A DNA stretch of 64,000 nt from Halomonas sp. M20 (GTDB lineage Bacteria > Pseudomonadota > Gammaproteobacteria > Pseudomonadales > Halomonadaceae): the NCBI RefSeq assembly GCF_020622265.1, contig NZ_JACNMQ010000005.1, forward strand, positions 186,001 to 250,000. The letters run 5' to 3'. The notes under the pieces are model-generated. The model did no database searches. It had not been told where the DNA came from and worked only from the letters and a program-made list of their open reading frames with translations. Shown here one piece after another: positions 1 to 64,000 of the stretch. Each line of letters opens with the position of its first letter. The first letter of the stretch is position 1. A program made the translations under genes and the position numbers.

Positions 1-2
1 CG

Positions 3-635
3 CTGGCTCACAAGGGGCTGGCCTACGAGACGAGGCCTTGGCATTTCACGGAAAAAGAGGCGCTCGAGTTCTCCGAGCAGGGCAAGGTGCCGGTGCTGGT
101 CGATGGTGAAACGACGGTTGTCGATAGCTACGCTATCTTTCGCCATCTCGATCGCAGCTATCCGGACAAGCCGTTGCTGGGCGCTGAATCGGATGAAGGA
201 AAAGCCGAAGCCCGGGCGCGGTTTTTCAAGTTCTACAGCGAGCGCTCCCTGGCCCCAGGCATCCTGCGTATCGTCGTGATGGATCTGTTCAATGCGGTAC
301 ACCCGAATGATCGCGACTACTTTCGTCAAAGTCGAGAGAAGGCGTTAGGTTGTACGCTGGAAGAGATGCATGACCCCAGTACAGGATTGAACATGCTGGA
401 TCAGGCGCTTGGGCCGCTGCGTGGCCGCCTGGAAGAAGCCGATTTCCTGGATGGCGAGGCACCGGCCGGCGCGGATTATCTAGTCTTCGGTCATTTCATG
501 TGGGCACGCAACGTCTCGAGGGTCGAGCTTGTCTCTAGCACTGATCCGGTGCATGGCTGGGTTGAACGGATGCTTGATCTGCACGATGGGTTGGGACGCA
601 AGGCCTTACGCCGCGTCGATATTCAAGAGACCTGA
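3..635 (+). CDS. Glutathione S-transferase family protein (5' end outside window)
   Basis: The frame is open from base 3, so the gene begins upstream of the window. The visible part starts inside the thioredoxin-like N-terminal domain: residues reading GKVPVLVDG followed by DSYAIFRHLD match the cis-Pro loop and the glutathione-binding [S/D]-[Y/S]-AI segment of GSTs. The remainder is the all-helical C-terminal domain. GSTs conjugate or reduce substrates with glutathione in the cytoplasm; the substrate here cannot be read. The last 30 bases overlap the end of the convergent FUSC gene. The first ATG-like codon in the window (GTG at 87) is inside the domain and is not the true start. Confidence 0.85.
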   Translation: MAHKGLAYETRPWHFTEKEALEFSEQGKVPVLVDGETTVVDSYAIFRHLDRSYPDKPLLGAESDEGKAEARARFFKFYSERSLAPGILRIVVMDLFNAVHPNDRDYFRQSREKALGCTLEEMHDPSTGLNMLDQALGPLRGRLEEADFLDGEAPAGADYLVFGHFMWARNVSRVELVSSTDPVHGWVERMLDLHDGLGRKALRRVDIQET

Positions 636-2666
636 CTCAACAGGCCTGGCCGGGGCCTTGGCCATCTGACTTGCTTGGCGTTCGAAGGAGTGCGCCATGC
701 GCTCGATGAGGCCCTCGACCAGCAAGCGCTGCTTGGAAGAGATCGCAGTGCTGTCCGCCACGCGCTCACGCAACGTGTGGGCGGCATCGATGAAGTTCCG
801 GGGAACCTGGCCGACCGAGCTTTGCGCATAGCCATCGGCGAAGAGCTCGAGCAAATGGCGATAAGCCGTTTGTACCTTGGTGTCGTCGACATCGTCCAGG
901 CGCCGGCGCAAGCGCAGGCAGGCGCGTCCCATGTCGAGTCCGGAAAGGCCTAGGGCGAGCAAGTGGCGCTGATCCTCAGGCAGCATCTCGTCGTGGCGTG
1001 CCAATTTCAGCAGGCGATCCGCCATGCGGTCGCTGAACCAGATATCCGTCTGCTGCGGAGGCCGCCGCGCCACCCGATCCAGATCCTGGGTCGTGGAGCT
1101 GGTCAAACGGCGTCGGATGAGCTTCTCGCTGAAGGCAGGAATGAGGCGAAAACCCATGACCATGGCGCAGACGCCAATCACCACCGCGAGCCCACGATTG
1201 AGAAAGTTATCGATAGCGAAGTTCATGTCGTTGCCGGGCATGGTCAGCAGGATGTTGGCAACGGTAAAGGGCAGGCTATAGCCGATGGTGGCCGGATGAC
1301 CTGCGCCAAGGAGGCCAATAAACAAGGGTACTCCCATCAACATGGCCAGCATGGGAAAGCCATTGGCTTGGGATAGCAGCACATGGCCGAACAGAAAGGC
1401 GCTGGGTATCGCTACCAGCATCCCCTTGAGCAGCACCGTGCCAACCTTGGCGGGGTTAGGGTAGCTTGCAAAAATACCCGAAAAAAGCGTTGCCAGAAGT
1501 AGCGCGGTAGTGCCACTGGTCCAGGCGGTCATGAGCCAGAATACTGCCACGAAGCTGAATACCACCCCGGCACGCAGTCCATTGAGGCCGGCGACCAGAT
1601 GATCCCGATGCCAGGAAAGCGAAGGGCTGCGCAAGCGGTGAGCCTCGGGATGGTCGATGGTGGCCCGGGCCTCGAGCATGATGGACGCATGCCCCAGGAT
1701 CTCCCGCAGCCCGAGCAGTACTCGTAGCGACAGCGTGGAAAGCGCTTCGGTTTCGAGTTCGTAGGTAACATGGCGCTGCTGCTGCAGGCGTTCACGCGCA
1801 GCCGCCGGGTCGTCTATGGCCTTTGCCTCTAGAAAGATCACCGAGGTTTCCTGAGCCAGATGTCGGACATCATCGTTCAGCCGAGAGCGCGGATCGAGCA
1901 ACAACTGATCGAGGGCTTCCGTAGTGGCCAGCAGACGCATGGTACGCCGGGTCAGCAGATGAGCACCCCGGATCCGCCCCGGGCCTGAAGGGTCTTCATA
2001 GCGTGCGGCCTGGCTATCCGTTTCCAGGGTCATCAATGCTTCGAGGCTTGCGGTCAACGTTGCCAGCATCTCACGGCTGCTATGGCCCTCGAGACGTCGC
2101 GCGGAGTAAGTAAAGGCATGTTTTAAAGTTTCGTCCGCCTGCCTGGCCAGGTGATGGCGTACGTGAGTTGGCCACAGTAGGGCGCTGATGAGAGTGGCAC
2201 ACAGCGCGCCGAGCCCTATTTCCAAAATGCGTGCCACGGCGACATCGAATACGCTGGACGCGCCGCTATGGGAAATGACCACCACCAGCATTGCCGTAAC
2301 CGCCCCCATGACGAAGCCGTAGGCAAAGTTGTTGCGTGTGAGCGAGGCGCTGTAGATGCACGTCATGACCCAGAAGGTCAGCATCATCAGCGCTGGCACC
2401 CGGGCCTGGGTGAATAGGGACATGATCAGAATGCCGACCAGAGCGCCGATGATGGTGCCCCCCAGTTGGCATAGGCCTTTTTCGATCACCATGCCGCTCA
2501 TGGGACGTATCTGTAGAAAGGCAGCGGAGATCATCGCCCAGTGAGGACGCTCCAGATCCATCCACAGTGCGATGTAAAGCGCCAGGAACATGGCGATCAC
2601 ACCCTTGAGGGCGAATTTTACCGCCGTGGAGGAGGGCGTCAGAAAGGCTTGCAGAAAGGGTGACAT
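606..2666 (-). CDS. FUSC family inner-membrane efflux protein (AaeB-like)
   Basis: 686 residues from ATG 2666, which has AGGA overlapping the upstream stop codon about 10 bases away; a longer frame to 2723 would run into the HlyD gene and is unlikely. The protein has two blocks of about five membrane segments (roughly residues 15-165 and 355-500) separated and followed by soluble helical regions, the usual FUSC layout, and its length fits AaeB (about 655). With the adaptor and DUF1656 protein upstream it forms an AaeXAB-like set, which exports aromatic carboxylic acids in E. coli. The substrate here is not shown. No LysR-type regulator is in view. Confidence 0.85.
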   Translation of the reverse strand: MSPFLQAFLTPSSTAVKFALKGVIAMFLALYIALWMDLERPHWAMISAAFLQIRPMSGMVIEKGLCQLGGTIIGALVGILIMSLFTQARVPALMMLTFWVMTCIYSASLTRNNFAYGFVMGAVTAMLVVVISHSGASSVFDVAVARILEIGLGALCATLISALLWPTHVRHHLARQADETLKHAFTYSARRLEGHSSREMLATLTASLEALMTLETDSQAARYEDPSGPGRIRGAHLLTRRTMRLLATTEALDQLLLDPRSRLNDDVRHLAQETSVIFLEAKAIDDPAAARERLQQQRHVTYELETEALSTLSLRVLLGLREILGHASIMLEARATIDHPEAHRLRSPSLSWHRDHLVAGLNGLRAGVVFSFVAVFWLMTAWTSGTTALLLATLFSGIFASYPNPAKVGTVLLKGMLVAIPSAFLFGHVLLSQANGFPMLAMLMGVPLFIGLLGAGHPATIGYSLPFTVANILLTMPGNDMNFAIDNFLNRGLAVVIGVCAMVMGFRLIPAFSEKLIRRRLTSSTTQDLDRVARRPPQQTDIWFSDRMADRLLKLARHDEMLPEDQRHLLALGLSGLDMGRACLRLRRRLDDVDDTKVQTAYRHLLELFADGYAQSSVGQVPRNFIDAAHTLRERVADSTAISSKQRLLVEGLIERMAHSFERQASQMAKAPARPVESGLLNIDAA

Positions 2667-2676
2667 GAAGGACGCT

Positions 2677-3552
2677 CTATTCCTGCGGGGAATCGGGGTC
2701 GCCGATAATGCGAATCGAGGCACTCATGCCGGCGCTCAGCAGCACATCCTCGGGAACATCGTCGAGAGTGATGCGTACCGGGATACGCTGAGCCAAGCGC
2801 ACCCAGTTGAAGGTCGGTTTGACCTGGGGCAACAGCTGCGCATCGAGTTGCTGATTGTCATCGGCAATACCGCGCGCGATCCCCGAAACATGACCTTTCA
2901 GTCGGGTATCGCCGCTCATCAGCAGCACATGGGCGGTATCGCCCAGATGGATTCGCGTCAACTTGGTCTCTTCGAAATACCCGATGACATAGAAGGAATC
3001 GGCCTTGACCAGCGCCATGACCGGCTCGCCCCGCGAGACATAATCGCCTTGTGCGAGCTGCAGGTTGAGGATGTAGCCCGTGGCTGGCGCTTCCACGGTG
3101 GTACGTTCCAGATCCAGACGCGCAGCCTGAAGTTGCGCCTGGGCCTTTGCCAGTTCCGCCTGTGCCAGGCGCGTATTGATACGCGATACCTCGCGATCCT
3201 CCTTGCTGATCGCCTGACTGCTCAGGCGATTACGGCGATTCTCTTCATGACGCTTCAACTCGAGCTGCGCCTTGCGGTTGGCGACCTCTGCTTCGGCCTC
3301 GTTCACCTCTGCTTCGTAGCGCGCCGTATTCAGCGTGAGCAGTACCTCGCCTTTCTCGACCTGCTGTGCGTCCTTGACGGCGAGCTCTTCGATCCAGCCA
3401 CTGACATCCGGGGAAATGGTAACCACATCCGCGGCCACACGACCATCCCGCGTCCAGGGGGTATAGAGGTAGTAATGCCATAGCCAGGCGCCTGCCGCGA
3501 TAGCAAGCAGAACCACCGCCAGGGTAATCAAAAGGCGTATTGAAGTGCGCAT
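2677..3552 (-). CDS. HlyD-family periplasmic adaptor (AaeA-like)
   Basis: 291 residues. One N-terminal membrane anchor (about residues 8-28), then the biotinyl-lipoyl half (VSGWIEELAVKDAQ, residues about 50-65), a long alpha-helical hairpin (about 85-145) and the returning lipoyl and beta-barrel parts (VEAPATGYILNL). Length and order match AaeA and EmrA-type membrane fusion proteins, which bridge an inner-membrane pump to an outer-membrane channel. Second gene of the operon: 9 bases after the DUF1656 gene and 10 bases before the FUSC start, which implies co-transcription. No TolC-type gene is adjacent. Confidence 0.88.
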   Translation of the reverse strand: MRTSIRLLITLAVVLLAIAAGAWLWHYYLYTPWTRDGRVAADVVTISPDVSGWIEELAVKDAQQVEKGEVLLTLNTARYEAEVNEAEAEVANRKAQLELKRHEENRRNRLSSQAISKEDREVSRINTRLAQAELAKAQAQLQAARLDLERTTVEAPATGYILNLQLAQGDYVSRGEPVMALVKADSFYVIGYFEETKLTRIHLGDTAHVLLMSGDTRLKGHVSGIARGIADDNQQLDAQLLPQVKPTFNWVRLAQRIPVRITLDDVPEDVLLSAGMSASIRIIGDPDSPQE

Positions 3553-3561
3553 GAAGCAAGG

Positions 3562-3771
3562 TCACCAGGTCAAAGAAAACAGAAAGGCGATTACAGCCGT
3601 GACGATTACGAACAGGGCCAGATCGAACCAGGCCTCGAACCAGAGAATCCGGGGCCCCAGCCAGCGGTGCAGGAAAGTGCGCAGCACGGCGGCAAAGAAG
3701 ACACCGAGAAGTGCATACAGAAGCAAGGGGCTGAAATAGATACCTCCCAGCGCTATTTCTCTCAATCCCAT
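3562..3771 (-). CDS. DUF1656 small membrane protein (AaeX-like)
   Basis: 69 residues with two predicted membrane helices (about 10-30 and 47-67). It begins MGLREIALGGIYFSPLLLY, a typical DUF1656 start (E. coli AaeX is 67 residues). It is the first gene of the efflux operon, directly before the HlyD and FUSC genes. DUF1656 proteins regularly accompany FUSC pumps; their exact role is unknown. The Shine-Dalgarno sequence before ATG 3771 is weak, so the start rests on family length. Confidence 0.8.
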   Translation of the reverse strand: MGLREIALGGIYFSPLLLYALLGVFFAAVLRTFLHRWLGPRILWFEAWFDLALFVIVTAVIAFLFSLTW

Positions 3772-3945
3772 AGTGTGTCTCTGGAGCGGTAGTGTGTCAG
3801 GGCGCGTTGGCCAGCGCCGTCTCGCTCATTGAACCGACGCTGCACTTACTTGGACTAGGCGAGCCATTCTACGCCATTCTGATCGATAGCGAGAGAACGA
3901 TAATCATGAAGAAGGGAGCGTTTAGTAAAAAGCTCGAACTCGTTG

Positions 3946-3986
3946 TTGCACTGCAGCAATGTCTTTGTTATTGTGCATAGCAGCAA
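3946..3986 (+). promoter_or_regulatory. Possible phasin promoter with PhaR-like TGC-rich sites
   Basis: TTGC-N6-GCAA lies at 3946-3959, and a related TGC-rich stretch (TTGTGCATAGCAGCAA) at 3971-3986. A weak sigma70-like pair, TTGCAC (3946) and TATTGT (3969) with a 17-base spacer, overlaps both. PhaR repressors of PHA producers bind TGC-rich dyads at phasin promoters and leave when PHA is present; applying that here is inference from position and composition. Confidence 0.3.
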
Positions 3987-4027
3987 AGGGCGAGGCCCTT
4001 ACATACGTCACTCAATGGAGGTGCCAC

Positions 4028-4429
4028 ATGGCCAACACGAATACTGATCGCATGAACAAGCAAGCCAACCAAATGAACCAGCAGTTTCAGTCTCTGTTCT
4101 TTGGTCCGATGCGTTCCTATGCATCATTGACCGTAGAATACGCCGAGCGCGTTCTCAATACTCAATATGAGTTTGCCAAGGCCTATTCCAACGCCAGCTT
4201 CAGCCAGGCGCGTTCAATGCTCAACATCAAGAACTCCGACGATCTGCGTTCTTTCGTCGACAGCCAGCAGAAGGTCGCTCAGGAAATGGGCGAGCGTCTA
4301 AAGGACGATACCCAGAAAGTTGTTGCGATGAACCAGGAATTCGCTGAGAAGAGCCAGCAGCTGGTTCAGGAAAACGTGAAGTCTGTCAATGAGACTGCAC
4401 AGCAGAACGTTCAGAAAGCGACCAAGTAA
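4028..4429 (+). CDS. phaP: Phasin family protein (PHA granule-associated)
   Basis: 133 residues from ATG 4028, preceded by GGAGG with good spacing; a longer frame from 3959 has no ribosome site and would add non-family sequence. The protein is almost entirely amphipathic helix, with the typical phasin block around FFGPMRSYASLTVEYAERVL and many Gln, Lys and Glu residues after it. Phasins coat polyhydroxyalkanoate granules and control their size and number. The gene stands alone between a TGC-rich promoter region and a strong terminator, as expected for an abundant product. PHA synthase genes are not in the window. Confidence 0.85.
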   Translation: MANTNTDRMNKQANQMNQQFQSLFFGPMRSYASLTVEYAERVLNTQYEFAKAYSNASFSQARSMLNIKNSDDLRSFVDSQQKVAQEMGERLKDDTQKVVAMNQEFAEKSQQLVQENVKSVNETAQQNVQKATK

Positions 4430-4464
4430 GATGTCGTGATTCCGTGTTCGACACGGGATATTAG

Positions 4465-4498
4465 CGGGCCGCCGGTGATGAACCGGCGGCCCGTTTTC
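4465..4498 (+). terminator. Rho-independent terminator of the phasin gene
   Basis: A perfect 12-bp GC-rich stem (4465-4476 with 4482-4493), a 5-base loop and then TTTT, 35 bases after the phasin stop. Confidence 0.85.
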
Positions 4499-4598
4499 GT
4501 TGTCTACCCATGCCTTGCCAGAGACAGCACGATTAGCGCTGGACTAAAACCGGCAAGTGACACTACAGAATAGATATCCTGAAACCGGGAGTTGTCGT

Positions 4599-4934
4599 AT
4601 GTCCGAATCCAATGGAGTCGATACAGGATCGTTGCCGAAAGACAAGAAGGAGAGAAAAGAGCAAGCGGATGAAGCGCGTAAAATAGTCGATCGGGATACA
4701 TCGATGCGAGACGATGAATCGGCCAAGAGCGATCCTGCCATTCACGGCTCAGGATTGCCGCCGATGTCGAGTGGCAGTGCCGACGGTGTCAGCAATGGTC
4801 CTGCGACACCCGATTACAACACCAACGTAGCCAAGGATGCGCCGACGGCGCCTAATGTCACGAATAAGAATTCTCAGAAAGAGAATATCGACAAGAAATC
4901 TGATGTTGAAGATTCATCGCGACGCCAAGGCTGA
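4599..4934 (+). CDS. Small hydrophilic protein of unknown function
   Basis: 111 residues from ATG 4599, with a GGGAG Shine-Dalgarno 8 bases upstream. It is rich in Ser, Asp, Lys, Asn and Glu, has no hydrophobic segment, no cysteine and no visible domain, and looks intrinsically disordered. A Lys/Glu-rich patch lies near residues 10-30. It stands alone after the phasin terminator and ends 17 bases before the convergent DMT exporter gene. Disordered hydrophilic small proteins are often stress-related, but nothing here proves a function. Evidence for expression is the ribosome site and an uninterrupted frame. Confidence 0.6.
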   Translation: MSESNGVDTGSLPKDKKERKEQADEARKIVDRDTSMRDDESAKSDPAIHGSGLPPMSSGSADGVSNGPATPDYNTNVAKDAPTAPNVTNKNSQKENIDKKSDVEDSSRRQG

Positions 4935-4943
4935 AAAGAATCT

Positions 4944-4999
4944 AGGCTTCGTCAGAGCCCATCGGGCGACCGTTTTAAAGAACGGGCTCGACGAAGCCT
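4944..4999. repeat. Imperfect inverted repeat at the convergent gene ends
   Basis: AGGCTTCGTC-A-GAGCCC (4944-4960) pairs with GGGCTC-GACGAAGCCT (4984-4999), 16 pairs with one bulge and a 23-base loop. It covers the last codons of the DMT exporter gene and the junction with the convergent small gene. There is no T-run, so a bidirectional terminator is only a guess. Confidence 0.4.
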
Positions 5000-5839
5000 G
5001 CCAAAGCGGATGTTGATGATCGCCAGACCCAGGATCACCATGATCCCGCCCGCCAGCTTGTTGATGCCCAAGGGGTCGCCCAGTAGCCACATTCCCAGCA
5101 GTACCGCGAATACCGGCATCAGCAGCGTCAAGGGCACGACGCGGCTGACCGGATGTTTCTGCAGCAGGCGATACCATAGCGTATAAGCGACGATCGAGGA
5201 CATGATGGCGGTGTAAAGCACCGCACCCCAGCCAGCCCAGCCGGCGCGCGACAAGGCGGCGAGTTGATCGTTCTCGAATATCCATGATCCCAATGCCACC
5301 TGTGGAATTGCGAACAGCGCGATCCAGCCGGCCAAGGTGAAGGGAGCTATAGGCGGGGCGACCTTGATGAGCATATTGGATACCGCCCAGAAGAAGGCGC
5401 TGGCGAGTAACAGCGCCGTAGGTAATGGCGCTGGCAGTGATGGGCCGCCTGCCAGTACTATGATCCCTGCAAATGACAATACCAGCCCCAGCCAGCGGCG
5501 CAGGTCAAGGCGCTCCTTGAGAAAGGCGGCGGCCAGTAGCGTGGCGAAGGGGGTGCCCATTTGCACCAGCAGGGCACCGGTGCCGGCTTCTGCCTGCCCC
5601 ATTCCGATAAAGAGCAGTGGGAAGTGCAGGCCGCCGAAGGTCACCGACAGCAATAGCAGCCACGGCAATTGGTTTCGATCGATACGCGCGAAAGGTACGA
5701 CCAGCACTGCCACCAGCATGAAACGCAACGTCATCAACAATAGGGGTGGCATATCCGCCACGCCCACCTTGATGACGATAATATTGAGTGCCCAGATGGC
5801 AATGACCACCAGGCCGAGCAGCAGGTCGCGAAGGGGCAC
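4952..5839 (-). CDS. DMT superfamily (EamA) metabolite exporter
   Basis: 295 residues from GTG 5839, which follows AGGA by 7 bases and gives the usual EamA opening (VPLRDLLLGLVVIAIWALN); the frame to 5920 adds a non-family leader and was not chosen. Ten predicted membrane helices in two EamA repeats (about 1-135 and 145-285). Members export amino acids, metabolites or drugs; the substrate is not visible. It is monocistronic, divergent from the DUF192 gene. Confidence 0.85.
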   Translation of the reverse strand: MPLRDLLLGLVVIAIWALNIIVIKVGVADMPPLLLMTLRFMLVAVLVVPFARIDRNQLPWLLLLSVTFGGLHFPLLFIGMGQAEAGTGALLVQMGTPFATLLAAAFLKERLDLRRWLGLVLSFAGIIVLAGGPSLPAPLPTALLLASAFFWAVSNMLIKVAPPIAPFTLAGWIALFAIPQVALGSWIFENDQLAALSRAGWAGWGAVLYTAIMSSIVAYTLWYRLLQKHPVSRVVPLTLLMPVFAVLLGMWLLGDPLGINKLAGGIMVILGLAIINIRFGRLRRARSLKRSPDGL

Positions 5840-5934
5840 GAAGCGTCCTTGATTGAAGAGTAGGGCGGGCGCCAGTATAGGGGCCTCGAGAAGAGTTTTC
5901 GAATAAACATCGCTTGGCAAGGTGGCATGGGAAG

Positions 5935-6402
5935 ATGAACAGGCAATCGAATTTTTTTATCTGCGTGGTGATAGTGCTCTTCACAATGTGCCTTGTGAGC
6001 CCGGCCTGGTCTTTGGAACGGGATAGCATCGTCATTGAAGGCAAGAATGAAACGTACCGTCTTGTGGCCGAAATCGCCCGCACACCTCAGGAGCGTTCTT
6101 TTGGCTTGATGGAGCGGGATCGTCTGGCAGAAGAGGCCGGCATGCTGTTCGTCTATACCCAGCGCCAGCCAGCCAGCAGCGGTTTCTGGATGTATCGTAC
6201 TCGCATCCCGTTGGATATTGCCTTTCTCGGGAATGATGGCGAGATTCGCGCCATTCGATCCATGCCGCCCTGCGAAAGCGAGCAAGTGGCAAGATGCCCT
6301 TCCTATCCTGCAGGGGTGCCGTTTCATGCGGCGCTGGAAGTCAATGCGGGCTATTTCGACGCTCGAGGCATCAAGGTTGGTGATCGTTTGACGCTTCCCT
6401 GA
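5935..6402 (+). CDS. DUF192 family exported protein
   Basis: 155 residues from ATG 5935. A TTG at 5914 in the same frame is less likely, because the ATG start gives a clean signal peptide (about residues 1-25, ending near SPAWS). The mature part has the DUF192 signatures: RTPQERSFGLMERD, GMLFVY, FWMYRTRIPLDIAFL and the HAALEVNAGYFD end. The family is a small beta-barrel, widespread, periplasmic or extracytoplasmic, and of unknown biochemical role. It lies about 100 bases upstream of the TRAP operon but probably has its own promoter. Confidence 0.85.
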   Translation: MNRQSNFFICVVIVLFTMCLVSPAWSLERDSIVIEGKNETYRLVAEIARTPQERSFGLMERDRLAEEAGMLFVYTQRQPASSGFWMYRTRIPLDIAFLGNDGEIRAIRSMPPCESEQVARCPSYPAGVPFHAALEVNAGYFDARGIKVGDRLTLP

Positions 6403-6502
6403 TAATACGCTTCCACTTCTAAGCGTGCTTTTTCTACAATGCAGGCTCCATCGATAATAAGACATCCGGGCCGAACACCGGCCTAATGCAAGGAAACCGC
6501 CC

Positions 6503-7510
6503 ATGTTGACACGCCGCTTGCTATCTCTTTCCGCCACTGCTCTGGGTGCCGGGCTTCTGTGCTTTTCTTTGAGTGCCCAGGCGCGGGAATATTCCGTCTC
6601 TACCGTACTCTCTGCGGACTTCCCCTGGGGGCAGGCCGCGGAAAAATGGGCGGAACTGGTCGAGGAGCGTTCCGATGGCGATATCACGCTACGCGTCTAT
6701 CCCAATTCCCAGCTGGTCAATGGCGATCAGACCCGGGAGTTCTCGGCGATGCGCCAGGGGCTGATCGACATGGCAGTGGGTTCGACCATCAATTGGTCGC
6801 CTCAGGTGCCGGAGCTCAACCTGTTCTCGCTGCCGTTTCTGATGCCGGATACTGGTTCGGTGGATGCGATCACCGGCGGCGAGGCTGGTGAAATGGTCTT
6901 CAATACCATCGAATCCCGTGGCGTAATGCCCTTGGCCTGGGGCGAGAACGGCTTTCGCGAACTCTCCAATTCAAAACAGCCGATTGTGTCGCCGGAAGAT
7001 CTCGACGGTTTGAAGATCCGTGTGGTTGGCTCGCCGTTGTTCCAGGACACCTTCACTGCGCTAGGGGCCAATCCAACGCAGATGAGCTGGGCGGATGCCA
7101 AGCCGGCCCTGACTACCGGCGCCGTGGATGGCCAGGAAAACCCGCTGTCGGTATTCGATGTGGCGCGAATCGATCAGGTGGGGCAGAAATATCTGACTCT
7201 ATGGCACTACATGAACGATCCGCTGATCTTTGCCGTCAATCAGCGAATCTGGCAGCAATTCCCCGAAGAAGATCGCGAACTTCTGCGCCAGGCAGCCATT
7301 GATGCCGGGCAGTGGGAGATCGAGATGTCCCGCGAGCAAAAAAACGAGCGCCTGGCGGCGATCAAGGAGCGCGGGGTCGAGGTCAGCGAACTCACTGAGG
7401 ATCAGCGTCAAGCCTTCATCGAGGCCACTCAAAGCGTGTATGAGGAGTGGACGCCACAGATCGGTGAAGAGTTGGTCGCGACAGCGCGCGAAGCGGTGGA
7501 AAAGCGCTGA
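6503..7510 (+). CDS. TRAP transporter DctP-type solute-binding protein
   Basis: 335 residues; AAGGAAA precedes ATG 6503. It has a signal peptide to about residue 27 (SLSAQA). The mature domain carries DctP features: the RVYPNSQLVNGDQTREF segment, DGLKIRVVGSPLFQDTF near the ligand arginine, and the MSWADAKPALTTGAVDGQENP stretch. It captures an organic acid in the periplasm for the DctQM permease encoded next. The ligand is likely a carboxylate, though the exact compound cannot be read. First gene of a three-gene operon, followed by a hairpin before the permease genes. Confidence 0.9.
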   Translation: MLTRRLLSLSATALGAGLLCFSLSAQAREYSVSTVLSADFPWGQAAEKWAELVEERSDGDITLRVYPNSQLVNGDQTREFSAMRQGLIDMAVGSTINWSPQVPELNLFSLPFLMPDTGSVDAITGGEAGEMVFNTIESRGVMPLAWGENGFRELSNSKQPIVSPEDLDGLKIRVVGSPLFQDTFTALGANPTQMSWADAKPALTTGAVDGQENPLSVFDVARIDQVGQKYLTLWHYMNDPLIFAVNQRIWQQFPEEDRELLRQAAIDAGQWEIEMSREQKNERLAAIKERGVEVSELTEDQRQAFIEATQSVYEEWTPQIGEELVATAREAVEKR

Positions 7511-7541
7511 AACACTGCCTGCCATTTCAATGGTAACTGGC

Positions 7542-7566
7542 CGGCCTCGAGACGAGGCCGGTCTTG
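7542..7566 (+). terminator. Intercistronic hairpin between dctP and dctQ
   Basis: A perfect 9-bp stem CCGGCCTCG/CGAGGCCGG (7542-7550 with 7554-7562), a 3-base loop, then TCTTGTGT. It may act as a partial terminator or 3' stabiliser so that more binding protein than permease is made, a common arrangement in such operons. The weak T-run suggests incomplete termination. Confidence 0.5.
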
Positions 7567-7582
7567 TGTCAAAGGATCAGTC

Positions 7583-8062
7583 ATGAAATCCCAACCGGAT
7601 GCTCGACTCGAGCGAATCCTGGCGACTCTGGCGCTGGTGATAATTGCCATGATCAGCCTAGGCAATGTGGTGGTGCGCTATGTGACCAATGTGTCTTTCG
7701 CCTTCACCGAGGAAATCTCGGTGTTTCTGCTGGTGGTGCTGACTTTTGCCGGGGCGGCGGTGGCCCTGCGGCGCAATCGTCATGTGCGCATCAGCTTGCT
7801 GGAGCGCGCCTTGCCTGAAGCGCCACGCCGAGCGCTGATCGTTTTCCAGGGGCTGGCAGGGGCCACGGTACTGGGCCTGATCCTGTGGTTCGGCGCCAAA
7901 CTGACCCTAGAAGAGTACCAGTGGCAGACTCAATCGCCGGGGCTTGGCGTATCGCAGTGGTGGTATCTGATCTGGTTGCCAGTGTTGGCAGCGTTGATGT
8001 TGTTGCGCCAGGCACAACAGACCCTGGATCGCCTGCGTGGAACGCTTGATGATGAGCCCTGA
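7583..8062 (+). CDS. TRAP transporter small permease (DctQ)
   Basis: 159 residues, four predicted membrane helices (about 13-33, 43-63, 85-108, 127-147), as in DctQ. FTEEISVFLLVVLTFAGAAVALRRNRHVRI is the characteristic middle of the family (given here as a description of residues about 37-68). It pairs with the DctM subunit, whose start overlaps its end by 14 bases, which implies translational coupling. Confidence 0.9.
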   Translation: MKSQPDARLERILATLALVIIAMISLGNVVVRYVTNVSFAFTEEISVFLLVVLTFAGAAVALRRNRHVRISLLERALPEAPRRALIVFQGLAGATVLGLILWFGAKLTLEEYQWQTQSPGLGVSQWWYLIWLPVLAALMLLRQAQQTLDRLRGTLDDEP

Positions 8063-9347
8063 TCTTTGGATGGTCCTGAGTTTCCTGGGGCTTCTGATCG
8101 CCGGCGTGCCGGTGGCGCTCTCCTTAGGATTGGCAGGCGCGATAGGGATCGTCACCGGCTTATCGCCGATGATGCTCGCCACCCTTGGCACCAATACCTA
8201 CAATAGCATCGCCAAGTATCCGCTGATCGCAATTCCACTGTTCATCCTCACCGGACTGATCTTTGAGCGGGCTGGGGTGGCAGCACGGCTGGTGCGTTTC
8301 GCCCAGGCGCTGATTGGCCCGCGCCACGGGGGCTTGGCCCTGGTAGCGGTATTGGTATGCATGATCATGGGGGGCATGAGCGGCTCCGGGCCCGCGGATG
8401 CCGCTGCCGTTGCCATGGTGATGCTGCCCAGCATGACACGCGCGGGCTATCCCAAACCATTTTCCGCCACGTTGATTGCAGCGTCGGCTTCCACGGCAAT
8501 CCTCATACCGCCTTCCGTGGCGCTTATCCTTTACTCTATCGTTGTGCCGGGGGTCGATCTGCGTGCCTTGTTCGCCGCGGGTCTGTTTCCGGGCATTCTA
8601 GCTGGCGTGTCGTTGTTGGTGCCGGTTTTCTACCTGTCACGCCGCCATGGCTGGGAAACCCCTACAGAGGTAGAGCGTCCGCCTCTAGGGCAAAGTTTTC
8701 GCCAGGCATTGCCGGCGCTGTTCGCGCCGGTGATCATTCTAGGCGGCCTGCGTAGTGGCCTGTTCACACCGACGGAAGCGGCAGTGGTGGCGGTGGCCTA
8801 CGGGGTGCTAGTGGGGTTGTTCATCACCCGGGAACTCGACTGGCGCGAGCTGTGGCAACTGTTTGGTGAGGCGGCAACGATCTCTGGTGTGGTGATGCTG
8901 ATCATCGCCCTGGCGGGCATTTTTGCCTGGGCAGGTACCATGCTGGGCACCTTCCGGCATATGGCGGAGTGGTTGATTGCGCTGTCGGATAACGGCGCGG
9001 TACTGCTGATATTGATCATGCTGGCAGTACTGCTGGCGGGCATGCTGCTGGATGCCATCTCCATCTATTTGATCCTGATGCCGATCCTGGTGCCGGTCAT
9101 GCAGCACTTCGAGTGGAATCCGGTCTGGTTCGGCATTCTATTGGCGATGAATATCGCCATCGGCCAGTTTACACCGCCGGTGGCGGTCAATCTGATGGTG
9201 ACCACCGAGGTGGCGAAGATCCGTCTCGAGCAGACCCTGGGCTGGGCGCTAGTCTTCGTCGTGGCCATGGGCGGGGCGCTGCTGATGGTGGCGCTGTTTC
9301 CGGAGATTGCTCTGTGGTTGCCACGGGTACTGGGCTATTCCGTTTAA
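8049..9347 (+). CDS. TRAP transporter large permease (DctM)
   Basis: 432 residues from ATG 8049 (an in-frame GTG at 8037 and ATG 8052 are alternatives). About 11-12 membrane helices with DctM landmarks: IPLFILTG, GGMSGSGPADAAAV and FTPTEAAVVAVAYG. It is the Na+- or H+-coupled channel unit of the tripartite system. The start overlaps dctQ. It ends 13 bases from the convergent HDAC-like gene. Confidence 0.93.
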   Translation: MMSPDLWMVLSFLGLLIAGVPVALSLGLAGAIGIVTGLSPMMLATLGTNTYNSIAKYPLIAIPLFILTGLIFERAGVAARLVRFAQALIGPRHGGLALVAVLVCMIMGGMSGSGPADAAAVAMVMLPSMTRAGYPKPFSATLIAASASTAILIPPSVALILYSIVVPGVDLRALFAAGLFPGILAGVSLLVPVFYLSRRHGWETPTEVERPPLGQSFRQALPALFAPVIILGGLRSGLFTPTEAAVVAVAYGVLVGLFITRELDWRELWQLFGEAATISGVVMLIIALAGIFAWAGTMLGTFRHMAEWLIALSDNGAVLLILIMLAVLLAGMLLDAISIYLILMPILVPVMQHFEWNPVWFGILLAMNIAIGQFTPPVAVNLMVTTEVAKIRLEQTLGWALVFVVAMGGALLMVALFPEIALWLPRVLGYSV

Positions 9348-9360
9348 CCGGCGCAACTAG

Positions 9361-10275
9361 TTAGCGCTGTGCGAGCCAATACTGATGGGCGGCACGATGC
9401 AGCTGCGCATGGCGATTTGCCAGGGCGACAAGATCGCGATCGTAGCCGCCGCCAATGACGGCGGCAATCGGAATGTCCGCCTTGCGACACAGACGAATCA
9501 CATAGGCGTCCCGACGCGCCAACCCTCCATCACTTAGTGACAGATGGCCGAGCCGGTCATCCGCGTGCACATCGACGCCGGCATCGAAGATCACAAGATC
9601 CGGCATTACACGCTCTAGCAGCTTGGGGAGATGGGCGGCAAGAGTGGCGAGATAGTCATCGTCACCGGTGCCCCGAGGCAAGGGAATATCGAGATCGCTT
9701 TGCTGCTTGCGGGCAGGAAAGTTATCGGCACCGTGCATGGAAAAGGTGAAGACCCGTTTATCGTCGCGAAAGATCAGTGCAGTGCCATCGCCTTGATGCA
9801 CGTCCAGGTCGACGATGAGAATGCGCCTTGCCCAGCGCTTGGCCAGCGCGTAAGCCGCTGCCACGGCGAGATCGTTGAGTAGGCAATAGCCACTGGCGGC
9901 ATCCGCATGGGCGTGATGTGTTCCGCCGGCGGTATTGCAGGCTAGGCCATATTCCAGCGCGGCTTCGATTGTAAGCAAGGTGCCACCAACTTCCAGTCGC
10001 GTGCGTTCCACCAGTTCCTCTGACCAGCGAAAGCCGCTGCGTCGCTGGTCGGCGTGGTCGAGCTTGCCGTTTAGAAAAGTCTGCAGATAATCACGGGTAT
10101 GTACGCGACGCAGATCGCTTTCTGAGACCGTATCGGGAATCAGCCAGCGTGCTTCTTGTCCGGCGATTTCCTTGTCCAGCTGTTTTTTCAGCTCGCGAAA
10201 CTTGGCCATGGGGAAAGGGTGGCTGGCCGGTAGGTCGATGGTATAGCCGGGATGATGGATCAAGGGTAGCGACAT
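9361..10275 (-). CDS. Histone deacetylase family amidohydrolase
   Basis: 304 residues with the HDAC/acetylpolyamine amidohydrolase fold signatures: GGTHHAHADAASGYCLLND (active-site His pair and glycine-rich turn), DLDVHQGDGTA (zinc-binding Asp and His) and DAGVDVHADDRLG (second zinc Asp). Bacterial members deacetylate small acetylated amines or protein lysines; the substrate is unknown. It is a single gene, convergent to the TRAP operon, with a 449-base non-coding region upstream. Confidence 0.88.
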   Translation of the reverse strand: MSLPLIHHPGYTIDLPASHPFPMAKFRELKKQLDKEIAGQEARWLIPDTVSESDLRRVHTRDYLQTFLNGKLDHADQRRSGFRWSEELVERTRLEVGGTLLTIEAALEYGLACNTAGGTHHAHADAASGYCLLNDLAVAAAYALAKRWARRILIVDLDVHQGDGTALIFRDDKRVFTFSMHGADNFPARKQQSDLDIPLPRGTGDDDYLATLAAHLPKLLERVMPDLVIFDAGVDVHADDRLGHLSLSDGGLARRDAYVIRLCRKADIPIAAVIGGGYDRDLVALANRHAQLHRAAHQYWLAQR

Positions 10276-10724
10276 GGGTTTCGATCGATCGACTTTGCCG
10301 TTCTAATCACCTAATTCGAAAGTGTTAATTAGGGCTGAAACAATGGCCCAATGCAAGTTTAACGTACCTTAAACGCTAATCCTGAGCTAACCTTTTGAAG
10401 GATTTTGCTCCTAAGAGGGTTGACGTGCATAACACAAGTTTAGCAATGTCTTTTGCACCGCGTCGGTAGAGCCGGTATGTTTACAAAGCGATACTCGATG
10501 CTGAATGAATGATCGACTCGCATGAGAATCAGGGTACGCAAGTCCGGTTATGGTCGGCATCAATAGTGAAAACATGTTCGTCGTGCAGGCATACACGCTT
10601 CTTGGCAATTGTTTTCAAGGCAATAAGATATGGCACTATTGACGAAGGCGGATACGTATCGGCCATTGCGGACAACGCTTCACCACAATGTTTTACAATA
10701 ATGCAAATTTATGAGGTATCTTGC
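10276..10724. other. Non-coding region between the HDAC-like gene and the TAXI gene
   Basis: 449 bases without a supported gene, relatively AT-rich. It holds a small dyad CCTAATT-N10-AATTAGG (10310-10333) and the predicted TAXI promoter. Short frames here (for example 10411-10608) have no ribosome site or family features. Confidence 0.6.
10602..10629 (+). promoter_or_regulatory. Candidate sigma70 promoter of the TAXI-TRAP operon
   Basis: TTGGCA (10602-10607, 5 of 6 to the -35 consensus) and TAAGAT (10624-10629, 4 of 6) with a 16-base spacer, leaving a leader of about 90 bases before ATG 10725. Weak by itself; supported mainly by position. Confidence 0.3.
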
Positions 10725-11699
10725 ATGAAACGTCATTTCTTCTCTGCAGCATTGACTTCAGGTGCGCTACTCAGTGCAGCCATGTTCTCTGCGCCAGCGA
10801 TGGCCCAAGAGCAGAAGTTTATTACCATCGGCACCGGTGGACAAACCGGGGTCTACTATGTGGTGGGCCAATCGGTCTGCCGTATGGTAAATCGCGTCAA
10901 GGAAGCCAACATCAAATGTAATGCTCCATCCACCGGCGGGTCGGTTGCCAACGTCAACGGCCTGAAGTCCGGTGAGTTGGACATGGGAGTCGTGCAGTCG
11001 GATGTGGCCTATCGCGCCTACAACGGTGAAGACAACTTCGATCAGCCCTTCGAAGAGTTGCGTTCGGTCTTTGCCATGCACGGTGAGCCGCTGACGATTC
11101 TGGCCCGGGCGGATGCGGGTATCGAGTCGTTTGACGATCTCAAGGGCAAGCGAGTCAACGTTGGCAACCCAGGCTCCGGACAGCGCGCTACAATGGAAGT
11201 GCTGATGGATGCCAAGGGCTGGTCCATGGACGATTACTCATTGGCCTCTGAGCTGACTGCTGCTGAAATGGCCTCCGCACTGGCGGACAACAATATCGAC
11301 GCCATGGCCTATGTGGTAGGTCATCCCAATGGTTCTATTCAGGAAGCCACCACCACGGTGGAGTCCAATCTCGTGCCGATCACCGGAGAGGAAGTCGACA
11401 AACTTGTCGAGGAGTATCCGTACTACACCAAGTCGACCATTTCTGGCGGCTTGTACAAGGGTAACGATGAGGATACCGAAACCTTCGGTGTGGCGGCGAC
11501 TCTTCTGACGGATGCCAACACGAATGCGGATGTGGTCTATACCACCGTCAAGGCCGTTTTCGACAATTTCGATCGCTTCAAGCGTCTGCATCCCGCTTTC
11601 TCTACCCTTGAACCTGAGCAGATGGTCAGCGAAGGGTTGACAGCACCGCTTCATGAAGGCGCCGAGCGTTATTACAAGGAGCGTGGCTGGATCGAGTGA
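10725..11699 (+). CDS. TAXI-type TRAP solute-binding protein
   Basis: 324 residues from ATG 10725 (GAGG 8 bases upstream). The 396-residue frame from 10509 adds 72 residues before the signal peptide and was rejected. Signal peptide to about residue 25 (SAPAMA). The mature start FITIGTGGQTGVYY is the diagnostic TAXI signature, followed by APSTGGSVANVNGL, ELDMGVVQSDVAY and GKRVNVGNPGSGQRATME. It binds a solute in the periplasm for the fused permease encoded next; glutamate or other amino and organic acids are typical, but the ligand is not determined. Confidence 0.92.
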   Translation: MKRHFFSAALTSGALLSAAMFSAPAMAQEQKFITIGTGGQTGVYYVVGQSVCRMVNRVKEANIKCNAPSTGGSVANVNGLKSGELDMGVVQSDVAYRAYNGEDNFDQPFEELRSVFAMHGEPLTILARADAGIESFDDLKGKRVNVGNPGSGQRATMEVLMDAKGWSMDDYSLASELTAAEMASALADNNIDAMAYVVGHPNGSIQEATTTVESNLVPITGEEVDKLVEEYPYYTKSTISGGLYKGNDEDTETFGVAATLLTDANTNADVVYTTVKAVFDNFDRFKRLHPAFSTLEPEQMVSEGLTAPLHEGAERYYKERGWIE

Positions 11700-11850
11700 T
11701 AGTGATGATGACATCGACCATGGCAATCGGTCGTTGACATATCAGGGATGCGCGGGTGCCAATCGGCCTCGCGCATCTTTTGGTCTAGGGGATGTTGCAG
11801 GAGAGCTCTTACAATGTTCTTGTGCCGCCATCGATAAGTAGGGAAACAAT

Positions 11851-14436
11851 ATGGCTGAAGATAAACAGCAGACATCGTCTTCGTCGAAGGATCTGGATGA
11901 CCTGCTTTCCACCGATACAGGATCCCGCTCACTCAGCGGCATGCCCAATAAGCTCTTCCTGGGTCTTGCGACAGCCTGGTCACTATTCCAGTTGTGGATA
12001 GCGTCGCCGGTCCCTTACATGGTGGGGTTTGGCGTCTTCAGCGCTACCGAAACGCGTTCTATCCATTTGACCTTCGCGCTGTTTCTGGCCTATATGGCCT
12101 ACCCGGCGCTCAAGCGCTCGCCTCGGGACCGAGTGCCCCTTCTAGACTGGGTTTTGGGCATTGCGGCGGCGTTTGCCGCAGCCTATATCTATATCTTCTA
12201 CGATCAGCTGTCGCAGCGCCCCGGGGCGCCAATATTGCAGGATGTCATCGTGGGGCTGATGGGGTTGGTGCTGCTGCTCGAAGGCACCCGGCGAGCGCTC
12301 GGCCCTCCCTTGATGATCGTGGCACTGGTATTTCTGATCTATTCTCTTGCCGGCCCCTACATGCCGGCCATGCTGGCCCATCAAGGGGTGAGTCTGTATG
12401 GCCTGGTCAATCACCAGTGGCTGACGACCCAAGGGGTCTTCGGTATCGCCTTGGGAGTATCGACCAGCTTCGTCTTCCTGTTCGTGCTGTTTGGCGCCTT
12501 GCTCGAAAAGGCCGGCGCGGGCAATTATTTCATCAAGGTGGCATTTTCCCTGCTTGGGCACTACCGCGGTGGGCCCGCCAAGGCCGCGGTGGTAGCCTCG
12601 GGCATGACAGGGCTGATCTCAGGTTCCTCGATTGCCAATACGGTGACCACCGGAACTTTCACCATTCCCATGATGAAGCGTGTCGGATTTTCCGCCGAAA
12701 AGGCCGGCGCAGTGGAAGTGGCGTCTTCCGTCAACGGCCAGATCATGCCGCCGGTCATGGGGGCTGCCGCCTTTCTGATGGTGGAGTACGTCGGCATTTC
12801 CTATGTCGAGGTCATCAAGCACGCCTTCCTGCCTGCCCTGATTTCCTATATCGCCTTGATCTATATCGTCCATCTCGAAGCGCTCAAGGCGGGTATGCAG
12901 GGGCTTGAAAGCAGCAACCCAGCTAAACCCTGGTTGCGCAAGATCATTGGTTTTCTAACAGGCCTATTGCTGTTGATGGCCTTGTCCTTTGCGGTTTACT
13001 ACGGCCTGGGCTGGTTGAAACCCGTGCTGGGGGATGCCACCCCCTGGGTCGCGGCCGTCGTTCTGGCCGTTGTTTATGTGCTACTGCTGAAGCTGGGCGC
13101 GCAATATCCAGAGCTTCACGTAGACGATCCCAACGATGATATTACCGAGCTGCCGCAGACCAAACCCACAGTCATGGTCGGGTTGCACTACATACTGCCG
13201 GTCATCGTGCTGGTTTGGTGTCTGATGGTGGAGCGGCTATCGCCGGGGCTTTCTGCTTTCTGGGCTACGGTGCTAATGATTTTCATCATGATCACCCAGC
13301 GCCCGATTAATGCGCTCTTTCGCGGCCAAAGCGATATGGCGGCGGACGTCAAGCGCGGCTTTGTCGATCTGTGGGACGGGTTGATTGCCGGCGCGCGCAA
13401 CATGATCGGGATAGGTATTGCCACTGCGGCGGCGGGTATCATCGTTGGCGCGGTGTCCCAGACCGGGGTAGGACTGGTATTGGCGGATCTGGTCGAAACC
13501 CTGTCCATGGGCAATCTGCTGCTGATCCTGTTGCTCACCGCCGTGCTCAGCCTGATTCTCGGCATGGGATTGCCGACCACCGCCAACTACATCGTGGTGT
13601 CGGCGCTGCTTGCGCCGGTCGTGGTCTCGCTCGGTCAGCAGAATGGTCTGATCGTGCCGCTGATCGCCGTGCATCTGTTCGTGTTCTATTTCGGCATCAT
13701 GGCTGATGTCACCCCGCCAGTAGGGCTTGCCTCCTTTGCTGCCGCGGCGGTCTCGGGAGGAGACCCGATCCGAACCGGCTTCCAGGCGTTTTATTATAGC
13801 CTTCGCACTGCAGCACTCCCGTTCCTGTTCATCTTCAACACCGAGCTGCTGCTGATCGACGTGAGCCCTTTGCAGGGTGTGGTGATATTCATTGTCGCAA
13901 CCTTTGCGATGCTGATCTTTGCCGCGGCGACCCAAGGCTACATGCTGACTCGCAACCGCTGGTACGAGAGCTTGCTGCTGCTGCTGGTCGCTTTCACGCT
14001 ATTCCGCCCCGGTTTCTGGATGGACATGATCCACGACCCCTATCGCGATGTACCGCCGAGCCAGTTCGAGCAGGCCCTGGGCGATGTGGACAAGAACAGC
14101 AACCTGCGGGTACGTATCGATGGTCTCGATGCCTATGGCAATCCCACCAGCTTCGTGGTGCTGGTGCCGGTGCCAGAAGGGGATACAGGTGCCACACGTA
14201 TGGAAAACCTCGGGCTTCAGCTGATGCAGGAGGATGATCGTACGCTGGTAGACATGACCACCTTCGGCAGCCAAGCGGAGGAGCTGGGCTTTGAATTCGA
14301 CCAGGAAATTGTATCCGTCAGGGCGCCGGTAGAGCGCTGGGACAAGGAGTGGATGTGGATTCCGGGACTTGCGGTATTTGCGCTGGTTGTACTGCTGCAG
14401 CGACGTCGGCGTCGCACACAGAAGGCCACCGCCTGA
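11851..14436 (+). CDS. TAXI TRAP fused permease (DctQM-type) with C-terminal DUF3394-like domain
   Basis: 861 residues. A short hydrophilic Ser/Asp-rich N-terminus is followed by a DctQ-like region (about 30-190) and a DctM-like region (about 200-680; SGSSIANTVTTGTFTIPMMK, GLPTTANYIVVSALLAPV and DVTPPVGLASFAAAA are typical TAXI permease motifs). The last 150 residues hold a periplasmic soluble domain between two helices, as in the DUF3394 tail of TAXI permeases. It ends with a helix and an Arg-rich cytoplasmic tail. It lies 151 bases after the binding protein and 15 bases before uspA, which suggests one operon. Confidence 0.9.
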   Translation: MAEDKQQTSSSSKDLDDLLSTDTGSRSLSGMPNKLFLGLATAWSLFQLWIASPVPYMVGFGVFSATETRSIHLTFALFLAYMAYPALKRSPRDRVPLLDWVLGIAAAFAAAYIYIFYDQLSQRPGAPILQDVIVGLMGLVLLLEGTRRALGPPLMIVALVFLIYSLAGPYMPAMLAHQGVSLYGLVNHQWLTTQGVFGIALGVSTSFVFLFVLFGALLEKAGAGNYFIKVAFSLLGHYRGGPAKAAVVASGMTGLISGSSIANTVTTGTFTIPMMKRVGFSAEKAGAVEVASSVNGQIMPPVMGAAAFLMVEYVGISYVEVIKHAFLPALISYIALIYIVHLEALKAGMQGLESSNPAKPWLRKIIGFLTGLLLLMALSFAVYYGLGWLKPVLGDATPWVAAVVLAVVYVLLLKLGAQYPELHVDDPNDDITELPQTKPTVMVGLHYILPVIVLVWCLMVERLSPGLSAFWATVLMIFIMITQRPINALFRGQSDMAADVKRGFVDLWDGLIAGARNMIGIGIATAAAGIIVGAVSQTGVGLVLADLVETLSMGNLLLILLLTAVLSLILGMGLPTTANYIVVSALLAPVVVSLGQQNGLIVPLIAVHLFVFYFGIMADVTPPVGLASFAAAAVSGGDPIRTGFQAFYYSLRTAALPFLFIFNTELLLIDVSPLQGVVIFIVATFAMLIFAAATQGYMLTRNRWYESLLLLLVAFTLFRPGFWMDMIHDPYRDVPPSQFEQALGDVDKNSNLRVRIDGLDAYGNPTSFVVLVPVPEGDTGATRMENLGLQLMQEDDRTLVDMTTFGSQAEELGFEFDQEIVSVRAPVERWDKEWMWIPGLAVFALVVLLQRRRRRTQKATA

Positions 14437-14451
14437 GAGGAGGAGACGACC

Positions 14452-14880
14452 ATGCACAAGAAGATCGTATTGCCCATTGATCTCGACGCCGCCGAGTCCT
14501 GGGAAAGAGCCTTGCCGGAAGCGTTGGCGCTATGCAGGGTTTTCGGTGCCGAACTCTTCGTCGTTACCGTCTTGCCGGATTATCGCATGCCTTTAGTGGG
14601 GAGTTACTTCCCTGCGGACTTCCATAAAAAGGCGCACAAGTTACTTGCCGAGACCCAGCAAACATTCGTGGAAAAGCATGTTCCTAGCGAGATCAAGACG
14701 CATTGCATGGTCGTTGATGGTTCTCCTTACGAAGGCATCATCAAGTCGGTCAAGGCAGTAGGCGCCGATTTGGTTGTCATGGCGTCCCATAACAAACGTC
14801 GATTTGCGGATTATCTGCTGGGACCCAATGCCGAGCACGTCATGCGACACGCCGGCGTGTCGGTATTGATCGTTCGCTGA
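14452..14880 (+). CDS. Universal stress protein (UspA family), TRAP-associated
   Basis: 142 residues, one Usp domain: KIVLPIDLD at the start, a long middle helix, then GADLVVMASHNKRRFADYLLGPNAEHVMRHAGVSVLIVR, spanning the G-2X-G-9X-G(S/N)-like ATP region (here SHNKR...LLGPNAEHV). A gene of this type, teaD, follows the ectoine TRAP genes teaABC in Halomonas elongata, where it binds ATP and modulates uptake. The same position here suggests a regulatory subunit for the TAXI system. GAGGAG lies 5-10 bases before the ATG, and a strong terminator follows. Confidence 0.88.
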   Translation: MHKKIVLPIDLDAAESWERALPEALALCRVFGAELFVVTVLPDYRMPLVGSYFPADFHKKAHKLLAETQQTFVEKHVPSEIKTHCMVVDGSPYEGIIKSVKAVGADLVVMASHNKRRFADYLLGPNAEHVMRHAGVSVLIVR

Positions 14881-14897
14881 TTGTCATCAGGGCGATA

Positions 14898-14930
14898 ACG
14901 CCCGGTAGCTTGACTACCGGGCGTTTTTTT
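14898..14930 (+). terminator. Rho-independent terminator of the TAXI-uspA operon
   Basis: Perfect 11-bp stem ACGCCCGGTAG/CTACCGGGCGT (14898-14908 with 14914-14924), 5-base loop, and a run of T to 14930. It lies 18 bases after the uspA stop. Confidence 0.92.
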
Positions 14931-15169
14931 GTGCCTTGCAACGGAGCCATTCGTTCAAGCAGCGAAGCCTTGTAGGCATTCATGCAGTGATCAGCAAGGT
15001 CGACTATAGTAAAAACAGGCATGCTGGCGACCGGCGTACTATTGCTCCAACCCTCTGCAACACCCCTGATGTGCCGCTCCCATCATTCCTAACAAGCCAT
15101 CCGCAAGTTAGAGATTCCGGCTAGGCGGATGTGACCGGCAATGAGCAGTCAGTATCAAGGGGTAGCGCT

Positions 15170-15979
15170 ATGATGGTGGATACCAACAAGAATATTTCGA
15201 CGCCTCGAGGGTCCCAGTTGACCATTCATCGCGTTTCTCTCGATCATCCGCGACGATGGTTGATGGCTGGAATAGACGACTTTCGTCATGCACCTGTCAC
15301 CAGCTTGCTCTATGGGTTATTTTGGGCTGTGGTGAGTCTGATAATTACCTTGGAAGCCTATCTGCTAGGGCTATGGCACTGGCTACCCGTCTTGCTGGGC
15401 GGCTTCATGTTTGTTGGTCCGCTAGTGGCAGTGGGCTGCTACGGTATCAGTCGTCGTCTTGGACAAGGGAAACAAGCCACGTTGGGCGACGCCTTGAAGG
15501 CCTGGACCTCTCATACTAGTCAACTGGCCATGATTGGGTTAATGCTGCTGTTGTTCTTCATCGCCTGGTTCAACCTATCGATGATGCTGTTTGCATTGTT
15601 CTTTGGTTTATCGGCACCTAATCCCGAGGCGCTGCTCATCGCCTTTTTCACCACTGCTGAAGGCTATGGGATGATGCTGACGGGCACGGTGCTGGGTGGC
15701 AGCCTTGCCTTTGGCGCCTTCGCGATCAGTGTGGTCGCCATTCCCACGCTCATGGATCGCGATCTGACCTTTATGGAAGGCATCGAAGCCAGCGTGAAAA
15801 GTGTTACGAACAACTTCCGAGTCATGCTGCTATGGGCCGTCATCCTGACGGGCTGCACGATCCTGGGATTCGTCACTTTTTACTTAGGGCTCGCCGTGAT
15901 TCTGCCAGTATTGGGTTACGCCAGCTGGCATGCTTACGAAGATCTGGTAGGAGTAGAGAACGCCGATAAGAGACTTTGA
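15170..15979 (+). CDS. DUF2189 family integral membrane protein
   Basis: 269 residues from ATG 15170, preceded by AAGGGG at 7 bases; the in-frame ATG at 15131 has no such site. After a soluble N-terminus (about 35 residues) come about six membrane helices. GIDDFRHAPVTSLLYGLFWAV, GGFMFVGPLVAVGCYGISRRL and the closing LPVLGYASWHAYEDLV are typical of DUF2189 (described in segments). Function unknown; the family lies next to various housekeeping genes. It is monocistronic, flanked by terminator-like hairpins. Confidence 0.8.
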   Translation: MMVDTNKNISTPRGSQLTIHRVSLDHPRRWLMAGIDDFRHAPVTSLLYGLFWAVVSLIITLEAYLLGLWHWLPVLLGGFMFVGPLVAVGCYGISRRLGQGKQATLGDALKAWTSHTSQLAMIGLMLLLFFIAWFNLSMMLFALFFGLSAPNPEALLIAFFTTAEGYGMMLTGTVLGGSLAFGAFAISVVAIPTLMDRDLTFMEGIEASVKSVTNNFRVMLLWAVILTGCTILGFVTFYLGLAVILPVLGYASWHAYEDLVGVENADKRL

Positions 15980-15996
15980 GTAATAACGAGTTTTCA

Positions 15997-16035
15997 GCAA
16001 ACGGTCGCCAGACTTATTTTCTGGTGACCGTTTGC
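15997..16035 (+). terminator. Hairpin after the DUF2189 gene
   Basis: A 15-bp stem with one G-T pair (15997-16011 with 16021-16035) and a 9-base loop ACTTATTTT. No T-run follows, only TTTGC inside the stem, so it may act as a factor-assisted terminator or transcript end. Confidence 0.5.
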
Positions 16036-16114
16036 AACTGTGTCTTGGACCAAGCGGTCACGGCCGAAGAGTAGTGCCGCCACGCCTTCAATCATGAAGA
16101 TACATCAGAAACTT

Positions 16115-16128
16115 AACATTCGAATGTT
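16115..16128. promoter_or_regulatory. Perfect 14-bp palindrome upstream of glgA
   Basis: AACATTCGAATGTT is an exact palindrome 127 bases before the glgA start, inside the most AT-rich stretch of this part of the window. Two CTTAAG hexamers follow within 70 bases. It may be an operator for the operon promoter; no regulator family is assigned. Confidence 0.35.
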
Positions 16129-16254
16129 GTTAATCTAATTCTTAAGTATGGTTAGTTCGTAATAAAAAGACGGTAATTACTTAAGTTAATGTTTTTTTGC
16201 ACAAATTGGATTATTAAGAGCTTGTGAGTCGTAGTCGTACAAGGAGGTTGCTCT

Positions 16255-17871
16255 ATGGGCAACACGGCGTTGCGTAGCATTTCGCAAGAGATGGTTCCTG
16301 CCGACGTGGATATGGATGATCCACTTGCGAAGGACCAGCAGAAAATCACACTACCTGCCGTTATCGAAAAGGCGGCCAGAGCAAGAACCCCTTCCAGGCG
16401 TATCGACAAGGAAGGCAAGAACGAATATGACGTTTTATACGTCACGCCTGAAATAGCCGATCTAGTCAAGGTGGGAGGACTGGGCGACGTCTCATCGGCG
16501 CTGCCTCGCGCGCTTCGCTTGCGTCACGACGTGCGCGTTCTGCTGCCGGCTTACCGCGAAGTCATTCAGTCGAAGCGCAGGATCGAAGTGGTGGGGCACC
16601 TCCCGGCACTAGCCGACATCCCCGCCTGCGACATAGGCCAGATTACCTATCCTGATGGACTGATTATCTATGTGTTGCTATGCCCCGAGCTGTACGAGCG
16701 AGAGGGCAATCCCTATTGCGACGATTCTGGAGTCGGGTGGGAAGACAACGATATACGCTTCGCACGCCTGAGTCTGGCCGCCGCTGAAATCGCCGCGGGC
16801 AACGCAGGACTCAACTGGTGTCCTCAGCTTCTGCATCTCAATGATTGGACCTGTGGGCTGACCGCAGGCTATCTGAAGTGGTGGGGGGAAGCCACGCCCT
16901 GCATATTCACCATCCACAATCTTGCCTATCAAGGCGTGTTCGACGCTTCTCGCTGCAAGGTGCTCGGCGTGCCGGAAGAAGCGATGACCATTGAAGGGGT
17001 GGAGTATCACGGCCAGTTGTCCTACATGAAAGCCGGGATTGCCTACTCCGGTCGAGTGACCACGGTGAGCGCCACCTATGCCAGGGAAATTACTACGCCG
17101 GAGTTTGGCTGCGGGCTCGAAGGGTTGCTGAGCACCAAGGCCGAGCAGGGGCGCCTCATCGGTATACCCAATGGTATCGATGAAAGCTGGAACCCGCGTA
17201 CCGATGCCCATCTGGCGCGGGCTTTCGCCAAGAACGATTGGCGCGGCAAGCGTGCCAATGCTGACTATGTGCGCCAGCTGTTCGGTCTGGCAGTATGCAC
17301 TGGCCCCTTGTTTGCCGTGGTCTCGCGTCTGGTGCATCAAAAGGGTATCGACCTGACCATTGGTGTGGCGGAGTCCATCATTCGCCGAGGCGGGCAGATC
17401 GTGTTCATCGGGCGTGGCGAGCGTGGGACCGAGCGGGCGTTGTGCACTCTGGCAGACCGATTCCCCGGGGCGATCGGTGTCAATATCGGTTTCGACGAAG
17501 GCGAAGCACGCTGCATCTACGCCGGTAGCGACTTCCTGTTGATGCCATCGCGTTTCGAGCCCTGCGGGCTCAGTCAGATGTACGCCCAACGCTTCGGCTC
17601 GCTACCCATTGCCCATCGTACCGGCGGGCTGGTGGATACCATCGAGGATGGAGTGACCGGTTTTTTGTTCGACGAAGTGACATTTGCAAGCTACATGCAA
17701 GCCATCGACCGCGCGTTCAGGGTCTTTCGTGCGACGGATCTATTCTACGCCATGCGTCGTGCTGCAATGGCGGGGCGTTACCACTGGTGCCAATCCATCG
17801 AGCCCTACAACCAGTTGTACAGCACGACCCTCGACGAAATGGAGTTTTCCCATGGGCAAGCTGGCAATTGA
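16255..17871 (+). CDS. glgA: Glycogen synthase (GT5)
   Basis: 538 residues; AAGGAGG 7 bases before ATG 16255. GT5 features: KVGGLGDV (residues 72-79, the donor-phosphate Lys-x-Gly-Gly loop), HLNDWTCGLTAGYLK, FTIHNLAYQG, and the C-terminal nucleotide-binding lobe with SRFEPCGLSQMYAQRFG and HRTGGLVDTI. It adds glucose from ADP- or UDP-glucose to alpha-1,4-glucan. The first 57 residues precede the normal GlgA start (YDVLYVTPEIA) and are an unassigned hydrophilic extension. First gene of the 20-kb glucan/trehalose cluster; it overlaps the next gene by 20 bases. No glgC is in the window. Confidence 0.93.
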   Translation: MGNTALRSISQEMVPADVDMDDPLAKDQQKITLPAVIEKAARARTPSRRIDKEGKNEYDVLYVTPEIADLVKVGGLGDVSSALPRALRLRHDVRVLLPAYREVIQSKRRIEVVGHLPALADIPACDIGQITYPDGLIIYVLLCPELYEREGNPYCDDSGVGWEDNDIRFARLSLAAAEIAAGNAGLNWCPQLLHLNDWTCGLTAGYLKWWGEATPCIFTIHNLAYQGVFDASRCKVLGVPEEAMTIEGVEYHGQLSYMKAGIAYSGRVTTVSATYAREITTPEFGCGLEGLLSTKAEQGRLIGIPNGIDESWNPRTDAHLARAFAKNDWRGKRANADYVRQLFGLAVCTGPLFAVVSRLVHQKGIDLTIGVAESIIRRGGQIVFIGRGERGTERALCTLADRFPGAIGVNIGFDEGEARCIYAGSDFLLMPSRFEPCGLSQMYAQRFGSLPIAHRTGGLVDTIEDGVTGFLFDEVTFASYMQAIDRAFRVFRATDLFYAMRRAAMAGRYHWCQSIEPYNQLYSTTLDEMEFSHGQAGN

Positions 17872-19249
17872 CGTGATGCTGCAAATGGACGAGAAATCGT
17901 CCACGCCCAATCGAAGAACCACCTCGAGTCTGCCGGAGCTTCTTCCACCCCTGGCGCCGGCTGATCGTTGGTACGACGGGCAATGGCTATTACGGCGGAG
18001 CCGTCAGAACTTCACCTCGGCGCCTCTTTCCGTCTACCGCTTCAGTCCAGCGGGTTGGCGTCTGGACGGGATAGGCAGACCTTTGTCCTGGATGGCGCTG
18101 ATCGATCGTCTTTTGCCCTATGTGTCGGATCTTGGCTTCACCCATATCGCATTGACCGGAGTGAATGTAAGGCAAGTCGATGACGAAGCATTTGCCACTT
18201 TCATTCTCGCCTGCCATGAAAGCGATATCGGCGTGATACTGGACTGGGAGGTTGCCCCGCAATCGGAACGTGCAGCCGATGAAGACACCCAGGCCTTTGA
18301 CGATCTGCTCCGCCAGTTGCTCGGGTGGGTAGAGCACTACCATATCGACGGACTCCATCTGAAAGAGCGTGAAGAACGGGTCGATGACGGTCTCATCGAG
18401 TTCTTGATACAGGGCATCGCGAAACGCCGCCACGACGTTCTCATGTTGATTGATCGGCCGGTAGATATGCCGGTTCATCTGTTGACTCGAGTGCTGATAT
18501 GCCACACGCGCTGGTCACGTAATACCTTGAATTATTTACGCGTGCCTGCGGAGTGGCGAGGTAGGGAGCACCACCTGCTGCATGAAAACACGGGCACAGC
18601 CTTTGACATGCATTTTATTTTGCCGCTGCCGGACGAGTCATCGGAAGGTGAGCCGCAGGGCTGGCTCGAGCACATGCCGGGAGACCCCTGGCAGAAGTTC
18701 GCCAATCTGCGTGCTGCCATGAGTTACATGTGGGCGCACCCCGGCAAGAAGCTTTTGGGCATGGGCAGCGAGTTTGCGCAGGGGCATGCATGGCAGTCTG
18801 GTAAATCCCTCGATTGGGAATTGCTGGACCAAACCTTCCATGCGGGCATGCTGCGTCTGGTGGCGGATCTCAATCGCCTGTATGGCAACGAGTCGGCGCT
18901 TCACGAATGCGACATCGAATCCAGTAGCTTCACCTGGGTGATAGGGGATGACGTCACCAATAGTGTCATCGCTTTCTTGCGCTATGGCAGTGAGGGTACC
19001 GCGCCGTTGCTGGTCGTCATCAATTTTACCCCCAGCGTCCTTGAGAATTATCGCATCGGTGTGCCGACCCTGGGCGCCTGGCACGAGGTGCTTAACAGCG
19101 ACAGCGTATTTTACGGCGGTTCGAACGTGGGCAATGCCAATGGCGTCGAGGCCCTGCTGGAGCCGAGTCATGGTTTCCCGGTATCCGTATCATTGACGCT
19201 ACCGCCCCTAGGGGCGTTGTTCTTGAGACAAGGAGATTGGCCAGCATGA
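17852..19249 (+). CDS. Degenerate GlgB paralogue (probable GH13 pseudoenzyme)
   Basis: 465 residues from ATG 17852 (GGAG 8 bases upstream, inside the end of glgA). From about residue 55 it aligns with the catalytic barrel and C-terminal beta domain of the true GlgB encoded at 34520-36763: MPGDPWQKFANLRAAM, HPGKKLL-MGSEFAQ, DLNRLY, SFTWVIGDD and FYGGSN match almost exactly. Both N-terminal carbohydrate-binding domains (about 250 residues) and several barrel loops are missing. Catalytic region I reads DWEVAP instead of DWVPAH; region II reads HIDGLHLKE, so Arg becomes His169 and the nucleophilic Asp becomes Lys171; region III AEES becomes IDRP; region IV HDE becomes PDE. It probably cannot branch glucan. 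It may bind glucan or act as a scaffold. The frame is intact and coupled at both ends (ATGA overlap with treZ). Confidence 0.85.
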   Translation: MGKLAIDVMLQMDEKSSTPNRRTTSSLPELLPPLAPADRWYDGQWLLRRSRQNFTSAPLSVYRFSPAGWRLDGIGRPLSWMALIDRLLPYVSDLGFTHIALTGVNVRQVDDEAFATFILACHESDIGVILDWEVAPQSERAADEDTQAFDDLLRQLLGWVEHYHIDGLHLKEREERVDDGLIEFLIQGIAKRRHDVLMLIDRPVDMPVHLLTRVLICHTRWSRNTLNYLRVPAEWRGREHHLLHENTGTAFDMHFILPLPDESSEGEPQGWLEHMPGDPWQKFANLRAAMSYMWAHPGKKLLGMGSEFAQGHAWQSGKSLDWELLDQTFHAGMLRLVADLNRLYGNESALHECDIESSSFTWVIGDDVTNSVIAFLRYGSEGTAPLLVVINFTPSVLENYRIGVPTLGAWHEVLNSDSVFYGGSNVGNANGVEALLEPSHGFPVSVSLTLPPLGALFLRQGDWPA

Positions 19250-21066
19250 GTATGGACGAAACACCTGCTGCCAGCTTCCGATTCGATCCCCGCTTCGGCG
19301 CCCAGTTACAGACCGATGGCAGAACACGCTTCACGCTATGGGCGCCTACCGCAGAGCAGGTGTGGCTCGAGATAGAGGGGGGCGACAGCCAGTCAATGCA
19401 GCCTATGCAAGACGGCCATCATCAGCTGATCGTTCAATGCGCGGCAGGGGCGCGTTATCGCTACCGAGTGTTCAGCGACGAACACGCTCAAGGACTTGCG
19501 ATCCCCGATCCTGCTTCTCGCGCCCAGCTCGATGATATCGACGGGCCCAGCCTGGTAATCGATCCTGATCGTTACACCTGGCAACATCCTCAATGGCAAG
19601 GTCGTCCCTGGCACGAGAGCGTCATCTACGAGCTTCATGTCGGAACGCTTGGCGGTTTTGAGGGAGTGCGTCAGCGTCTGGCGTATCTTGCTTCTCTGGG
19701 CATCACCGCCATCGAGCTGATGCCGGTAGCGGAGTTTCCCGGCGGGCGCAACTGGGGCTACGACGGCGTACTGCCCTACGCAGTGGAAGCCTCCTATGGC
19801 GATCCGGACGATCTGAAAGCGCTGATCGACGAGGCGCACGGTCATGGACTGATGGTGTATCTCGATGTCGTCTACAACCATTTCGGGCCGGATGGCAACT
19901 ATCTGGCCGCCTACGCAGGCACCTTCTTTCGTGAAGACCTGCCCACCCCCTGGGGTGCCGCCATCGATTTTCGCCAGCCCCAGGTGCGCCGCTACTTCAT
20001 TGATAATGCCTTGATGTGGCTATTGGAGTATCGCTTCGATGGACTTCGCTTCGATGCGGTGCATGCCATTGGTGAGCAGGATTTTCTTACGGAGATGGCC
20101 CGGGAGATTCGTGCGCGGGTCGAGCCCGGGCGTCACGTACATCTGATGCTCGAGAACGAGAGCAATCAGGCCAGTCTGCTCGATCCGACACTTTTCGATG
20201 CCCAGTGGAATGACGACTGGCACAATGTCATGCATGTACTGCTCACCGGCGAGTATGAAGGCTATTACAGCGACTTTACCGAAGGCGCTACCGAGCGCCT
20301 GGCGCGCTGCCTGGGCGAAGGCTTCATCTATCAAGGTGAGACGACTCGCGGCGGCCATGCGCGAGGCGAGTCCAGCGCGCATCTGCCCCCCAGTGCCTTC
20401 GTGATCTTTCTGCAGAACCACGATCAGATCGGCAATCGCGCCCTGGGCGAGCGGCTTGGGTTGTTGACCGAGCCGCAGGCTTTGGTCGCGGCAACGGTGC
20501 CCCTGTTGCTGTCGCCGATGATCCCGCTGCTGTTCATGGGGGAAGAGTGGGGCTCGACGCAGCCTTTTTGCTTCTTCACTTCTCATCATGGCGAACTGGC
20601 CGAGGCGGTACGTAAAGGTCGGCGTAACGAATTCGCGGCTTTCAGCGCCTTCAGCGATGCAGCCACGCGAGAAGCGATCCCGGACCCCAACGATCGTCAG
20701 ACCTTCGTCGATTCCATTCCGGACTTCGACTACCGGGAAACGCCGTCTCATGCCATGTGGTTGACACGTTATCGAAAACTGCTGGCGCTGCGTCAGCGTG
20801 AGATCGTACCTCGCTTGCCCGGCGCTGTCGCCGAAACCGTCGAGGTGCTGGCAGAAAAGGCATGGCTTGCCCGGTGGCGCCTGAATGATCGCAGTCAACT
20901 CGTCATCGCATTGAATTTGCGCGATGACAGAGTCACTGTGACAGGGCTTTCCGGCATAACAGGGCTTCTCTACGAGACTCAGGAAGGGACCGCAGCAAGC
21001 GCAGAGGAAGGATGGCTCGAAAGATATAGCGCCGTTGCCTGGTTGCACACCGATACGCAAGGATGA
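19246..21066 (+). CDS. treZ: Malto-oligosyltrehalose trehalohydrolase
   Basis: 606 residues from ATG 19246, which overlaps the previous stop (ATGA) and has AGGAGA 9 bases upstream. N-terminal CBM48-like domain (about 15-105; FTLWAPTAEQVWL), then a GH13 barrel: VIYELHVGTLG, YLDVVYNHFGPDGNY, FDGLRFDAVH with nucleophile Asp270, the LMLENESN acid region and FLQNHDQIGNRALGERL. The HDQIGNRA-type region IV is typical of TreZ. It releases trehalose from the maltooligosyl-trehalose made by TreY. Its stop overlaps the next start (ATGA). Confidence 0.93.
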   Translation: MSMDETPAASFRFDPRFGAQLQTDGRTRFTLWAPTAEQVWLEIEGGDSQSMQPMQDGHHQLIVQCAAGARYRYRVFSDEHAQGLAIPDPASRAQLDDIDGPSLVIDPDRYTWQHPQWQGRPWHESVIYELHVGTLGGFEGVRQRLAYLASLGITAIELMPVAEFPGGRNWGYDGVLPYAVEASYGDPDDLKALIDEAHGHGLMVYLDVVYNHFGPDGNYLAAYAGTFFREDLPTPWGAAIDFRQPQVRRYFIDNALMWLLEYRFDGLRFDAVHAIGEQDFLTEMAREIRARVEPGRHVHLMLENESNQASLLDPTLFDAQWNDDWHNVMHVLLTGEYEGYYSDFTEGATERLARCLGEGFIYQGETTRGGHARGESSAHLPPSAFVIFLQNHDQIGNRALGERLGLLTEPQALVAATVPLLLSPMIPLLFMGEEWGSTQPFCFFTSHHGELAEAVRKGRRNEFAAFSAFSDAATREAIPDPNDRQTFVDSIPDFDYRETPSHAMWLTRYRKLLALRQREIVPRLPGAVAETVEVLAEKAWLARWRLNDRSQLVIALNLRDDRVTVTGLSGITGLLYETQEGTAASAEEGWLERYSAVAWLHTDTQG

Positions 21067-24000
21067 TGGGTATGAACGATGCGGCCTTGAGAGAACTTGC
21101 CGACGCCGTCGGGTTGATCGAGCAATGGGAAGATAGCGAAGGCAACCTATGCCATCTTGACGACGAGACGCGCCATACACTGCTCAAGGCGCTGGGCTTT
21201 GATGTCGACAATGAAGTCGCGCTGCGTGCCAGCACCGAACGCCTGCAGCGGCTATATCATCCTGCCGGCCCGGATGAGCTGCCGCCGCTGATCAGCGTGG
21301 ATTGTGATACTCCCATCGAGCTGCCCTGTCCGCTCGCATCGGGTACGACATTCACGGTGATACTGGAAACCGGTGAAAAGCGAGAAGGGCAAGCCGATCA
21401 TGAAGGCCGCTTACCCGCCATCGAGAGTCCGGGTTACCATCGCCTGCAGCTGGGCGAGACAACGCTGACTCTGGCCGTGGCACCCCGGCGCTGCTTTGGC
21501 GTGGCGGATGCTTGCGGCAACATCGACGGCGAGACTCAATCGGAACCGCACCTGTGGGGGCTGGCGGTGCAGGTGTATTCCCTGCGTCGTACGGGTGCTG
21601 GCGGCATCGGCGATACCCTGGCATTGGCAGCGCTCGGACGCGCCGCCGCCGAACGCCAGGCGGATGCCTTGGTCATCAGTCCCATGCATGCCATGTTCAG
21701 CGCGGATACTCAGCGCTATAGCCCTTATTCTCCCTCCAGCCGCCTGTTGTTCAACGTCCTGTATGCATCGCCGAGGATCGTACTGAGCAAGGAACTGGTG
21801 GAAGAGGCCATCGATCGGTGCGGACTGCAGGAAGAGCTCGCTCGTCTCGAGGCGGCAGAGCTCATCGATTGGCCTGGGGCGGCTCAAGCCAAGTTGACTT
21901 GGTTGCGCGAGCTTTTCGTTCTGTTCCAGAAGCGCAGCGATCAGGATGATGAAACCGATGTGCTGAAGCGCAAATTCAATGCCTTCCGGGCCGCCGGTGG
22001 TGAACTCCTCGAGGATCACTGTCGTTTCGAAGCCCTGCAAATGGCGCGTTCTGAAGGCAACTGGCGTGACTGGCCCGAAGCGCTACGCGATCCGCGCAGT
22101 CATGATGTTGCGCGATTCGCCCAGGACAATGCCCAGGAAGTGACTTTCCATGCCTTCCTGCAATGGCTGGTCGCGGAAGGGTTGGAGTATGCCCAGGACA
22201 ATATGCGCGATGCTGGCATGGCCCTTGGGCTAATCGCCGATCTGGCGGTCGGGGCGGATGGTGCCGGCAGCCAGACCTGGAGCCGCCAGGAAGAAATGCT
22301 CGAAGGCGTCTCCATCGGTGCGCCGCCGGACTCGTTCAACGTGCACGGTCAGGATTGGGGCCTGGCGTCCTTCTCGCCCCACGGCCTGGTGCGCTCCGGT
22401 TTTCGCAGTTTCATCGATATGCTGCGCACCGCGTTTCGTCATGCTGGCGGGCTGCGTATCGATCATATTCTGGGTCTGCTGCGACTGTGGCTGGTGCCTC
22501 ATGGCGCCTCTGCCAAGCAGGGCGGCTACATCCGCTTTCCATTGAACGACATGCTGCGGCTGGTCGCCTTGGAATCCTGGCGTCATCGCGCCATCGTTAT
22601 CGGGGAGGACCTGGGTACCGTGGCGCCGGGCTTTCGCGACCAGCTCGCGGCGCGCGGCATCCTGGGCATGCGCGTGCTCTGGTTCGAGCAGGATACCCAG
22701 GGGGATTTCATCGCTCCAGATGAGTGGACTGACAAGGCCGCGGCAATGTCCTCGACCCACGATCTGCCCACCGTGGCGGGGTGGTGGTCGGGTTACGACA
22801 TCGATCTGCGAGATCGTTTCGGCCTGCTTGGCGAGAAGCAGGACGCTACCTTGGAGCACCGTCAGCGGGACCGGGAGCGAGTTAGCCTGGCACGAGCGCT
22901 GGGTGTAAGCGACGCCACCGCCAACTCCGCCAGGCTGGCCGCCGACGATATTCCCCTTGCAAGGATACTGGATGCCAGCGCCGCCTACCTTGGCCATACC
23001 CCATCGCCCTTGGTGGTGCTTCCCATGGAAGATGCGCTGGGTCTTGAACGCCAGCCCAATCTACCGGGCACCGTGGATGAACATCCCAACTGGCGTCGAC
23101 GCTGGGCCGAACCGGCGGGAGAACTGCTCGCCGGGGCTTCGATACGCAAGCGCCTGAGTGGACTCGATACGGCGCGTCACGCTGCCCATAAAAACTCGAC
23201 TTCCAGGAAAGAGGCGCTGGAACAAGCATCCCCGACACAATTGCCGAACGAACGCACCGATAGCACAGCAAGAAATGCGACGAGGAGGTCATCTTTGATT
23301 AACAGTATTCGCGCCACCGTGCGACTACAGTTTCACTCCAAATTCACCCTGGACGACGCGCTGCCCTGGATCGACTACTATGCGGATCTAGGCATCAGTC
23401 ATGTCTATGCCTCGCCGCTGCTCGCCTCGCGTAGCGGATCGACCCACGGCTACGACGGTATCGATCCGACCCGCCTCGACCCGGAACTGGGTGGCGAAGA
23501 AGCACTCGAGCGTCTGGTCACCAAGCTGCGCGAACGGGATATGGGGCTGATACTCGATATCGTACCCAATCATGTGGCGGTGGGCGGCTCCGAAAATCTG
23601 TGGTGGCAGGATGTATTGACTCAGGGTCAACGCAGCCCCTACGCCAACTACTTCGATATCGACTGGCACTCGCCGGACCCGTTACTCAGCGGTAAGGTGC
23701 TGCTACCGTTTCTCGGCGGCCCCTATGGCGAAGTACTGCATTCCGGGGAACTGAAACTGAGTTACGAGGCGTCAACCGCAGGCTTCTACGTCGCCTATCA
23801 TGAGCATCATTTCCCCATCGATCCATTGCACTATGGCGCCATCCTGCGTCATGCCAACGAGGACACTTTGCAGTCTCTGGCGAGGCGCTTCGATGAGGCA
23901 CAGAGTAGTGCTGATTCTCAACACGTTCTGATCGAGGCGCGGGAGCGTCTTGCTCATGCCAATGAAAAAGCGGATGTTCAGACCGCGTTACAGGAGGCCT

Positions 24001-26096
24001 TGGCTTGCTTCGATACGACCGATCGACAGGGCGCGGCTGCACTGCACGAACTGCTCGAAAAACAGCACTATCGTCTGGCCTTCTGGCGTACCGCCTCGGA
24101 TGAGATCAACTGGCGGCGCTTTTTCGATATTACCGAGCTGGGCGGGCTCCGTGTCGAAGTGCCGGAGGTCTTCGATGCAACCCACAGTGTGATCCTGCGC
24201 CTGGTGGAACGAGGCTGGGTCGACGGCCTGCGGGTCGATCATGTGGATGGTCTGGCGGATCCCGGGGGTTATTGCCGCAAGTTGCGCCAATGCCTGGAGA
24301 GTCTGGCACAGCATCGCCCGGATAATGTGCCGCGCTATGTTGCGCTTTACGTCGAGAAAATTCTGGCTGAGGGGGAAGCCCTGCATACCGATTGGGGGGT
24401 GGACGGCACCACCGGTTATGAATTCATGAACGAAGTATCCGGACTGCAGCATGATCCGGCAGGCGCGGCGCCATTGCGCGCGCTATGGCGGGAAACAAGC
24501 GGTCGTGGCAGCGATTTTCTTGTCGAGGTGCGCAAGGCCCGGGCGGAAATGCTCGAAAGCGCCTTGTCCAGTGAATTTCACGCCTGCGCTCGGGCGCTGC
24601 TGGCCCTGGCACGACACGATACTGCTACCCGGGACATCACTCTCGGCGCCATCGAACGAGTGCTCAAGGCGCTGGTGGTGCATTTCCCTGTCTATCGCAC
24701 TTATGCGGATGCGAAAGGGCGCCCCGAGGCCGACCGGACGCATTTCGAGCAAGCCAAGGTCGAGGCGCGCGGTGACGTGAATCCACCGGAGCGCGATCTG
24801 CTCGATCAGCTCGATCGCTGGCTGGGAGAAGAAGCGCCCGACGAGTGTCAGGATGAAGAGGCGCGTGCACTACGGCTGCGTGCCATGCAGCGCTTTCAGC
24901 AGCTGACCTCGCCGGTGGCTGCCAAGGCGGTGGAAGATACTGCCGGCTATCGTTCCACGGTGTTGATTTCGCGTAACGACGTGGGCTTCGATCCACAGCA
25001 TTTCAGCCATACTCCGGCTTATTTTCATGAGGCATGTCGCTGGCGCGCGGAGCAGTTTCCTCTATCCCTTGTCACTACGGCCACCCATGATCACAAACGC
25101 GGAGAGGACGTGCGGGCACGATTGGCGGTACTCAGTGAACTGCCTGGGGTGTTTGCAGAGCAGATGCGCCGCTGGCACGAGAATGCGTCCTCCATGCGAG
25201 AAGAGCAGAGCGCGGGGAGTGCGCCTTCACCGGGAGATGAGCTGATTCTTTACCAGATGCTGCTGGGCGCCTGGGCGCCCAACCAGGATCGTGAAGACGA
25301 TGAGGCCATGCGCGGCTTTGCTGAGCGTATCGCCCAGTGGCAAGAGAAAGCGCTGCGTGAGGCCAAACTGCGCAGTCACTGGCTATGGCCTGACAGCGAC
25401 TATGAGGCAGCCTGTCGGAATTTCCTGTTTGGCCTGATCGAAGACTCCGCCTTGCGCAATGAGTTGAGCGATGCGGCGCGAGCCCTTGATCTGCCCGGCG
25501 CGGTCAATGGCCTGGTACAGGTGGTATTGCGCCTGACCGTGCCCGGCGTGCCGGATCTCTATCAAGGCACGGAATTTTGGGACTATAGCCTGGTGGATCC
25601 GGACAATCGCCGCAGTGTCCACTATCAGGCACGTCAAACGGCACTCGCGGAAAGTCATTTGCCTCAGGAGGCATTGACGCACTGGCGTGATGGGCGGGTC
25701 AAGCAAGCGGTCATTGCTCGATTGCTTGCATTGCGCCAGGGGGCTCCGACGCTTTTTGCCCAGGGCGACTACACAGCCATTACGGTAGAGGGTGGCCGAA
25801 AGGAGCATGTGGTGGCATTCAGCCGCGAGCATGGGGAGCAGGCGCTGCTGGTGGTCGTGCCCCGGCTGCCCGCGACCCTGCTCGGTTCCGCCTCTTTGCC
25901 ATTGATACCTCACGAAGAGTGGAGCAATACGCGGCTGCAGATACCGGAATCACTGCAAGGCCAATGGCGCGACGTGCTGACCGGTAATACCGTGGAATTG
26001 ACTCAAGAGACGATAATGATCAGTGAATTGCTGGCACATTTTACTGCCGGTGTTTTTGTCAGCGTTAGTGCAGGGGGAGTGAAAGATGACGGATGA
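21063..26096 (+). CDS. malQ-treY: Fused 4-alpha-glucanotransferase and malto-oligosyltrehalose synthase
   Basis: 1677 residues in one frame. Residues 1 to about 720 are MalQ (GH77): GAPPDSFNVHGQDWG, GGLRIDHILGL with the nucleophile, VIGEDLGTV with the acid, and SSTHDLPTVAGWW. From residue 745 the sequence is TreY (GH13): RATVRLQFHSKFTLDDALPW, SGSTHGYDGIDPTRLDPELGG, INWRRFFDITELGGLR, GWVDGLRVDHVDGLADP and VPDLYQGTEFWDYSLVDPDN. MalQ rearranges alpha-1,4-glucans; TreY converts their reducing end to a trehalose unit. In Pseudomonas the two are separate adjacent genes. A Shine-Dalgarno plus TTG lies exactly at the junction (listed separately), so free TreY may also be made. Overlaps treZ by 4 bases and the DUF2934 gene by 11. 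Confidence 0.9.
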   Translation: MMGMNDAALRELADAVGLIEQWEDSEGNLCHLDDETRHTLLKALGFDVDNEVALRASTERLQRLYHPAGPDELPPLISVDCDTPIELPCPLASGTTFTVILETGEKREGQADHEGRLPAIESPGYHRLQLGETTLTLAVAPRRCFGVADACGNIDGETQSEPHLWGLAVQVYSLRRTGAGGIGDTLALAALGRAAAERQADALVISPMHAMFSADTQRYSPYSPSSRLLFNVLYASPRIVLSKELVEEAIDRCGLQEELARLEAAELIDWPGAAQAKLTWLRELFVLFQKRSDQDDETDVLKRKFNAFRAAGGELLEDHCRFEALQMARSEGNWRDWPEALRDPRSHDVARFAQDNAQEVTFHAFLQWLVAEGLEYAQDNMRDAGMALGLIADLAVGADGAGSQTWSRQEEMLEGVSIGAPPDSFNVHGQDWGLASFSPHGLVRSGFRSFIDMLRTAFRHAGGLRIDHILGLLRLWLVPHGASAKQGGYIRFPLNDMLRLVALESWRHRAIVIGEDLGTVAPGFRDQLAARGILGMRVLWFEQDTQGDFIAPDEWTDKAAAMSSTHDLPTVAGWWSGYDIDLRDRFGLLGEKQDATLEHRQRDRERVSLARALGVSDATANSARLAADDIPLARILDASAAYLGHTPSPLVVLPMEDALGLERQPNLPGTVDEHPNWRRRWAEPAGELLAGASIRKRLSGLDTARHAAHKNSTSRKEALEQASPTQLPNERTDSTARNATRRSSLINSIRATVRLQFHSKFTLDDALPWIDYYADLGISHVYASPLLASRSGSTHGYDGIDPTRLDPELGGEEALERLVTKLRERDMGLILDIVPNHVAVGGSENLWWQDVLTQGQRSPYANYFDIDWHSPDPLLSGKVLLPFLGGPYGEVLHSGELKLSYEASTAGFYVAYHEHHFPIDPLHYGAILRHANEDTLQSLARRFDEAQSSADSQHVLIEARERLAHANEKADVQTALQEALACFDTTDRQGAAALHELLEKQHYRLAFWRTASDEINWRRFFDITELGGLRVEVPEVFDATHSVILRLVERGWVDGLRVDHVDGLADPGGYCRKLRQCLESLAQHRPDNVPRYVALYVEKILAEGEALHTDWGVDGTTGYEFMNEVSGLQHDPAGAAPLRALWRETSGRGSDFLVEVRKARAEMLESALSSEFHACARALLALARHDTATRDITLGAIERVLKALVVHFPVYRTYADAKGRPEADRTHFEQAKVEARGDVNPPERDLLDQLDRWLGEEAPDECQDEEARALRLRAMQRFQQLTSPVAAKAVEDTAGYRSTVLISRNDVGFDPQHFSHTPAYFHEACRWRAEQFPLSLVTTATHDHKRGEDVRARLAVLSELPGVFAEQMRRWHENASSMREEQSAGSAPSPGDELILYQMLLGAWAPNQDREDDEAMRGFAERIAQWQEKALREAKLRSHWLWPDSDYEAACRNFLFGLIEDSALRNELSDAARALDLPGAVNGLVQVVLRLTVPGVPDLYQGTEFWDYSLVDPDNRRSVHYQARQTALAESHLPQEALTHWRDGRVKQAVIARLLALRQGAPTLFAQGDYTAITVEGGRKEHVVAFSREHGEQALLVVVPRLPATLLGSASLPLIPHEEWSNTRLQIPESLQGQWRDVLTGNTVELTQETIMISELLAHFTAGVFVSVSAGGVKDDG
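23283..23297 (+). promoter_or_regulatory. Internal ribosome binding site and TTG at the MalQ/TreY junction
   Basis: AGGAGG at 23283-23288 is followed, 6 bases later, by TTG at 23295, in frame. The encoded product would be (M)INSIRATVRLQF..., the usual TreY beginning, 933 residues long. In the fusion these bases encode the linker residues TRRSSL. Either free TreY is also made, or a former start site was kept after the genes fused. Confidence 0.6.
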
Positions 26097-26700
26097 CGAA
26101 CCGCGTGTACGCCAGTTGGCCTATCGTATCTGGGAATCCGAAGGGCGCCCCGACGGCCAGCAGCAGCGCCATTGGGATATGGCACTCAAGATCGTGAGGG
26201 CGGAACAGGACGCCGGTCATGAAACGTATCTGGAAGAGGAAGGGGAGGTTCAAGAAGAGGAGCCCATTCTGGACGACGAGCTGCCGCTTGAAGACGATGA
26301 GCGAGGCATCGAGGAGAATCGTCTACCGCTTGAAGATCCGGCTGCCGACTCCATGATCGACCCGGAGGGCGACCCAACCCTGGAGGAGGTGCCTTATCGG
26401 GATGATACGGTCATTACCCAGGATGTTCCGGTACAAGACCGGGCCGAGCCCACGGAGGAACCGCTCGAAAGCACCGTCGAGGTGAATGCTTCCGCTGCAG
26501 AGTCGGAGGTCGAGTTCAAGCGCGTACCCAAGACGAGTAAGTGTACTGCGAGCAAGAGCGCTGCGAGCAAGCAATCCGCGAACAAGAAGGCTTCAAGCAA
26601 GGAGTCTGAGAAGAAAGCAGCCAAACCCGCTGCAAAGAAGACGACGACAGCCAAGACGACAGCGACAAGGAAAACCGCGACCCGGGCACGCAAGCCCTGA
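26086..26700 (+). CDS. DUF2934 protein with acidic middle and histone H1-like basic tail
   Basis: 204 residues; GGGGGAG precedes ATG 26086, overlapping the end of the treY part. Residues about 5-42 are a DUF2934 domain (VRQLAYRIWESEGRPDG...HW). Residues 45-145 are strongly acidic (runs of Glu and Asp); residues 150-204 are Lys/Ala/Thr/Ser-rich (KKAAKPAAKK, TTAKTTATRKT) like the tail of histone H1 or AlgP-type proteins. A DUF2934 gene sits at the same place in the Pseudomonas glgX-treY region, so its link to glucan metabolism is conserved. Role unknown; the charge pattern suggests binding of polyanions or regulation. Confidence 0.8.
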   Translation: MTDDEPRVRQLAYRIWESEGRPDGQQQRHWDMALKIVRAEQDAGHETYLEEEGEVQEEEPILDDELPLEDDERGIEENRLPLEDPAADSMIDPEGDPTLEEVPYRDDTVITQDVPVQDRAEPTEEPLESTVEVNASAAESEVEFKRVPKTSKCTASKSAASKQSANKKASSKESEKKAAKPAAKKTTTAKTTATRKTATRARKP

Positions 26701-26783
26701 GCTTCTATCGATCGAACCCTTTATTGGCGCGGTGCTTTTGCGCTTTGCAAATATCGCTTGGCATATCACCTCAAGGATGAACC

Positions 26784-28985
26784 ATGGATACTGAGAATAC
26801 CGACCAGGGCAATGAAACGAATGCTACCAGCGTCGAGGCACCTGGGGTGAGAGATCGCTCCCAGGTAAGCGAGGGCAAATCGTTTCCGCTGGGCGCTTCC
26901 TGGGACGGGCTGGGAGTAAATTTTTCCTTGTTCTCTGCTCATGCTACCCGTGTCGAGCTGTGTCTGTTCGACGCCAGCGGCGAGCATGAAATCGAGCGTA
27001 TCGAACTGCCGGAATATACTGACGAGATATGGCACGGCTATCTACCGGATGCGCGTCCCGGGCAGCTCTACGGCTATCGGGTACATGGCCCCTACGCTCC
27101 GGAAGAAGGGCACCGATTCAATGCCAACAAGTTGCTGCTTGATCCCTATGCCAAGCAGATCGTCGGGGAAATAAAATGGGACGAGGCGCTGTTCGGCTAC
27201 ACCATCGGCCATGAAGATGGCGATCTGAGTTTCGACGAACGGGACAGTGCGCCTTTCATGCCGCGCTGTCGTGTCGTCGATCCGGCCTTTACCTGGGGGC
27301 GGGCGCAGCCGGTGCACGTGCCCTGGGATCGCACCGTTCTTTACGAGACCCACGCTCGCGGCTACACCATGCGCCATCCAGCAGTGCCGGAACCGCTGCG
27401 GGGCACTTTCGCGGGTTTGATGGTCAGTGAAGTAGTGGACTATATCCGTTCCCTCGGTGTCTCCTCCGTGGAATTGTTGCCTATCCACGCGTTCGTCGAC
27501 GATCAGCACTTGCAGGAGAAAGGGCTACACAACTACTGGGGCTACAACACCCTGGGATTCTTTGCACCGCATTCGCCTTATATGGCCGGTGACAATATCA
27601 ATGAGTTCAAGGAGATGGTGGCGCGATTCCATGCGGCGGATCTCGAGGTCATTCTCGATGTGGTCTACAACCACACCGCCGAGGGCAACGAGCTGGGGCC
27701 GACCCTGTCTCTCAAGGGTATCGACAACGCCTCTTACTATCGACTGCTGCCGGATCAAACACGCTACTACATAGACGATACCGGTACCGGTAATACACTC
27801 AACATGAGTCATCCGCGAGTGTTGCAGATGGTGACGGACTCTCTGCGCTACTGGGCCACCGAGATGCGGGTCGACGGGTTTCGTTTCGACTTGGCCACCA
27901 TCCTGGGGCGCGAACCCCATGGCTTCGATGAAGGCGGTGGTTTTCTCGACTCCACTCGCCAGGATCCGATACTCAGCCAGGTCAAGTTGATCGCCGAACC
28001 CTGGGATTGCGGACCCGGTGGCTATCAGGTCGGCAAATTTCCCCCGGGCTGGTCGGAGTGGAACGATCGTTTCCGAGATACCGTACGCTCCTACTGGAAA
28101 GGCGACGAAGGCGCCTTGCCAGAGCTTGCCGCGCGCCTGACCGCGTCCGCGGACATATTCGATCATCGCGGGCGCCGCCCCTTTGCCTCGGTCAACTTCG
28201 TTACTGCCCACGACGGTTTCACGCTGTATGACCTGGTCGCCTACAACGACAAGCACAACGATGCCAACGGCGAGGATAACAACGACGGTCACGACGACAA
28301 TCGTTCCTGGAATTTCGGTGAAGAAGGCCCGACGGAAAATCCCGAGATTCGCGATCTACGCCTGCGCCAGATCCGCAACTTCCTCGCCACTACTCTGTTT
28401 GCCCAGGGTACGCCCATGCTCTTGGCCGGGGATGAACTGCTGCGCACTCAGCAAGGCAACAACAATGCCTATTGTCAGGACAACGAAGTCAGCTGGCTGG
28501 ACTGGAATCTGGGCGCAGATGCCCACGCCATGATCGAGTATCTACGCCGACTGATCGAATTGCGCGAACGCTATCCGATCCTGCGTCGCGGACGTTTCTT
28601 GAGCGGCGAGTACAGCGAAGAGATGGGCCTTAAAGAGGTAACCTGGCTTACCCCGCAAGCCGATGAGATGAGTGTCGAGCGATGGGAAGACCCTCAAGCG
28701 CGCAGTCTAGGGCTCTTGCTCGATGGTCGCGCGCGTCCCTCGGGGATTCGTCGAGCGGGGGTCGATGTCACCTTGTTGTTGCTGTTCAATGCCAATCATG
28801 AAGAAGAAAGCTTCGTCCTGCCGGAGGTGCCGGACAGCGGCAGCTGGATCTGCCGCCTGGATACCCAGCAAGGTCTTGACGTGGATAACCGGCATTACGG
28901 CGTAGGCGACAATTATACGGTGGCGGCACACTCTCTGGTAATGCTCGAGCTGGTGCGCGCAACCCAATCACCGCCCGTGCTTTAG
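26784..28985 (+). CDS. glgX: Glycogen debranching enzyme (isoamylase type)
   Basis: 733 residues; AAGGA 8 bases before ATG 26784. CBM48 domain (about 32-140; GASWDGLGVNFSLFSAHATRVELCLFD), then a GH13_11 barrel: VLYETHARGYT, NYWGYNTLGFFAPH, VVYNHTAEGNELGPTLS, VDGFRFDLATIL with nucleophile Asp369, IAEPWD with acid Glu405, VTAHDGFTLYDLVAYNDKHN. It cleaves alpha-1,6 branches, giving linear maltooligosaccharides for TreY and MalQ. A short non-conserved 30-residue hydrophilic leader precedes the first domain. Confidence 0.94.
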   Translation: MDTENTDQGNETNATSVEAPGVRDRSQVSEGKSFPLGASWDGLGVNFSLFSAHATRVELCLFDASGEHEIERIELPEYTDEIWHGYLPDARPGQLYGYRVHGPYAPEEGHRFNANKLLLDPYAKQIVGEIKWDEALFGYTIGHEDGDLSFDERDSAPFMPRCRVVDPAFTWGRAQPVHVPWDRTVLYETHARGYTMRHPAVPEPLRGTFAGLMVSEVVDYIRSLGVSSVELLPIHAFVDDQHLQEKGLHNYWGYNTLGFFAPHSPYMAGDNINEFKEMVARFHAADLEVILDVVYNHTAEGNELGPTLSLKGIDNASYYRLLPDQTRYYIDDTGTGNTLNMSHPRVLQMVTDSLRYWATEMRVDGFRFDLATILGREPHGFDEGGGFLDSTRQDPILSQVKLIAEPWDCGPGGYQVGKFPPGWSEWNDRFRDTVRSYWKGDEGALPELAARLTASADIFDHRGRRPFASVNFVTAHDGFTLYDLVAYNDKHNDANGEDNNDGHDDNRSWNFGEEGPTENPEIRDLRLRQIRNFLATTLFAQGTPMLLAGDELLRTQQGNNNAYCQDNEVSWLDWNLGADAHAMIEYLRRLIELRERYPILRRGRFLSGEYSEEMGLKEVTWLTPQADEMSVERWEDPQARSLGLLLDGRARPSGIRRAGVDVTLLLLFNANHEEESFVLPEVPDSGSWICRLDTQQGLDVDNRHYGVGDNYTVAAHSLVMLELVRATQSPPVL

Positions 28986-29052
28986 GCCGATGTCACTCAA
29001 GATCGATGCCTGATCGTTCATTTGCGCGAAAAGACATAAGGAGCATGTCGCG

Positions 29053-31122
29053 ATGAGTCTTTCATCTCGTTCTCGGATGTCGAAAGACGCCGCCGCCAAC
29101 CAGAACGTCGAATCGGATGACGTTGAAATAGATGGCGCTGAAACAAGAGGCTCCAATGTGCTGGCGGCGGCAAGATCAGCCCGTATCGCCATCGAGTCGG
29201 TGACGCCGAGTCTCACCGGTGGCCGCTTCGCACCCAAGGCCGTGGTAAACGACGTTGTGTCTGTATCGGCGGTCATCTTTGCGGACGGTCACGACGTGCT
29301 GGCAGCGCGGATTAGCTGGACTGACCCCCAAGGGCTTACCCAGCAGGCGCCCCTGCATCTGGTACGCCCTCTGGGAAAGGATGTCTGGGAGGGCCAGTTC
29401 GTCCCGACTCAGGTAGGGCGTCATCATTTCATCATCGAGGCCTGGTGGGATCTGTATGGCACTTACCGGGATGAACTGGCCAAGAAGCATCAGGCCGGCG
29501 TTCCTGTCGAGCTCGAACTCGAGGAAGGGTGCCGTTTGGTGGCCAAGGCCGCGCAGCGAAGCGAGGGCGAGCTGGGCGAAAACCTTTCTGCGGTATTGGC
29601 GCGCTTTGAGCAGAGCGAGCAGAACAGTCAGCGGGTGGAAGTGCTGCTTGGCGCCGATACCGCAAACCTGATGGCAGCGGCGGATACGCAAGCGCACCTG
29701 AGCGTGAGCGATGCCGTCTACCCCTTGGACGTGGATCGCAGGGCGGCGAATTTCGCCAGCTGGTATGAGCTCTTCCCGCGCTCGGAAACGACGGGTTCCA
29801 GACGTCATGGCACCTTTGCCGATGTGCAGAAACGTCTGCCCATGATCCGCGACATGGGCTTCGATGTGCTCTATTTTCCGCCCATTCATCCCATCGGGCG
29901 GGCTCATCGCAAGGGGCCCAACAATACTCTGGAAGCGGGCCCCGATGATCCGGGCAGCCCCTATGCCATCGGTAGCCCGGAAGGCGGCCACGAGGCCATT
30001 CACTCGGAGCTTGGCAGCCGCGAGGATTTTCGAGAGCTGGTGCAGGCAGCGGCTCGCCATGGCCTTGAGATTGCGCTGGATTTCGCCATTCAGTGTTCCC
30101 CGGATCACCCCTGGCTTGCAGAGCACCCGGGTTGGTTTTCCTGGCGGCCGGACGGCTCGATTCGCTATGCGGAGAATCCGCCGAAGAAGTATCAGGACAT
30201 CGTCAATGTCGATTTCTACGCCGAAGATGCAGTGCCGGATCTATGGCTGACGCTACGCGACATCGTGCAGCTGTGGGTCGATGAAGGCGTGCGCATCTTT
30301 CGGGTCGACAACCCCCACACCAAGCCCTTGCCTTTCTGGGAGTGGCTGATCGCGGATATCAGAAGTCGCGATCCCGGCGTGCTGTTTCTCGCCGAGGCCT
30401 TCACCAGGCCGCCGATGATGGCGCGGCTGGGCAAGGTAGGCTTCACCCAGAGCTATACCTATTTCACCTGGCGCCATACCAAGGCCGAGCTGACCCAGTA
30501 CTTCACCGAATTGAACGAGTCGCCGCTGCGGGAGTGCTACCGGCCCAACTTCTTCGTCAATACACCGGATATCAACCCCTATTTTCTACAGTCCAGCGGT
30601 CGGCCCGGGTTCTTGATTCGGGCGGCTCTTGCCACCATGGGCTCCGGGCTCTGGGGCATGTATTCCGGCTTCGAGCTGTGCGAAGGTGCCCCGGTGCCGG
30701 GCAAGGAGGAGTATCTCGATTCCGAGAAGTACGAGATACGCCCACGGGACTATACCGCACCAGGCAACATCATCTACGAGATCGCTCAGCTCAATCGCAT
30801 TCGCCGGGAAAACTCGGCGCTGCAGACCCACCTGGGAATAGCGTTTTATCCAGTGGCCAATGAGCGGCTGCTGTATTTCGGCAAGCGCGACGACGCGCAA
30901 GACAACTTCGTGCTGGTCGCGGTCAACCTCGATCCCTTTGAAGTTCAAGAGGGCAGCTTCGAACTGCCTCTATGGGAGCTGGATCTGCCGGATGATGCGG
31001 CACTCCAGGTCGAGGATCTGATGACCGGCCAGCGCTTCACCTGGCAAGGAAAACACCAGTGGATGCGGCTTGATCCGGCGCATCTGCCCTTTGCCATCTG
31101 GCGCATTCAGCCACTGGGTTAG
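29053..31122 (+). CDS. glgE: Alpha-1,4-glucan:maltose-1-phosphate maltosyltransferase
   Basis: 689 residues. AAGGAG about 10 bases before ATG 29053. N-terminal beta domain (about 40-165; PSLTGGRFAPKAVVNDVVSV, EGQFVPTQVGRHHFIIEAWWD), then a GH13_3 barrel: FPPIHPIGRAHRKGPNN, DFAIQCSPDHPWL, FRVDNPHTKP with nucleophile Asp419 and FLAEAFTRP with acid Glu448. It transfers maltosyl units from maltose 1-phosphate (made by the maltokinase encoded next) to glucan. The first 38 residues are a poorly conserved hydrophilic leader. Upstream spacing to glgX is 67 bases. Confidence 0.95.
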   Translation: MSLSSRSRMSKDAAANQNVESDDVEIDGAETRGSNVLAAARSARIAIESVTPSLTGGRFAPKAVVNDVVSVSAVIFADGHDVLAARISWTDPQGLTQQAPLHLVRPLGKDVWEGQFVPTQVGRHHFIIEAWWDLYGTYRDELAKKHQAGVPVELELEEGCRLVAKAAQRSEGELGENLSAVLARFEQSEQNSQRVEVLLGADTANLMAAADTQAHLSVSDAVYPLDVDRRAANFASWYELFPRSETTGSRRHGTFADVQKRLPMIRDMGFDVLYFPPIHPIGRAHRKGPNNTLEAGPDDPGSPYAIGSPEGGHEAIHSELGSREDFRELVQAAARHGLEIALDFAIQCSPDHPWLAEHPGWFSWRPDGSIRYAENPPKKYQDIVNVDFYAEDAVPDLWLTLRDIVQLWVDEGVRIFRVDNPHTKPLPFWEWLIADIRSRDPGVLFLAEAFTRPPMMARLGKVGFTQSYTYFTWRHTKAELTQYFTELNESPLRECYRPNFFVNTPDINPYFLQSSGRPGFLIRAALATMGSGLWGMYSGFELCEGAPVPGKEEYLDSEKYEIRPRDYTAPGNIIYEIAQLNRIRRENSALQTHLGIAFYPVANERLLYFGKRDDAQDNFVLVAVNLDPFEVQEGSFELPLWELDLPDDAALQVEDLMTGQRFTWQGKHQWMRLDPAHLPFAIWRIQPLG

Positions 31123-31182
31123 ACGCTGCAGCGGTCGCAAGAACCGCTCGCATGGAACAGAACAGGCAGGGAGACACAGCAC

Positions 31183-34519
<3,337 letters not shown>

Positions 34520-34527
<8 letters not shown>

Positions 34528-36763
34528 TCAACGCGTCGAATATGCCAAACATACAAGAGACGATGGGCTGAAGCTGGCCGCGGATGACGCGGAAGCATTG
34601 ACCCGAGGCTCTCACGCGGACCCTTTTGCAGTGCTAGGCCTGCAAGAAGGGTCGGACGGCCCATTGTTGCGGGTCTATCTGCCCGGTGCCTTGGGGGTGG
34701 ATGTGCTGGATCGGGATAGCGGTGAGTTTCGCTGTTGCATGACGCCGGTGCAGATTCCGGGTCTGTTTGCAGCGAAATTGCCTCATGCCGCTCCCTACAA
34801 GCTGCGTATCCGATGGCCCCAGGGCGGCGAACAGGAAACGGAAGACCCCTACGCCTTTGGCCTATTGCTAGGCGAGATGGACCTGTACCTGATCGGCGAA
34901 GGCAATCATCGCAACCTGGGTCACTGCCTAGGCGCGCAGCCCATGACCATCGACGGTGTAGAAGGGGTGCGTTTTGCGGTATGGGCACCGAACGCACACC
35001 GGGTGTCCGTGGTGGGAGAGTTCAATAGCTGGGACGGTCGGCGTCACCCGATGCGCCTTCGCCACCCCGCGGGGGTGTGGGAGCTTTTCCTGCCGCGTTT
35101 GGGGCCCGGCGAGGCTTACAAGTACGAGATGATCGATGCCCATGGCGCTTTGACGCTCAAGGCCGACCCGGTGGCCCTGGCGACCCGAATGCCGCCGGAT
35201 ACCGCCTCGGTGGTGGCGGATACCACGCCGTTTACCTGGCAGGACGACGACTGGATCGAAAAGCGCGGCGAGCATCAGGCCCTGAACAGGCCAATGGCCA
35301 TCTACGAGGTGCACGCAGCGTCCTGGCGCAAACACGGCGGGGATGACGGCGAACTGTACAGCTGGCGTGATCTCGCCGAGCATCTGATCCCCTACGTCAA
35401 GGAGATGGGCTTTACCCATCTCGAACTTCTGCCGATCATGGAGCACCCCTTCGGCGGCTCCTGGGGCTATCAGCCCCTGGGCCAGTTTGCCCCGAGCGGG
35501 CGCTTCGGCAGCCCTCAGGATTTCGCCTATTTCGTCGACGCCTGTCACGCCGCCGAAATTGGCGTGATTCTCGACTGGGTGCCGGCGCATTTTCCCACGG
35601 ACCCCCATGGCCTGGCGCGCTTCGACGGCACGGCGCTGTATGAGTACGAGCACCACTTCGAGGGTTTTCACCCGGATTGGAACACCTACATCTTCAATCT
35701 GGGCCGGCGCGAAGTGCATGGCTTCATGCTGGCCTCGGCTCTTCACTGGGTGAAGCACTTTCATGTGGACGCCCTGCGGGTGGATGCGGTGGCCTCGATG
35801 CTGTATCGGGACTATTCCCGCAATGACGGCGAGTGGATTCCCAATCGCCACGGTGGCCGGGAGAATCTGGAGGCGATCGATTTCCTGCGTCATCTCAACG
35901 ACGTCATCGCCGAGGAAGTGCCTGGTGCAGCGGTCATCGCCGAGGAATCCACCGCCTGGCCTGGAGTGACCGAGCCTACAGCAGAAGGCGGATTGGGCTT
36001 TGCCTACAAGTGGAACATGGGCTGGATGCACGACACCTTGAGCTACATGGCCAATGATCCGCTCTATCGCAGTTACGCCCATAACGAGATGACCTTTCCG
36101 CTGGTCTATGCCTTCTCCGAGCGCTATGTGCTGCCTATTTCTCACGATGAGGTAGTACACGGCAAGGGCTCGCTGATCAACAAGATGCCCGGCGATGAAT
36201 GGCAGCGCTTCGCCAATCTGCGGGCCTACCTTGCCATTATGTGGACCCAGCCCGGCAAGAAGCTTCTGTTCATGGGCTGCGAGTTCGCCCAGTGGCGGGA
36301 GTGGAGTCATGACCGGGAGCTCGACTGGTCGCTGCTCGGCGAACCGCGTCACGAAGGCATTCAACGCCTGGTGCGCGACCTCAACCGGCTGTATGCGGAT
36401 CTGCCGGCGCTGCACGAGCGGGACACGGAACCCTCCGGCTTTACCTGGGTCGTGGGTGACGATGCCAGCAACAGCGTCTTTGCCTGGCTGCGCTTCAGCG
36501 CTGACGGTGAGCCGCTATTGGTGGTCGCCAATATGACACCGGTGGCTCACGACGATTACCGTCTTGGAGTGCCCTTGCCCGGACGCTGGGAGGAGTCCTT
36601 CAACAGCGATGCGGAGCACTATGGCGGCTCGAACCAGGGCAATCTGGGAGAACTCACCACGCGAGACGAATCCCTGCACGGCCAGTCCGCGAGTCTTGCC
36701 TTGAGTCTGCCGCCCTTGAGCGTGCTGATGTTGCGTCCAACGCGTGAGAAGACGGTTGCCTGA
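34520..36763 (+). CDS. glgB: 1,4-alpha-glucan branching enzyme
   Basis: 747 residues, a long-type GlgB: N1 domain (about 25-130), CBM48 (about 145-245; [20 protein letters not shown]), GH13_9 barrel with [20 protein letters not shown] (nucleophile Asp422), VIAEEST (Glu475) and [13 protein letters not shown], then the C-terminal beta domain. It makes alpha-1,6 branches in glucan built by GlgE or GlgA. The start overlaps treS, with GGGGGAG before the ATG. Last gene of the cluster; it faces the PhoD-like gene. Serves as the intact reference for the degenerate paralogue at 17852. Confidence 0.96.
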
Positions 36764-36792
36764 AGTGGGGGTGAAGCGTCGAGAGGTTGGAT

Positions 36793-36826
36793 ACGGGACA
36801 TCAGAGCAAGGTGCTCAGTCCCGTTT
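36793..36826 (+). terminator. Possible terminator after glgB
   Basis: ACGGGAC (36793-36799) pairs with GTCCCGT (36818-36824), with an inner GAGC/GCTC pair, then TTT. It overlaps the last bases of the convergent PhoD-like gene. Confidence 0.4.
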
Positions 36827-38740
36827 GGGATGAAAGCACACCGTGACGCCGTTGACGCCCAGCTCGTTGATTTCTGACGGGCGGCCCTGTTCATCCAGGC
36901 GCACGTGGCCGATACCCGAGCCGTTCCACAGGCGCTCGCCGGCCTTGGCCCGATCCGGGATGAAGGGGCGTACTTGCATGCGCCGACGCTTAGTGAACCA
37001 GTTGAGCGGTGACCAGGGGGCGTAAAGCCAGCGGTTGATGCGATCGAACCAGTCCAGCAGCGTATCGGGAAAACCATTCTTGATCCCGCTGCTGGTGATC
37101 TGCCAGATATGCGGTTTCTCATCGCGATGACGGATGCGCACGTCGTAGACGAAGGAGTAGTGCACGTCGCCGGATAGGATGACGTAATTGCGTGGCGTGC
37201 GGGTGTGGCGAAAGACGTTGAGCATGACCTGGGCCGCGCCACGATGCGCCATCCAGTTTTCCGCATCCACCAGCAAGGGCTTGCCGGCCCAAGTGAACAG
37301 GCGTTGAACGCCTTCGATCAGCTTGACCCCGAACATCGGCGAAGGCGAGACGATGATGATCGAGGGCTCATCCAGCAATTCCTGCTGCAGCTCCGTCAAC
37401 GCCTCCCAGTCCATCAGTCCCGAGGGGCGATGTCGCTTGCGCTCGCTGCGCCAGCGCCGGGTGCGAATGTCCAGGGCCACAAGCTTGGGCGGCCCGGTCA
37501 GACAGAATCCCCAGCCTTCGAAGCGCATAAGTTCGGTGATCAAGTCATCCTGTTGTTTGTTCGGCAGATAACCCTCTGCGCCGCATGCTTCGAGAAACTG
37601 CTGCAACTGATCGAGAGGAGCTTTCAATCGTTCCGGGGCGTTGCCCCAGCCTTGGCAAAGCAAATAGGCGATGAGTGCATTGCCGACAATGCGGCGTGAA
37701 AACGGGTGTCCGTAGACGGTCTCCTCCCAGGCGGCAGTCAGATTCCAATCGTCGGTGACATCGTGATCGTCGAAGATCATCAACGTCGGTACCTGGGCCA
37801 ACAACCGCGCTGCCGCCGGTAGTTCGGCGGCAAAGGCATCGATCACCTCACGTTCTGCGGCGAATCGCTCGCGATGCTCGTCGTTCAGTGATGGCTCGCC
37901 ACGTTGAATCAGCCCCCAGGGCACTGGCGACCATACCAGCAGGTACATGGCCAGGACTTCACTCAGAGTGATCAGATGGTTGGCGGCGCTGTCCGTGGTG
38001 AAGACTGGCTTGCGCACCCCGCCAAAAAAACGCTCTCGAAGGGCCTCTGCGGACTCGAACTGGGGCAACAGGCGCTCCCGGTGGTAATAGGTATCCTCTG
38101 CGGCATAAAGTGCCTCGCTATCGTCTACCACCGCGCCTTCAAGGCGCTCGCCCCAAAGCCCAAGACGCTCGATCAGCTCATGAATGGCGGTGAGCATGGG
38201 TCCGGCAACGTCGTCGGCGTAGATCTGGTCGCCGGTCAGCAGCAGCAGCGCAGGGCGTTCCTGGGCGTCATCGTGACGCTCAGACAGCCAGGCATCCCCG
38301 CGCGCCAAGCCATCACCGGAGCCGTAGTGGGGCTTGCGACAGGAGCCATGAAGAATGCCGTCCAGACGCGATTTGATCACGAAGCCCGGATGCGATTCAT
38401 CGCCATATAAAAGATGCGGCGCCCACTCGGCGATGCCGATATCGCCACCGTCGGATTGAGCGATCCGCAGGTCGTAGCCGGTCACAACGTCCTGGGGTAG
38501 CGGTGTATCCAGGGCGACGTCGATCAAGTGGACATAGGCGTGCCGGCCTATCGGTACGCATCGGCATAGCGTCTTGTCGAGCGCGATGGAACGGGGCTCG
38601 AGATGATCCGGGTGGAGTACGAGGCGCAGTGTCAGAGGACGCGTTGCCGCCAGCCATAGCACTAGGCGTCGGGTCTCGACACGACGAAGGATGGGGCCTG
38701 CCAGAACATCGGGAAGTGGATTGGAAACGCTATCGTCCAT
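36815..38740 (-). CDS. PhoD-like alkaline phosphatase family protein
   Basis: 641 residues without signal peptide. Metallophosphoesterase/PhoD-like motifs: LLTGDQIYADDVAG, LMIFDDHDVTDDWN (metal-binding Asp/His) and YVILSGDVHYSFVYD near the end; an N-terminal beta domain of about 130 residues precedes the catalytic part. Related proteins act on phosphodiesters or phosphomonoesters. The lack of a Tat or Sec signal suggests a cytoplasmic role unlike classical PhoD. It is convergent with glgB. A link to the glucan cluster is possible but not shown. Confidence 0.8.
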   Translation of the reverse strand: MDDSVSNPLPDVLAGPILRRVETRRLVLWLAATRPLTLRLVLHPDHLEPRSIALDKTLCRCVPIGRHAYVHLIDVALDTPLPQDVVTGYDLRIAQSDGGDIGIAEWAPHLLYGDESHPGFVIKSRLDGILHGSCRKPHYGSGDGLARGDAWLSERHDDAQERPALLLLTGDQIYADDVAGPMLTAIHELIERLGLWGERLEGAVVDDSEALYAAEDTYYHRERLLPQFESAEALRERFFGGVRKPVFTTDSAANHLITLSEVLAMYLLVWSPVPWGLIQRGEPSLNDEHRERFAAEREVIDAFAAELPAAARLLAQVPTLMIFDDHDVTDDWNLTAAWEETVYGHPFSRRIVGNALIAYLLCQGWGNAPERLKAPLDQLQQFLEACGAEGYLPNKQQDDLITELMRFEGWGFCLTGPPKLVALDIRTRRWRSERKRHRPSGLMDWEALTELQQELLDEPSIIIVSPSPMFGVKLIEGVQRLFTWAGKPLLVDAENWMAHRGAAQVMLNVFRHTRTPRNYVILSGDVHYSFVYDVRIRHRDEKPHIWQITSSGIKNGFPDTLLDWFDRINRWLYAPWSPLNWFTKRRRMQVRPFIPDRAKAGERLWNGSGIGHVRLDEQGRPSEINELGVNGVTVCFHPKRD

Positions 38741-38832
38741 GAAGGATGGTCAGCACCTTACCGGAAAATAATCAGCATACCCGTTGTTACAGGTCGTTGA
38801 CCATGCGGCGAGCAGTACCAGAACGGAGAGCG

Positions 38833-39474
38833 TTAGTTATGTTTCTCCAGGCATTCATGTACCTCCGCATCGGTGGTCTGGCCGAAATCGATATACCACT
38901 GCCCCACTGCATGAAAGTGATCCGGCGTGGCCACGCAGACGACCTCGTCCACTTCCCCGGCGAGCTGCTCCAGGGTTTCCTGAGGCGCCACTGGCACCGC
39001 CAGTACCAGGCGCTTGGCGCCCAGGCGACGCACTGCCTGAATTGCCGCGCGCATGCTGGCGCCGGTGGCGATACCGTCGTCCACCAGAATGATCTGACGT
39101 CCCTCCAGATCGGGGTAGGGCCGCTCACCGCGATAGCTCGCCTCGCGTCGATTGAGTTCGCGTCGTTCCTTGTCGATCACCGCCTGCAGGCGCTGTTCAT
39201 CGATACTCAACCGCTTGACTAGTGCCTCATCAAGCACCGTCACATCGCCGCTAGCGATGGCGCCCATGGCAAACTCCTCATGACCCGGCACACCCAGCTT
39301 GCGCACCACCATGACATCGAGAGGTGCCTTCAATTCCCGGGCGACTTCTGCAGCCACCGGTACACCGCCACGAGGTAGCCCCAATACGAGTGTCTCACTA
39401 CCGGCATAGGCAAAGAGTCGCTTGGCGAGGGCTCGCCCTGCCGCGAGGCGATTGGCAAAGGGAAGTTCCGACAT
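38833..39474 (-). CDS. Phosphoribosyltransferase family protein
   Basis: 213 residues; AGGAGG precedes ATG 39474. Type I PRTase signature IILVDDGIATGASMRAA (PRPP loop), with LGLPRGGVPVAAEVA near the N-terminus and VVRKLGVPGHEEFAMGAIA in the middle. This subgroup is widespread but its base substrate is undefined. It stands on the minus strand, 92 bases upstream of the PhoD-like gene, possibly co-transcribed with it. Confidence 0.85.
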   Translation of the reverse strand: MSELPFANRLAAGRALAKRLFAYAGSETLVLGLPRGGVPVAAEVARELKAPLDVMVVRKLGVPGHEEFAMGAIASGDVTVLDEALVKRLSIDEQRLQAVIDKERRELNRREASYRGERPYPDLEGRQIILVDDGIATGASMRAAIQAVRRLGAKRLVLAVPVAPQETLEQLAGEVDEVVCVATPDHFHAVGQWYIDFGQTTDAEVHECLEKHN

Positions 39475-39581
39475 TCAAACCTCCTGAAACATGCTTGAAC
39501 ACCCACTACTGCCCAGTGTCGGCATTAATGGAGGTTTTTGCCAGCACGCTCAGGATTCGCACATCAGGTCAACGAGTGGCG

Positions 39582-40682
39582 CTACCGCGTATCGAACGCC
39601 ACACTGCGTATCAACGCCACGATCGGCATGTTTTCCTTTATCCTCAGTTCATCGAAGGATTTGCGCGTCAGTCGAGCTCTCAATACCTGTTCGCCGATGC
39701 GCAGACGTAGTTCGATAGAGGTCTTGTTGCCGGCTACCAGGCCTATCTGCTCTATCTTGGTGTTTAGCTGGTTGCGGTAACTGACCTGTTCGGGTTTCGA
39801 CAGGGCCAGGGCCACGTCGCGCACCGGGATGCGCAGGCGCAGCGTGGTGCCAGGGGGATTGTCGACGAGGGGAATGTTGAGGCGTTGTCCATCCTCCAGG
39901 CGCAGCAGGCTCAGGGCGTAGTGATGATCGTGCTCGGCGATGGTGGCGGTAATGACTGAGGCGGCATCGAACCCTCCCAGGTATTCGGTGAGATCGAAGC
40001 GCATCAGCAACTCCTCTAGGCGGCCATGGGCGAGCAGGCGACCCTGGTCGAGCAGCACCAGATGGTCGGCAATGGCGATCAGTTCGTCCGGGTCATGGCT
40101 GACATAGACGATGGGGATGTCGATATCCCGGGCCAGGCGGGCGATGTAATGCAACAGTTCCTGCTTGCGCGGGCCGTCGAGGCCGGTCAAGGGCTCGTCC
40201 ATCAACAGCAGGCGCGGCTCGGTAAGCAAGGCCCGGCCGATGGCGACACGCCTGGCCTCGCCACCGGAGAGGGTGGCGGGAAAACGGTTCAGCAAGGGTT
40301 TGATGCCTAGCAAGGAAACGATCGCGTCGAAGCGCGGACGTGCACTCGGGCGCATTCCGTAGGTGAGGTTGCCGCGCACCCGGTAGTGGGGAAAGAGTCG
40401 CGCTTCCTGAAACACCACACCCAGGCGCCGTCGGTGGGGGGGGGCGAATACGCCTTTCTGAGTGTCGACGAGGGTTTGCTCACCGATGCGAATGACGCCG
40501 CTATCGGGAACATCGAGCCCGGCGATCAAGCGCAGCAGGCTGGTCTTGCCGCTGCCCGAGGCGCCGAACAGGGCGGTAACGCCACGTGCTGGTATCGTAA
40601 GCGATGCCTTGAGCGAGAAATCTCCCAGGCGCTTGTCCACTGCGACACGGAGCCCGGGCTCGTCGTGGGGTTCGTCAATCAT
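39582..40682 (-). CDS. modC: Molybdate ABC transporter ATP-binding protein
   Basis: 366 residues. ABC ATPase domain: Walker A GASGSGKTSLLRLIAG, signature LSGGEARRVAIGRAL, Walker B LLLMDEPLTGLD, switch His in VYVSHD. The C-terminal part (about 290-360) is a TOBE/Mop molybdate-binding domain, the mark of ModC. It energises molybdate import with ModB and ModA. Overlaps modB by 8 bases. No modE is adjacent. Confidence 0.94.
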   Translation of the reverse strand: MIDEPHDEPGLRVAVDKRLGDFSLKASLTIPARGVTALFGASGSGKTSLLRLIAGLDVPDSGVIRIGEQTLVDTQKGVFAPPHRRRLGVVFQEARLFPHYRVRGNLTYGMRPSARPRFDAIVSLLGIKPLLNRFPATLSGGEARRVAIGRALLTEPRLLLMDEPLTGLDGPRKQELLHYIARLARDIDIPIVYVSHDPDELIAIADHLVLLDQGRLLAHGRLEELLMRFDLTEYLGGFDAASVITATIAEHDHHYALSLLRLEDGQRLNIPLVDNPPGTTLRLRIPVRDVALALSKPEQVSYRNQLNTKIEQIGLVAGNKTSIELRLRIGEQVLRARLTRKSFDELRIKENMPIVALIRSVAFDTR

Positions 40683-41370
40683 CGCGCTCCCGTAGCCGCT
40701 TCTTGGCTTTGTGCGCCAGCCATTCCGATATCAGCAAGGAGAGCATGGCGATCAGGATGGCGATGGCGCACAGGCGTGCCGCCGCCGCTTCTTTGCCCGG
40801 ACTCTGGATCAGCGTATAGAGCGCCAGCGGCAGGGTGCGTGTTTCGCCGGGAATGTTCGAGGCGAAGGTGATGGTAGCGCCGAATTCGGACAGCGCCCGG
40901 GCGAAGGCCAGTACCGTGCCGGTCAGGAGCCCGGGAAACGCCAGTGGTAGGGTAATGGTGAAGAACACCCGCCAACGACTGGCGCCCAGGGTGCTGGCCG
41001 CCGCCTCGAGTTTCATATCCACCGCTTCCAGGGAAAGCCGCACGGCGCGTACCAGCAGCGGGAAAGCCATGATGCCGCCAGCAATGGCCGCGCCTTGCCA
41101 AGTGAAGGGGAGAGTGATGCCGAACCATTGATCCAGCCATTGTCCCATAAAACCCTGGCGGCCCAGCGAGACAAGTAAAAGATAGCCGACCACTACGGGG
41201 GGCAGCACCAGGGGCAGGTGCAGCAGGCCATCAAGCAGCGCCTTGCCACGAAACTCAAAGCGTGCCATGAACCAGGCCAGTGCCACGCCGGGCACCAAGA
41301 TCCAGCCTACGGCGGTACCTGCGATCCGAAGACTGAGCAGGATGGCTTCCCATTCGGCATTGGAGAGCAT
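40675..41370 (-). CDS. modB: Molybdate ABC transporter permease
   Basis: 231 residues, five to six membrane helices, with the EAA loop typical of ModB (EAASTLGASRWRVFFTITLPLAFPG). AGGAAG precedes ATG 41370. Between modA (15 bases) and modC (8-base overlap) in a modABC operon. Confidence 0.95.
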   Translation of the reverse strand: MLSNAEWEAILLSLRIAGTAVGWILVPGVALAWFMARFEFRGKALLDGLLHLPLVLPPVVVGYLLLVSLGRQGFMGQWLDQWFGITLPFTWQGAAIAGGIMAFPLLVRAVRLSLEAVDMKLEAAASTLGASRWRVFFTITLPLAFPGLLTGTVLAFARALSEFGATITFASNIPGETRTLPLALYTLIQSPGKEAAAARLCAIAILIAMLSLLISEWLAHKAKKRLRERDD

Positions 41371-41385
41371 GGTAATGCTTCCTGA

Positions 41386-42219
41386 CTAGCGGCTGACAGC
41401 AGCAGCGGGAAAGAAACCGACCTCGGAGAAGATCGCCAAAGCCTCGTCGCCATGTAACCACTGACGGAAGTCCCGGGCGGCACCGCTGGCTGGTGGGTTG
41501 ACCAGAGCCAGCGGATAGAGGATTGGGTCATGACTATCGCTGGGAAACAACCCAAGTTGACGAACCCGGTTGCTGGCCTGGGCATCGGTCTGATAGACGA
41601 TGCCCAAGGGGACTTCTCCGCGCTCCACCAGCGCCAGGGCGGCGCGTACATTATCAGCCCGGGCTAGTCGTGGTTGCAGCGTTTTCCACTCATCCAAGGA
41701 CTGCAGTGCTTGTTTGGCATAGATACCCGCGGGCACATGGTCCGGGTCACCGACCGACAAACGTTCCCGGCCGCTTAATGATGAACTCAGCGTTTCTCCA
41801 TCCACCGGAGTGAAAGAAGCGTGTTCACGCCCGCTGGGAGCGATCAGCGCCAGGCGGTTCTGCACTATGTCGGCGCGTTCGTCCAGCTCGATGCCCTGGC
41901 CCGCAAGCCAGTTCATCCATTCACTGCTTGCGGAAAAAAACAGGTCGGCGGCCGCGCCGCTGGCGATCTGGCGTGCAGCGGTGGAAGAGGATGCATAGAC
42001 CGGCACGATATCCACCTCATTTTGGGACTCGTATCGTGCGATGGCCTTGTTCAAGGCGTCGGTCAACGAAGCGGCGGCAAAAATCCTGACGCTCGGCTTT
42101 TCCATATCCGAATTGGACTGGGCAATAGAAGCAACACACAACAAGGTGAATATCATAAAGCCGCGAAAGAAGGCGTTGTATCCCGACTGTCGACCCCGTC
42201 CGACATATGGCCTGCTCAT
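41386..42219 (-). CDS. modA: Molybdate ABC transporter binding protein
   Basis: 277 residues from ATG 42219; a start at 42255 is possible but lengthens the leader. Signal peptide to about residue 38 (hydrophobic GFMIFTLLCVASIAQS). Mature motifs FAAASLTDALN (oxyanion-binding Ser), YASSSTAARQIASGAAADLFFSAS and GVVYQTDA-like GIVYQTDAQAS are typical of ModA. It delivers molybdate, and perhaps tungstate, to ModBC. First gene of the operon. Confidence 0.93.
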   Translation of the reverse strand: MSRPYVGRGRQSGYNAFFRGFMIFTLLCVASIAQSNSDMEKPSVRIFAAASLTDALNKAIARYESQNEVDIVPVYASSSTAARQIASGAAADLFFSASSEWMNWLAGQGIELDERADIVQNRLALIAPSGREHASFTPVDGETLSSSLSGRERLSVGDPDHVPAGIYAKQALQSLDEWKTLQPRLARADNVRAALALVERGEVPLGIVYQTDAQASNRVRQLGLFPSDSHDPILYPLALVNPPASGAARDFRQWLHGDEALAIFSEVGFFPAAAVSR

Positions 42220-42347
42220 GACTGTTCCCGCGTTGATTTTATGACGATGGCGCAAGCACTATAAGCCGTATCCTCACGGGTCGCCAAACCGCCGCTTTCT
42301 TCTTCGAGCGCCGACCTGTACCTTGGTTACCTATTGATTACGTAACG

Positions 42348-42983
42348 ATGGGAATGAACACGACCATGCCAATGCAACAATTAGTGCCTTCTTACCGAAA
42401 TCTCTGGCGCTCGATACTGCTTCTATTCATCGTGCTCGTGTTGACGGGCTGCGGTGTGAACAACATTCCACGTCTGGACGAAAAGGTGAAGTCAGCCTGG
42501 TCTCAGGTCGAGAATCAGTATCAGCGTCGGGCGGATCTGGTACCCAACCTGGTAGAGACGGTCAAGGGATTTGCCAATCAAGAGCGAGAAACCCTCACAG
42601 CGGTGATCGAGGCACGCTCCAAGGCGACCTCCATTCAGGTCGACGCGGATACGCTGGATGACCCTCAGAAGATGCAGCAATTCCAACAGGCTCAAGGACA
42701 GCTGACCAGCGCACTGAGCCGCTTGATGGCGGTCTCCGAGCGCTATCCAGAGTTGCGCTCCAATCAGAATTTCCTGGCGCTGCAGTCTCAGTTGGAAGGC
42801 ACCGAAAACCGTATTTCGGTAGCACGGCGCGATTTCATTGCCGCCGTCGAGCATTACAACACTGAGATTCGTACCTTCCCGGGCCGTATATGGCATAGCA
42901 TTCTCTACAGCGATATGCCAGTACGCGAGAACTTCGAGGCGACTGCCGAGAACGCGGAACAGGCGCCACAGGTGGAATTCTGA
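42348..42983 (+). CDS. LemA family lipoprotein
   Basis: 211 residues. Hydrophobic segment with a lipobox-like LTGC near residue 35; then the LemA signature VKSAWSQVENQYQRRADLVPNLVETVKGFANQE and long coiled helices ending in FPGRIWHSILY. LemA proteins are membrane-anchored helical bundles of uncertain function. The stop overlaps the start of the following TPM gene (TGATG), and the trio LemA-TPM-TPM is a common bacterial operon. Confidence 0.9.
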   Translation: MGMNTTMPMQQLVPSYRNLWRSILLLFIVLVLTGCGVNNIPRLDEKVKSAWSQVENQYQRRADLVPNLVETVKGFANQERETLTAVIEARSKATSIQVDADTLDDPQKMQQFQQAQGQLTSALSRLMAVSERYPELRSNQNFLALQSQLEGTENRISVARRDFIAAVEHYNTEIRTFPGRIWHSILYSDMPVRENFEATAENAEQAPQVEF

Positions 42984-43759
42984 TGGCGATCAATCTGCGC
43001 ACGCCGGTACTGCTGCTACTGTTTTTATTCTTGCCAGTCTGGACGTTGAGCGCTCAGGCCCAGCAACCTGAATTCCCTGAGCTGACAGGTCGGGTGGTCG
43101 ACAAGGCAGAATTGCTGGATCCACAAACTGAAGCTCAGCTGACCGAGATGCTCGAGGCGCATGAGCAGCAATCCACGGAGCAGGTCGTGGTGGTCACCGT
43201 AGCGAGCCTGCAAGGCTATGACATTGCGGACTACGGTTATCAGCTGGGTCGCCACTGGGGTATCGGCCAGCAGGGCGAAGATAACGGCGCCCTGCTGATC
43301 GTCGCGCCGGAGGAGCGCAAGCTGCGCATCGAGGTCGGCTACGGCATGGAAGGACGGCTGACCGATGCCCAGTCCTCGGTCATCATCAACCAGGTCATCA
43401 CTCCGGCCTTCAAGCAGGGCGATTATGCCAAGGGTATTACCCAGGGGGCGGCGGCGATGATTCAGGTGCTGGGCGGCGACCCCCTGGCGGAGCCGAAAAG
43501 ACAGGCTTCCGGGAGTAGCGACAGGGAGGCGGGACCTGCTTCAATCTGGTTCTTCGTCATGTTCGTCATCGTCATGCTAATTTCGCGCGGCGGCGGTGGA
43601 GGCGGTCGCGGACGGCGTAGAGGTCGCGGTGGCTTGCTGGCCGGCGCGCTGCTTGGTTCCGCCCTGGGGCGTGGTGGCTCTGGCGGTGGTTTCGGGGGGG
43701 GCGGCTTCGGCGGCGGAGGTGGTGGTTTTGGGGGCGGTGGTGCCTCCGGTGGCTGGTAA
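42983..43759 (+). CDS. TPM domain protein with Gly-rich tail (YgcG-like)
   Basis: 258 residues: signal peptide to about 27, TPM domain about 30-150 (LTGRVVDKAELLDPQTEAQL, EDNGALLIVAPEERKLRIEVGYGMEG), one membrane helix about 185-200, then an Arg-rich and a long Gly-rich tail (repeats of GGGGFGGGG type), as in YgcG and plant PSB27/TLP18-like relatives. TPM domains are linked to phosphatase or photosystem-assembly roles in other organisms; the bacterial role is unknown. Translationally coupled to the LemA gene. Confidence 0.9.
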   Translation: MAINLRTPVLLLLFLFLPVWTLSAQAQQPEFPELTGRVVDKAELLDPQTEAQLTEMLEAHEQQSTEQVVVVTVASLQGYDIADYGYQLGRHWGIGQQGEDNGALLIVAPEERKLRIEVGYGMEGRLTDAQSSVIINQVITPAFKQGDYAKGITQGAAAMIQVLGGDPLAEPKRQASGSSDREAGPASIWFFVMFVIVMLISRGGGGGGRGRRRGRGGLLAGALLGSALGRGGSGGGFGGGGFGGGGGGFGGGGASGGW

Positions 43760-43766
43760 CCGGACG

Positions 43767-43824
43767 CCTGTGCTCCCGGCGCCTTGTGCTTTACACCGTT
43801 CGGCAATTTATTTAGCAACTCCCT
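43767..43824. repeat. Half copy of the MITE-like repeat
   Basis: The stretch CTGTGCTCC(C)GGCGCCTTG... to ...ACTCCCT matches the right half of the repeat at 49882-50043 almost base for base over about 57 positions. It lies between the two TPM genes. The left half is missing. Confidence 0.7.
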
Positions 43825-43846
43825 GAATTCGAGAGAACACGACGTC

Positions 43847-44464
43847 ATGGCTTTATTGAGTGAAGACGAACAGCGCCAGGTGGCAGACGCGATCAACCGC
43901 ATCGAGCGTGAGACCGATGCCGAGCTGGTCACCGTGCTTGCCCCCCAGGCGGACGACTACGCCTATATCCCTCTATTGTGGGCGGGGATTCTGGCGCTGG
44001 TAGTACCCGGCGCCATCAACTATTTCCCCGGCTGGCTGAGCGCAGCGGAATTGCTGCTGGTTCAGTGGGGCACGTTCATCCTGCTGGGGCTGCTGTTCAG
44101 GATGCCCAAGATTACCACTCGGCTCATTCCGCGTTCGGTACGCCACTGGCGGGCATCCAATCTGGCTCGGCGCCAGTTCCTGGAACAGAACCTGCATCAC
44201 ACCAGCGGCGAAACGGGGATGCTCATCTTCGTCTCGGAAGCTGAGCGCTACGTGGAAATCCTGGTGGATCGGGGCATCTCGAATCGTCTGAAGGACGAAA
44301 CCTGGCAATCCATAGTGGCCACGTTCACCCAACAGGTGAAAGAGGGGCAGACGCTGCAAGGCTTCCTGACCTGCATCGAGTCCTGTGGCGAGCATCTCAA
44401 GCGCGAGGTGCCGGCGACCCATGAGCGCAATGAACTGCCCAACCGTCTGGTGATTCTGGAATAA
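43847..44464 (+). CDS. TPM domain protein, membrane-anchored
   Basis: 205 residues from ATG 43847; the frame from 43784 reads into the repeat and was not used. Short N-terminal TPM-like part (QRQVADAINRIERETDAELVTVLAP), two membrane helices (about 40-60 and 70-90), then the rest of the domain (GETGMLIFVSEAERYVEILVDRGI). It resembles the second TPM protein of LemA operons. Function unknown. Confidence 0.85.
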   Translation: MALLSEDEQRQVADAINRIERETDAELVTVLAPQADDYAYIPLLWAGILALVVPGAINYFPGWLSAAELLLVQWGTFILLGLLFRMPKITTRLIPRSVRHWRASNLARRQFLEQNLHHTSGETGMLIFVSEAERYVEILVDRGISNRLKDETWQSIVATFTQQVKEGQTLQGFLTCIESCGEHLKREVPATHERNELPNRLVILE

Positions 44465-44631
44465 ATGCACGACCAAAGAACGCCGTTTTTCGCTTCTGGA
44501 TTGTAAAGTGGAAAAAAGGAAATTCCGCTACGCTTTAGAACATGCTCGGCATGACGCATGGACAAAGCGACCTTGATCAAGCGCCATCATCGTTGCTGAG
44601 CTCTTACAATTCCAACGACAGGAGTCTAGCC

Positions 44632-46152
44632 ATGATCTATTCCAATCCCGGCACCAGCGATTCACTGGTGAGTTTCGACAAGCGCTACGGCAACTACATT
44701 GGCGGCGCGTTCGTCGATCCCGTCAAGGGTCAGTATTTCGATAACGTCACGCCGGTCACCGGCGAGGTGTTCTGTGAGGTGGCGCGCTCCACTGCCGAAG
44801 ATATCGACAAGGCCGTGCAAGCCGCGCACAAGGCCGCACCAGCCTGGGGCAAGACCTCCGCCGCCGAACGCAGCAACATTCTGCTCAAGATAGCCGATCG
44901 CATCGAACAGAACCTGGAGATGCTGGCCGTTGCCGAGACCTGGGACAACGGCAAGGCGGTGCGCGAGGCGCTGAACGCGGATCTGCCCTTGGCGGTGGAT
45001 CACTTTCGCTACTTTGCCGGCTGTATCCGTGCCCAGGAAGGTACCGCGGCGGACATCGATGAAAACACTGTGGCCTATCACTTCCACGAGCCGCTGGGCG
45101 TGGTGGGGCAGATCATCCCTTGGAATTTCCCCATCCTGATGGCGACCTGGAAGCTCGCGCCGGCCTTGGCGGCAGGCAACTGCGTGGTACTCAAACCCGC
45201 AGAACAGACGCCGGTGTCAATTCTCAAGGTGGTGGAGTTGATCGGCGACCTGCTACCAGCGGGCGTGCTCAACGTCGTCAATGGCTACGGCGAGGAGGCC
45301 GGACAGGCGTTGGCCACCCACAAGGGCATCGCCAAGATCGCCTTCACCGGCTCCACCCCGGTGGGTTCGCATATCTTGAAGTGCGCCGCGGAAAATATCA
45401 TTCCCTCTACCGTGGAACTGGGCGGCAAGTCGCCCAACGTCTACTTCGCCGACATCATGAACGCCGAGCCGGAGTTCATTGACAAGGCGGTGGAGGGGCT
45501 GGTGTTGGCGTTTTTGAATCAGGGCGAGGTCTGTACCTGCCCGTCCCGGGCGCTTGTGCAAGAGGGCATGTACGACGCCTTCATGGCCAAGGTCATGGAG
45601 CGCACCCAAGCCATCAAGCGCGGCAATCCGCTGGATACTGATGTTCAGGTGGGCGCTCAGGTCTCCGAGGAGCAGTTCGACAAGATCATGGGCTACATGG
45701 ATGTGGCCCGGGAAGAGGGGGCCGAGATACTGACCGGCGGTGACAAGGAGCGCCTCGATTCGGAACTCTCCCGGGGCTATTACATTCAGCCGACCCTGAT
45801 CAAGGGCAACAACAAGATGCGCGTCTTCCAAGAGGAGATCTTCGGCCCGGTGGTTTCCGTGACCACCTTCAAGGACGAGGCGGAGGCCCTGGCGATCGCC
45901 AACGATACCGAGTTCGGTCTCGGCGCCGGCGTCTGGACCCGGGACATGAACGTTGCCTTCCGCATGGGGCGCGGCATCCAGGCCGGGCGTGTGTGGACCA
46001 ACTGCTATCACCAGTATCCGGCCCATGCGGCGTTTGGTGGCTACAAGAAATCCGGCATCGGCCGCGAGACCCACAAGATGGCCCTCGAGCACTATCAGCA
46101 GACCAAGAATCTGCTGGTCAGCTACGATATCAACCCGATGGGCTTCTTCTGA
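44632..46152 (+). CDS. Aldehyde dehydrogenase (AldB/ExaC type)
   Basis: 506 residues from ATG 44632 with ACAGGAG upstream; the longer frame from 44542 has no site. ALDH motifs: [26 protein letters not shown], and [11 protein letters not shown] with catalytic Cys301; the EVCTCPSR form is that of AldB and ExaC enzymes, which oxidise acetaldehyde and similar aldehydes with NAD(P)+. Monocistronic, with a 19-bp hairpin after it. Confidence 0.93.
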
Positions 46153-46179
46153 TAAGCGTGTAATTTGTTTTGGGCTAAT

Positions 46180-46220
46180 CAACGAACAAGGGCGCGACAT
46201 TGTCGCGCCCTTGTTCGTTG
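46180..46220. terminator. Long perfect hairpin between convergent genes
   Basis: A 19-bp perfect stem (46180-46198 with 46202-46220) and a 3-base loop ATT between the aldehyde dehydrogenase and chemoreceptor genes, which converge. No T-run, but the stem is symmetric and could end transcription from both sides. Confidence 0.7.
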
Positions 46221-46235
46221 GCTGACGTGAAATCC

Positions 46236-47954
46236 TTAGAAGCTTTGCCAGTCGTCTTCCTGGGTAACGGGCCTGGTGCGAGGAGTAGTCTTGGCAATCG
46301 GCTTGGGGTTGATCGGCCTGGCATCAGTCCCCGAGAACGCACGCGGGTTCGGCTTGGATGAGACGCTTTCCTCTAGCTTGAAGATCGCCATTGCATGGAT
46401 GAGTTGCTGAGCACGGCTGCTCAAGTGGTTGGCGGCGCTGGCGCTGTCTGCTACCAAGGAGGCGGTTTGCTGGGTGGTTTGATCCATCTGCGTGACCGCT
46501 TCGCTGACCTGTTGCACGCCGTCGCTCTGTTCGGCGCTGGCGCTGCTGATTTCGCCCATGATCTGGGTAACTCGCTTGATCGATGCCACGATCTCATCGG
46601 TGGTACGACCGGCTTCAGCGACCAGCTTAGAACCTTCCTCGACGCGTTTGAGATTGCCGGTGATCAGGGTATTGATCTGCTTGGAGGCATCCGCGCTACG
46701 CTGGGCAAGCAGGCGTACTTCACTTGCCACCACGGCAAAGCCCCTGCCATGCTCGCCGGCGCGGGCGGCTTCTACCGAGGCGTTGAGCGCCAGGATATTG
46801 GTCTGGAAGGCGATCGAATCGATCATGCCGATGATGTCGACGATCTCTTTTGAGCGCTCGTTGAGATCGTTCATGGTGTCGACGACCTGACCCACGACTT
46901 CACCCCCGCGCACGGCGACCTGAGAGGCATTATTAGCCTGTTCGCTGGCCTGACGAGCGTTGTCGGCATTTTGATGTACGGTGCTGCCGAGCTGCTCCAT
47001 GGAAGACGCTGTCTCCGCTAGTGAGCCGGCCTGCTGTTCGGTACGTGAAGCCAGTTCGTTATTGCTCTTGGCGATCTGCTCGCTGCTGGCTGCTACCGAC
47101 TGCGCCGAATCGCGCACATTCGAGACGGTGGACTGTAGCTGCTTTGCCATCATCACGAGGCTTGCCATGATGCTGTGCCGGTCACCCTGGCGCAGTCGAG
47201 CTTTTGCCGCCAGCTCGCCACGACCGATGGCCTCCGCAAAGCCCTTGACCTGCCGAGGCTCGGCGCCGAGGGTGCGCAGCAGCCAGCCCGTCAACATGAA
47301 GGCCACCACCAGGCCGATGGCAACCGCTGCGCCGCACAGCACCAACATCAACGTCTGGAAGCCGCTTGCCATGTCGCGAGCCGCCGCCGTTTCGACCTGG
47401 TTCATTGCTTCCTGAAGGTCGATGAACACGTTAATGACATTCAACCAGTGGGCGAAAAGGGGGCCGACCTCGCTTAGAAGAAGCGTCTGCGCCCCTTGGA
47501 TATCTCCCGCCATGCGTTGCTGGATGAGGGTTTGCACCAAGGGTGTGGCACGGTTCTCGACCTCTTGAATAGCCGCTAGCGCACTGCGATCCTTGGCGCT
47601 GATATCGCTGCGCTCGTTGAACATCCTCTGCATGCTCGTCGCTGCTGCCTGATAGTCAGCCTCGAGTTTGGCGATCAGTGTCAGCAAGGCATCGAGAGAG
47701 GCGCGATCCTCTACCAGGGTGATATCACGCAGGGCGATGGCGCGGTCATGCACGCTGCCGCGAAAATCGATGGCGTGCCGCTGCTTTACGCTGTTTACGT
47801 CGTTGATGGTCGTCAGTCCTTGATCGATGGCCCTGACCTGAAAGATTCCGATGCCGGTCAGTACGATCATGAGGATGAGAACGGTGGAAAAGCCCGTCAT
47901 CAAGCGAGTCTTGAGTTTCATGTCTTTTAAAGCCGAGGAAATTCCGTTCACCAT
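46236..47954 (-). CDS. Methyl-accepting chemotaxis protein (4-helix-bundle sensor)
   Basis: 572 residues from ATG 47954 (GGAGA 5 bases upstream). A second ATG at 47921 (MKLKTRLMTGF) is an alternative. First membrane helix about 18-38, periplasmic 4-helix bundle to about 195, second helix about 196-218, HAMP-like linker, then the MCP signalling domain with the hairpin tip [37 protein letters not shown] (described, residues about 375-410). It ends in a Pro-rich linker and DDWQSF, close to the CheR-binding pentapeptide type (xWxxF). A FliA-type promoter element lies upstream. Confidence 0.92.
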   Translation of the reverse strand: MVNGISSALKDMKLKTRLMTGFSTVLILMIVLTGIGIFQVRAIDQGLTTINDVNSVKQRHAIDFRGSVHDRAIALRDITLVEDRASLDALLTLIAKLEADYQAAATSMQRMFNERSDISAKDRSALAAIQEVENRATPLVQTLIQQRMAGDIQGAQTLLLSEVGPLFAHWLNVINVFIDLQEAMNQVETAAARDMASGFQTLMLVLCGAAVAIGLVVAFMLTGWLLRTLGAEPRQVKGFAEAIGRGELAAKARLRQGDRHSIMASLVMMAKQLQSTVSNVRDSAQSVAASSEQIAKSNNELASRTEQQAGSLAETASSMEQLGSTVHQNADNARQASEQANNASQVAVRGGEVVGQVVDTMNDLNERSKEIVDIIGMIDSIAFQTNILALNASVEAARAGEHGRGFAVVASEVRLLAQRSADASKQINTLITGNLKRVEEGSKLVAEAGRTTDEIVASIKRVTQIMGEISSASAEQSDGVQQVSEAVTQMDQTTQQTASLVADSASAANHLSSRAQQLIHAMAIFKLEESVSSKPNPRAFSGTDARPINPKPIAKTTPRTRPVTQEDDWQSF

Positions 47955-48017
47955 CGTGTCTCCGCATTCGCTGAGTAAGTAATGTCTGCAAGCAGCGGCA
48001 GGCATTCGCGGTTACTC

Positions 48018-48025
48018 TTATCGGC
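48018..48025 (-). promoter_or_regulatory. FliA (sigma28) -10 element upstream of the chemoreceptor gene
   Basis: On the minus strand the bases read GCCGATAA, the exact sigma28 -10 consensus, 64 bases before ATG 47954. At the expected distance of 11 bases the -35 reads TACACCTC, which matches TAAAGTTT poorly. Flagellar sigma factor control of chemoreceptor genes is well known. Confidence 0.5.
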
Positions 48026-48442
48026 GTATGGCACAAGAGGTGTAACGTTTTTTTATTGTGTTTGAGTATGCACGCAATAGGTGTGCGCTATGGGGGATAT
48101 TCTAAGTGCCTAGATTGGGCTCACGAACTTGTTGAATGATTATTTGCTAATATTTTTAGGTTTCAAGTAACAGGGCATTCAACACATGAATAGACGCCAC
48201 TAAGGAGTGCTGTTTGCAAGATACGATCGAGCCCTGATGTGCTGAAATGAAAAAGCTAAATACATAAAGACGTCGGCAAGAATTAGGGTGGTCATCTCGG
48301 TGGGATCAGTGGTGTCTCCACGTAAAAACTGAGAAATCCCATACGTTAGTGGCAGAAATTGGTCAAGAACGCTTGAGCAGTGAACCGCATATCGGGACAA
48401 TGCACTGCACGAGCCGCATTCGAAGCGTTTTTGAACCAGATA

Positions 48443-48489
48443 TTGACACTCCGATTACATTAATGTTTTTATGTAACCAAATTGTTACA
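48443..48489 (+). promoter_or_regulatory. Candidate promoter with TGTAAC-N6-GTTACA dyad
   Basis: TTGACA (48443-48448, perfect -35), 18-base spacer, TTTTAT (48467-48472, 4 of 6 to -10). A perfect 6-bp dyad TGTAAC-N6-GTTACA (48472-48489) begins at the end of the -10. The gene starts at 48560. The dyad resembles a TyrR-type box (TGTAAA-N6-TTTACA) by shape only. Confidence 0.4.
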
Positions 48490-48559
48490 ATTCGACAGAA
48501 CGAAATGATGCCGCAGCGGCAGTACTCACCACCAACATAAAAAGCGCAAGGGAAAATTC

Positions 48560-49882
48560 ATGGCATTCATCTCCTTTTCCGTCCTCTCGCGCGGTCTCGG
48601 CACCGTCATCGCTTTCGCGGTTTTCAGCACGACGCTTCTCATGCCATCACAGGCCGAGGCGGCCAACCCGCGTTACGCCTCCATCGTTCTGGATGTGGAA
48701 AGTGGCGAAGTGCTGTCCGCCTCCAACGCGGATGCGCCACGCTATCCCGCTTCTCTTACCAAGATGATGACGCTTTATCTCCTGTTCGAAGCGATAGAAG
48801 ACAACACCTTGACGCTGGACGATACCTTCATGGTCTCTTCTCATGCTGCGGCACAGCCGCCTTCCAAGCTATGGGTGCGTCCCGGTGACAAGATCAGTAT
48901 CAAGGAAATAATTCCTGCACTGGTCGTGCGTTCTGCCAACGATGTGGCCGTGGTGGTTGCGGAGGGGCTGGCAGGCAGTGAGCGCGCCTTTGCCGGACAG
49001 ATGACCGACAAGGCGCATGCGCTGGGCATGACCGGAACTATCTTTCGTAATGCTTCGGGCTTGCCGGACGATCTGCAGGTCACCACGGCAAAGGATATGG
49101 CCAAGCTCTCCTTGAGCCTGATGCAGGATTTTCCGCAGTATTATGACTACTTCTCCCAGACCCGTTTTGTCTACAACGGCAAGACTCATACCGGGCACAA
49201 CAATCTGTTGGACAGCTACGCAGGGGCGGATGGATTGAAGACAGGCTACATTCGCGCCTCCGGATTCAACGTCGCCACGTCGGCGGTACGCGATGAGCGG
49301 CGCATCCTTACGGTGGTCATGGGCGGTTTTACTGCCAAGTCACGCGACATTCATACGGCGGATCTGCTCGATCGCGGTTTCGTGCGCGCCGGTCTATTGA
49401 ACCGTCATGATTGGATCGCCAGCGCCGATGTGTTCGACAGCGCCAATGCGATAACACGGCCTGAGACCCGTACAAGTACTGCGAGAAAGCTGGCGGTGGC
49501 GAACACTGTCAATGCGCCTGCTAGGACGTCTGTCGCCAACGGCGCAGGCACCGAGACCGAAAAACAAGCCGTGGACGATCCCATTCAGCGTATGATCGCC
49601 AAGGCCGATGGCAACTCTCTACGCCCGATGGATGCCTGGGCGGTACAGGTTGGTGCATTTCGCGACCCGAACGGCGCCAAGACGTTGGCGAACAAGGCCG
49701 TTAGCCAGCTCGATGCCTCCTTGAACAACTCTCGAGTTGCGGTAACGCCATCCGCTCAAGAGCAGGGTGTATTTCGTGCTCAGCTTGTCGACATGGAAGA
49801 AGGCCAGGCTCGGCGCTCCTGCGCGCAACTCATTCAACAGGGGATGGAGTGCATGGTAGTACGGGCTGATGTGGACGGCTAA
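48560..49882 (+). CDS. D-alanyl-D-alanine carboxypeptidase with SPOR domain
   Basis: 440 residues. Signal peptide to about 35. Peptidase S11 domain with all three motifs: Ser65-Leu-Thr-Lys68, Ser125-Ala-Asn127 and Lys227-Thr-Gly. It trims the terminal D-Ala of peptidoglycan pentapeptides in the periplasm. The PBP5 C-terminal beta domain and membrane anchor are missing; after a linker of about 75 residues there is a SPOR domain (about 355-438; WAVQVGAFRDPNGAKTLANKA), which binds denuded glycan at division septa. This suggests a septal carboxypeptidase. The MITE-like repeat begins within its stop codon. Confidence 0.93.
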   Translation: MAFISFSVLSRGLGTVIAFAVFSTTLLMPSQAEAANPRYASIVLDVESGEVLSASNADAPRYPASLTKMMTLYLLFEAIEDNTLTLDDTFMVSSHAAAQPPSKLWVRPGDKISIKEIIPALVVRSANDVAVVVAEGLAGSERAFAGQMTDKAHALGMTGTIFRNASGLPDDLQVTTAKDMAKLSLSLMQDFPQYYDYFSQTRFVYNGKTHTGHNNLLDSYAGADGLKTGYIRASGFNVATSAVRDERRILTVVMGGFTAKSRDIHTADLLDRGFVRAGLLNRHDWIASADVFDSANAITRPETRTSTARKLAVANTVNAPARTSVANGAGTETEKQAVDDPIQRMIAKADGNSLRPMDAWAVQVGAFRDPNGAKTLANKAVSQLDASLNNSRVAVTPSAQEQGVFRAQLVDMEEGQARRSCAQLIQQGMECMVVRADVDG

Positions 49883-50043
49883 GGGGAAACACTGAATAAA
49901 TGGCTGCGCGCTTCAAGCACTGCGTTACGCGGTGCTGGTGCGCCAGCCCGGTCGGAATCCTCACATATACCCATATGCTGCGGTTCCTGTGCTCCGGGCG
50001 CCTTGTTCTTGATACTGCTCGCCGATTTGCTCAGCGCTTCCCT
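49882..50043. repeat. 162-bp MITE-like repeat with imperfect terminal inverted repeats
   Basis: The left end AGGGGAAACACTGAATAAAT and the reverse complement of the right end, AGGGAAGCGCTGAGCAAAT, match at most positions, and the similarity continues for about 40 bases. The centre contains CATATACCCATATG. It carries no gene. It lies directly after the carboxypeptidase stop and could fold into a long transcript hairpin. A half copy is at 43767-43824. Confidence 0.7.
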
Positions 50044-50103
50044 AAGTAAACACTCGCGCCGGGCTCGTCATGAAGTACGCCAATTCGTGAAGCATAGTCA
50101 ATC

Positions 50104-50133
50104 CACGTCCTTGTCGGTAACGGCAAGGACGTG
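50104..50133. repeat. 10-bp inverted repeat before the PAP2 gene
   Basis: CACGTCCTTG (50104-50113) and CAAGGACGTG (50124-50133) are exact complements with a 10-base loop, 30 bases before the PAP2 start. It may be a leader hairpin or a terminator lacking a T-run. Confidence 0.4.
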
Positions 50134-50163
50134 TCTCGTGCATGCCACAAGGAGAGAAGCCTC

Positions 50164-50919
50164 ATGTACCGCCTGCTGGAAAAAAGCCGCCAATCGAGCC
50201 ACCACCCCTTTACCTTTCTTACCTGGCTGGGGCGTTACGAGTTCTCGATCCTTCTTAGCGCCGTGGTACTGTTCGCGGGTATATGGGGGTTCATCGAACT
50301 CGCGGACACGGTCATGGAAGGCGAGACGCGTTCTCTCGACGAGCGAATCCTGCTGGCCTTTCGCACCCCAGGCGATCTTACCGATCCACTCGGGCCGGGC
50401 TGGATAGAGGAACTTGGGCGTGACTTCACAGCCCTTGGTGGTGTCGGGGTGCTGGTCTTCATCACCTTGATCACCTTCGGCTATCTGCTTCTATCCCGCT
50501 ACTATCGGGCGTCGATGTTTCTGCTGGCATCCGTTGGCGGGGGGCTATTGGCGAGCACACTGCTCAAGCTGCTCTTCGATCGGCCGCGACCGGATCTGGT
50601 ATCTCACGGTTCCATCGTCTATACGGCCAGCTTTCCCAGCGGGCACTCGATGATGGCCGCGGTAACCTACCTGACGTTGGCTGCCTTGCTCATCCGCATC
50701 CAACCCCGGTGGCGTCTAAAGGCCTATTTACTGCTGGCGGCTTTGCTGGTGACCGTACTGGTAGGCATCAGTCGCGTTTACATGGGCGTGCACTGGCCGA
50801 CGGATGTGCTGGCGGGCTGGACTGCCGGGGCGGTGTGGGCGTCATTGTGTTGGCTGGTTGCACGCTGGCTGCAGCAGCGTGGCGCTGTCGAAACGAGCGT
50901 TCAGGGTGACGAGGAGTGA
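50164..50919 (+). CDS. PAP2 family membrane phosphatase
   Basis: 251 residues from ATG 50164, with AAGGAGAG 8 bases upstream; the frame from 50131 would start in the leader hairpin. Six membrane helices. The three PAP2 motifs are complete: KLLFDRPRPD, PSGHS and SRVYMGVHWPTDV. Such enzymes dephosphorylate phosphatidylglycerol phosphate, undecaprenyl pyrophosphate or related lipids on the periplasmic face. The substrate cannot be decided. Monocistronic. Confidence 0.9.
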   Translation: MYRLLEKSRQSSHHPFTFLTWLGRYEFSILLSAVVLFAGIWGFIELADTVMEGETRSLDERILLAFRTPGDLTDPLGPGWIEELGRDFTALGGVGVLVFITLITFGYLLLSRYYRASMFLLASVGGGLLASTLLKLLFDRPRPDLVSHGSIVYTASFPSGHSMMAAVTYLTLAALLIRIQPRWRLKAYLLLAALLVTVLVGISRVYMGVHWPTDVLAGWTAGAVWASLCWLVARWLQQRGAVETSVQGDEE

Positions 50920-50944
50920 CCCCGGGGTGCCTGCAGGATCGGGG

Positions 50945-51643
50945 TCATTCTTCGGGCTGATACTTGTAGCCGACGCCATAGACCGAGCGAATGATCTCGC
51001 GCTCCGGCCAGGCGTCGGCAATCTTGCGGCGCAATTTCTTGATGTGACTGTCGACGGTGCGCTCGGAGACGATGCGATGATCGCGATACATATGATCCAT
51101 CAGCTGTTCCCGGGAGAAGATGCGCCCCGGGGCACTCATCATCACCTTGAGTAGCTGAAATTCGACGGCGGTCAGTTCGATGTCCTTCCCATCCGCCAGA
51201 GCGCGCCAGCCCTCTTCATCCAGTACCAGCTGATTGAGGGCATCGTCCCCAACTGAATCCCGGCTATGAGCCCGTCGTAGCACCGCCTTGACTCGAGCAA
51301 CCACTTCTCGAGGGCTGAAGGGCTTGCAGATATAGTCGTCGGCTCCCAGCTCCAGGCCTAGCAGACGATCGACCTCTTCCACCCGGGCAGTAAGCATTAT
51401 GATCGGCAACTGGGGCCATTGATCATGAATGTGATGACATAAAGTCAACCCATCCGTGCCCGGCAACATGAGGTCGAGAAGTATCAGGGAGGGTAGAGCG
51501 CTGGCGGGACGATCCTGAAGCCAAGGAATGACATCGTCGCCATTCTCGAGCCGATGGGTGGTATAACCACTGGCGGTCAGATAATCGGCGATCAATTGGG
51601 CAATCTTGATCTCATCCTCGATGATCAGAATGGATTCGTTCAT
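50945..51643 (-). CDS. OmpR-family response regulator (BaeR-like)
   Basis: 232 residues. Receiver domain with phospho-acceptor Asp57 (LLDLMLPGTDG), Thr and Lys of the active site (MLTARVEE, DYICKPFSPREVVARVKAVLRR), and a winged-helix DNA-binding domain (about 130-230; LTAVEFQLLKVMM, SHIKKLRRKI, SVYGVGYKY). Works with the kinase encoded just upstream, whose end it overlaps by 4 bases. Resemblance to BaeR (envelope stress) is by similarity of style only. Confidence 0.9.
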   Translation of the reverse strand: MNESILIIEDEIKIAQLIADYLTASGYTTHRLENGDDVIPWLQDRPASALPSLILLDLMLPGTDGLTLCHHIHDQWPQLPIIMLTARVEEVDRLLGLELGADDYICKPFSPREVVARVKAVLRRAHSRDSVGDDALNQLVLDEEGWRALADGKDIELTAVEFQLLKVMMSAPGRIFSREQLMDHMYRDHRIVSERTVDSHIKKLRRKIADAWPEREIIRSVYGVGYKYQPEE

Positions 51644-53121
51644 ATTTTTTTCCCGTATTTAGTCGACGACAGTGCCATCGGCTCTGGTTTGATCGGCATG
51701 GGGCCGACTATCGCGCGCTCGGCCAAGGGTAGCGATAGCGTCCAGCGCACCCCGCCCAAGGGTGAATGTGCTGCCTCCCAGTGGCCATTATGAGCCTTCA
51801 CCAAGGCTGCAGCGATGGAAAGGCCTAATCCAGTTCCACCCCGTTGCCTGCTACGTGACCCATCCACGCGGTAAAGACGTTCGGTCAAACGCGGTAACTC
51901 CGCTGGATCGACGCCCGGGGCGCTATCCTCCCAGATCACCCGAGCCTGATTGTCCACCAATGAAAGACTAACCTTCAAGCGTCCCGGTGCGTCGGTATAG
52001 GCGCGGGTGTTAGTCAACAAATTGTTCCATAGCTGACGCAGACGCTGGGGGTCGCCGGATACGAAGGCTGGGCCGGCTATGTCGATTTCCAGAGCGATTC
52101 CGGCACTCTTGAGCCAGCCTCGCGCTTCTTCCAGTCGTTCCCTGAGAGCGCTGGCAAGATCGATGATGACCAGCTGCACGTCAAGCGCACCGGCATCGCT
52201 TTGTGCCAGCAGCCGAAGATCGCGAATCAACCACTCGAGCTGATTCACCTCCTGAGACAGCGAGTGCAGGCTGTCTTCATTCAAGGGACGAATGCCATCC
52301 TGCAAGGCTTCGATTTCGCCTCTAAGTACCGCCAGGGGGGTGCGCAATTCATGCGCGATATCCGCCACCCAGCGTTGCCGAGCGGCACGATTGGCTTCCA
52401 GTGTCACTGCCAGGCCGTTGAAATCCCGGGCCAGACGTGAGAGTTCGTCATGGCCACGCTCGCTCAAGCGCATGCTGTAATCGCCTCCGCGAAGGCGCCT
52501 GGTAGCCAGGGTCATGCCGCGCATGCGTCGCCCCAGCCACCAGCCAAGACCGCCTGCCAACAACAACGACGCTAGCACGAGAGAGGCGATGATGGCGGCC
52601 AGATTGCGCTGCTGGCGAGACAGGAACAAGCGATCCATATCCGCCATCATCTGATAGGGCGCGCGATAGCCTAGAGTGCCCACGTGCTTCCCTTCATAGG
52701 TGATATGCAACCAGTTGAGCACCACCGGGTCGTCCTTGTCGCCTCGGGGCGACAGGCCGATCACGGGTAGATTGCCTGCATCATGCAAGACAAAATCCCG
52801 GGCATCGCCCAAGGCACCCTCCACGCTCTGAGGGGGCTCGCTATGACCGGGCCAAAGCAATTGCTGCACCAGGTCTTCCCAGGCCTGGGCATCATCTCGC
52901 AGCCACTGCCAGCTTCCGTGCCGGAACCACTGCTCACCGAGGGTGTTGGCCAGTATCTTGGCCCGGTTGATCTGGGTATTTTCCAGATAGTCGATAAAGC
53001 CCTTGTCTAGGCTTCGGGAAACACCCAGGAATGCGAATCCTGAAATCGCCACATTGACGATCAGAATGATGGCAAACAGCTTGACGCCCAAACGAGTAAT
53101 GACTGGGCGATGAGACCCCAT
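51640..53121 (-). CDS. Sensor histidine kinase (BaeS-like)
   Basis: 493 residues from ATG 53121 (GGAGG 7 bases upstream). Membrane helices at about 13-35 and 172-195 frame a periplasmic domain of about 135 residues; HAMP about 197-250; HisKA with phospho-His257 (IAHELRTPLAVL); ATPase domain with an N box (LWNNLLTNTRAYT) and GGTGLGLSIA. It phosphorylates the adjacent regulator. The layout resembles BaeS/CreC-type kinases; the signal is unknown. Confidence 0.9.
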   Translation of the reverse strand: MGSHRPVITRLGVKLFAIILIVNVAISGFAFLGVSRSLDKGFIDYLENTQINRAKILANTLGEQWFRHGSWQWLRDDAQAWEDLVQQLLWPGHSEPPQSVEGALGDARDFVLHDAGNLPVIGLSPRGDKDDPVVLNWLHITYEGKHVGTLGYRAPYQMMADMDRLFLSRQQRNLAAIIASLVLASLLLAGGLGWWLGRRMRGMTLATRRLRGGDYSMRLSERGHDELSRLARDFNGLAVTLEANRAARQRWVADIAHELRTPLAVLRGEIEALQDGIRPLNEDSLHSLSQEVNQLEWLIRDLRLLAQSDAGALDVQLVIIDLASALRERLEEARGWLKSAGIALEIDIAGPAFVSGDPQRLRQLWNNLLTNTRAYTDAPGRLKVSLSLVDNQARVIWEDSAPGVDPAELPRLTERLYRVDGSRSRQRGGTGLGLSIAAALVKAHNGHWEAAHSPLGGVRWTLSLPLAERAIVGPMPIKPEPMALSSTKYGKKI

Positions 53122-53266
53122 CAGGTTACCTCCAAAATAGAATGGCTAAGCGTATCACTGCCAGTCATTGGGCAGGGTGGCCAATTGTGCAAGCAAGACG
53201 CAAGCAGCTCCTGTCCAGACGAAATATCGAAAGTGAGATGCAGGATAGCGGTCAATGGATCACAAG

Positions 53267-53280
53267 TTGATCTTGATCAA
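53267..53280. promoter_or_regulatory. FNR/Anr box
   Basis: TTGAT-CTTG-ATCAA is a perfect match to the FNR/Anr consensus TTGAT-N4-ATCAA. It lies 128 bases before the NIT-domain chemoreceptor. A TATAGA at 53323-53328 would place it near -61, the class I activator position. A further dyad, CACGCTC-AA-GAGCGTG (53294-53309), lies between. Confidence 0.65.
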
Positions 53281-53407
53281 AATAACCTGATAGCACGCTC
53301 AAGAGCGTGGTCAATGCGTCGATATAGAGAATAGATCATGTGAATTGTGTGTACGACGCAACAAAATTTACCTTTCTCAATGACCCTTCCCGACCCTGAG
53401 GCTACTA

Positions 53408-55396
53408 ATGAACCAATTGCTGCACCGAATACCCATGAGCAGGAAGTTCCTGCTCGTACTGGCGTTGCCGTTGCTGGCCATGGCGTATTTCGCTATTACC
53501 GGTATCGTCGAGCGCCAGCAGACGACCAGCACCATGAGTCAGTTGCAGTCACTGACGGCTCTGGCTCAGAAAGCCAGTAATCTGGTGCATGAATTACAGC
53601 AAGAGCGGGGTATGACCGCAGGCTTTTTAGGTAGTGATGGGCAAGAATTTCGCAAGGAACTGGGCCCCAAGCGCCAGGACGCTAACGCTCAGGAACAAGC
53701 CTTTCGTAACTATCTGCTGAGTCTGGAGGAGAGTGTGCTTGATGATGCGCTGAATGCCAGAATCGATAAAATACAAACGCTATTGAAGAATACGGCAACG
53801 ATACGTCAACAGGTCGACTCCCTATCGATTCCTACTGCTAAAGCGATCGGCCATTACACCACGATCAATAACGAGCTGATTGGCCTCGTGAGTGGCTTGA
53901 GTCATGCAACCCGTCAAGCCAGCGTCGCGCGACGCCTCGTTGCCTACAACAGCTTTCTGGAAGTCAAGGAGCGGGCCGGGATCGAGCGCGCCTTGCTAGC
54001 CAATGCGTTTAGTAAAGATGTGTTTAGCCCTGTTCTTTATCAACAACTCCTCACTGTCCTAGGAGAAGAAGGTGCCTTCCTGAAAAGCTTTCATGCTCTG
54101 GCCGGCGACGATGTCCAAGCGCGTTACGATGAACTGCTTTCGGGCCCCGTGGTCGAGCGGGTTTCCAATTTACGAAAGCTGGCAATTGAGCGTGGCCTAC
54201 AGGGTGGTTTTGGCGTCGATCCGCAGCAGTGGTTTGAGTGGCAGACGGACAAGATCGAACTTCTCAAGGATGTCGAAGATGTGATGGGCGAGGAGATACT
54301 GACCGCCACTGCCACCCTGTATCAGCAGGCGCGTAATGCACTAGTGCAATACGTTCTGGTCGCAGCGCTGGCCACAGGGTTGGCGATTTTCCTGGCATTT
54401 GCCATCGTGCGCAGCATCGTCGCACCTCTCAAGCGCGCCTTGCAGGATATTCTCAGTCGTGGTGGTGACCTGACCCAGCGCCTCAATGTGCCGGGTAGCG
54501 ATGAACTGTCGCAGCTCTACCGGGCCTTTAACGAATCCACCGCTACGACCGAACAATTGGTGGCCAACGTCAAGCAGGGTGCGATGTCCGTCAAGGTTGC
54601 CAGTGGCGAAATCGCCATGGGGAATCAGGATCTGGCCCAGCGCACCGAGGAGCAATCCGCCTCCCTGGTAGAAACAGCCGCCAGCATGGAACAGATTACC
54701 GCCACGGTGCATCAGACCGCGGACAATGCGCGCCAGGCGCAAGCCATGTCTCATGAAGTGACCGGGCAAGCCAATGAGGCCAGCAACGTCGCCGGTCAGG
54801 CGCGTCAGGCGATGACGCAGATTCATGAATCGAATAAGCAAGTCACGTCTATCATCAAGGCGATCGACGCTATCGCGTTCCAGACCAACTTGCTGGCATT
54901 GAATGCTTCCGTGGAAGCGGCACGCGCAGGGGAACATGGACGCGGCTTCGCGGTAGTCGCCTCCGAGGTGCGTAACCTGGCCAGCCGTAGTGCGGAAGAA
55001 GCCAACCAGATTCGTCAACTGATCGAGAACAACGTCAACAACATTAACGAAGGCGAGGCGCTGGTCACCAATAGCAGTAATATCCTGGAAACCATCGCTG
55101 GGCAGATGAAGAAGATGGCCGATCTTGTCAGTGACATCACTTCCGCGAGTACCGAGCAATCTTCCGGTATCGAGCAGATCAACCAGGCCATGTCGCAGCT
55201 CGAGGAAGTCACTCAGCAGAACGCCGCCCTAGTGGAAGAGATGGCGGCGGCGAGCAAGTCGCTGGACGAACAGTCCGAGGAAATGGCCGGTGTCATCGAT
55301 CAGTTCAAGGTCAGTACCGATGCGGCCCAGGCAGTGGCGCAGCACGCCCGAAAGTTGCCCGCACCGGCGGGTCGAGAAACCAGCGAAGCTTACTGA
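53408..55396 (+). CDS. Methyl-accepting chemotaxis protein with NIT domain
   Basis: 662 residues; GAGG precedes ATG 53408. Membrane helix about 12-32, then a periplasmic NIT (nitrate- and nitrite-sensing) domain to about 300 with its signature [18 protein letters not shown]; second helix about 308-332; HAMP; signalling domain with the [24 protein letters not shown] tip (positions about 490-515, given in part). NIT domains bind nitrate or nitrite in the NasR family. This implies taxis to nitrogen oxides, which fits the FNR/Anr box upstream. It ends 7 bases from the convergent lysO-like gene. Confidence 0.92.
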
Positions 55397-55403
55397 CACA
55401 CCC

Positions 55404-56330
55404 TTATAACGAAAGAAGAAACAGGATCAGCGGCGGCGACAACAACGACAAGATGAAGCCGCTGACCACTGCGATGGGCACACAGGCAATACCGCCATGC
55501 TGCTGGATGACCGGCAGGGTGAAATCCATGGAGGTGGCGCCGCCATAGCCGATCGCCAGCGGCGCGGCACGATGAATGACCAGCGGTATCAACAGGAAGG
55601 CCAGCAGCTCCCGGGCCAGATCGTTGAAGAATGCCGCACCTCCCAGAACCGGCCCCAGCTGATCGCCGATCAGAATGCCAGACAAGGAATACCAGCCAAA
55701 CCCGGCGGCCATCGCCAAACCTTCATTCCAACGCAAATCAAGAAGCGGTGCGGCCAGCAATCCGGCTACAAGGGAGCTCCCCGCCACCGTGACAGCGATT
55801 GCCAGGCCATGACGATTGAGCAGGATCTGCCTCAGGCTCATGCCGGAATTGCGTAGCTGACAGCCAATCAGTGCCAGCAAACCATAAAGTACCCATTCCG
55901 CCAGCTGTTCCGACAACGCGGCCACGGACGTCCAGCCCAGGCTGCCGAGTACAATCCCCGCCACAACCCCTAACGCCACCACTCCAGCTAATGCAAGCGA
56001 GCCCGCCATGGCGGCCAACTTGCTGGTCGGGGCATCCTTGACCACCGGGGACGTGCCTGCACGCAGGCGGCTACGCCGAGATAGCCACCCTAAAGCCGCT
56101 AGATTGATAGGCGTGATGATGGCAAACAGTAGAAGTGCCTGGCCACCCATCCGGGTCAGCTGTTCACCTAGATTCTCGAGCCCGGTCAGGCTGATGCCCA
56201 TTAGCCCTAGAATGACATAAACGGAAAGGTTGACTCCGCGATTGATGAGTGCAAGAACGCGCTCATCATTCACTGGTACCAGGTAACCCAGAATCAGGGG
56301 CAGTAGAATCAGCAACAGACCAGCCAGCAT
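55404..56330 (-). CDS. lysO: Lysine exporter LysO family protein
   Basis: 308 residues, about eight to nine membrane helices. DUF340/LysO features: GVNLSVYVILGLMGISL at the start, GFGWYSLSG and the closing YGGATSMDFTLPVIQQHGG, the conserved acidic core of the family. E. coli LysO (YbjE) exports L-lysine and thialysine. Monocistronic here. Confidence 0.88.
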   Translation of the reverse strand: MLAGLLLILLPLILGYLVPVNDERVLALINRGVNLSVYVILGLMGISLTGLENLGEQLTRMGGQALLLFAIITPINLAALGWLSRRSRLRAGTSPVVKDAPTSKLAAMAGSLALAGVVALGVVAGIVLGSLGWTSVAALSEQLAEWVLYGLLALIGCQLRNSGMSLRQILLNRHGLAIAVTVAGSSLVAGLLAAPLLDLRWNEGLAMAAGFGWYSLSGILIGDQLGPVLGGAAFFNDLARELLAFLLIPLVIHRAAPLAIGYGGATSMDFTLPVIQQHGGIACVPIAVVSGFILSLLSPPLILFLLSL

Positions 56331-56431
56331 CGAAATTTTCCAACGGCGAACAGGGCGACCTACTGTAGCGGTTAGTGTAGCGAGGCGTAAGTGAGTTTCG
56401 CTGATATCCCATCAGGAATGCTGATTACAGC

Positions 56432-57124
56432 CTAGGAATTTCCAAGCGTTAGACGGCTCAGGGTGAGATGGCTCTTGCGTTCGCCTTCGCTCTGATATTC
56501 GAAGCTCAACATGAGTCCCGGAACTCCGGTATGAAAACCAAAGATCAGATGGCGATCAGGCTTGTCAGGATCCCAGGCATCGACGGTAATACGAGGAAAA
56601 GTTCCCGCAGGCACGGTTACCTGATCGCTCCCGGCAACACGGTATTTCAGCATCGTCTCTTCGCCCTTATGGTTCAAAAAGCGAAGGCTGCAGGGAGCGA
56701 CCTGATTGTGGGTGCAGCGCGCAGTCGTGGCGTCACGAGAAAGGATGAACAGCGCCGTCTGTCGGTCCGGTAGATCGCTCAATTCGCTGGCATCAAGCTC
56801 ATAGCGGTCACCGAAGCCTAGAAAGCGGTAGCCGCTGGAATAGGATTGGGCATCGACAGTATCTCCTTCAAGGCGAAAGCGGCTGTGCTCATCCCCTCTG
56901 GCCGTGGCAATGGAAGCGCTCATCTCGCTCTGCCATGAGACTCCTTGATCCGATAAGCGATGATGAATGCGCGTATCGGGCCATCCCTTGATGACAAGCG
57001 AATAGGTGGCCTCGAAAGGCGAGAGCACCACATGGGCCTGCGCCGTCTGAACCAGCCCTGTCTGAATAATCGCTGTCAGCAGGATGAGGAGTGCGCGTGC
57101 TTTATGCGTGGTCAATTTCAACAT
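56432..57124 (-). CDS. DUF3108 domain exported protein
   Basis: 230 residues from ATG 57124, with GAGGAG close upstream; the 254-residue frame to 57196 places hydrophilic residues before the signal and was not used. Signal peptide to about 30 (TAQA). The rest is a beta-rich DUF3108 domain: FEATYSLVIKGWPDTRIHHRL, RLEGDTVDAQSYSSGYRFLG, VPAGTFPRITVDAWDPDKPDRHLIFG. A periplasmic or outer-membrane lipid- or polysaccharide-binding beta-barrel of unknown function. Confidence 0.82.
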   Translation of the reverse strand: MLKLTTHKARALLILLTAIIQTGLVQTAQAHVVLSPFEATYSLVIKGWPDTRIHHRLSDQGVSWQSEMSASIATARGDEHSRFRLEGDTVDAQSYSSGYRFLGFGDRYELDASELSDLPDRQTALFILSRDATTARCTHNQVAPCSLRFLNHKGEETMLKYRVAGSDQVTVPAGTFPRITVDAWDPDKPDRHLIFGFHTGVPGLMLSFEYQSEGERKSHLTLSRLTLGNS

Positions 57125-57272
57125 TTTCTCCTCGGCTTCAGTATGCATTGCCATCACGCTAGGACGTGCAGGAACTGACAAACGTTCCCTGTGCACAAGG
57201 AGCTTCGGCCCACTACGCTAGATTGACAAACCACCACTAATTGTCTGTCGTCACGGAAGCAGGAGATTGCTC

Positions 57273-57833
57273 ATGTCCAAGATACTACTGATCGCTGGTG
57301 ACTTCGTCGAAGATTACGAGATCATGGTGCCGTTTCAGGCCCTGCTAGCCATGGGGCATGAGGTGCATGCCGTTTGTCCCGAGAAGCGTGAGGGCGACAG
57401 CATCAAGACCGCCATTCACGACTTCGAGGGCGATCAGACCTATACCGAGAAGCCCGGCCATCACTTCACCCTCAACGCGACCTTCAGTGAAGCGGACCCT
57501 GCCGACTATGACGCCTTGGTTGTGCCGGGCGGTCGGGCCCCGGAATATCTGCGGCTGAACGAACGGGTGCTAGAGCTGGTGCGTCACTTCATGGAATGCG
57601 ACAAGCCGGTGGCGGTAATCTGTCATGGTGCCCAGTTGTTGGCTGCGGCGGTGTCACTTGAAGGCTTGCGGGTGTCCGCCTATCCCGCCTGTGCGCCGGA
57701 GGTCACCTTGGCCGGCGGCGACTTTGCGGATATCGAGGTAGATCAGGCCATTACCTGCGGCAAGCTGGTCAGTGCACCGGCTTGGCCGGCGCACCCTGAA
57801 TGGCTCAGGCAGTTCAATGAGCTGCTAAGCTAG
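57273..57833 (+). CDS. DJ-1/PfpI family protein
   Basis: 186 residues from ATG 57273, preceded by AGGAG. Flavodoxin-like fold with the nucleophile elbow VICHGAQLL (Cys117) and conserved Glu in [13 protein letters not shown]. Family members are deglycases, chaperones or proteases; this type includes the YhbO/PfpI stress proteins. Monocistronic. Confidence 0.9.
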
Positions 57834-57980
57834 GAAGACGAAGAGTAGAGAAAAGGCAGCAAAAACAAAACTATTGTCTACTTCGTGGTCGATGCGAACT
57901 CGAGGTAATGGGGGAAGCAACAAAGTATATGGGCTAGGGCTAGTAGTATCTTTTCGTCGGCAGCAGGAGAATAGAACGTC

Positions 57981-58928
57981 ATGCGGTCACGTCGCGATTT
58001 TCTCACTACCTCTCTCTGGATGGGCGCCGGTCTGGCACTCGGCACTTCTTTTTCGACGCTCGCTTCCAATGGCCAAAGCGATGCTGATGCGTTGCCACCT
58101 CCGGAAGCGTTACGTACCCGCGCGATTCCGGGTACCGACGAACAGCTTCCGGTTATCGGCGCCGGCACTTCCGGCAGTTTCGTGGCAAACATCGGCTCGG
58201 ACAAGTACCTGCGTCTTAAAGAAGCCATGACGATCTTCTTCGCGAGTGGCGCCAAGGTGTTCGATACATCACCGAACTACGGTGGCGCGGATCGGATACT
58301 TGGCGCCTTGCTGGAGGAGGGTGGTTGGCGCGATCAATGTTTCCTGGCGACCAAGATCGCCGCAAACAGCCGCGAGGCGGCGCAGCGACAATGGGTAGGC
58401 TCTTTGGAAGCCCTGCGCACCGATCACGTTGAACTGTTGCAAGTCCATAATCTACGGGATTGGCAAACGCAGCTTGCCTATGCCCATGAGCTCAAGGAGG
58501 AGGGTAAAACGCGCTATGTGGGCATAACGCATTACACGCCGTATGGCCTGGATGAAATGGCGCACATCCTGCGCCAGGAACCGCTGGATTTCATTCAGAT
58601 CAACTATTCCATCAGTTCACCCCAGGCGGCACGGGAAGTGCTTCCCTTGGCTCAGGATAAGGGAGTGGCAGTCTTGATCAACCGCGCTTTCGATGACGGC
58701 GATCTCTTTTCCAAAGTAGAGGACAAGCCCCTACCCGGCTGGGCCGGGGAAGTCGGCGCTGAGAGCTGGGCGCAGCTGTTTCTCAAATTTGCCATCAGCC
58801 ATCCGGCGACAACCACGGTGATTCCGGCTACCAGCAAGCCCACCCACCAGCGGGACAATCTCCGGGCCGGTTATGGCCCCCTGTTGAATGAGGAGCAGCA
58901 ACGCGAATTGATCGCCCTGGAACTCTGA
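57981..58928 (+). CDS. Tat-exported aldo/keto reductase
   Basis: 315 residues. Begins MRSRRDFLTTSLWMGAG, a twin-arginine signal (RRDFL), so the protein is likely exported folded with its cofactor. AKR barrel landmarks: FDTSPNYGGADR (catalytic Asp and Tyr), LATKIA (Lys), QVHNLRDWQ (His), and VIPATSKPTHQRDNL (NADP-binding). Exported AKRs are a minor class; the substrate is unknown. Four bases before the next gene, so co-transcribed with it. Confidence 0.88.
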   Translation: MRSRRDFLTTSLWMGAGLALGTSFSTLASNGQSDADALPPPEALRTRAIPGTDEQLPVIGAGTSGSFVANIGSDKYLRLKEAMTIFFASGAKVFDTSPNYGGADRILGALLEEGGWRDQCFLATKIAANSREAAQRQWVGSLEALRTDHVELLQVHNLRDWQTQLAYAHELKEEGKTRYVGITHYTPYGLDEMAHILRQEPLDFIQINYSISSPQAAREVLPLAQDKGVAVLINRAFDDGDLFSKVEDKPLPGWAGEVGAESWAQLFLKFAISHPATTTVIPATSKPTHQRDNLRAGYGPLLNEEQQRELIALEL

Positions 58929-58932
58929 GTGC

Positions 58933-60246
58933 ATGAGTTTCCTCACTCGCCTGCTCAATTTGCGTCCGCGAGAAGCTCCGCCGGTGTTGGCCGGTCTGGC
59001 GCTGTTCTTTCTATTGTTCACCGGCTATTTCATGCTCCGGCCGGTACGCGAAACCATGGGCGTGGCGGGGGGCGTGGACAACCTGCAATGGTTGTTCACC
59101 GGCACCTTCGTGTCCACGTTATTGGTACTGCCACTTTTTGGCTGGCTGGCATCTCGGGTGGCCCGGCGACGCATTCTGCCTTACGCCTACGGTTTCTTCA
59201 TCGCCAACCTGCTGCTGTTCGCAGCGTTGTTCTTGGGTCAGCCGGAGAATCCCTGGCTGGCGCGCACCTTCTATATCTGGCTATCCGTGTTCAATCTGGT
59301 GGCGATTTCCCTGGCCTGGAGCGTACTCGCGGATGTCTTTTCCACGGCCCAGGCCAAGCGCCTGTTTGGCATGATGGCCGGGGGCGCAAGCCTGGGTGGT
59401 CTAGTGGGGCCCAGCGCGGGAATCTTGCTGGTTGCGCCCCTCCAGCATAGCGGTCTGCTGGCATTGGCTGCGCTGTTGCTGGCGGGCAGTATCGGTGCCG
59501 CTATATGGCTCTACCGCTGGCGTGACAGAAACCCGCTGGCCCAGCACGAACGGCCCGCGGAGGAAGAGCGCCATGTCAGCTTGGGGGGCAACCCCTTCGA
59601 TGGTGCCGTGGAAGTGGCGCGCACCCCTTTCTTGATGGGTATTGCCCTGTTCGTGGTCCTGTTGGCGAGCGTCAGCACCTTTCTCTATTTCGAGCAGGCC
59701 GAGCTGGTGGCGGAGCGCTTCCCGGACCCCGTCCAGCAGACTCAGGTATTCGGTCTGATCGATATGGTGGTACAGGCCCTGGCGATTTTCACACAAGTCT
59801 TTCTTACCGGTCGTATCGCCCAGCGTCTGGGCATCGGCGTGCTGTTGGTGGCGGTGCCGCTGGTAATTGCTGTCGGTTTCGTTTGGTTGGCCCTGGCGCC
59901 TACCTTCGCGATATTCGTGGTGATCATGGTGGCACGCCGGTTCGGCGAGTACGCCCTGGTGCGTCCGGGTCGGGAAATGCTCTACACGGTGGTGTCGCCG
60001 CAACAGAAATTCAAAGCCAAGAACTTTATCGATACCGTCGTCTATCGTGGCGGCGACGCCATCAGCGGTTGGCTCAAGCGCGCTCTGGATCTGCTTGCCG
60101 AATTGCCGGGGCTTGCCATGTTCATCGGCGCCGGCATTGCCCTGACCTGGGCCGGTACCGGCTTTGCGCTGGGGCGCGCCCAGCAGCGACGGGAAGCGGA
60201 GAACGTCATGGCGGAGGCGAAGGCAGAGAAGGGCGCACTGACGTAG
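58933..60246 (+). CDS. MFS-type NTP/NDP exchange transporter family protein
   Basis: 437 residues, twelve membrane helices. LFFLLFTGYFMLRPVRETMGV at the start and the AKNFIDTVVYRGGDAISGWL element near the end are typical of the bacterial branch of the ATP/ADP translocase-like family. In free-living bacteria such proteins are probably not energy parasitism transporters; the substrate is unknown. Starts 4 bases after the aldo/keto reductase. Confidence 0.85.
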   Translation: MSFLTRLLNLRPREAPPVLAGLALFFLLFTGYFMLRPVRETMGVAGGVDNLQWLFTGTFVSTLLVLPLFGWLASRVARRRILPYAYGFFIANLLLFAALFLGQPENPWLARTFYIWLSVFNLVAISLAWSVLADVFSTAQAKRLFGMMAGGASLGGLVGPSAGILLVAPLQHSGLLALAALLLAGSIGAAIWLYRWRDRNPLAQHERPAEEERHVSLGGNPFDGAVEVARTPFLMGIALFVVLLASVSTFLYFEQAELVAERFPDPVQQTQVFGLIDMVVQALAIFTQVFLTGRIAQRLGIGVLLVAVPLVIAVGFVWLALAPTFAIFVVIMVARRFGEYALVRPGREMLYTVVSPQQKFKAKNFIDTVVYRGGDAISGWLKRALDLLAELPGLAMFIGAGIALTWAGTGFALGRAQQRREAENVMAEAKAEKGALT

Positions 60247-60253
60247 TTGTTTG

Positions 60254-60484
60254 TCACCGACAATGGCTGCGCAGCCATTTGTGCAGATAGTACATCTTGT
60301 CGGTGCCGCTCAGTGGCCGCTCCATCCATTTGGGGCGCGCTGCCAGCATGGTCAGGGCCCCGCTGAAGGTCATTGCAAAAAGCCAAAAGCTTTTCTCGAA
60401 TATTTCACGACTATTTGCCTTATTACGATGAACCGAGAAGTTGGCCCGGGCCAGCATGAGCCAGCCCGAAGCCAATTCGATCAA
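60254..60484 (-). CDS. Possible small protein downstream of the Spy-like gene
   Basis: 76 residues if started at TTG 60484, three bases after the stop of the Spy-like gene. One hydrophobic stretch (about 30-45; FWLFAMTFSGALTML) and an aromatic-rich C-terminus (TDKMYYLHKWL). No clear ribosome site. It ends 7 bases from the convergent transporter gene. Not a recognised family. Confidence 0.35.
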   Translation of the reverse strand: MIELASGWLMLARANFSVHRNKANSREIFEKSFWLFAMTFSGALTMLAARPKWMERPLSGTDKMYYLHKWLRSHCR

Positions 60485-60487
60485 GTA

Positions 60488-61036
60488 TTAGTGACGGCGA
60501 TCTCCATCCTCACGCTGCTCCATGCGCTTTTGATGCTCGGCGTTCCTTTCGACGCGCTCAGCCTGCATCTTGGCCCAGATGTCACGCTGCTCGTCATCGA
60601 GCACTTCATAGATGGCGGCATAGTGATCGGCGCGGGCCTGGACACGCTGGCGCGCGGAGTCGGCGGCCTGACTAGCGGCGTTTTCGACCTTGGCCTTGTA
60701 GTCACTGCTGGATGGGTCGCCGCTGAACAGTTGCGTGCGGTCCCGATCTTTCATCTGCTGGCGTTGTTCGTGGCGATCCTCGCGTTGCTTGGCGAAAATA
60801 TCACGCAGGGAATCGCGCTGATCCTCGCTCAGATTCAAACGCTCGGCCATATGCTCGAAGCGGTGCTGACGCTCCTTGCCGTGAGGAGCGTGCTGCATGC
60901 CGTGATGCTCGCCCTTATGGAAGCGCTTGCCTTGACTGCCATCATCACCGGGTCCGGCTAGTGCCAGCGTGCTCATGCTCAGGGAGGCGGCAATCGCCAG
61001 GGGCAGGACAAGTTTGCTTCGGCTCATGTTTTTCAT
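60488..61036 (-). CDS. Spy/CpxP-family periplasmic protein
   Basis: 182 residues with signal peptide (to about 27, ALAG). Rich in His, Gln, Arg and Glu; two LTxxQ-like motifs, LNLSEDQRDSL and VLDDEQRDIW. CpxP and Spy are periplasmic chaperones that respond to envelope stress; CpxP also inhibits CpxA. It is divergent from a CpxRA-like pair, with a CpxR-type direct repeat between. Confidence 0.85.
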   Translation of the reverse strand: MKNMSRSKLVLPLAIAASLSMSTLALAGPGDDGSQGKRFHKGEHHGMQHAPHGKERQHRFEHMAERLNLSEDQRDSLRDIFAKQREDRHEQRQQMKDRDRTQLFSGDPSSSDYKAKVENAASQAADSARQRVQARADHYAAIYEVLDDEQRDIWAKMQAERVERNAEHQKRMEQREDGDRRH

Positions 61037-61147
61037 GGTTTTACTCCTGGGTTTCTATAGTGGCTTTCAAGTAGGGCGCTCATCATGTTGATCGCCTTGG
61101 GACGAATGCAGATTACCGGCTGGGGTGTCAGATGATGTCAGAGTCAT

Positions 61148-61163
61148 GTAAAGATCGGGTAAA
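61148..61163 (+). promoter_or_regulatory. CpxR-type direct repeat
   Basis: GTAAA (61148-61152) and GTAAA (61159-61163) on the same strand, with a 6-base spacer. The CpxR consensus is GTAAA-N5-GTAAA, and one base of spacing variation is known. It lies about 90 bases before the regulator start and about 110 bases from the divergent Spy-like gene, so both could be controlled. Confidence 0.55.
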
Positions 61164-61252
61164 GGCTGAAAACAGCGCAGGAGAGGCGCGATACAATCAC
61201 TTTCGTTCATGGCGTGTCGTTAACTGATACCCAGCGATTGCGAGGTTTGTGA

Positions 61253-61954
61253 ATGCAGAATCGGGTTCTACTGGTCGAAGACGATGACGAATTGCGCAGC
61301 CTGTTGGCACGTTATCTCGTCAGCCAGGGGCTTGACGTACGGGAAGCGGCCAATGGCAGCGATGGACTGTCTCTTGCCCAGGACGATTTCGTCGATCTGG
61401 TGGTGCTGGACATCATGCTGCCGGATATCAACGGACTGGAGGTTCTGCGCCGCTTGCGCGGCAAGACGCGCCTGCCAGTGATCCTGCTGACGGCGCGTGG
61501 TGAGGAAACCGATCGTATCGTCGGTTTCGAGGTCGGCGCCGACGACTATATTCCCAAGCCCTGCAATCCGCGGGAACTGGTTGCTCGCATTCACGCCACC
61601 TTGCGCCGTGTCGCCTGGGATCGAGGGGCCGACACCACCAGTTCCCGTACCATTGGCGATCTGCGTATCGAGCCGGATCAACGCCGGGTCTTTCAGAACG
61701 AACAGCCGGTCGACCTGACCGCCACTGAATATGAAATCCTGCAGGTACTGCTCAGTAAGATCGGTTCCGTCGTGCGCAAGACCGACCTGATGCAATGGGC
61801 ATTGGGACGACGGCTGGCCCCTCACGACCGGACGCTGGACATGCACGTCAGTAACCTTCGGCGCAAGCTTGATAGCGGCAAGCTCAATGGTGAAGAGACG
61901 TCGCGCATCGAAACGGTCCGTGGCTTGGGTTACAGCTACCGGAGTCCAGTGTGA
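61253..61954 (+). CDS. cpxR: OmpR-family response regulator, CpxR-like
   Basis: 233 residues. Receiver with Asp53 (VLDIMLPDINGLEVL), LLTARGEETDR and the GADDYIPKPCNPRELVARI block closely matching CpxR (E. coli: GADDYLPKPFNDRELVARI); winged-helix domain in the last 100 residues (LTATEYEILQVLL, HVSNLRRKL, ETVRGLGY). Overlaps the kinase gene by 4 bases. The CpxR assignment rests on sequence similarity, the divergent CpxP-like gene and the GTAAA repeat. Confidence 0.85.
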   Translation: MQNRVLLVEDDDELRSLLARYLVSQGLDVREAANGSDGLSLAQDDFVDLVVLDIMLPDINGLEVLRRLRGKTRLPVILLTARGEETDRIVGFEVGADDYIPKPCNPRELVARIHATLRRVAWDRGADTTSSRTIGDLRIEPDQRRVFQNEQPVDLTATEYEILQVLLSKIGSVVRKTDLMQWALGRRLAPHDRTLDMHVSNLRRKLDSGKLNGEETSRIETVRGLGYSYRSPV

Positions 61955-63279
61955 AGCACAGGCTGACTTGGCCCTTGTTCTGGCGCATCTTTCTTCTGAT
62001 CTGGATCGCCATGGCGGTTGCCGTTCTTGCCAGCAACATGGCGATACGCGAACTGGCTCGGCGGGAGCGGGTTCAGCTCGAACAACGCGAAGATTTAGCC
62101 CGTCTCGCTCGGCAGGCAGCGGAACTTGAGGCGGCGCGTGGACACCGCGCGGCCAGGCGACTCTTGCGGCAGGCGGGGGAGAGATGGCAGCTTTTTCTCA
62201 TTCTCGATGAGGGTGAAAATGCGTATGGCGACGGCCCGGTGGAAGGGCGCATGCGCATGCGCCATGAGCGAAACCCGCAACGCCCGGCGGTGATCGAAAC
62301 GCCGCAAGGTTATCGCCTGTTGGCCTGGCCGCGCTCGGGCGGTGCTGGGTGGCTTGACCCGCGAATGTTTCGCTCGTTCGAGCTGGGCACCACTTTTCTT
62401 GTGATCACGCTCGCCTGCTGGTGGATTGCGCGTCGTATCACCCGTCCCTTACGTCAGGTGGAGGTCACCGCTCGGGCCATTGCCCAAGGTAATACGTCGC
62501 TGCGCGTGATCGAATCCGTCGCCGATCGGCGCGACGAGATCGGTGCGCTGGCGCGAGCCTTCAACGCCATGACGGATCGTCTGTGTACATTGCTGGAACG
62601 CCAGCAACAGCTCTTGCGTGACATATCCCATGATCTGCGTACTCCGTTGATGCGGCAGCGCGTGGCGATCGAACTGGCCGCGGATATGGGGCAGGACAAG
62701 GACTTGATGGCGACGATCCTGCGCCAGAATGAACGGCTGGAGGCAATGACCGCGCAGATTCTCACGCTGTACCGCGTAAGCGAAAAAGGGGAGGGAATCG
62801 ACCGACGACCCCTGCGTTTTGTCGACGTGTTGGGCGAGGTGTTGCAGGGCGTGGCGGGTTACGCCACGCAACGGGGCATAGATTGCCAGTTGAGCGTAAA
62901 GGAGAGTGCAAGCGAGGCGGTGATTCTCGGCAACGACGACTTGATTCATCGAGCCCTGGATAACGTGCTGCAGAATGCGTTGGATCATACGCCACCAGGG
63001 GGCCAGATCCATATCCTGGTGGCCTTGGAAGAGCAGCGGCTTGTTTGTAAAATTCGGGATGAAGGGCCCGGGGTGCCGCCAGAAGACCTGGCCAAACTGT
63101 TCGAACCCTTCTTCCGTTCGGATCAGGCCCGAGGTGGTAAAGGTTGGGGGCTGGGGCTCGCCATCACTCGAGACATACTGCATGCCCATGGCGGCAGCGT
63201 CGAGGCCGAGAACAGCGCGTCCGGCGGGCTGATGGTCAGGCTCGTTTGGCCGTCATCTTCTAGAAACGCTAAGGCTTGA
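61951..63279 (+). CDS. cpxA: Sensor histidine kinase, CpxA-like
   Basis: 442 residues. Membrane helices about 10-30 and 145-163 frame a periplasmic domain of about 110 residues that is rich in Arg and Glu; HAMP; HisKA with phospho-His227 ([13 protein letters not shown]); ATPase domain with the [11 protein letters not shown] box. Overlaps the regulator gene; its last 11 bases overlap the convergent ABC permease gene. Confidence 0.82.
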
Positions 63280-64000
63280 TCCGGTAACCGGTCTTGAATA
63301 TCCAGGCCACCACGCCAAGGCATAGCCCTAGGAATAGAAGGATCATGGCCAGGCTCGCGCCCAGGCTGACGTCGCTGATGCCGTAGAAGCTCCAGCGAAA
63401 GCCGCTGACCAGATAGACTACCGGATTAAAGAGGGTGATGGTCTGCCAGATTGGCGGCAGCATGTTGACCGAGTAGAAGCTACCACCGAGGAAGGTCAAG
63501 GGTGTGATGATCAATAGCGGCACGAGTTGCAGCTTCTCGAAGGTATCCGCCCAGATACCGATGATGAAGCCGAGCAGGCTGAAGGTCAGCGCGGTCAGCA
63601 CCAGAAACAGCAGCATCCAGAAGGGGTGCTCGATGCGCAGTGGCACGAACAGGCTCGCCGTGGCCAGGATGATCAACCCCAGGATAATGGTCTTGGTGGC
63701 CGCCGCGCCCACATAGCCGAGCACGATTTCGAAGTAGGAGATCGGGGCGGATAGCAGCTCGTAGATCGTGCCGGAGAACTTGGGGAAAAAGATCGAGAAT
63801 GATGCGTTGGACACACTCTGGGTCAGCAGCATCAGCATGATCAGCCCGGGCACGATGAAGGCGCCGTAGCTGACGCCTTCCACCTCGGTAATACGCGAAC
63901 CGATGGCGGCGCCGAACACCACGAAGTAGAGCGAGGTCGAAATGACCGGCGATACCACGCTCTGCAGCAGGGTACGCTTGGCTCGGGCCATTTCGAAACG
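63269..64000 (-). CDS. ABC-2 type permease, YadH-like (5' end outside window)
   Basis: The frame is open to the window edge; about 15-20 N-terminal residues are missing by comparison with YadH (256 residues). Six membrane helices and the ABC-2 features [13 protein letters not shown] and [17 protein letters not shown]. Such permeases pair with a YadG-type ATPase, whose gene is probably upstream of the window on the same strand. The exported substrate is unknown. Confidence 0.88.

Follow-up and report, generated by a model that had tools for sequence, protein, structure and literature searches.

A branching-enzyme relative lacking catalytic residues is retained between glgA and treZ in Halomonas and related bacteria

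The 64,000-nucleotide stretch of Halomonas sp. M20 DNA analysed here (the window) carries a glucan/trehalose gene cluster in which a relative of the branching enzyme gene glgB lies between glgA and treZ (Table 1). An earlier note on this DNA had proposed that it encodes a catalytically degraded GlgB paralogue kept under selection, which raises the questions of whether the protein is indeed a selected pseudoenzyme, from which enzyme it descends and what it might do beside a normal GlgB. The gene was found to be intact, as the note had said, with 465 open codons and its own Shine-Dalgarno-like GGAG ahead of the ATG. The coupling claimed for it is also present, since the start sits inside the end of glgA and the TGA overlaps the treZ ATG as ATGA. 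Downstream of treZ the order is malQ-treY, a DUF2934 protein, glgX, glgE, treS-pep2 and the normal glgB. The DUF2934 protein (26086-26700) is an acidic, Lys/Ala-rich product of 204 aa with the DUF2934 domain at its N terminus, and had no hit among the NCBIfam models at E 1e-10. Ahead of its starch synthase domain, GlgA is extended by ~58 N-terminal residues (16255-16428). When the pseudo-branching protein was searched against its own genome at E 0.01, it matched only itself and the product of the downstream glgB.

Table 1. Features of the glgA-treZ region and the glucan/trehalose cluster in the window.
Feature	Position	Strand	Remark
glgA, glycogen synthase	16255..17871	+	20 nt overlap with pseudo-branching-enzyme gene
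GGAG, Shine-Dalgarno-like	17841..17844	+	7 nt spacing to ATG; basis: sequence
Pseudo-branching-enzyme gene (P0001, 465 aa)	17852..19249	+	open ORF
Residues 1-38, variable low-confidence tail replacing GlgB N domain and CBM48	17852..17965	+	pLDDT, alignment variability
Residues 39-350, pruned (beta/alpha)8 barrel (predicted), eight strands retained, catalytic-face loops b2-b5 cut	17966..18901	+	
His169 at region II Arg position	18356..18358	+	
Lys171 at nucleophile Asp position	18362..18364	+	
IDRP (200-203) at acid/base Glu region	18449..18460	+	
Trp322 = E. coli BE Trp586, surface site I residue	18815..18817	+	27/27
Residues 361-459, C-terminal beta domain (Alpha-amylase_C), strongest conservation	18932..19228	+	
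Trp362 = E. coli BE Trp628, surface site VI residue	18935..18937	+	27/27
treZ	19246..21066	+	ATGA overlap with pseudo-branching-enzyme gene
malQ-treY fusion	21063..26096	+	
glgX	26784..28985	+	
glgE	29053..31122	+	
treS-pep2 fusion	31183..34527	+	
glgB, intact branching enzyme, triad DED, with GlgB_N and CBM48	34520..36763	+	

Among 250 genomes of the family that were searched, 75 carried glgA (E 1e-80). The position between glgA and treZ (the slot) held the pseudo-branching-enzyme gene in 29 of these, a full-length GlgB in 16 and neither in 29; in the remaining genome (G017), glgA was followed by a full GlgB, with no treZ in the 7.5 kb examined. The gene was intact in 27 of its 29 genomes, the window included, and these members belong to five genera (g1, 7; g20, 2; g23, 1; g14, 1; g4, 16) and are 425-505 aa long with starts as chosen. 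The stop overlaps an ATG as ATGA in all 27, each time in the treZ frame by coordinates. At the other end, several members start 39-119 nt past the glgA stop, again with starts as chosen, and coupling to glgA is therefore not universal. In one of the two remaining genomes (G136, locus L127), which is a single contig and 93% complete, the gene is broken into fragments that lie in different frames, reflecting either real decay or assembly errors. The other (G118; L128, L129, L131, L187) has two glgA places and gene pieces at three contig ends, which suggests a duplicated region. Twelve of the 29 gene-less genomes, all with a single GlgB match, were inspected; in each of these glgA and treZ adjoin, and nothing matched at E 1e-3. 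The remaining 17 were assigned by their lists of matches alone. The gene is dispensable in some lineages, as its absence from these genomes shows.

Each of the 29 gene-bearing genomes contains a further GlgB match whose open frame spans at least 742 aa. In g16 and g10 (11 genomes), a full-length GlgB in the slot comes in addition to one other GlgB. In g8 (G007, G031, G046) and g17 (G016, G037) it is the only GlgB match at E 1e-20, and in these five genomes the slot copy seems to do all branching. Catalysis in the slot has thus been lost only beside another GlgB. In all 16 slot GlgBs, which come from four genera, the four catalytic regions are intact.

Searches beyond the family yielded a single further relative. 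In the order, 125 of 390 genomes matched at E 1e-60, and the sole new case was G593 (L188:3846-5534), a longer, half-eroded form from another family that looks like an evolutionary intermediate: it has Glu in the nucleophile column, retains by alignment the region II Arg and an acid Glu, and has no N-terminal GlgB domain or CBM48 found by Pfam. In its family 31 of 151 genomes matched at E 1e-75, with no other frame shorter than 634 aa and residues mostly unread. Across the class, 15 of 369 genomes matched at E 1e-95, and apart from the window's own the open frames were at least 740 aa, a comparison of lengths only, with residues unread and with a cut-off below which an independent pseudo-GlgB could fall. 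A search for related loci returned at least 80, with three close relatives at 83-87% among the matches listed. An alignment of frames covered 104 of 107 loci (L036-L112, L133-L162): 99 have HRDEHD, three are degenerate (L133, L135 and the window's L134) and two (L105, L107) are too short to read.

What the protein has lost was then read in the 27 members. Both N-terminal GlgB domains are missing, as the earlier note stated: Alpha-amylase_C is the sole Pfam match of the window protein, versus GlgB_N plus CBM48 in the window's GlgB, and the same holds for all 27 members (one has an additional weak DUF3806 match, E 0.0017), none of which matched CBM48 at E 0.01. The window protein falls under the cut-offs of all six NCBIfam GlgB models (1270, 741, 577, 464, 2376 and 1284 bits), with scores, in the same order, of 301, 289, 273, 269, 202 and 165 bits. 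The Asp/Glu/Asp triad is present in 0/27 members, and an orthologue with an intact triad, which would have spoken against a pseudoenzyme, does not occur in the clade; the window protein has K, D and E in the triad columns. The numbering given earlier for H169, K171 and IDRP at 200-203 is correct. The reading of the region I His as Pro follows from an ungapped comparison (DWEVAP), but the multiple alignment has a gap there in 26/27 members. No member has the region I His, the Trp and Tyr of GSWGY or the region IV His, and 6/27 have the region II Arg. No new consensus has formed in the nucleophile column, where K, M, V, A, P, H and other residues occur; the column's one Asp (G055) is found in a protein without the acid Glu. 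Arg, Asp or Glu is retained at single positions in some members. The protein is predicted to be unable to branch glucan.

The window protein is 34% identical to E. coli branching enzyme over 424 aligned residues and is predicted to fold as a compact pseudo-barrel plus C domain. In the model, residues 1-40 have pLDDT under 50, and the barrel retains eight strands by our reading of the DSSP lines, which rules out that only the C-terminal half remains. Clear length losses affect the catalytic-face loops b2-b5 and helices a3-a4; on the opposite face, the length of all six loops measured is retained in 27/27 members. The model of a g4 member, the most pruned form, lacks helices alpha4 and alpha5 as well. 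The description of a degraded GlgB therefore fits the N-terminal domains and catalytic-face loops, which are gone, but not the barrel, which is not simply decayed. The (beta/alpha)8 barrel and C domain of the predicted model, and common descent in the gene tree, place the protein with GlgB.

The gene tree (56 rows, 191 C-terminal columns, midpoint root) resolves this descent further. The 27 members group with G593 in a single clade (100/97). As its sister, the nine slot GlgBs that were included make up a clade of their own (98/90), and both are split from 19 other GlgBs, three of them of the window type (100/97). All 16 slot GlgBs end in RQGDW; QGDWP occurs in 11/27 members and in G593 and is missing from the 16 g4 members, while the 19 other GlgBs in the tree have neither motif. 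On the strength of the tree and the shared ending, we take the pseudo gene to be a remnant of the glgA-treZ slot GlgB. Decay of a duplicate of the glgB at 34520-36763 is rejected, since the tree groups the gene with slot GlgB: its nearest kin are the slot GlgBs of sister genera. A TreZ tree of 58 genomes (quick, no bootstrap, midpoint root) requires at least four changes of slot state. In this tree 11 of 12 gene-less genomes nest among gene-bearing ones, which suggests that they lost the gene after the pseudoenzyme had come into being. At one fork the order of the g4 group, g17 and G231 is not resolved, and single origin therefore rests on the gene's own tree.

Selection on the gene was estimated by the Nei-Gojobori method. 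dN/dS was 0.10-0.17 for six pairs of the window's own group and 0.10-0.20 for 11 pairs in three genera; in the same 11 pairs it was 0.02-0.15 for glgA and 0.07-0.19 for treZ, the pseudo gene lying above glgA in 11/11 and above treZ in 6/11. Values were 0.04-0.12 for the C-terminal 245 codons, in keeping with the conservation previously noticed there, and 0.14-0.40 for the remainder, and 48 columns that are invariant in the enzymes remain so in 27/27 members. A dN/dS near 1 and frequent stop codons, which would mark a decaying gene, were not observed, 27 of the 29 frames being intact. By these sequence comparisons the gene is not a decaying one, and its N-terminal half is loosely constrained. 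Because 27 intact members occupy one slot with dN/dS far below 1, chance retention does not account for the pattern. The proposal of a pseudoenzyme under selection is thus upheld by the loss of the triad in 27/27, the dN/dS values, the single clade, the constant position and coupling and the pruning of the catalytic face; against it stand the broken gene of G136, the split one of G118 and the loss in a related lineage. We regard the protein as very probably non-catalytic and selected.

Its role was approached through the surrounding pathway. In Pseudomonas aeruginosa, according to the part of PMC8084333 available to us, GlgA makes a linear glucan that TreY/TreZ convert to trehalose, GlgE and GlgB make a branched store, and a glgB mutant accumulates insoluble linear glucan and grows poorly in salt. 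The window carries the same two modules, with the pseudo gene inside the first (GlgA-TreY/TreZ). In the genome of the window, glgP gave no match and glgC none above the cut-off. At E 1e-30, glgC was absent from 58/58 glgA-bearing genomes tested, which cover all three slot states, and glgP from 56/58, both exceptions being g17 genomes with an intact slot GlgB; GlgA of these genomes therefore probably uses UDP-glucose, by analogy with P. aeruginosa. The idea that the slot switched with the loss of classical glycogen metabolism is unsupported, as glgC/glgP content hardly separates the slot states.

Given the P. aeruginosa-like modules, the position of the gene inside the first and the lack of glgP and glgC, we favour a partner for linear glucan. 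The sequences show that a GlgB of the slot was stripped of the N domain, CBM48, the catalytic residues and the greater part of loops b2-b5, once by the gene's own tree, and that purifying selection has since held the C-terminal half and the barrel frame. Coupled translation would make the protein in step with GlgA and TreZ; its outer and C-domain surface would bind the linear alpha-glucan that GlgA produces, and the glucan would stay soluble and close to TreY/TreZ without being branched. In its general form, a glucan-binding partner without catalysis in the GlgA-TreY/TreZ trehalose module, we give this reading about an even chance. The specific role with linear glucan is put forward more tentatively. 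Slightly more doubtful again is a new bacterial protein class that arose once, through pruning of the catalytic face of a branching enzyme's TIM barrel with the rest of the barrel kept, as a non-catalytic linear alpha-glucan carrier linking GlgA to TreY/TreZ for osmoprotectant trehalose. The 29 glgA-bearing genomes with one GlgB and no such gene count against a glucan partner, and the pathway therefore runs there without the pseudo-branching protein. The near-uniform glgC/glgP content of the slot states, and dN/dS values above those of glgA in every pair and of treZ in 6/11, count against it as well.

The glucan-binding surface sites of E. coli branching enzyme, as given in the accessible part of PMC10254366, were mapped by alignment. 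Trp is present at site I (W586 = W322) and site VI (W628 = W362) in 27/27 members and at site V (W544 = W280) in 24/27. At site IX (H685) there is Phe in 27/27, as in 8/9 slot GlgBs. Sites II and XI are not retained, site IV went with CBM48, and site VIII has Trp in 4/27 and no aromatic consensus; the site III residue (W478) lies just beyond the printed alignment and was unused, and sites VII, X and XII were left out. As W586 and W628 are invariant also in the 11 active enzymes aligned alongside, they may be structural. In that same part of PMC10254366, sites I, II and VII are described as conserved in Enterobacteria only. Taken from the aligned residues, glucan binding by the pseudo-branching protein is plausible.

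A protein that has kept its opposite-face loops and C domain, in a constant gene order with constant coupling, might instead act by protein contact, as a regulatory or scaffold subunit of GlgA, TreZ or the active GlgB with no glucan binding of its own. Plant ISA2 provides a precedent for this within GH13 (PMC12510319, in the part available), but the nearest relative of the protein is not the active GlgB encoded in its own genome, and we consider such a subunit rather unlikely. Its ancestry, its predicted outer surface of a branching enzyme and its occurrence only beside another GlgB (29/29) would also suit a competitor that, by occupying glucan chains or acceptor sites, keeps the active GlgB from branching the GlgA product ahead of its use by TreY/TreZ; overexpressed GlgB of P. 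aeruginosa can branch GlgA-derived glucan, by the same portion of PMC8084333. The intact full-length GlgB in the slot of sister genera indicates, however, that branching is tolerated there, and a competitor appears improbable. Still less credit is given to a slowly decaying relic whose frame is held open only by glgA-treZ translational coupling through the gene. The overlaps at both ends in the window, the loss in a related lineage, the pieces in G136 and the faster N-terminal half are compatible with a relic, but coupling demands an open frame only and not the C-terminal constraint, the 48 invariant columns are unchanged, and the members that start well past the glgA stop are not coupled to it by overlap. 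That the protein is still an enzyme, with altered activity or a rebuilt active site, is very improbable, since the nucleophile column has no new consensus and the substrate loops are gone, even though some GH13 enzymes function with an aberrant triad (PMC5347038, as far as available) and single acidic or Arg residues persist in some members.

If the protein does act as a glucan partner, non-catalytic control of alpha-glucan metabolism of the ISA2 type would extend to bacteria, and the protein would test the way in which bacteria reserve the linear product of GlgA for trehalose instead of branched glucan. One slot presents an evolutionary series, from intact GlgB (four genera) through G593 and the eight-strand pruned forms to g4, the most pruned, and to clean loss, and the parts of the enzyme that outlast catalysis therefore become visible. 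For annotation, the protein could be miscounted as a second branching enzyme.

Among known systems, GlgB itself (GH13_9) shares the fold of barrel and C domain and the ancestry, with a sister clade in the same operon slot, but the pseudo protein has no N domain, CBM48, triad or regions I-IV, and its loops b2-b5 are pruned. The CD98 heavy chain (SLC3A2) is an animal membrane glycoprotein of amino-acid transporters and is not known to be connected with glucan metabolism. By analogy, plant ISA2 (GH13_11), the partner of ISA1, is the nearest precedent in kind. As described in the part of PMC12510319 available, it shares clade-wide catalytic loss, long retention, faster evolution and a place in alpha-glucan metabolism, and its binding to ISA1 is reported there; in the bacterial clade, too, the nucleophile was lost throughout under purifying selection. 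ISA2 differs in belonging to another GH13 subfamily and kingdom and in having CBM48 and an added N-terminal domain. The GlgA-GlgB fusion of Waddlia chondrophila, in the available part of PMC7935935, is likewise a bacterial GlgB-type sequence without branching activity and joined to GlgA, but its inactivity is ascribed to the fused GlgA and the fusion is seen as on its way out. The pseudo-branching gene, by contrast, stands alone, is under selection and encodes a protein whose loops are pruned. Our literature search, which included the accessible part of PMC11046441 and had most subscription papers outside its reach, found no bacterial pseudo-branching enzyme described. GH13 pseudoenzymes as such are known, and within the literature searched this is apparently the first for a bacterial branching enzyme.
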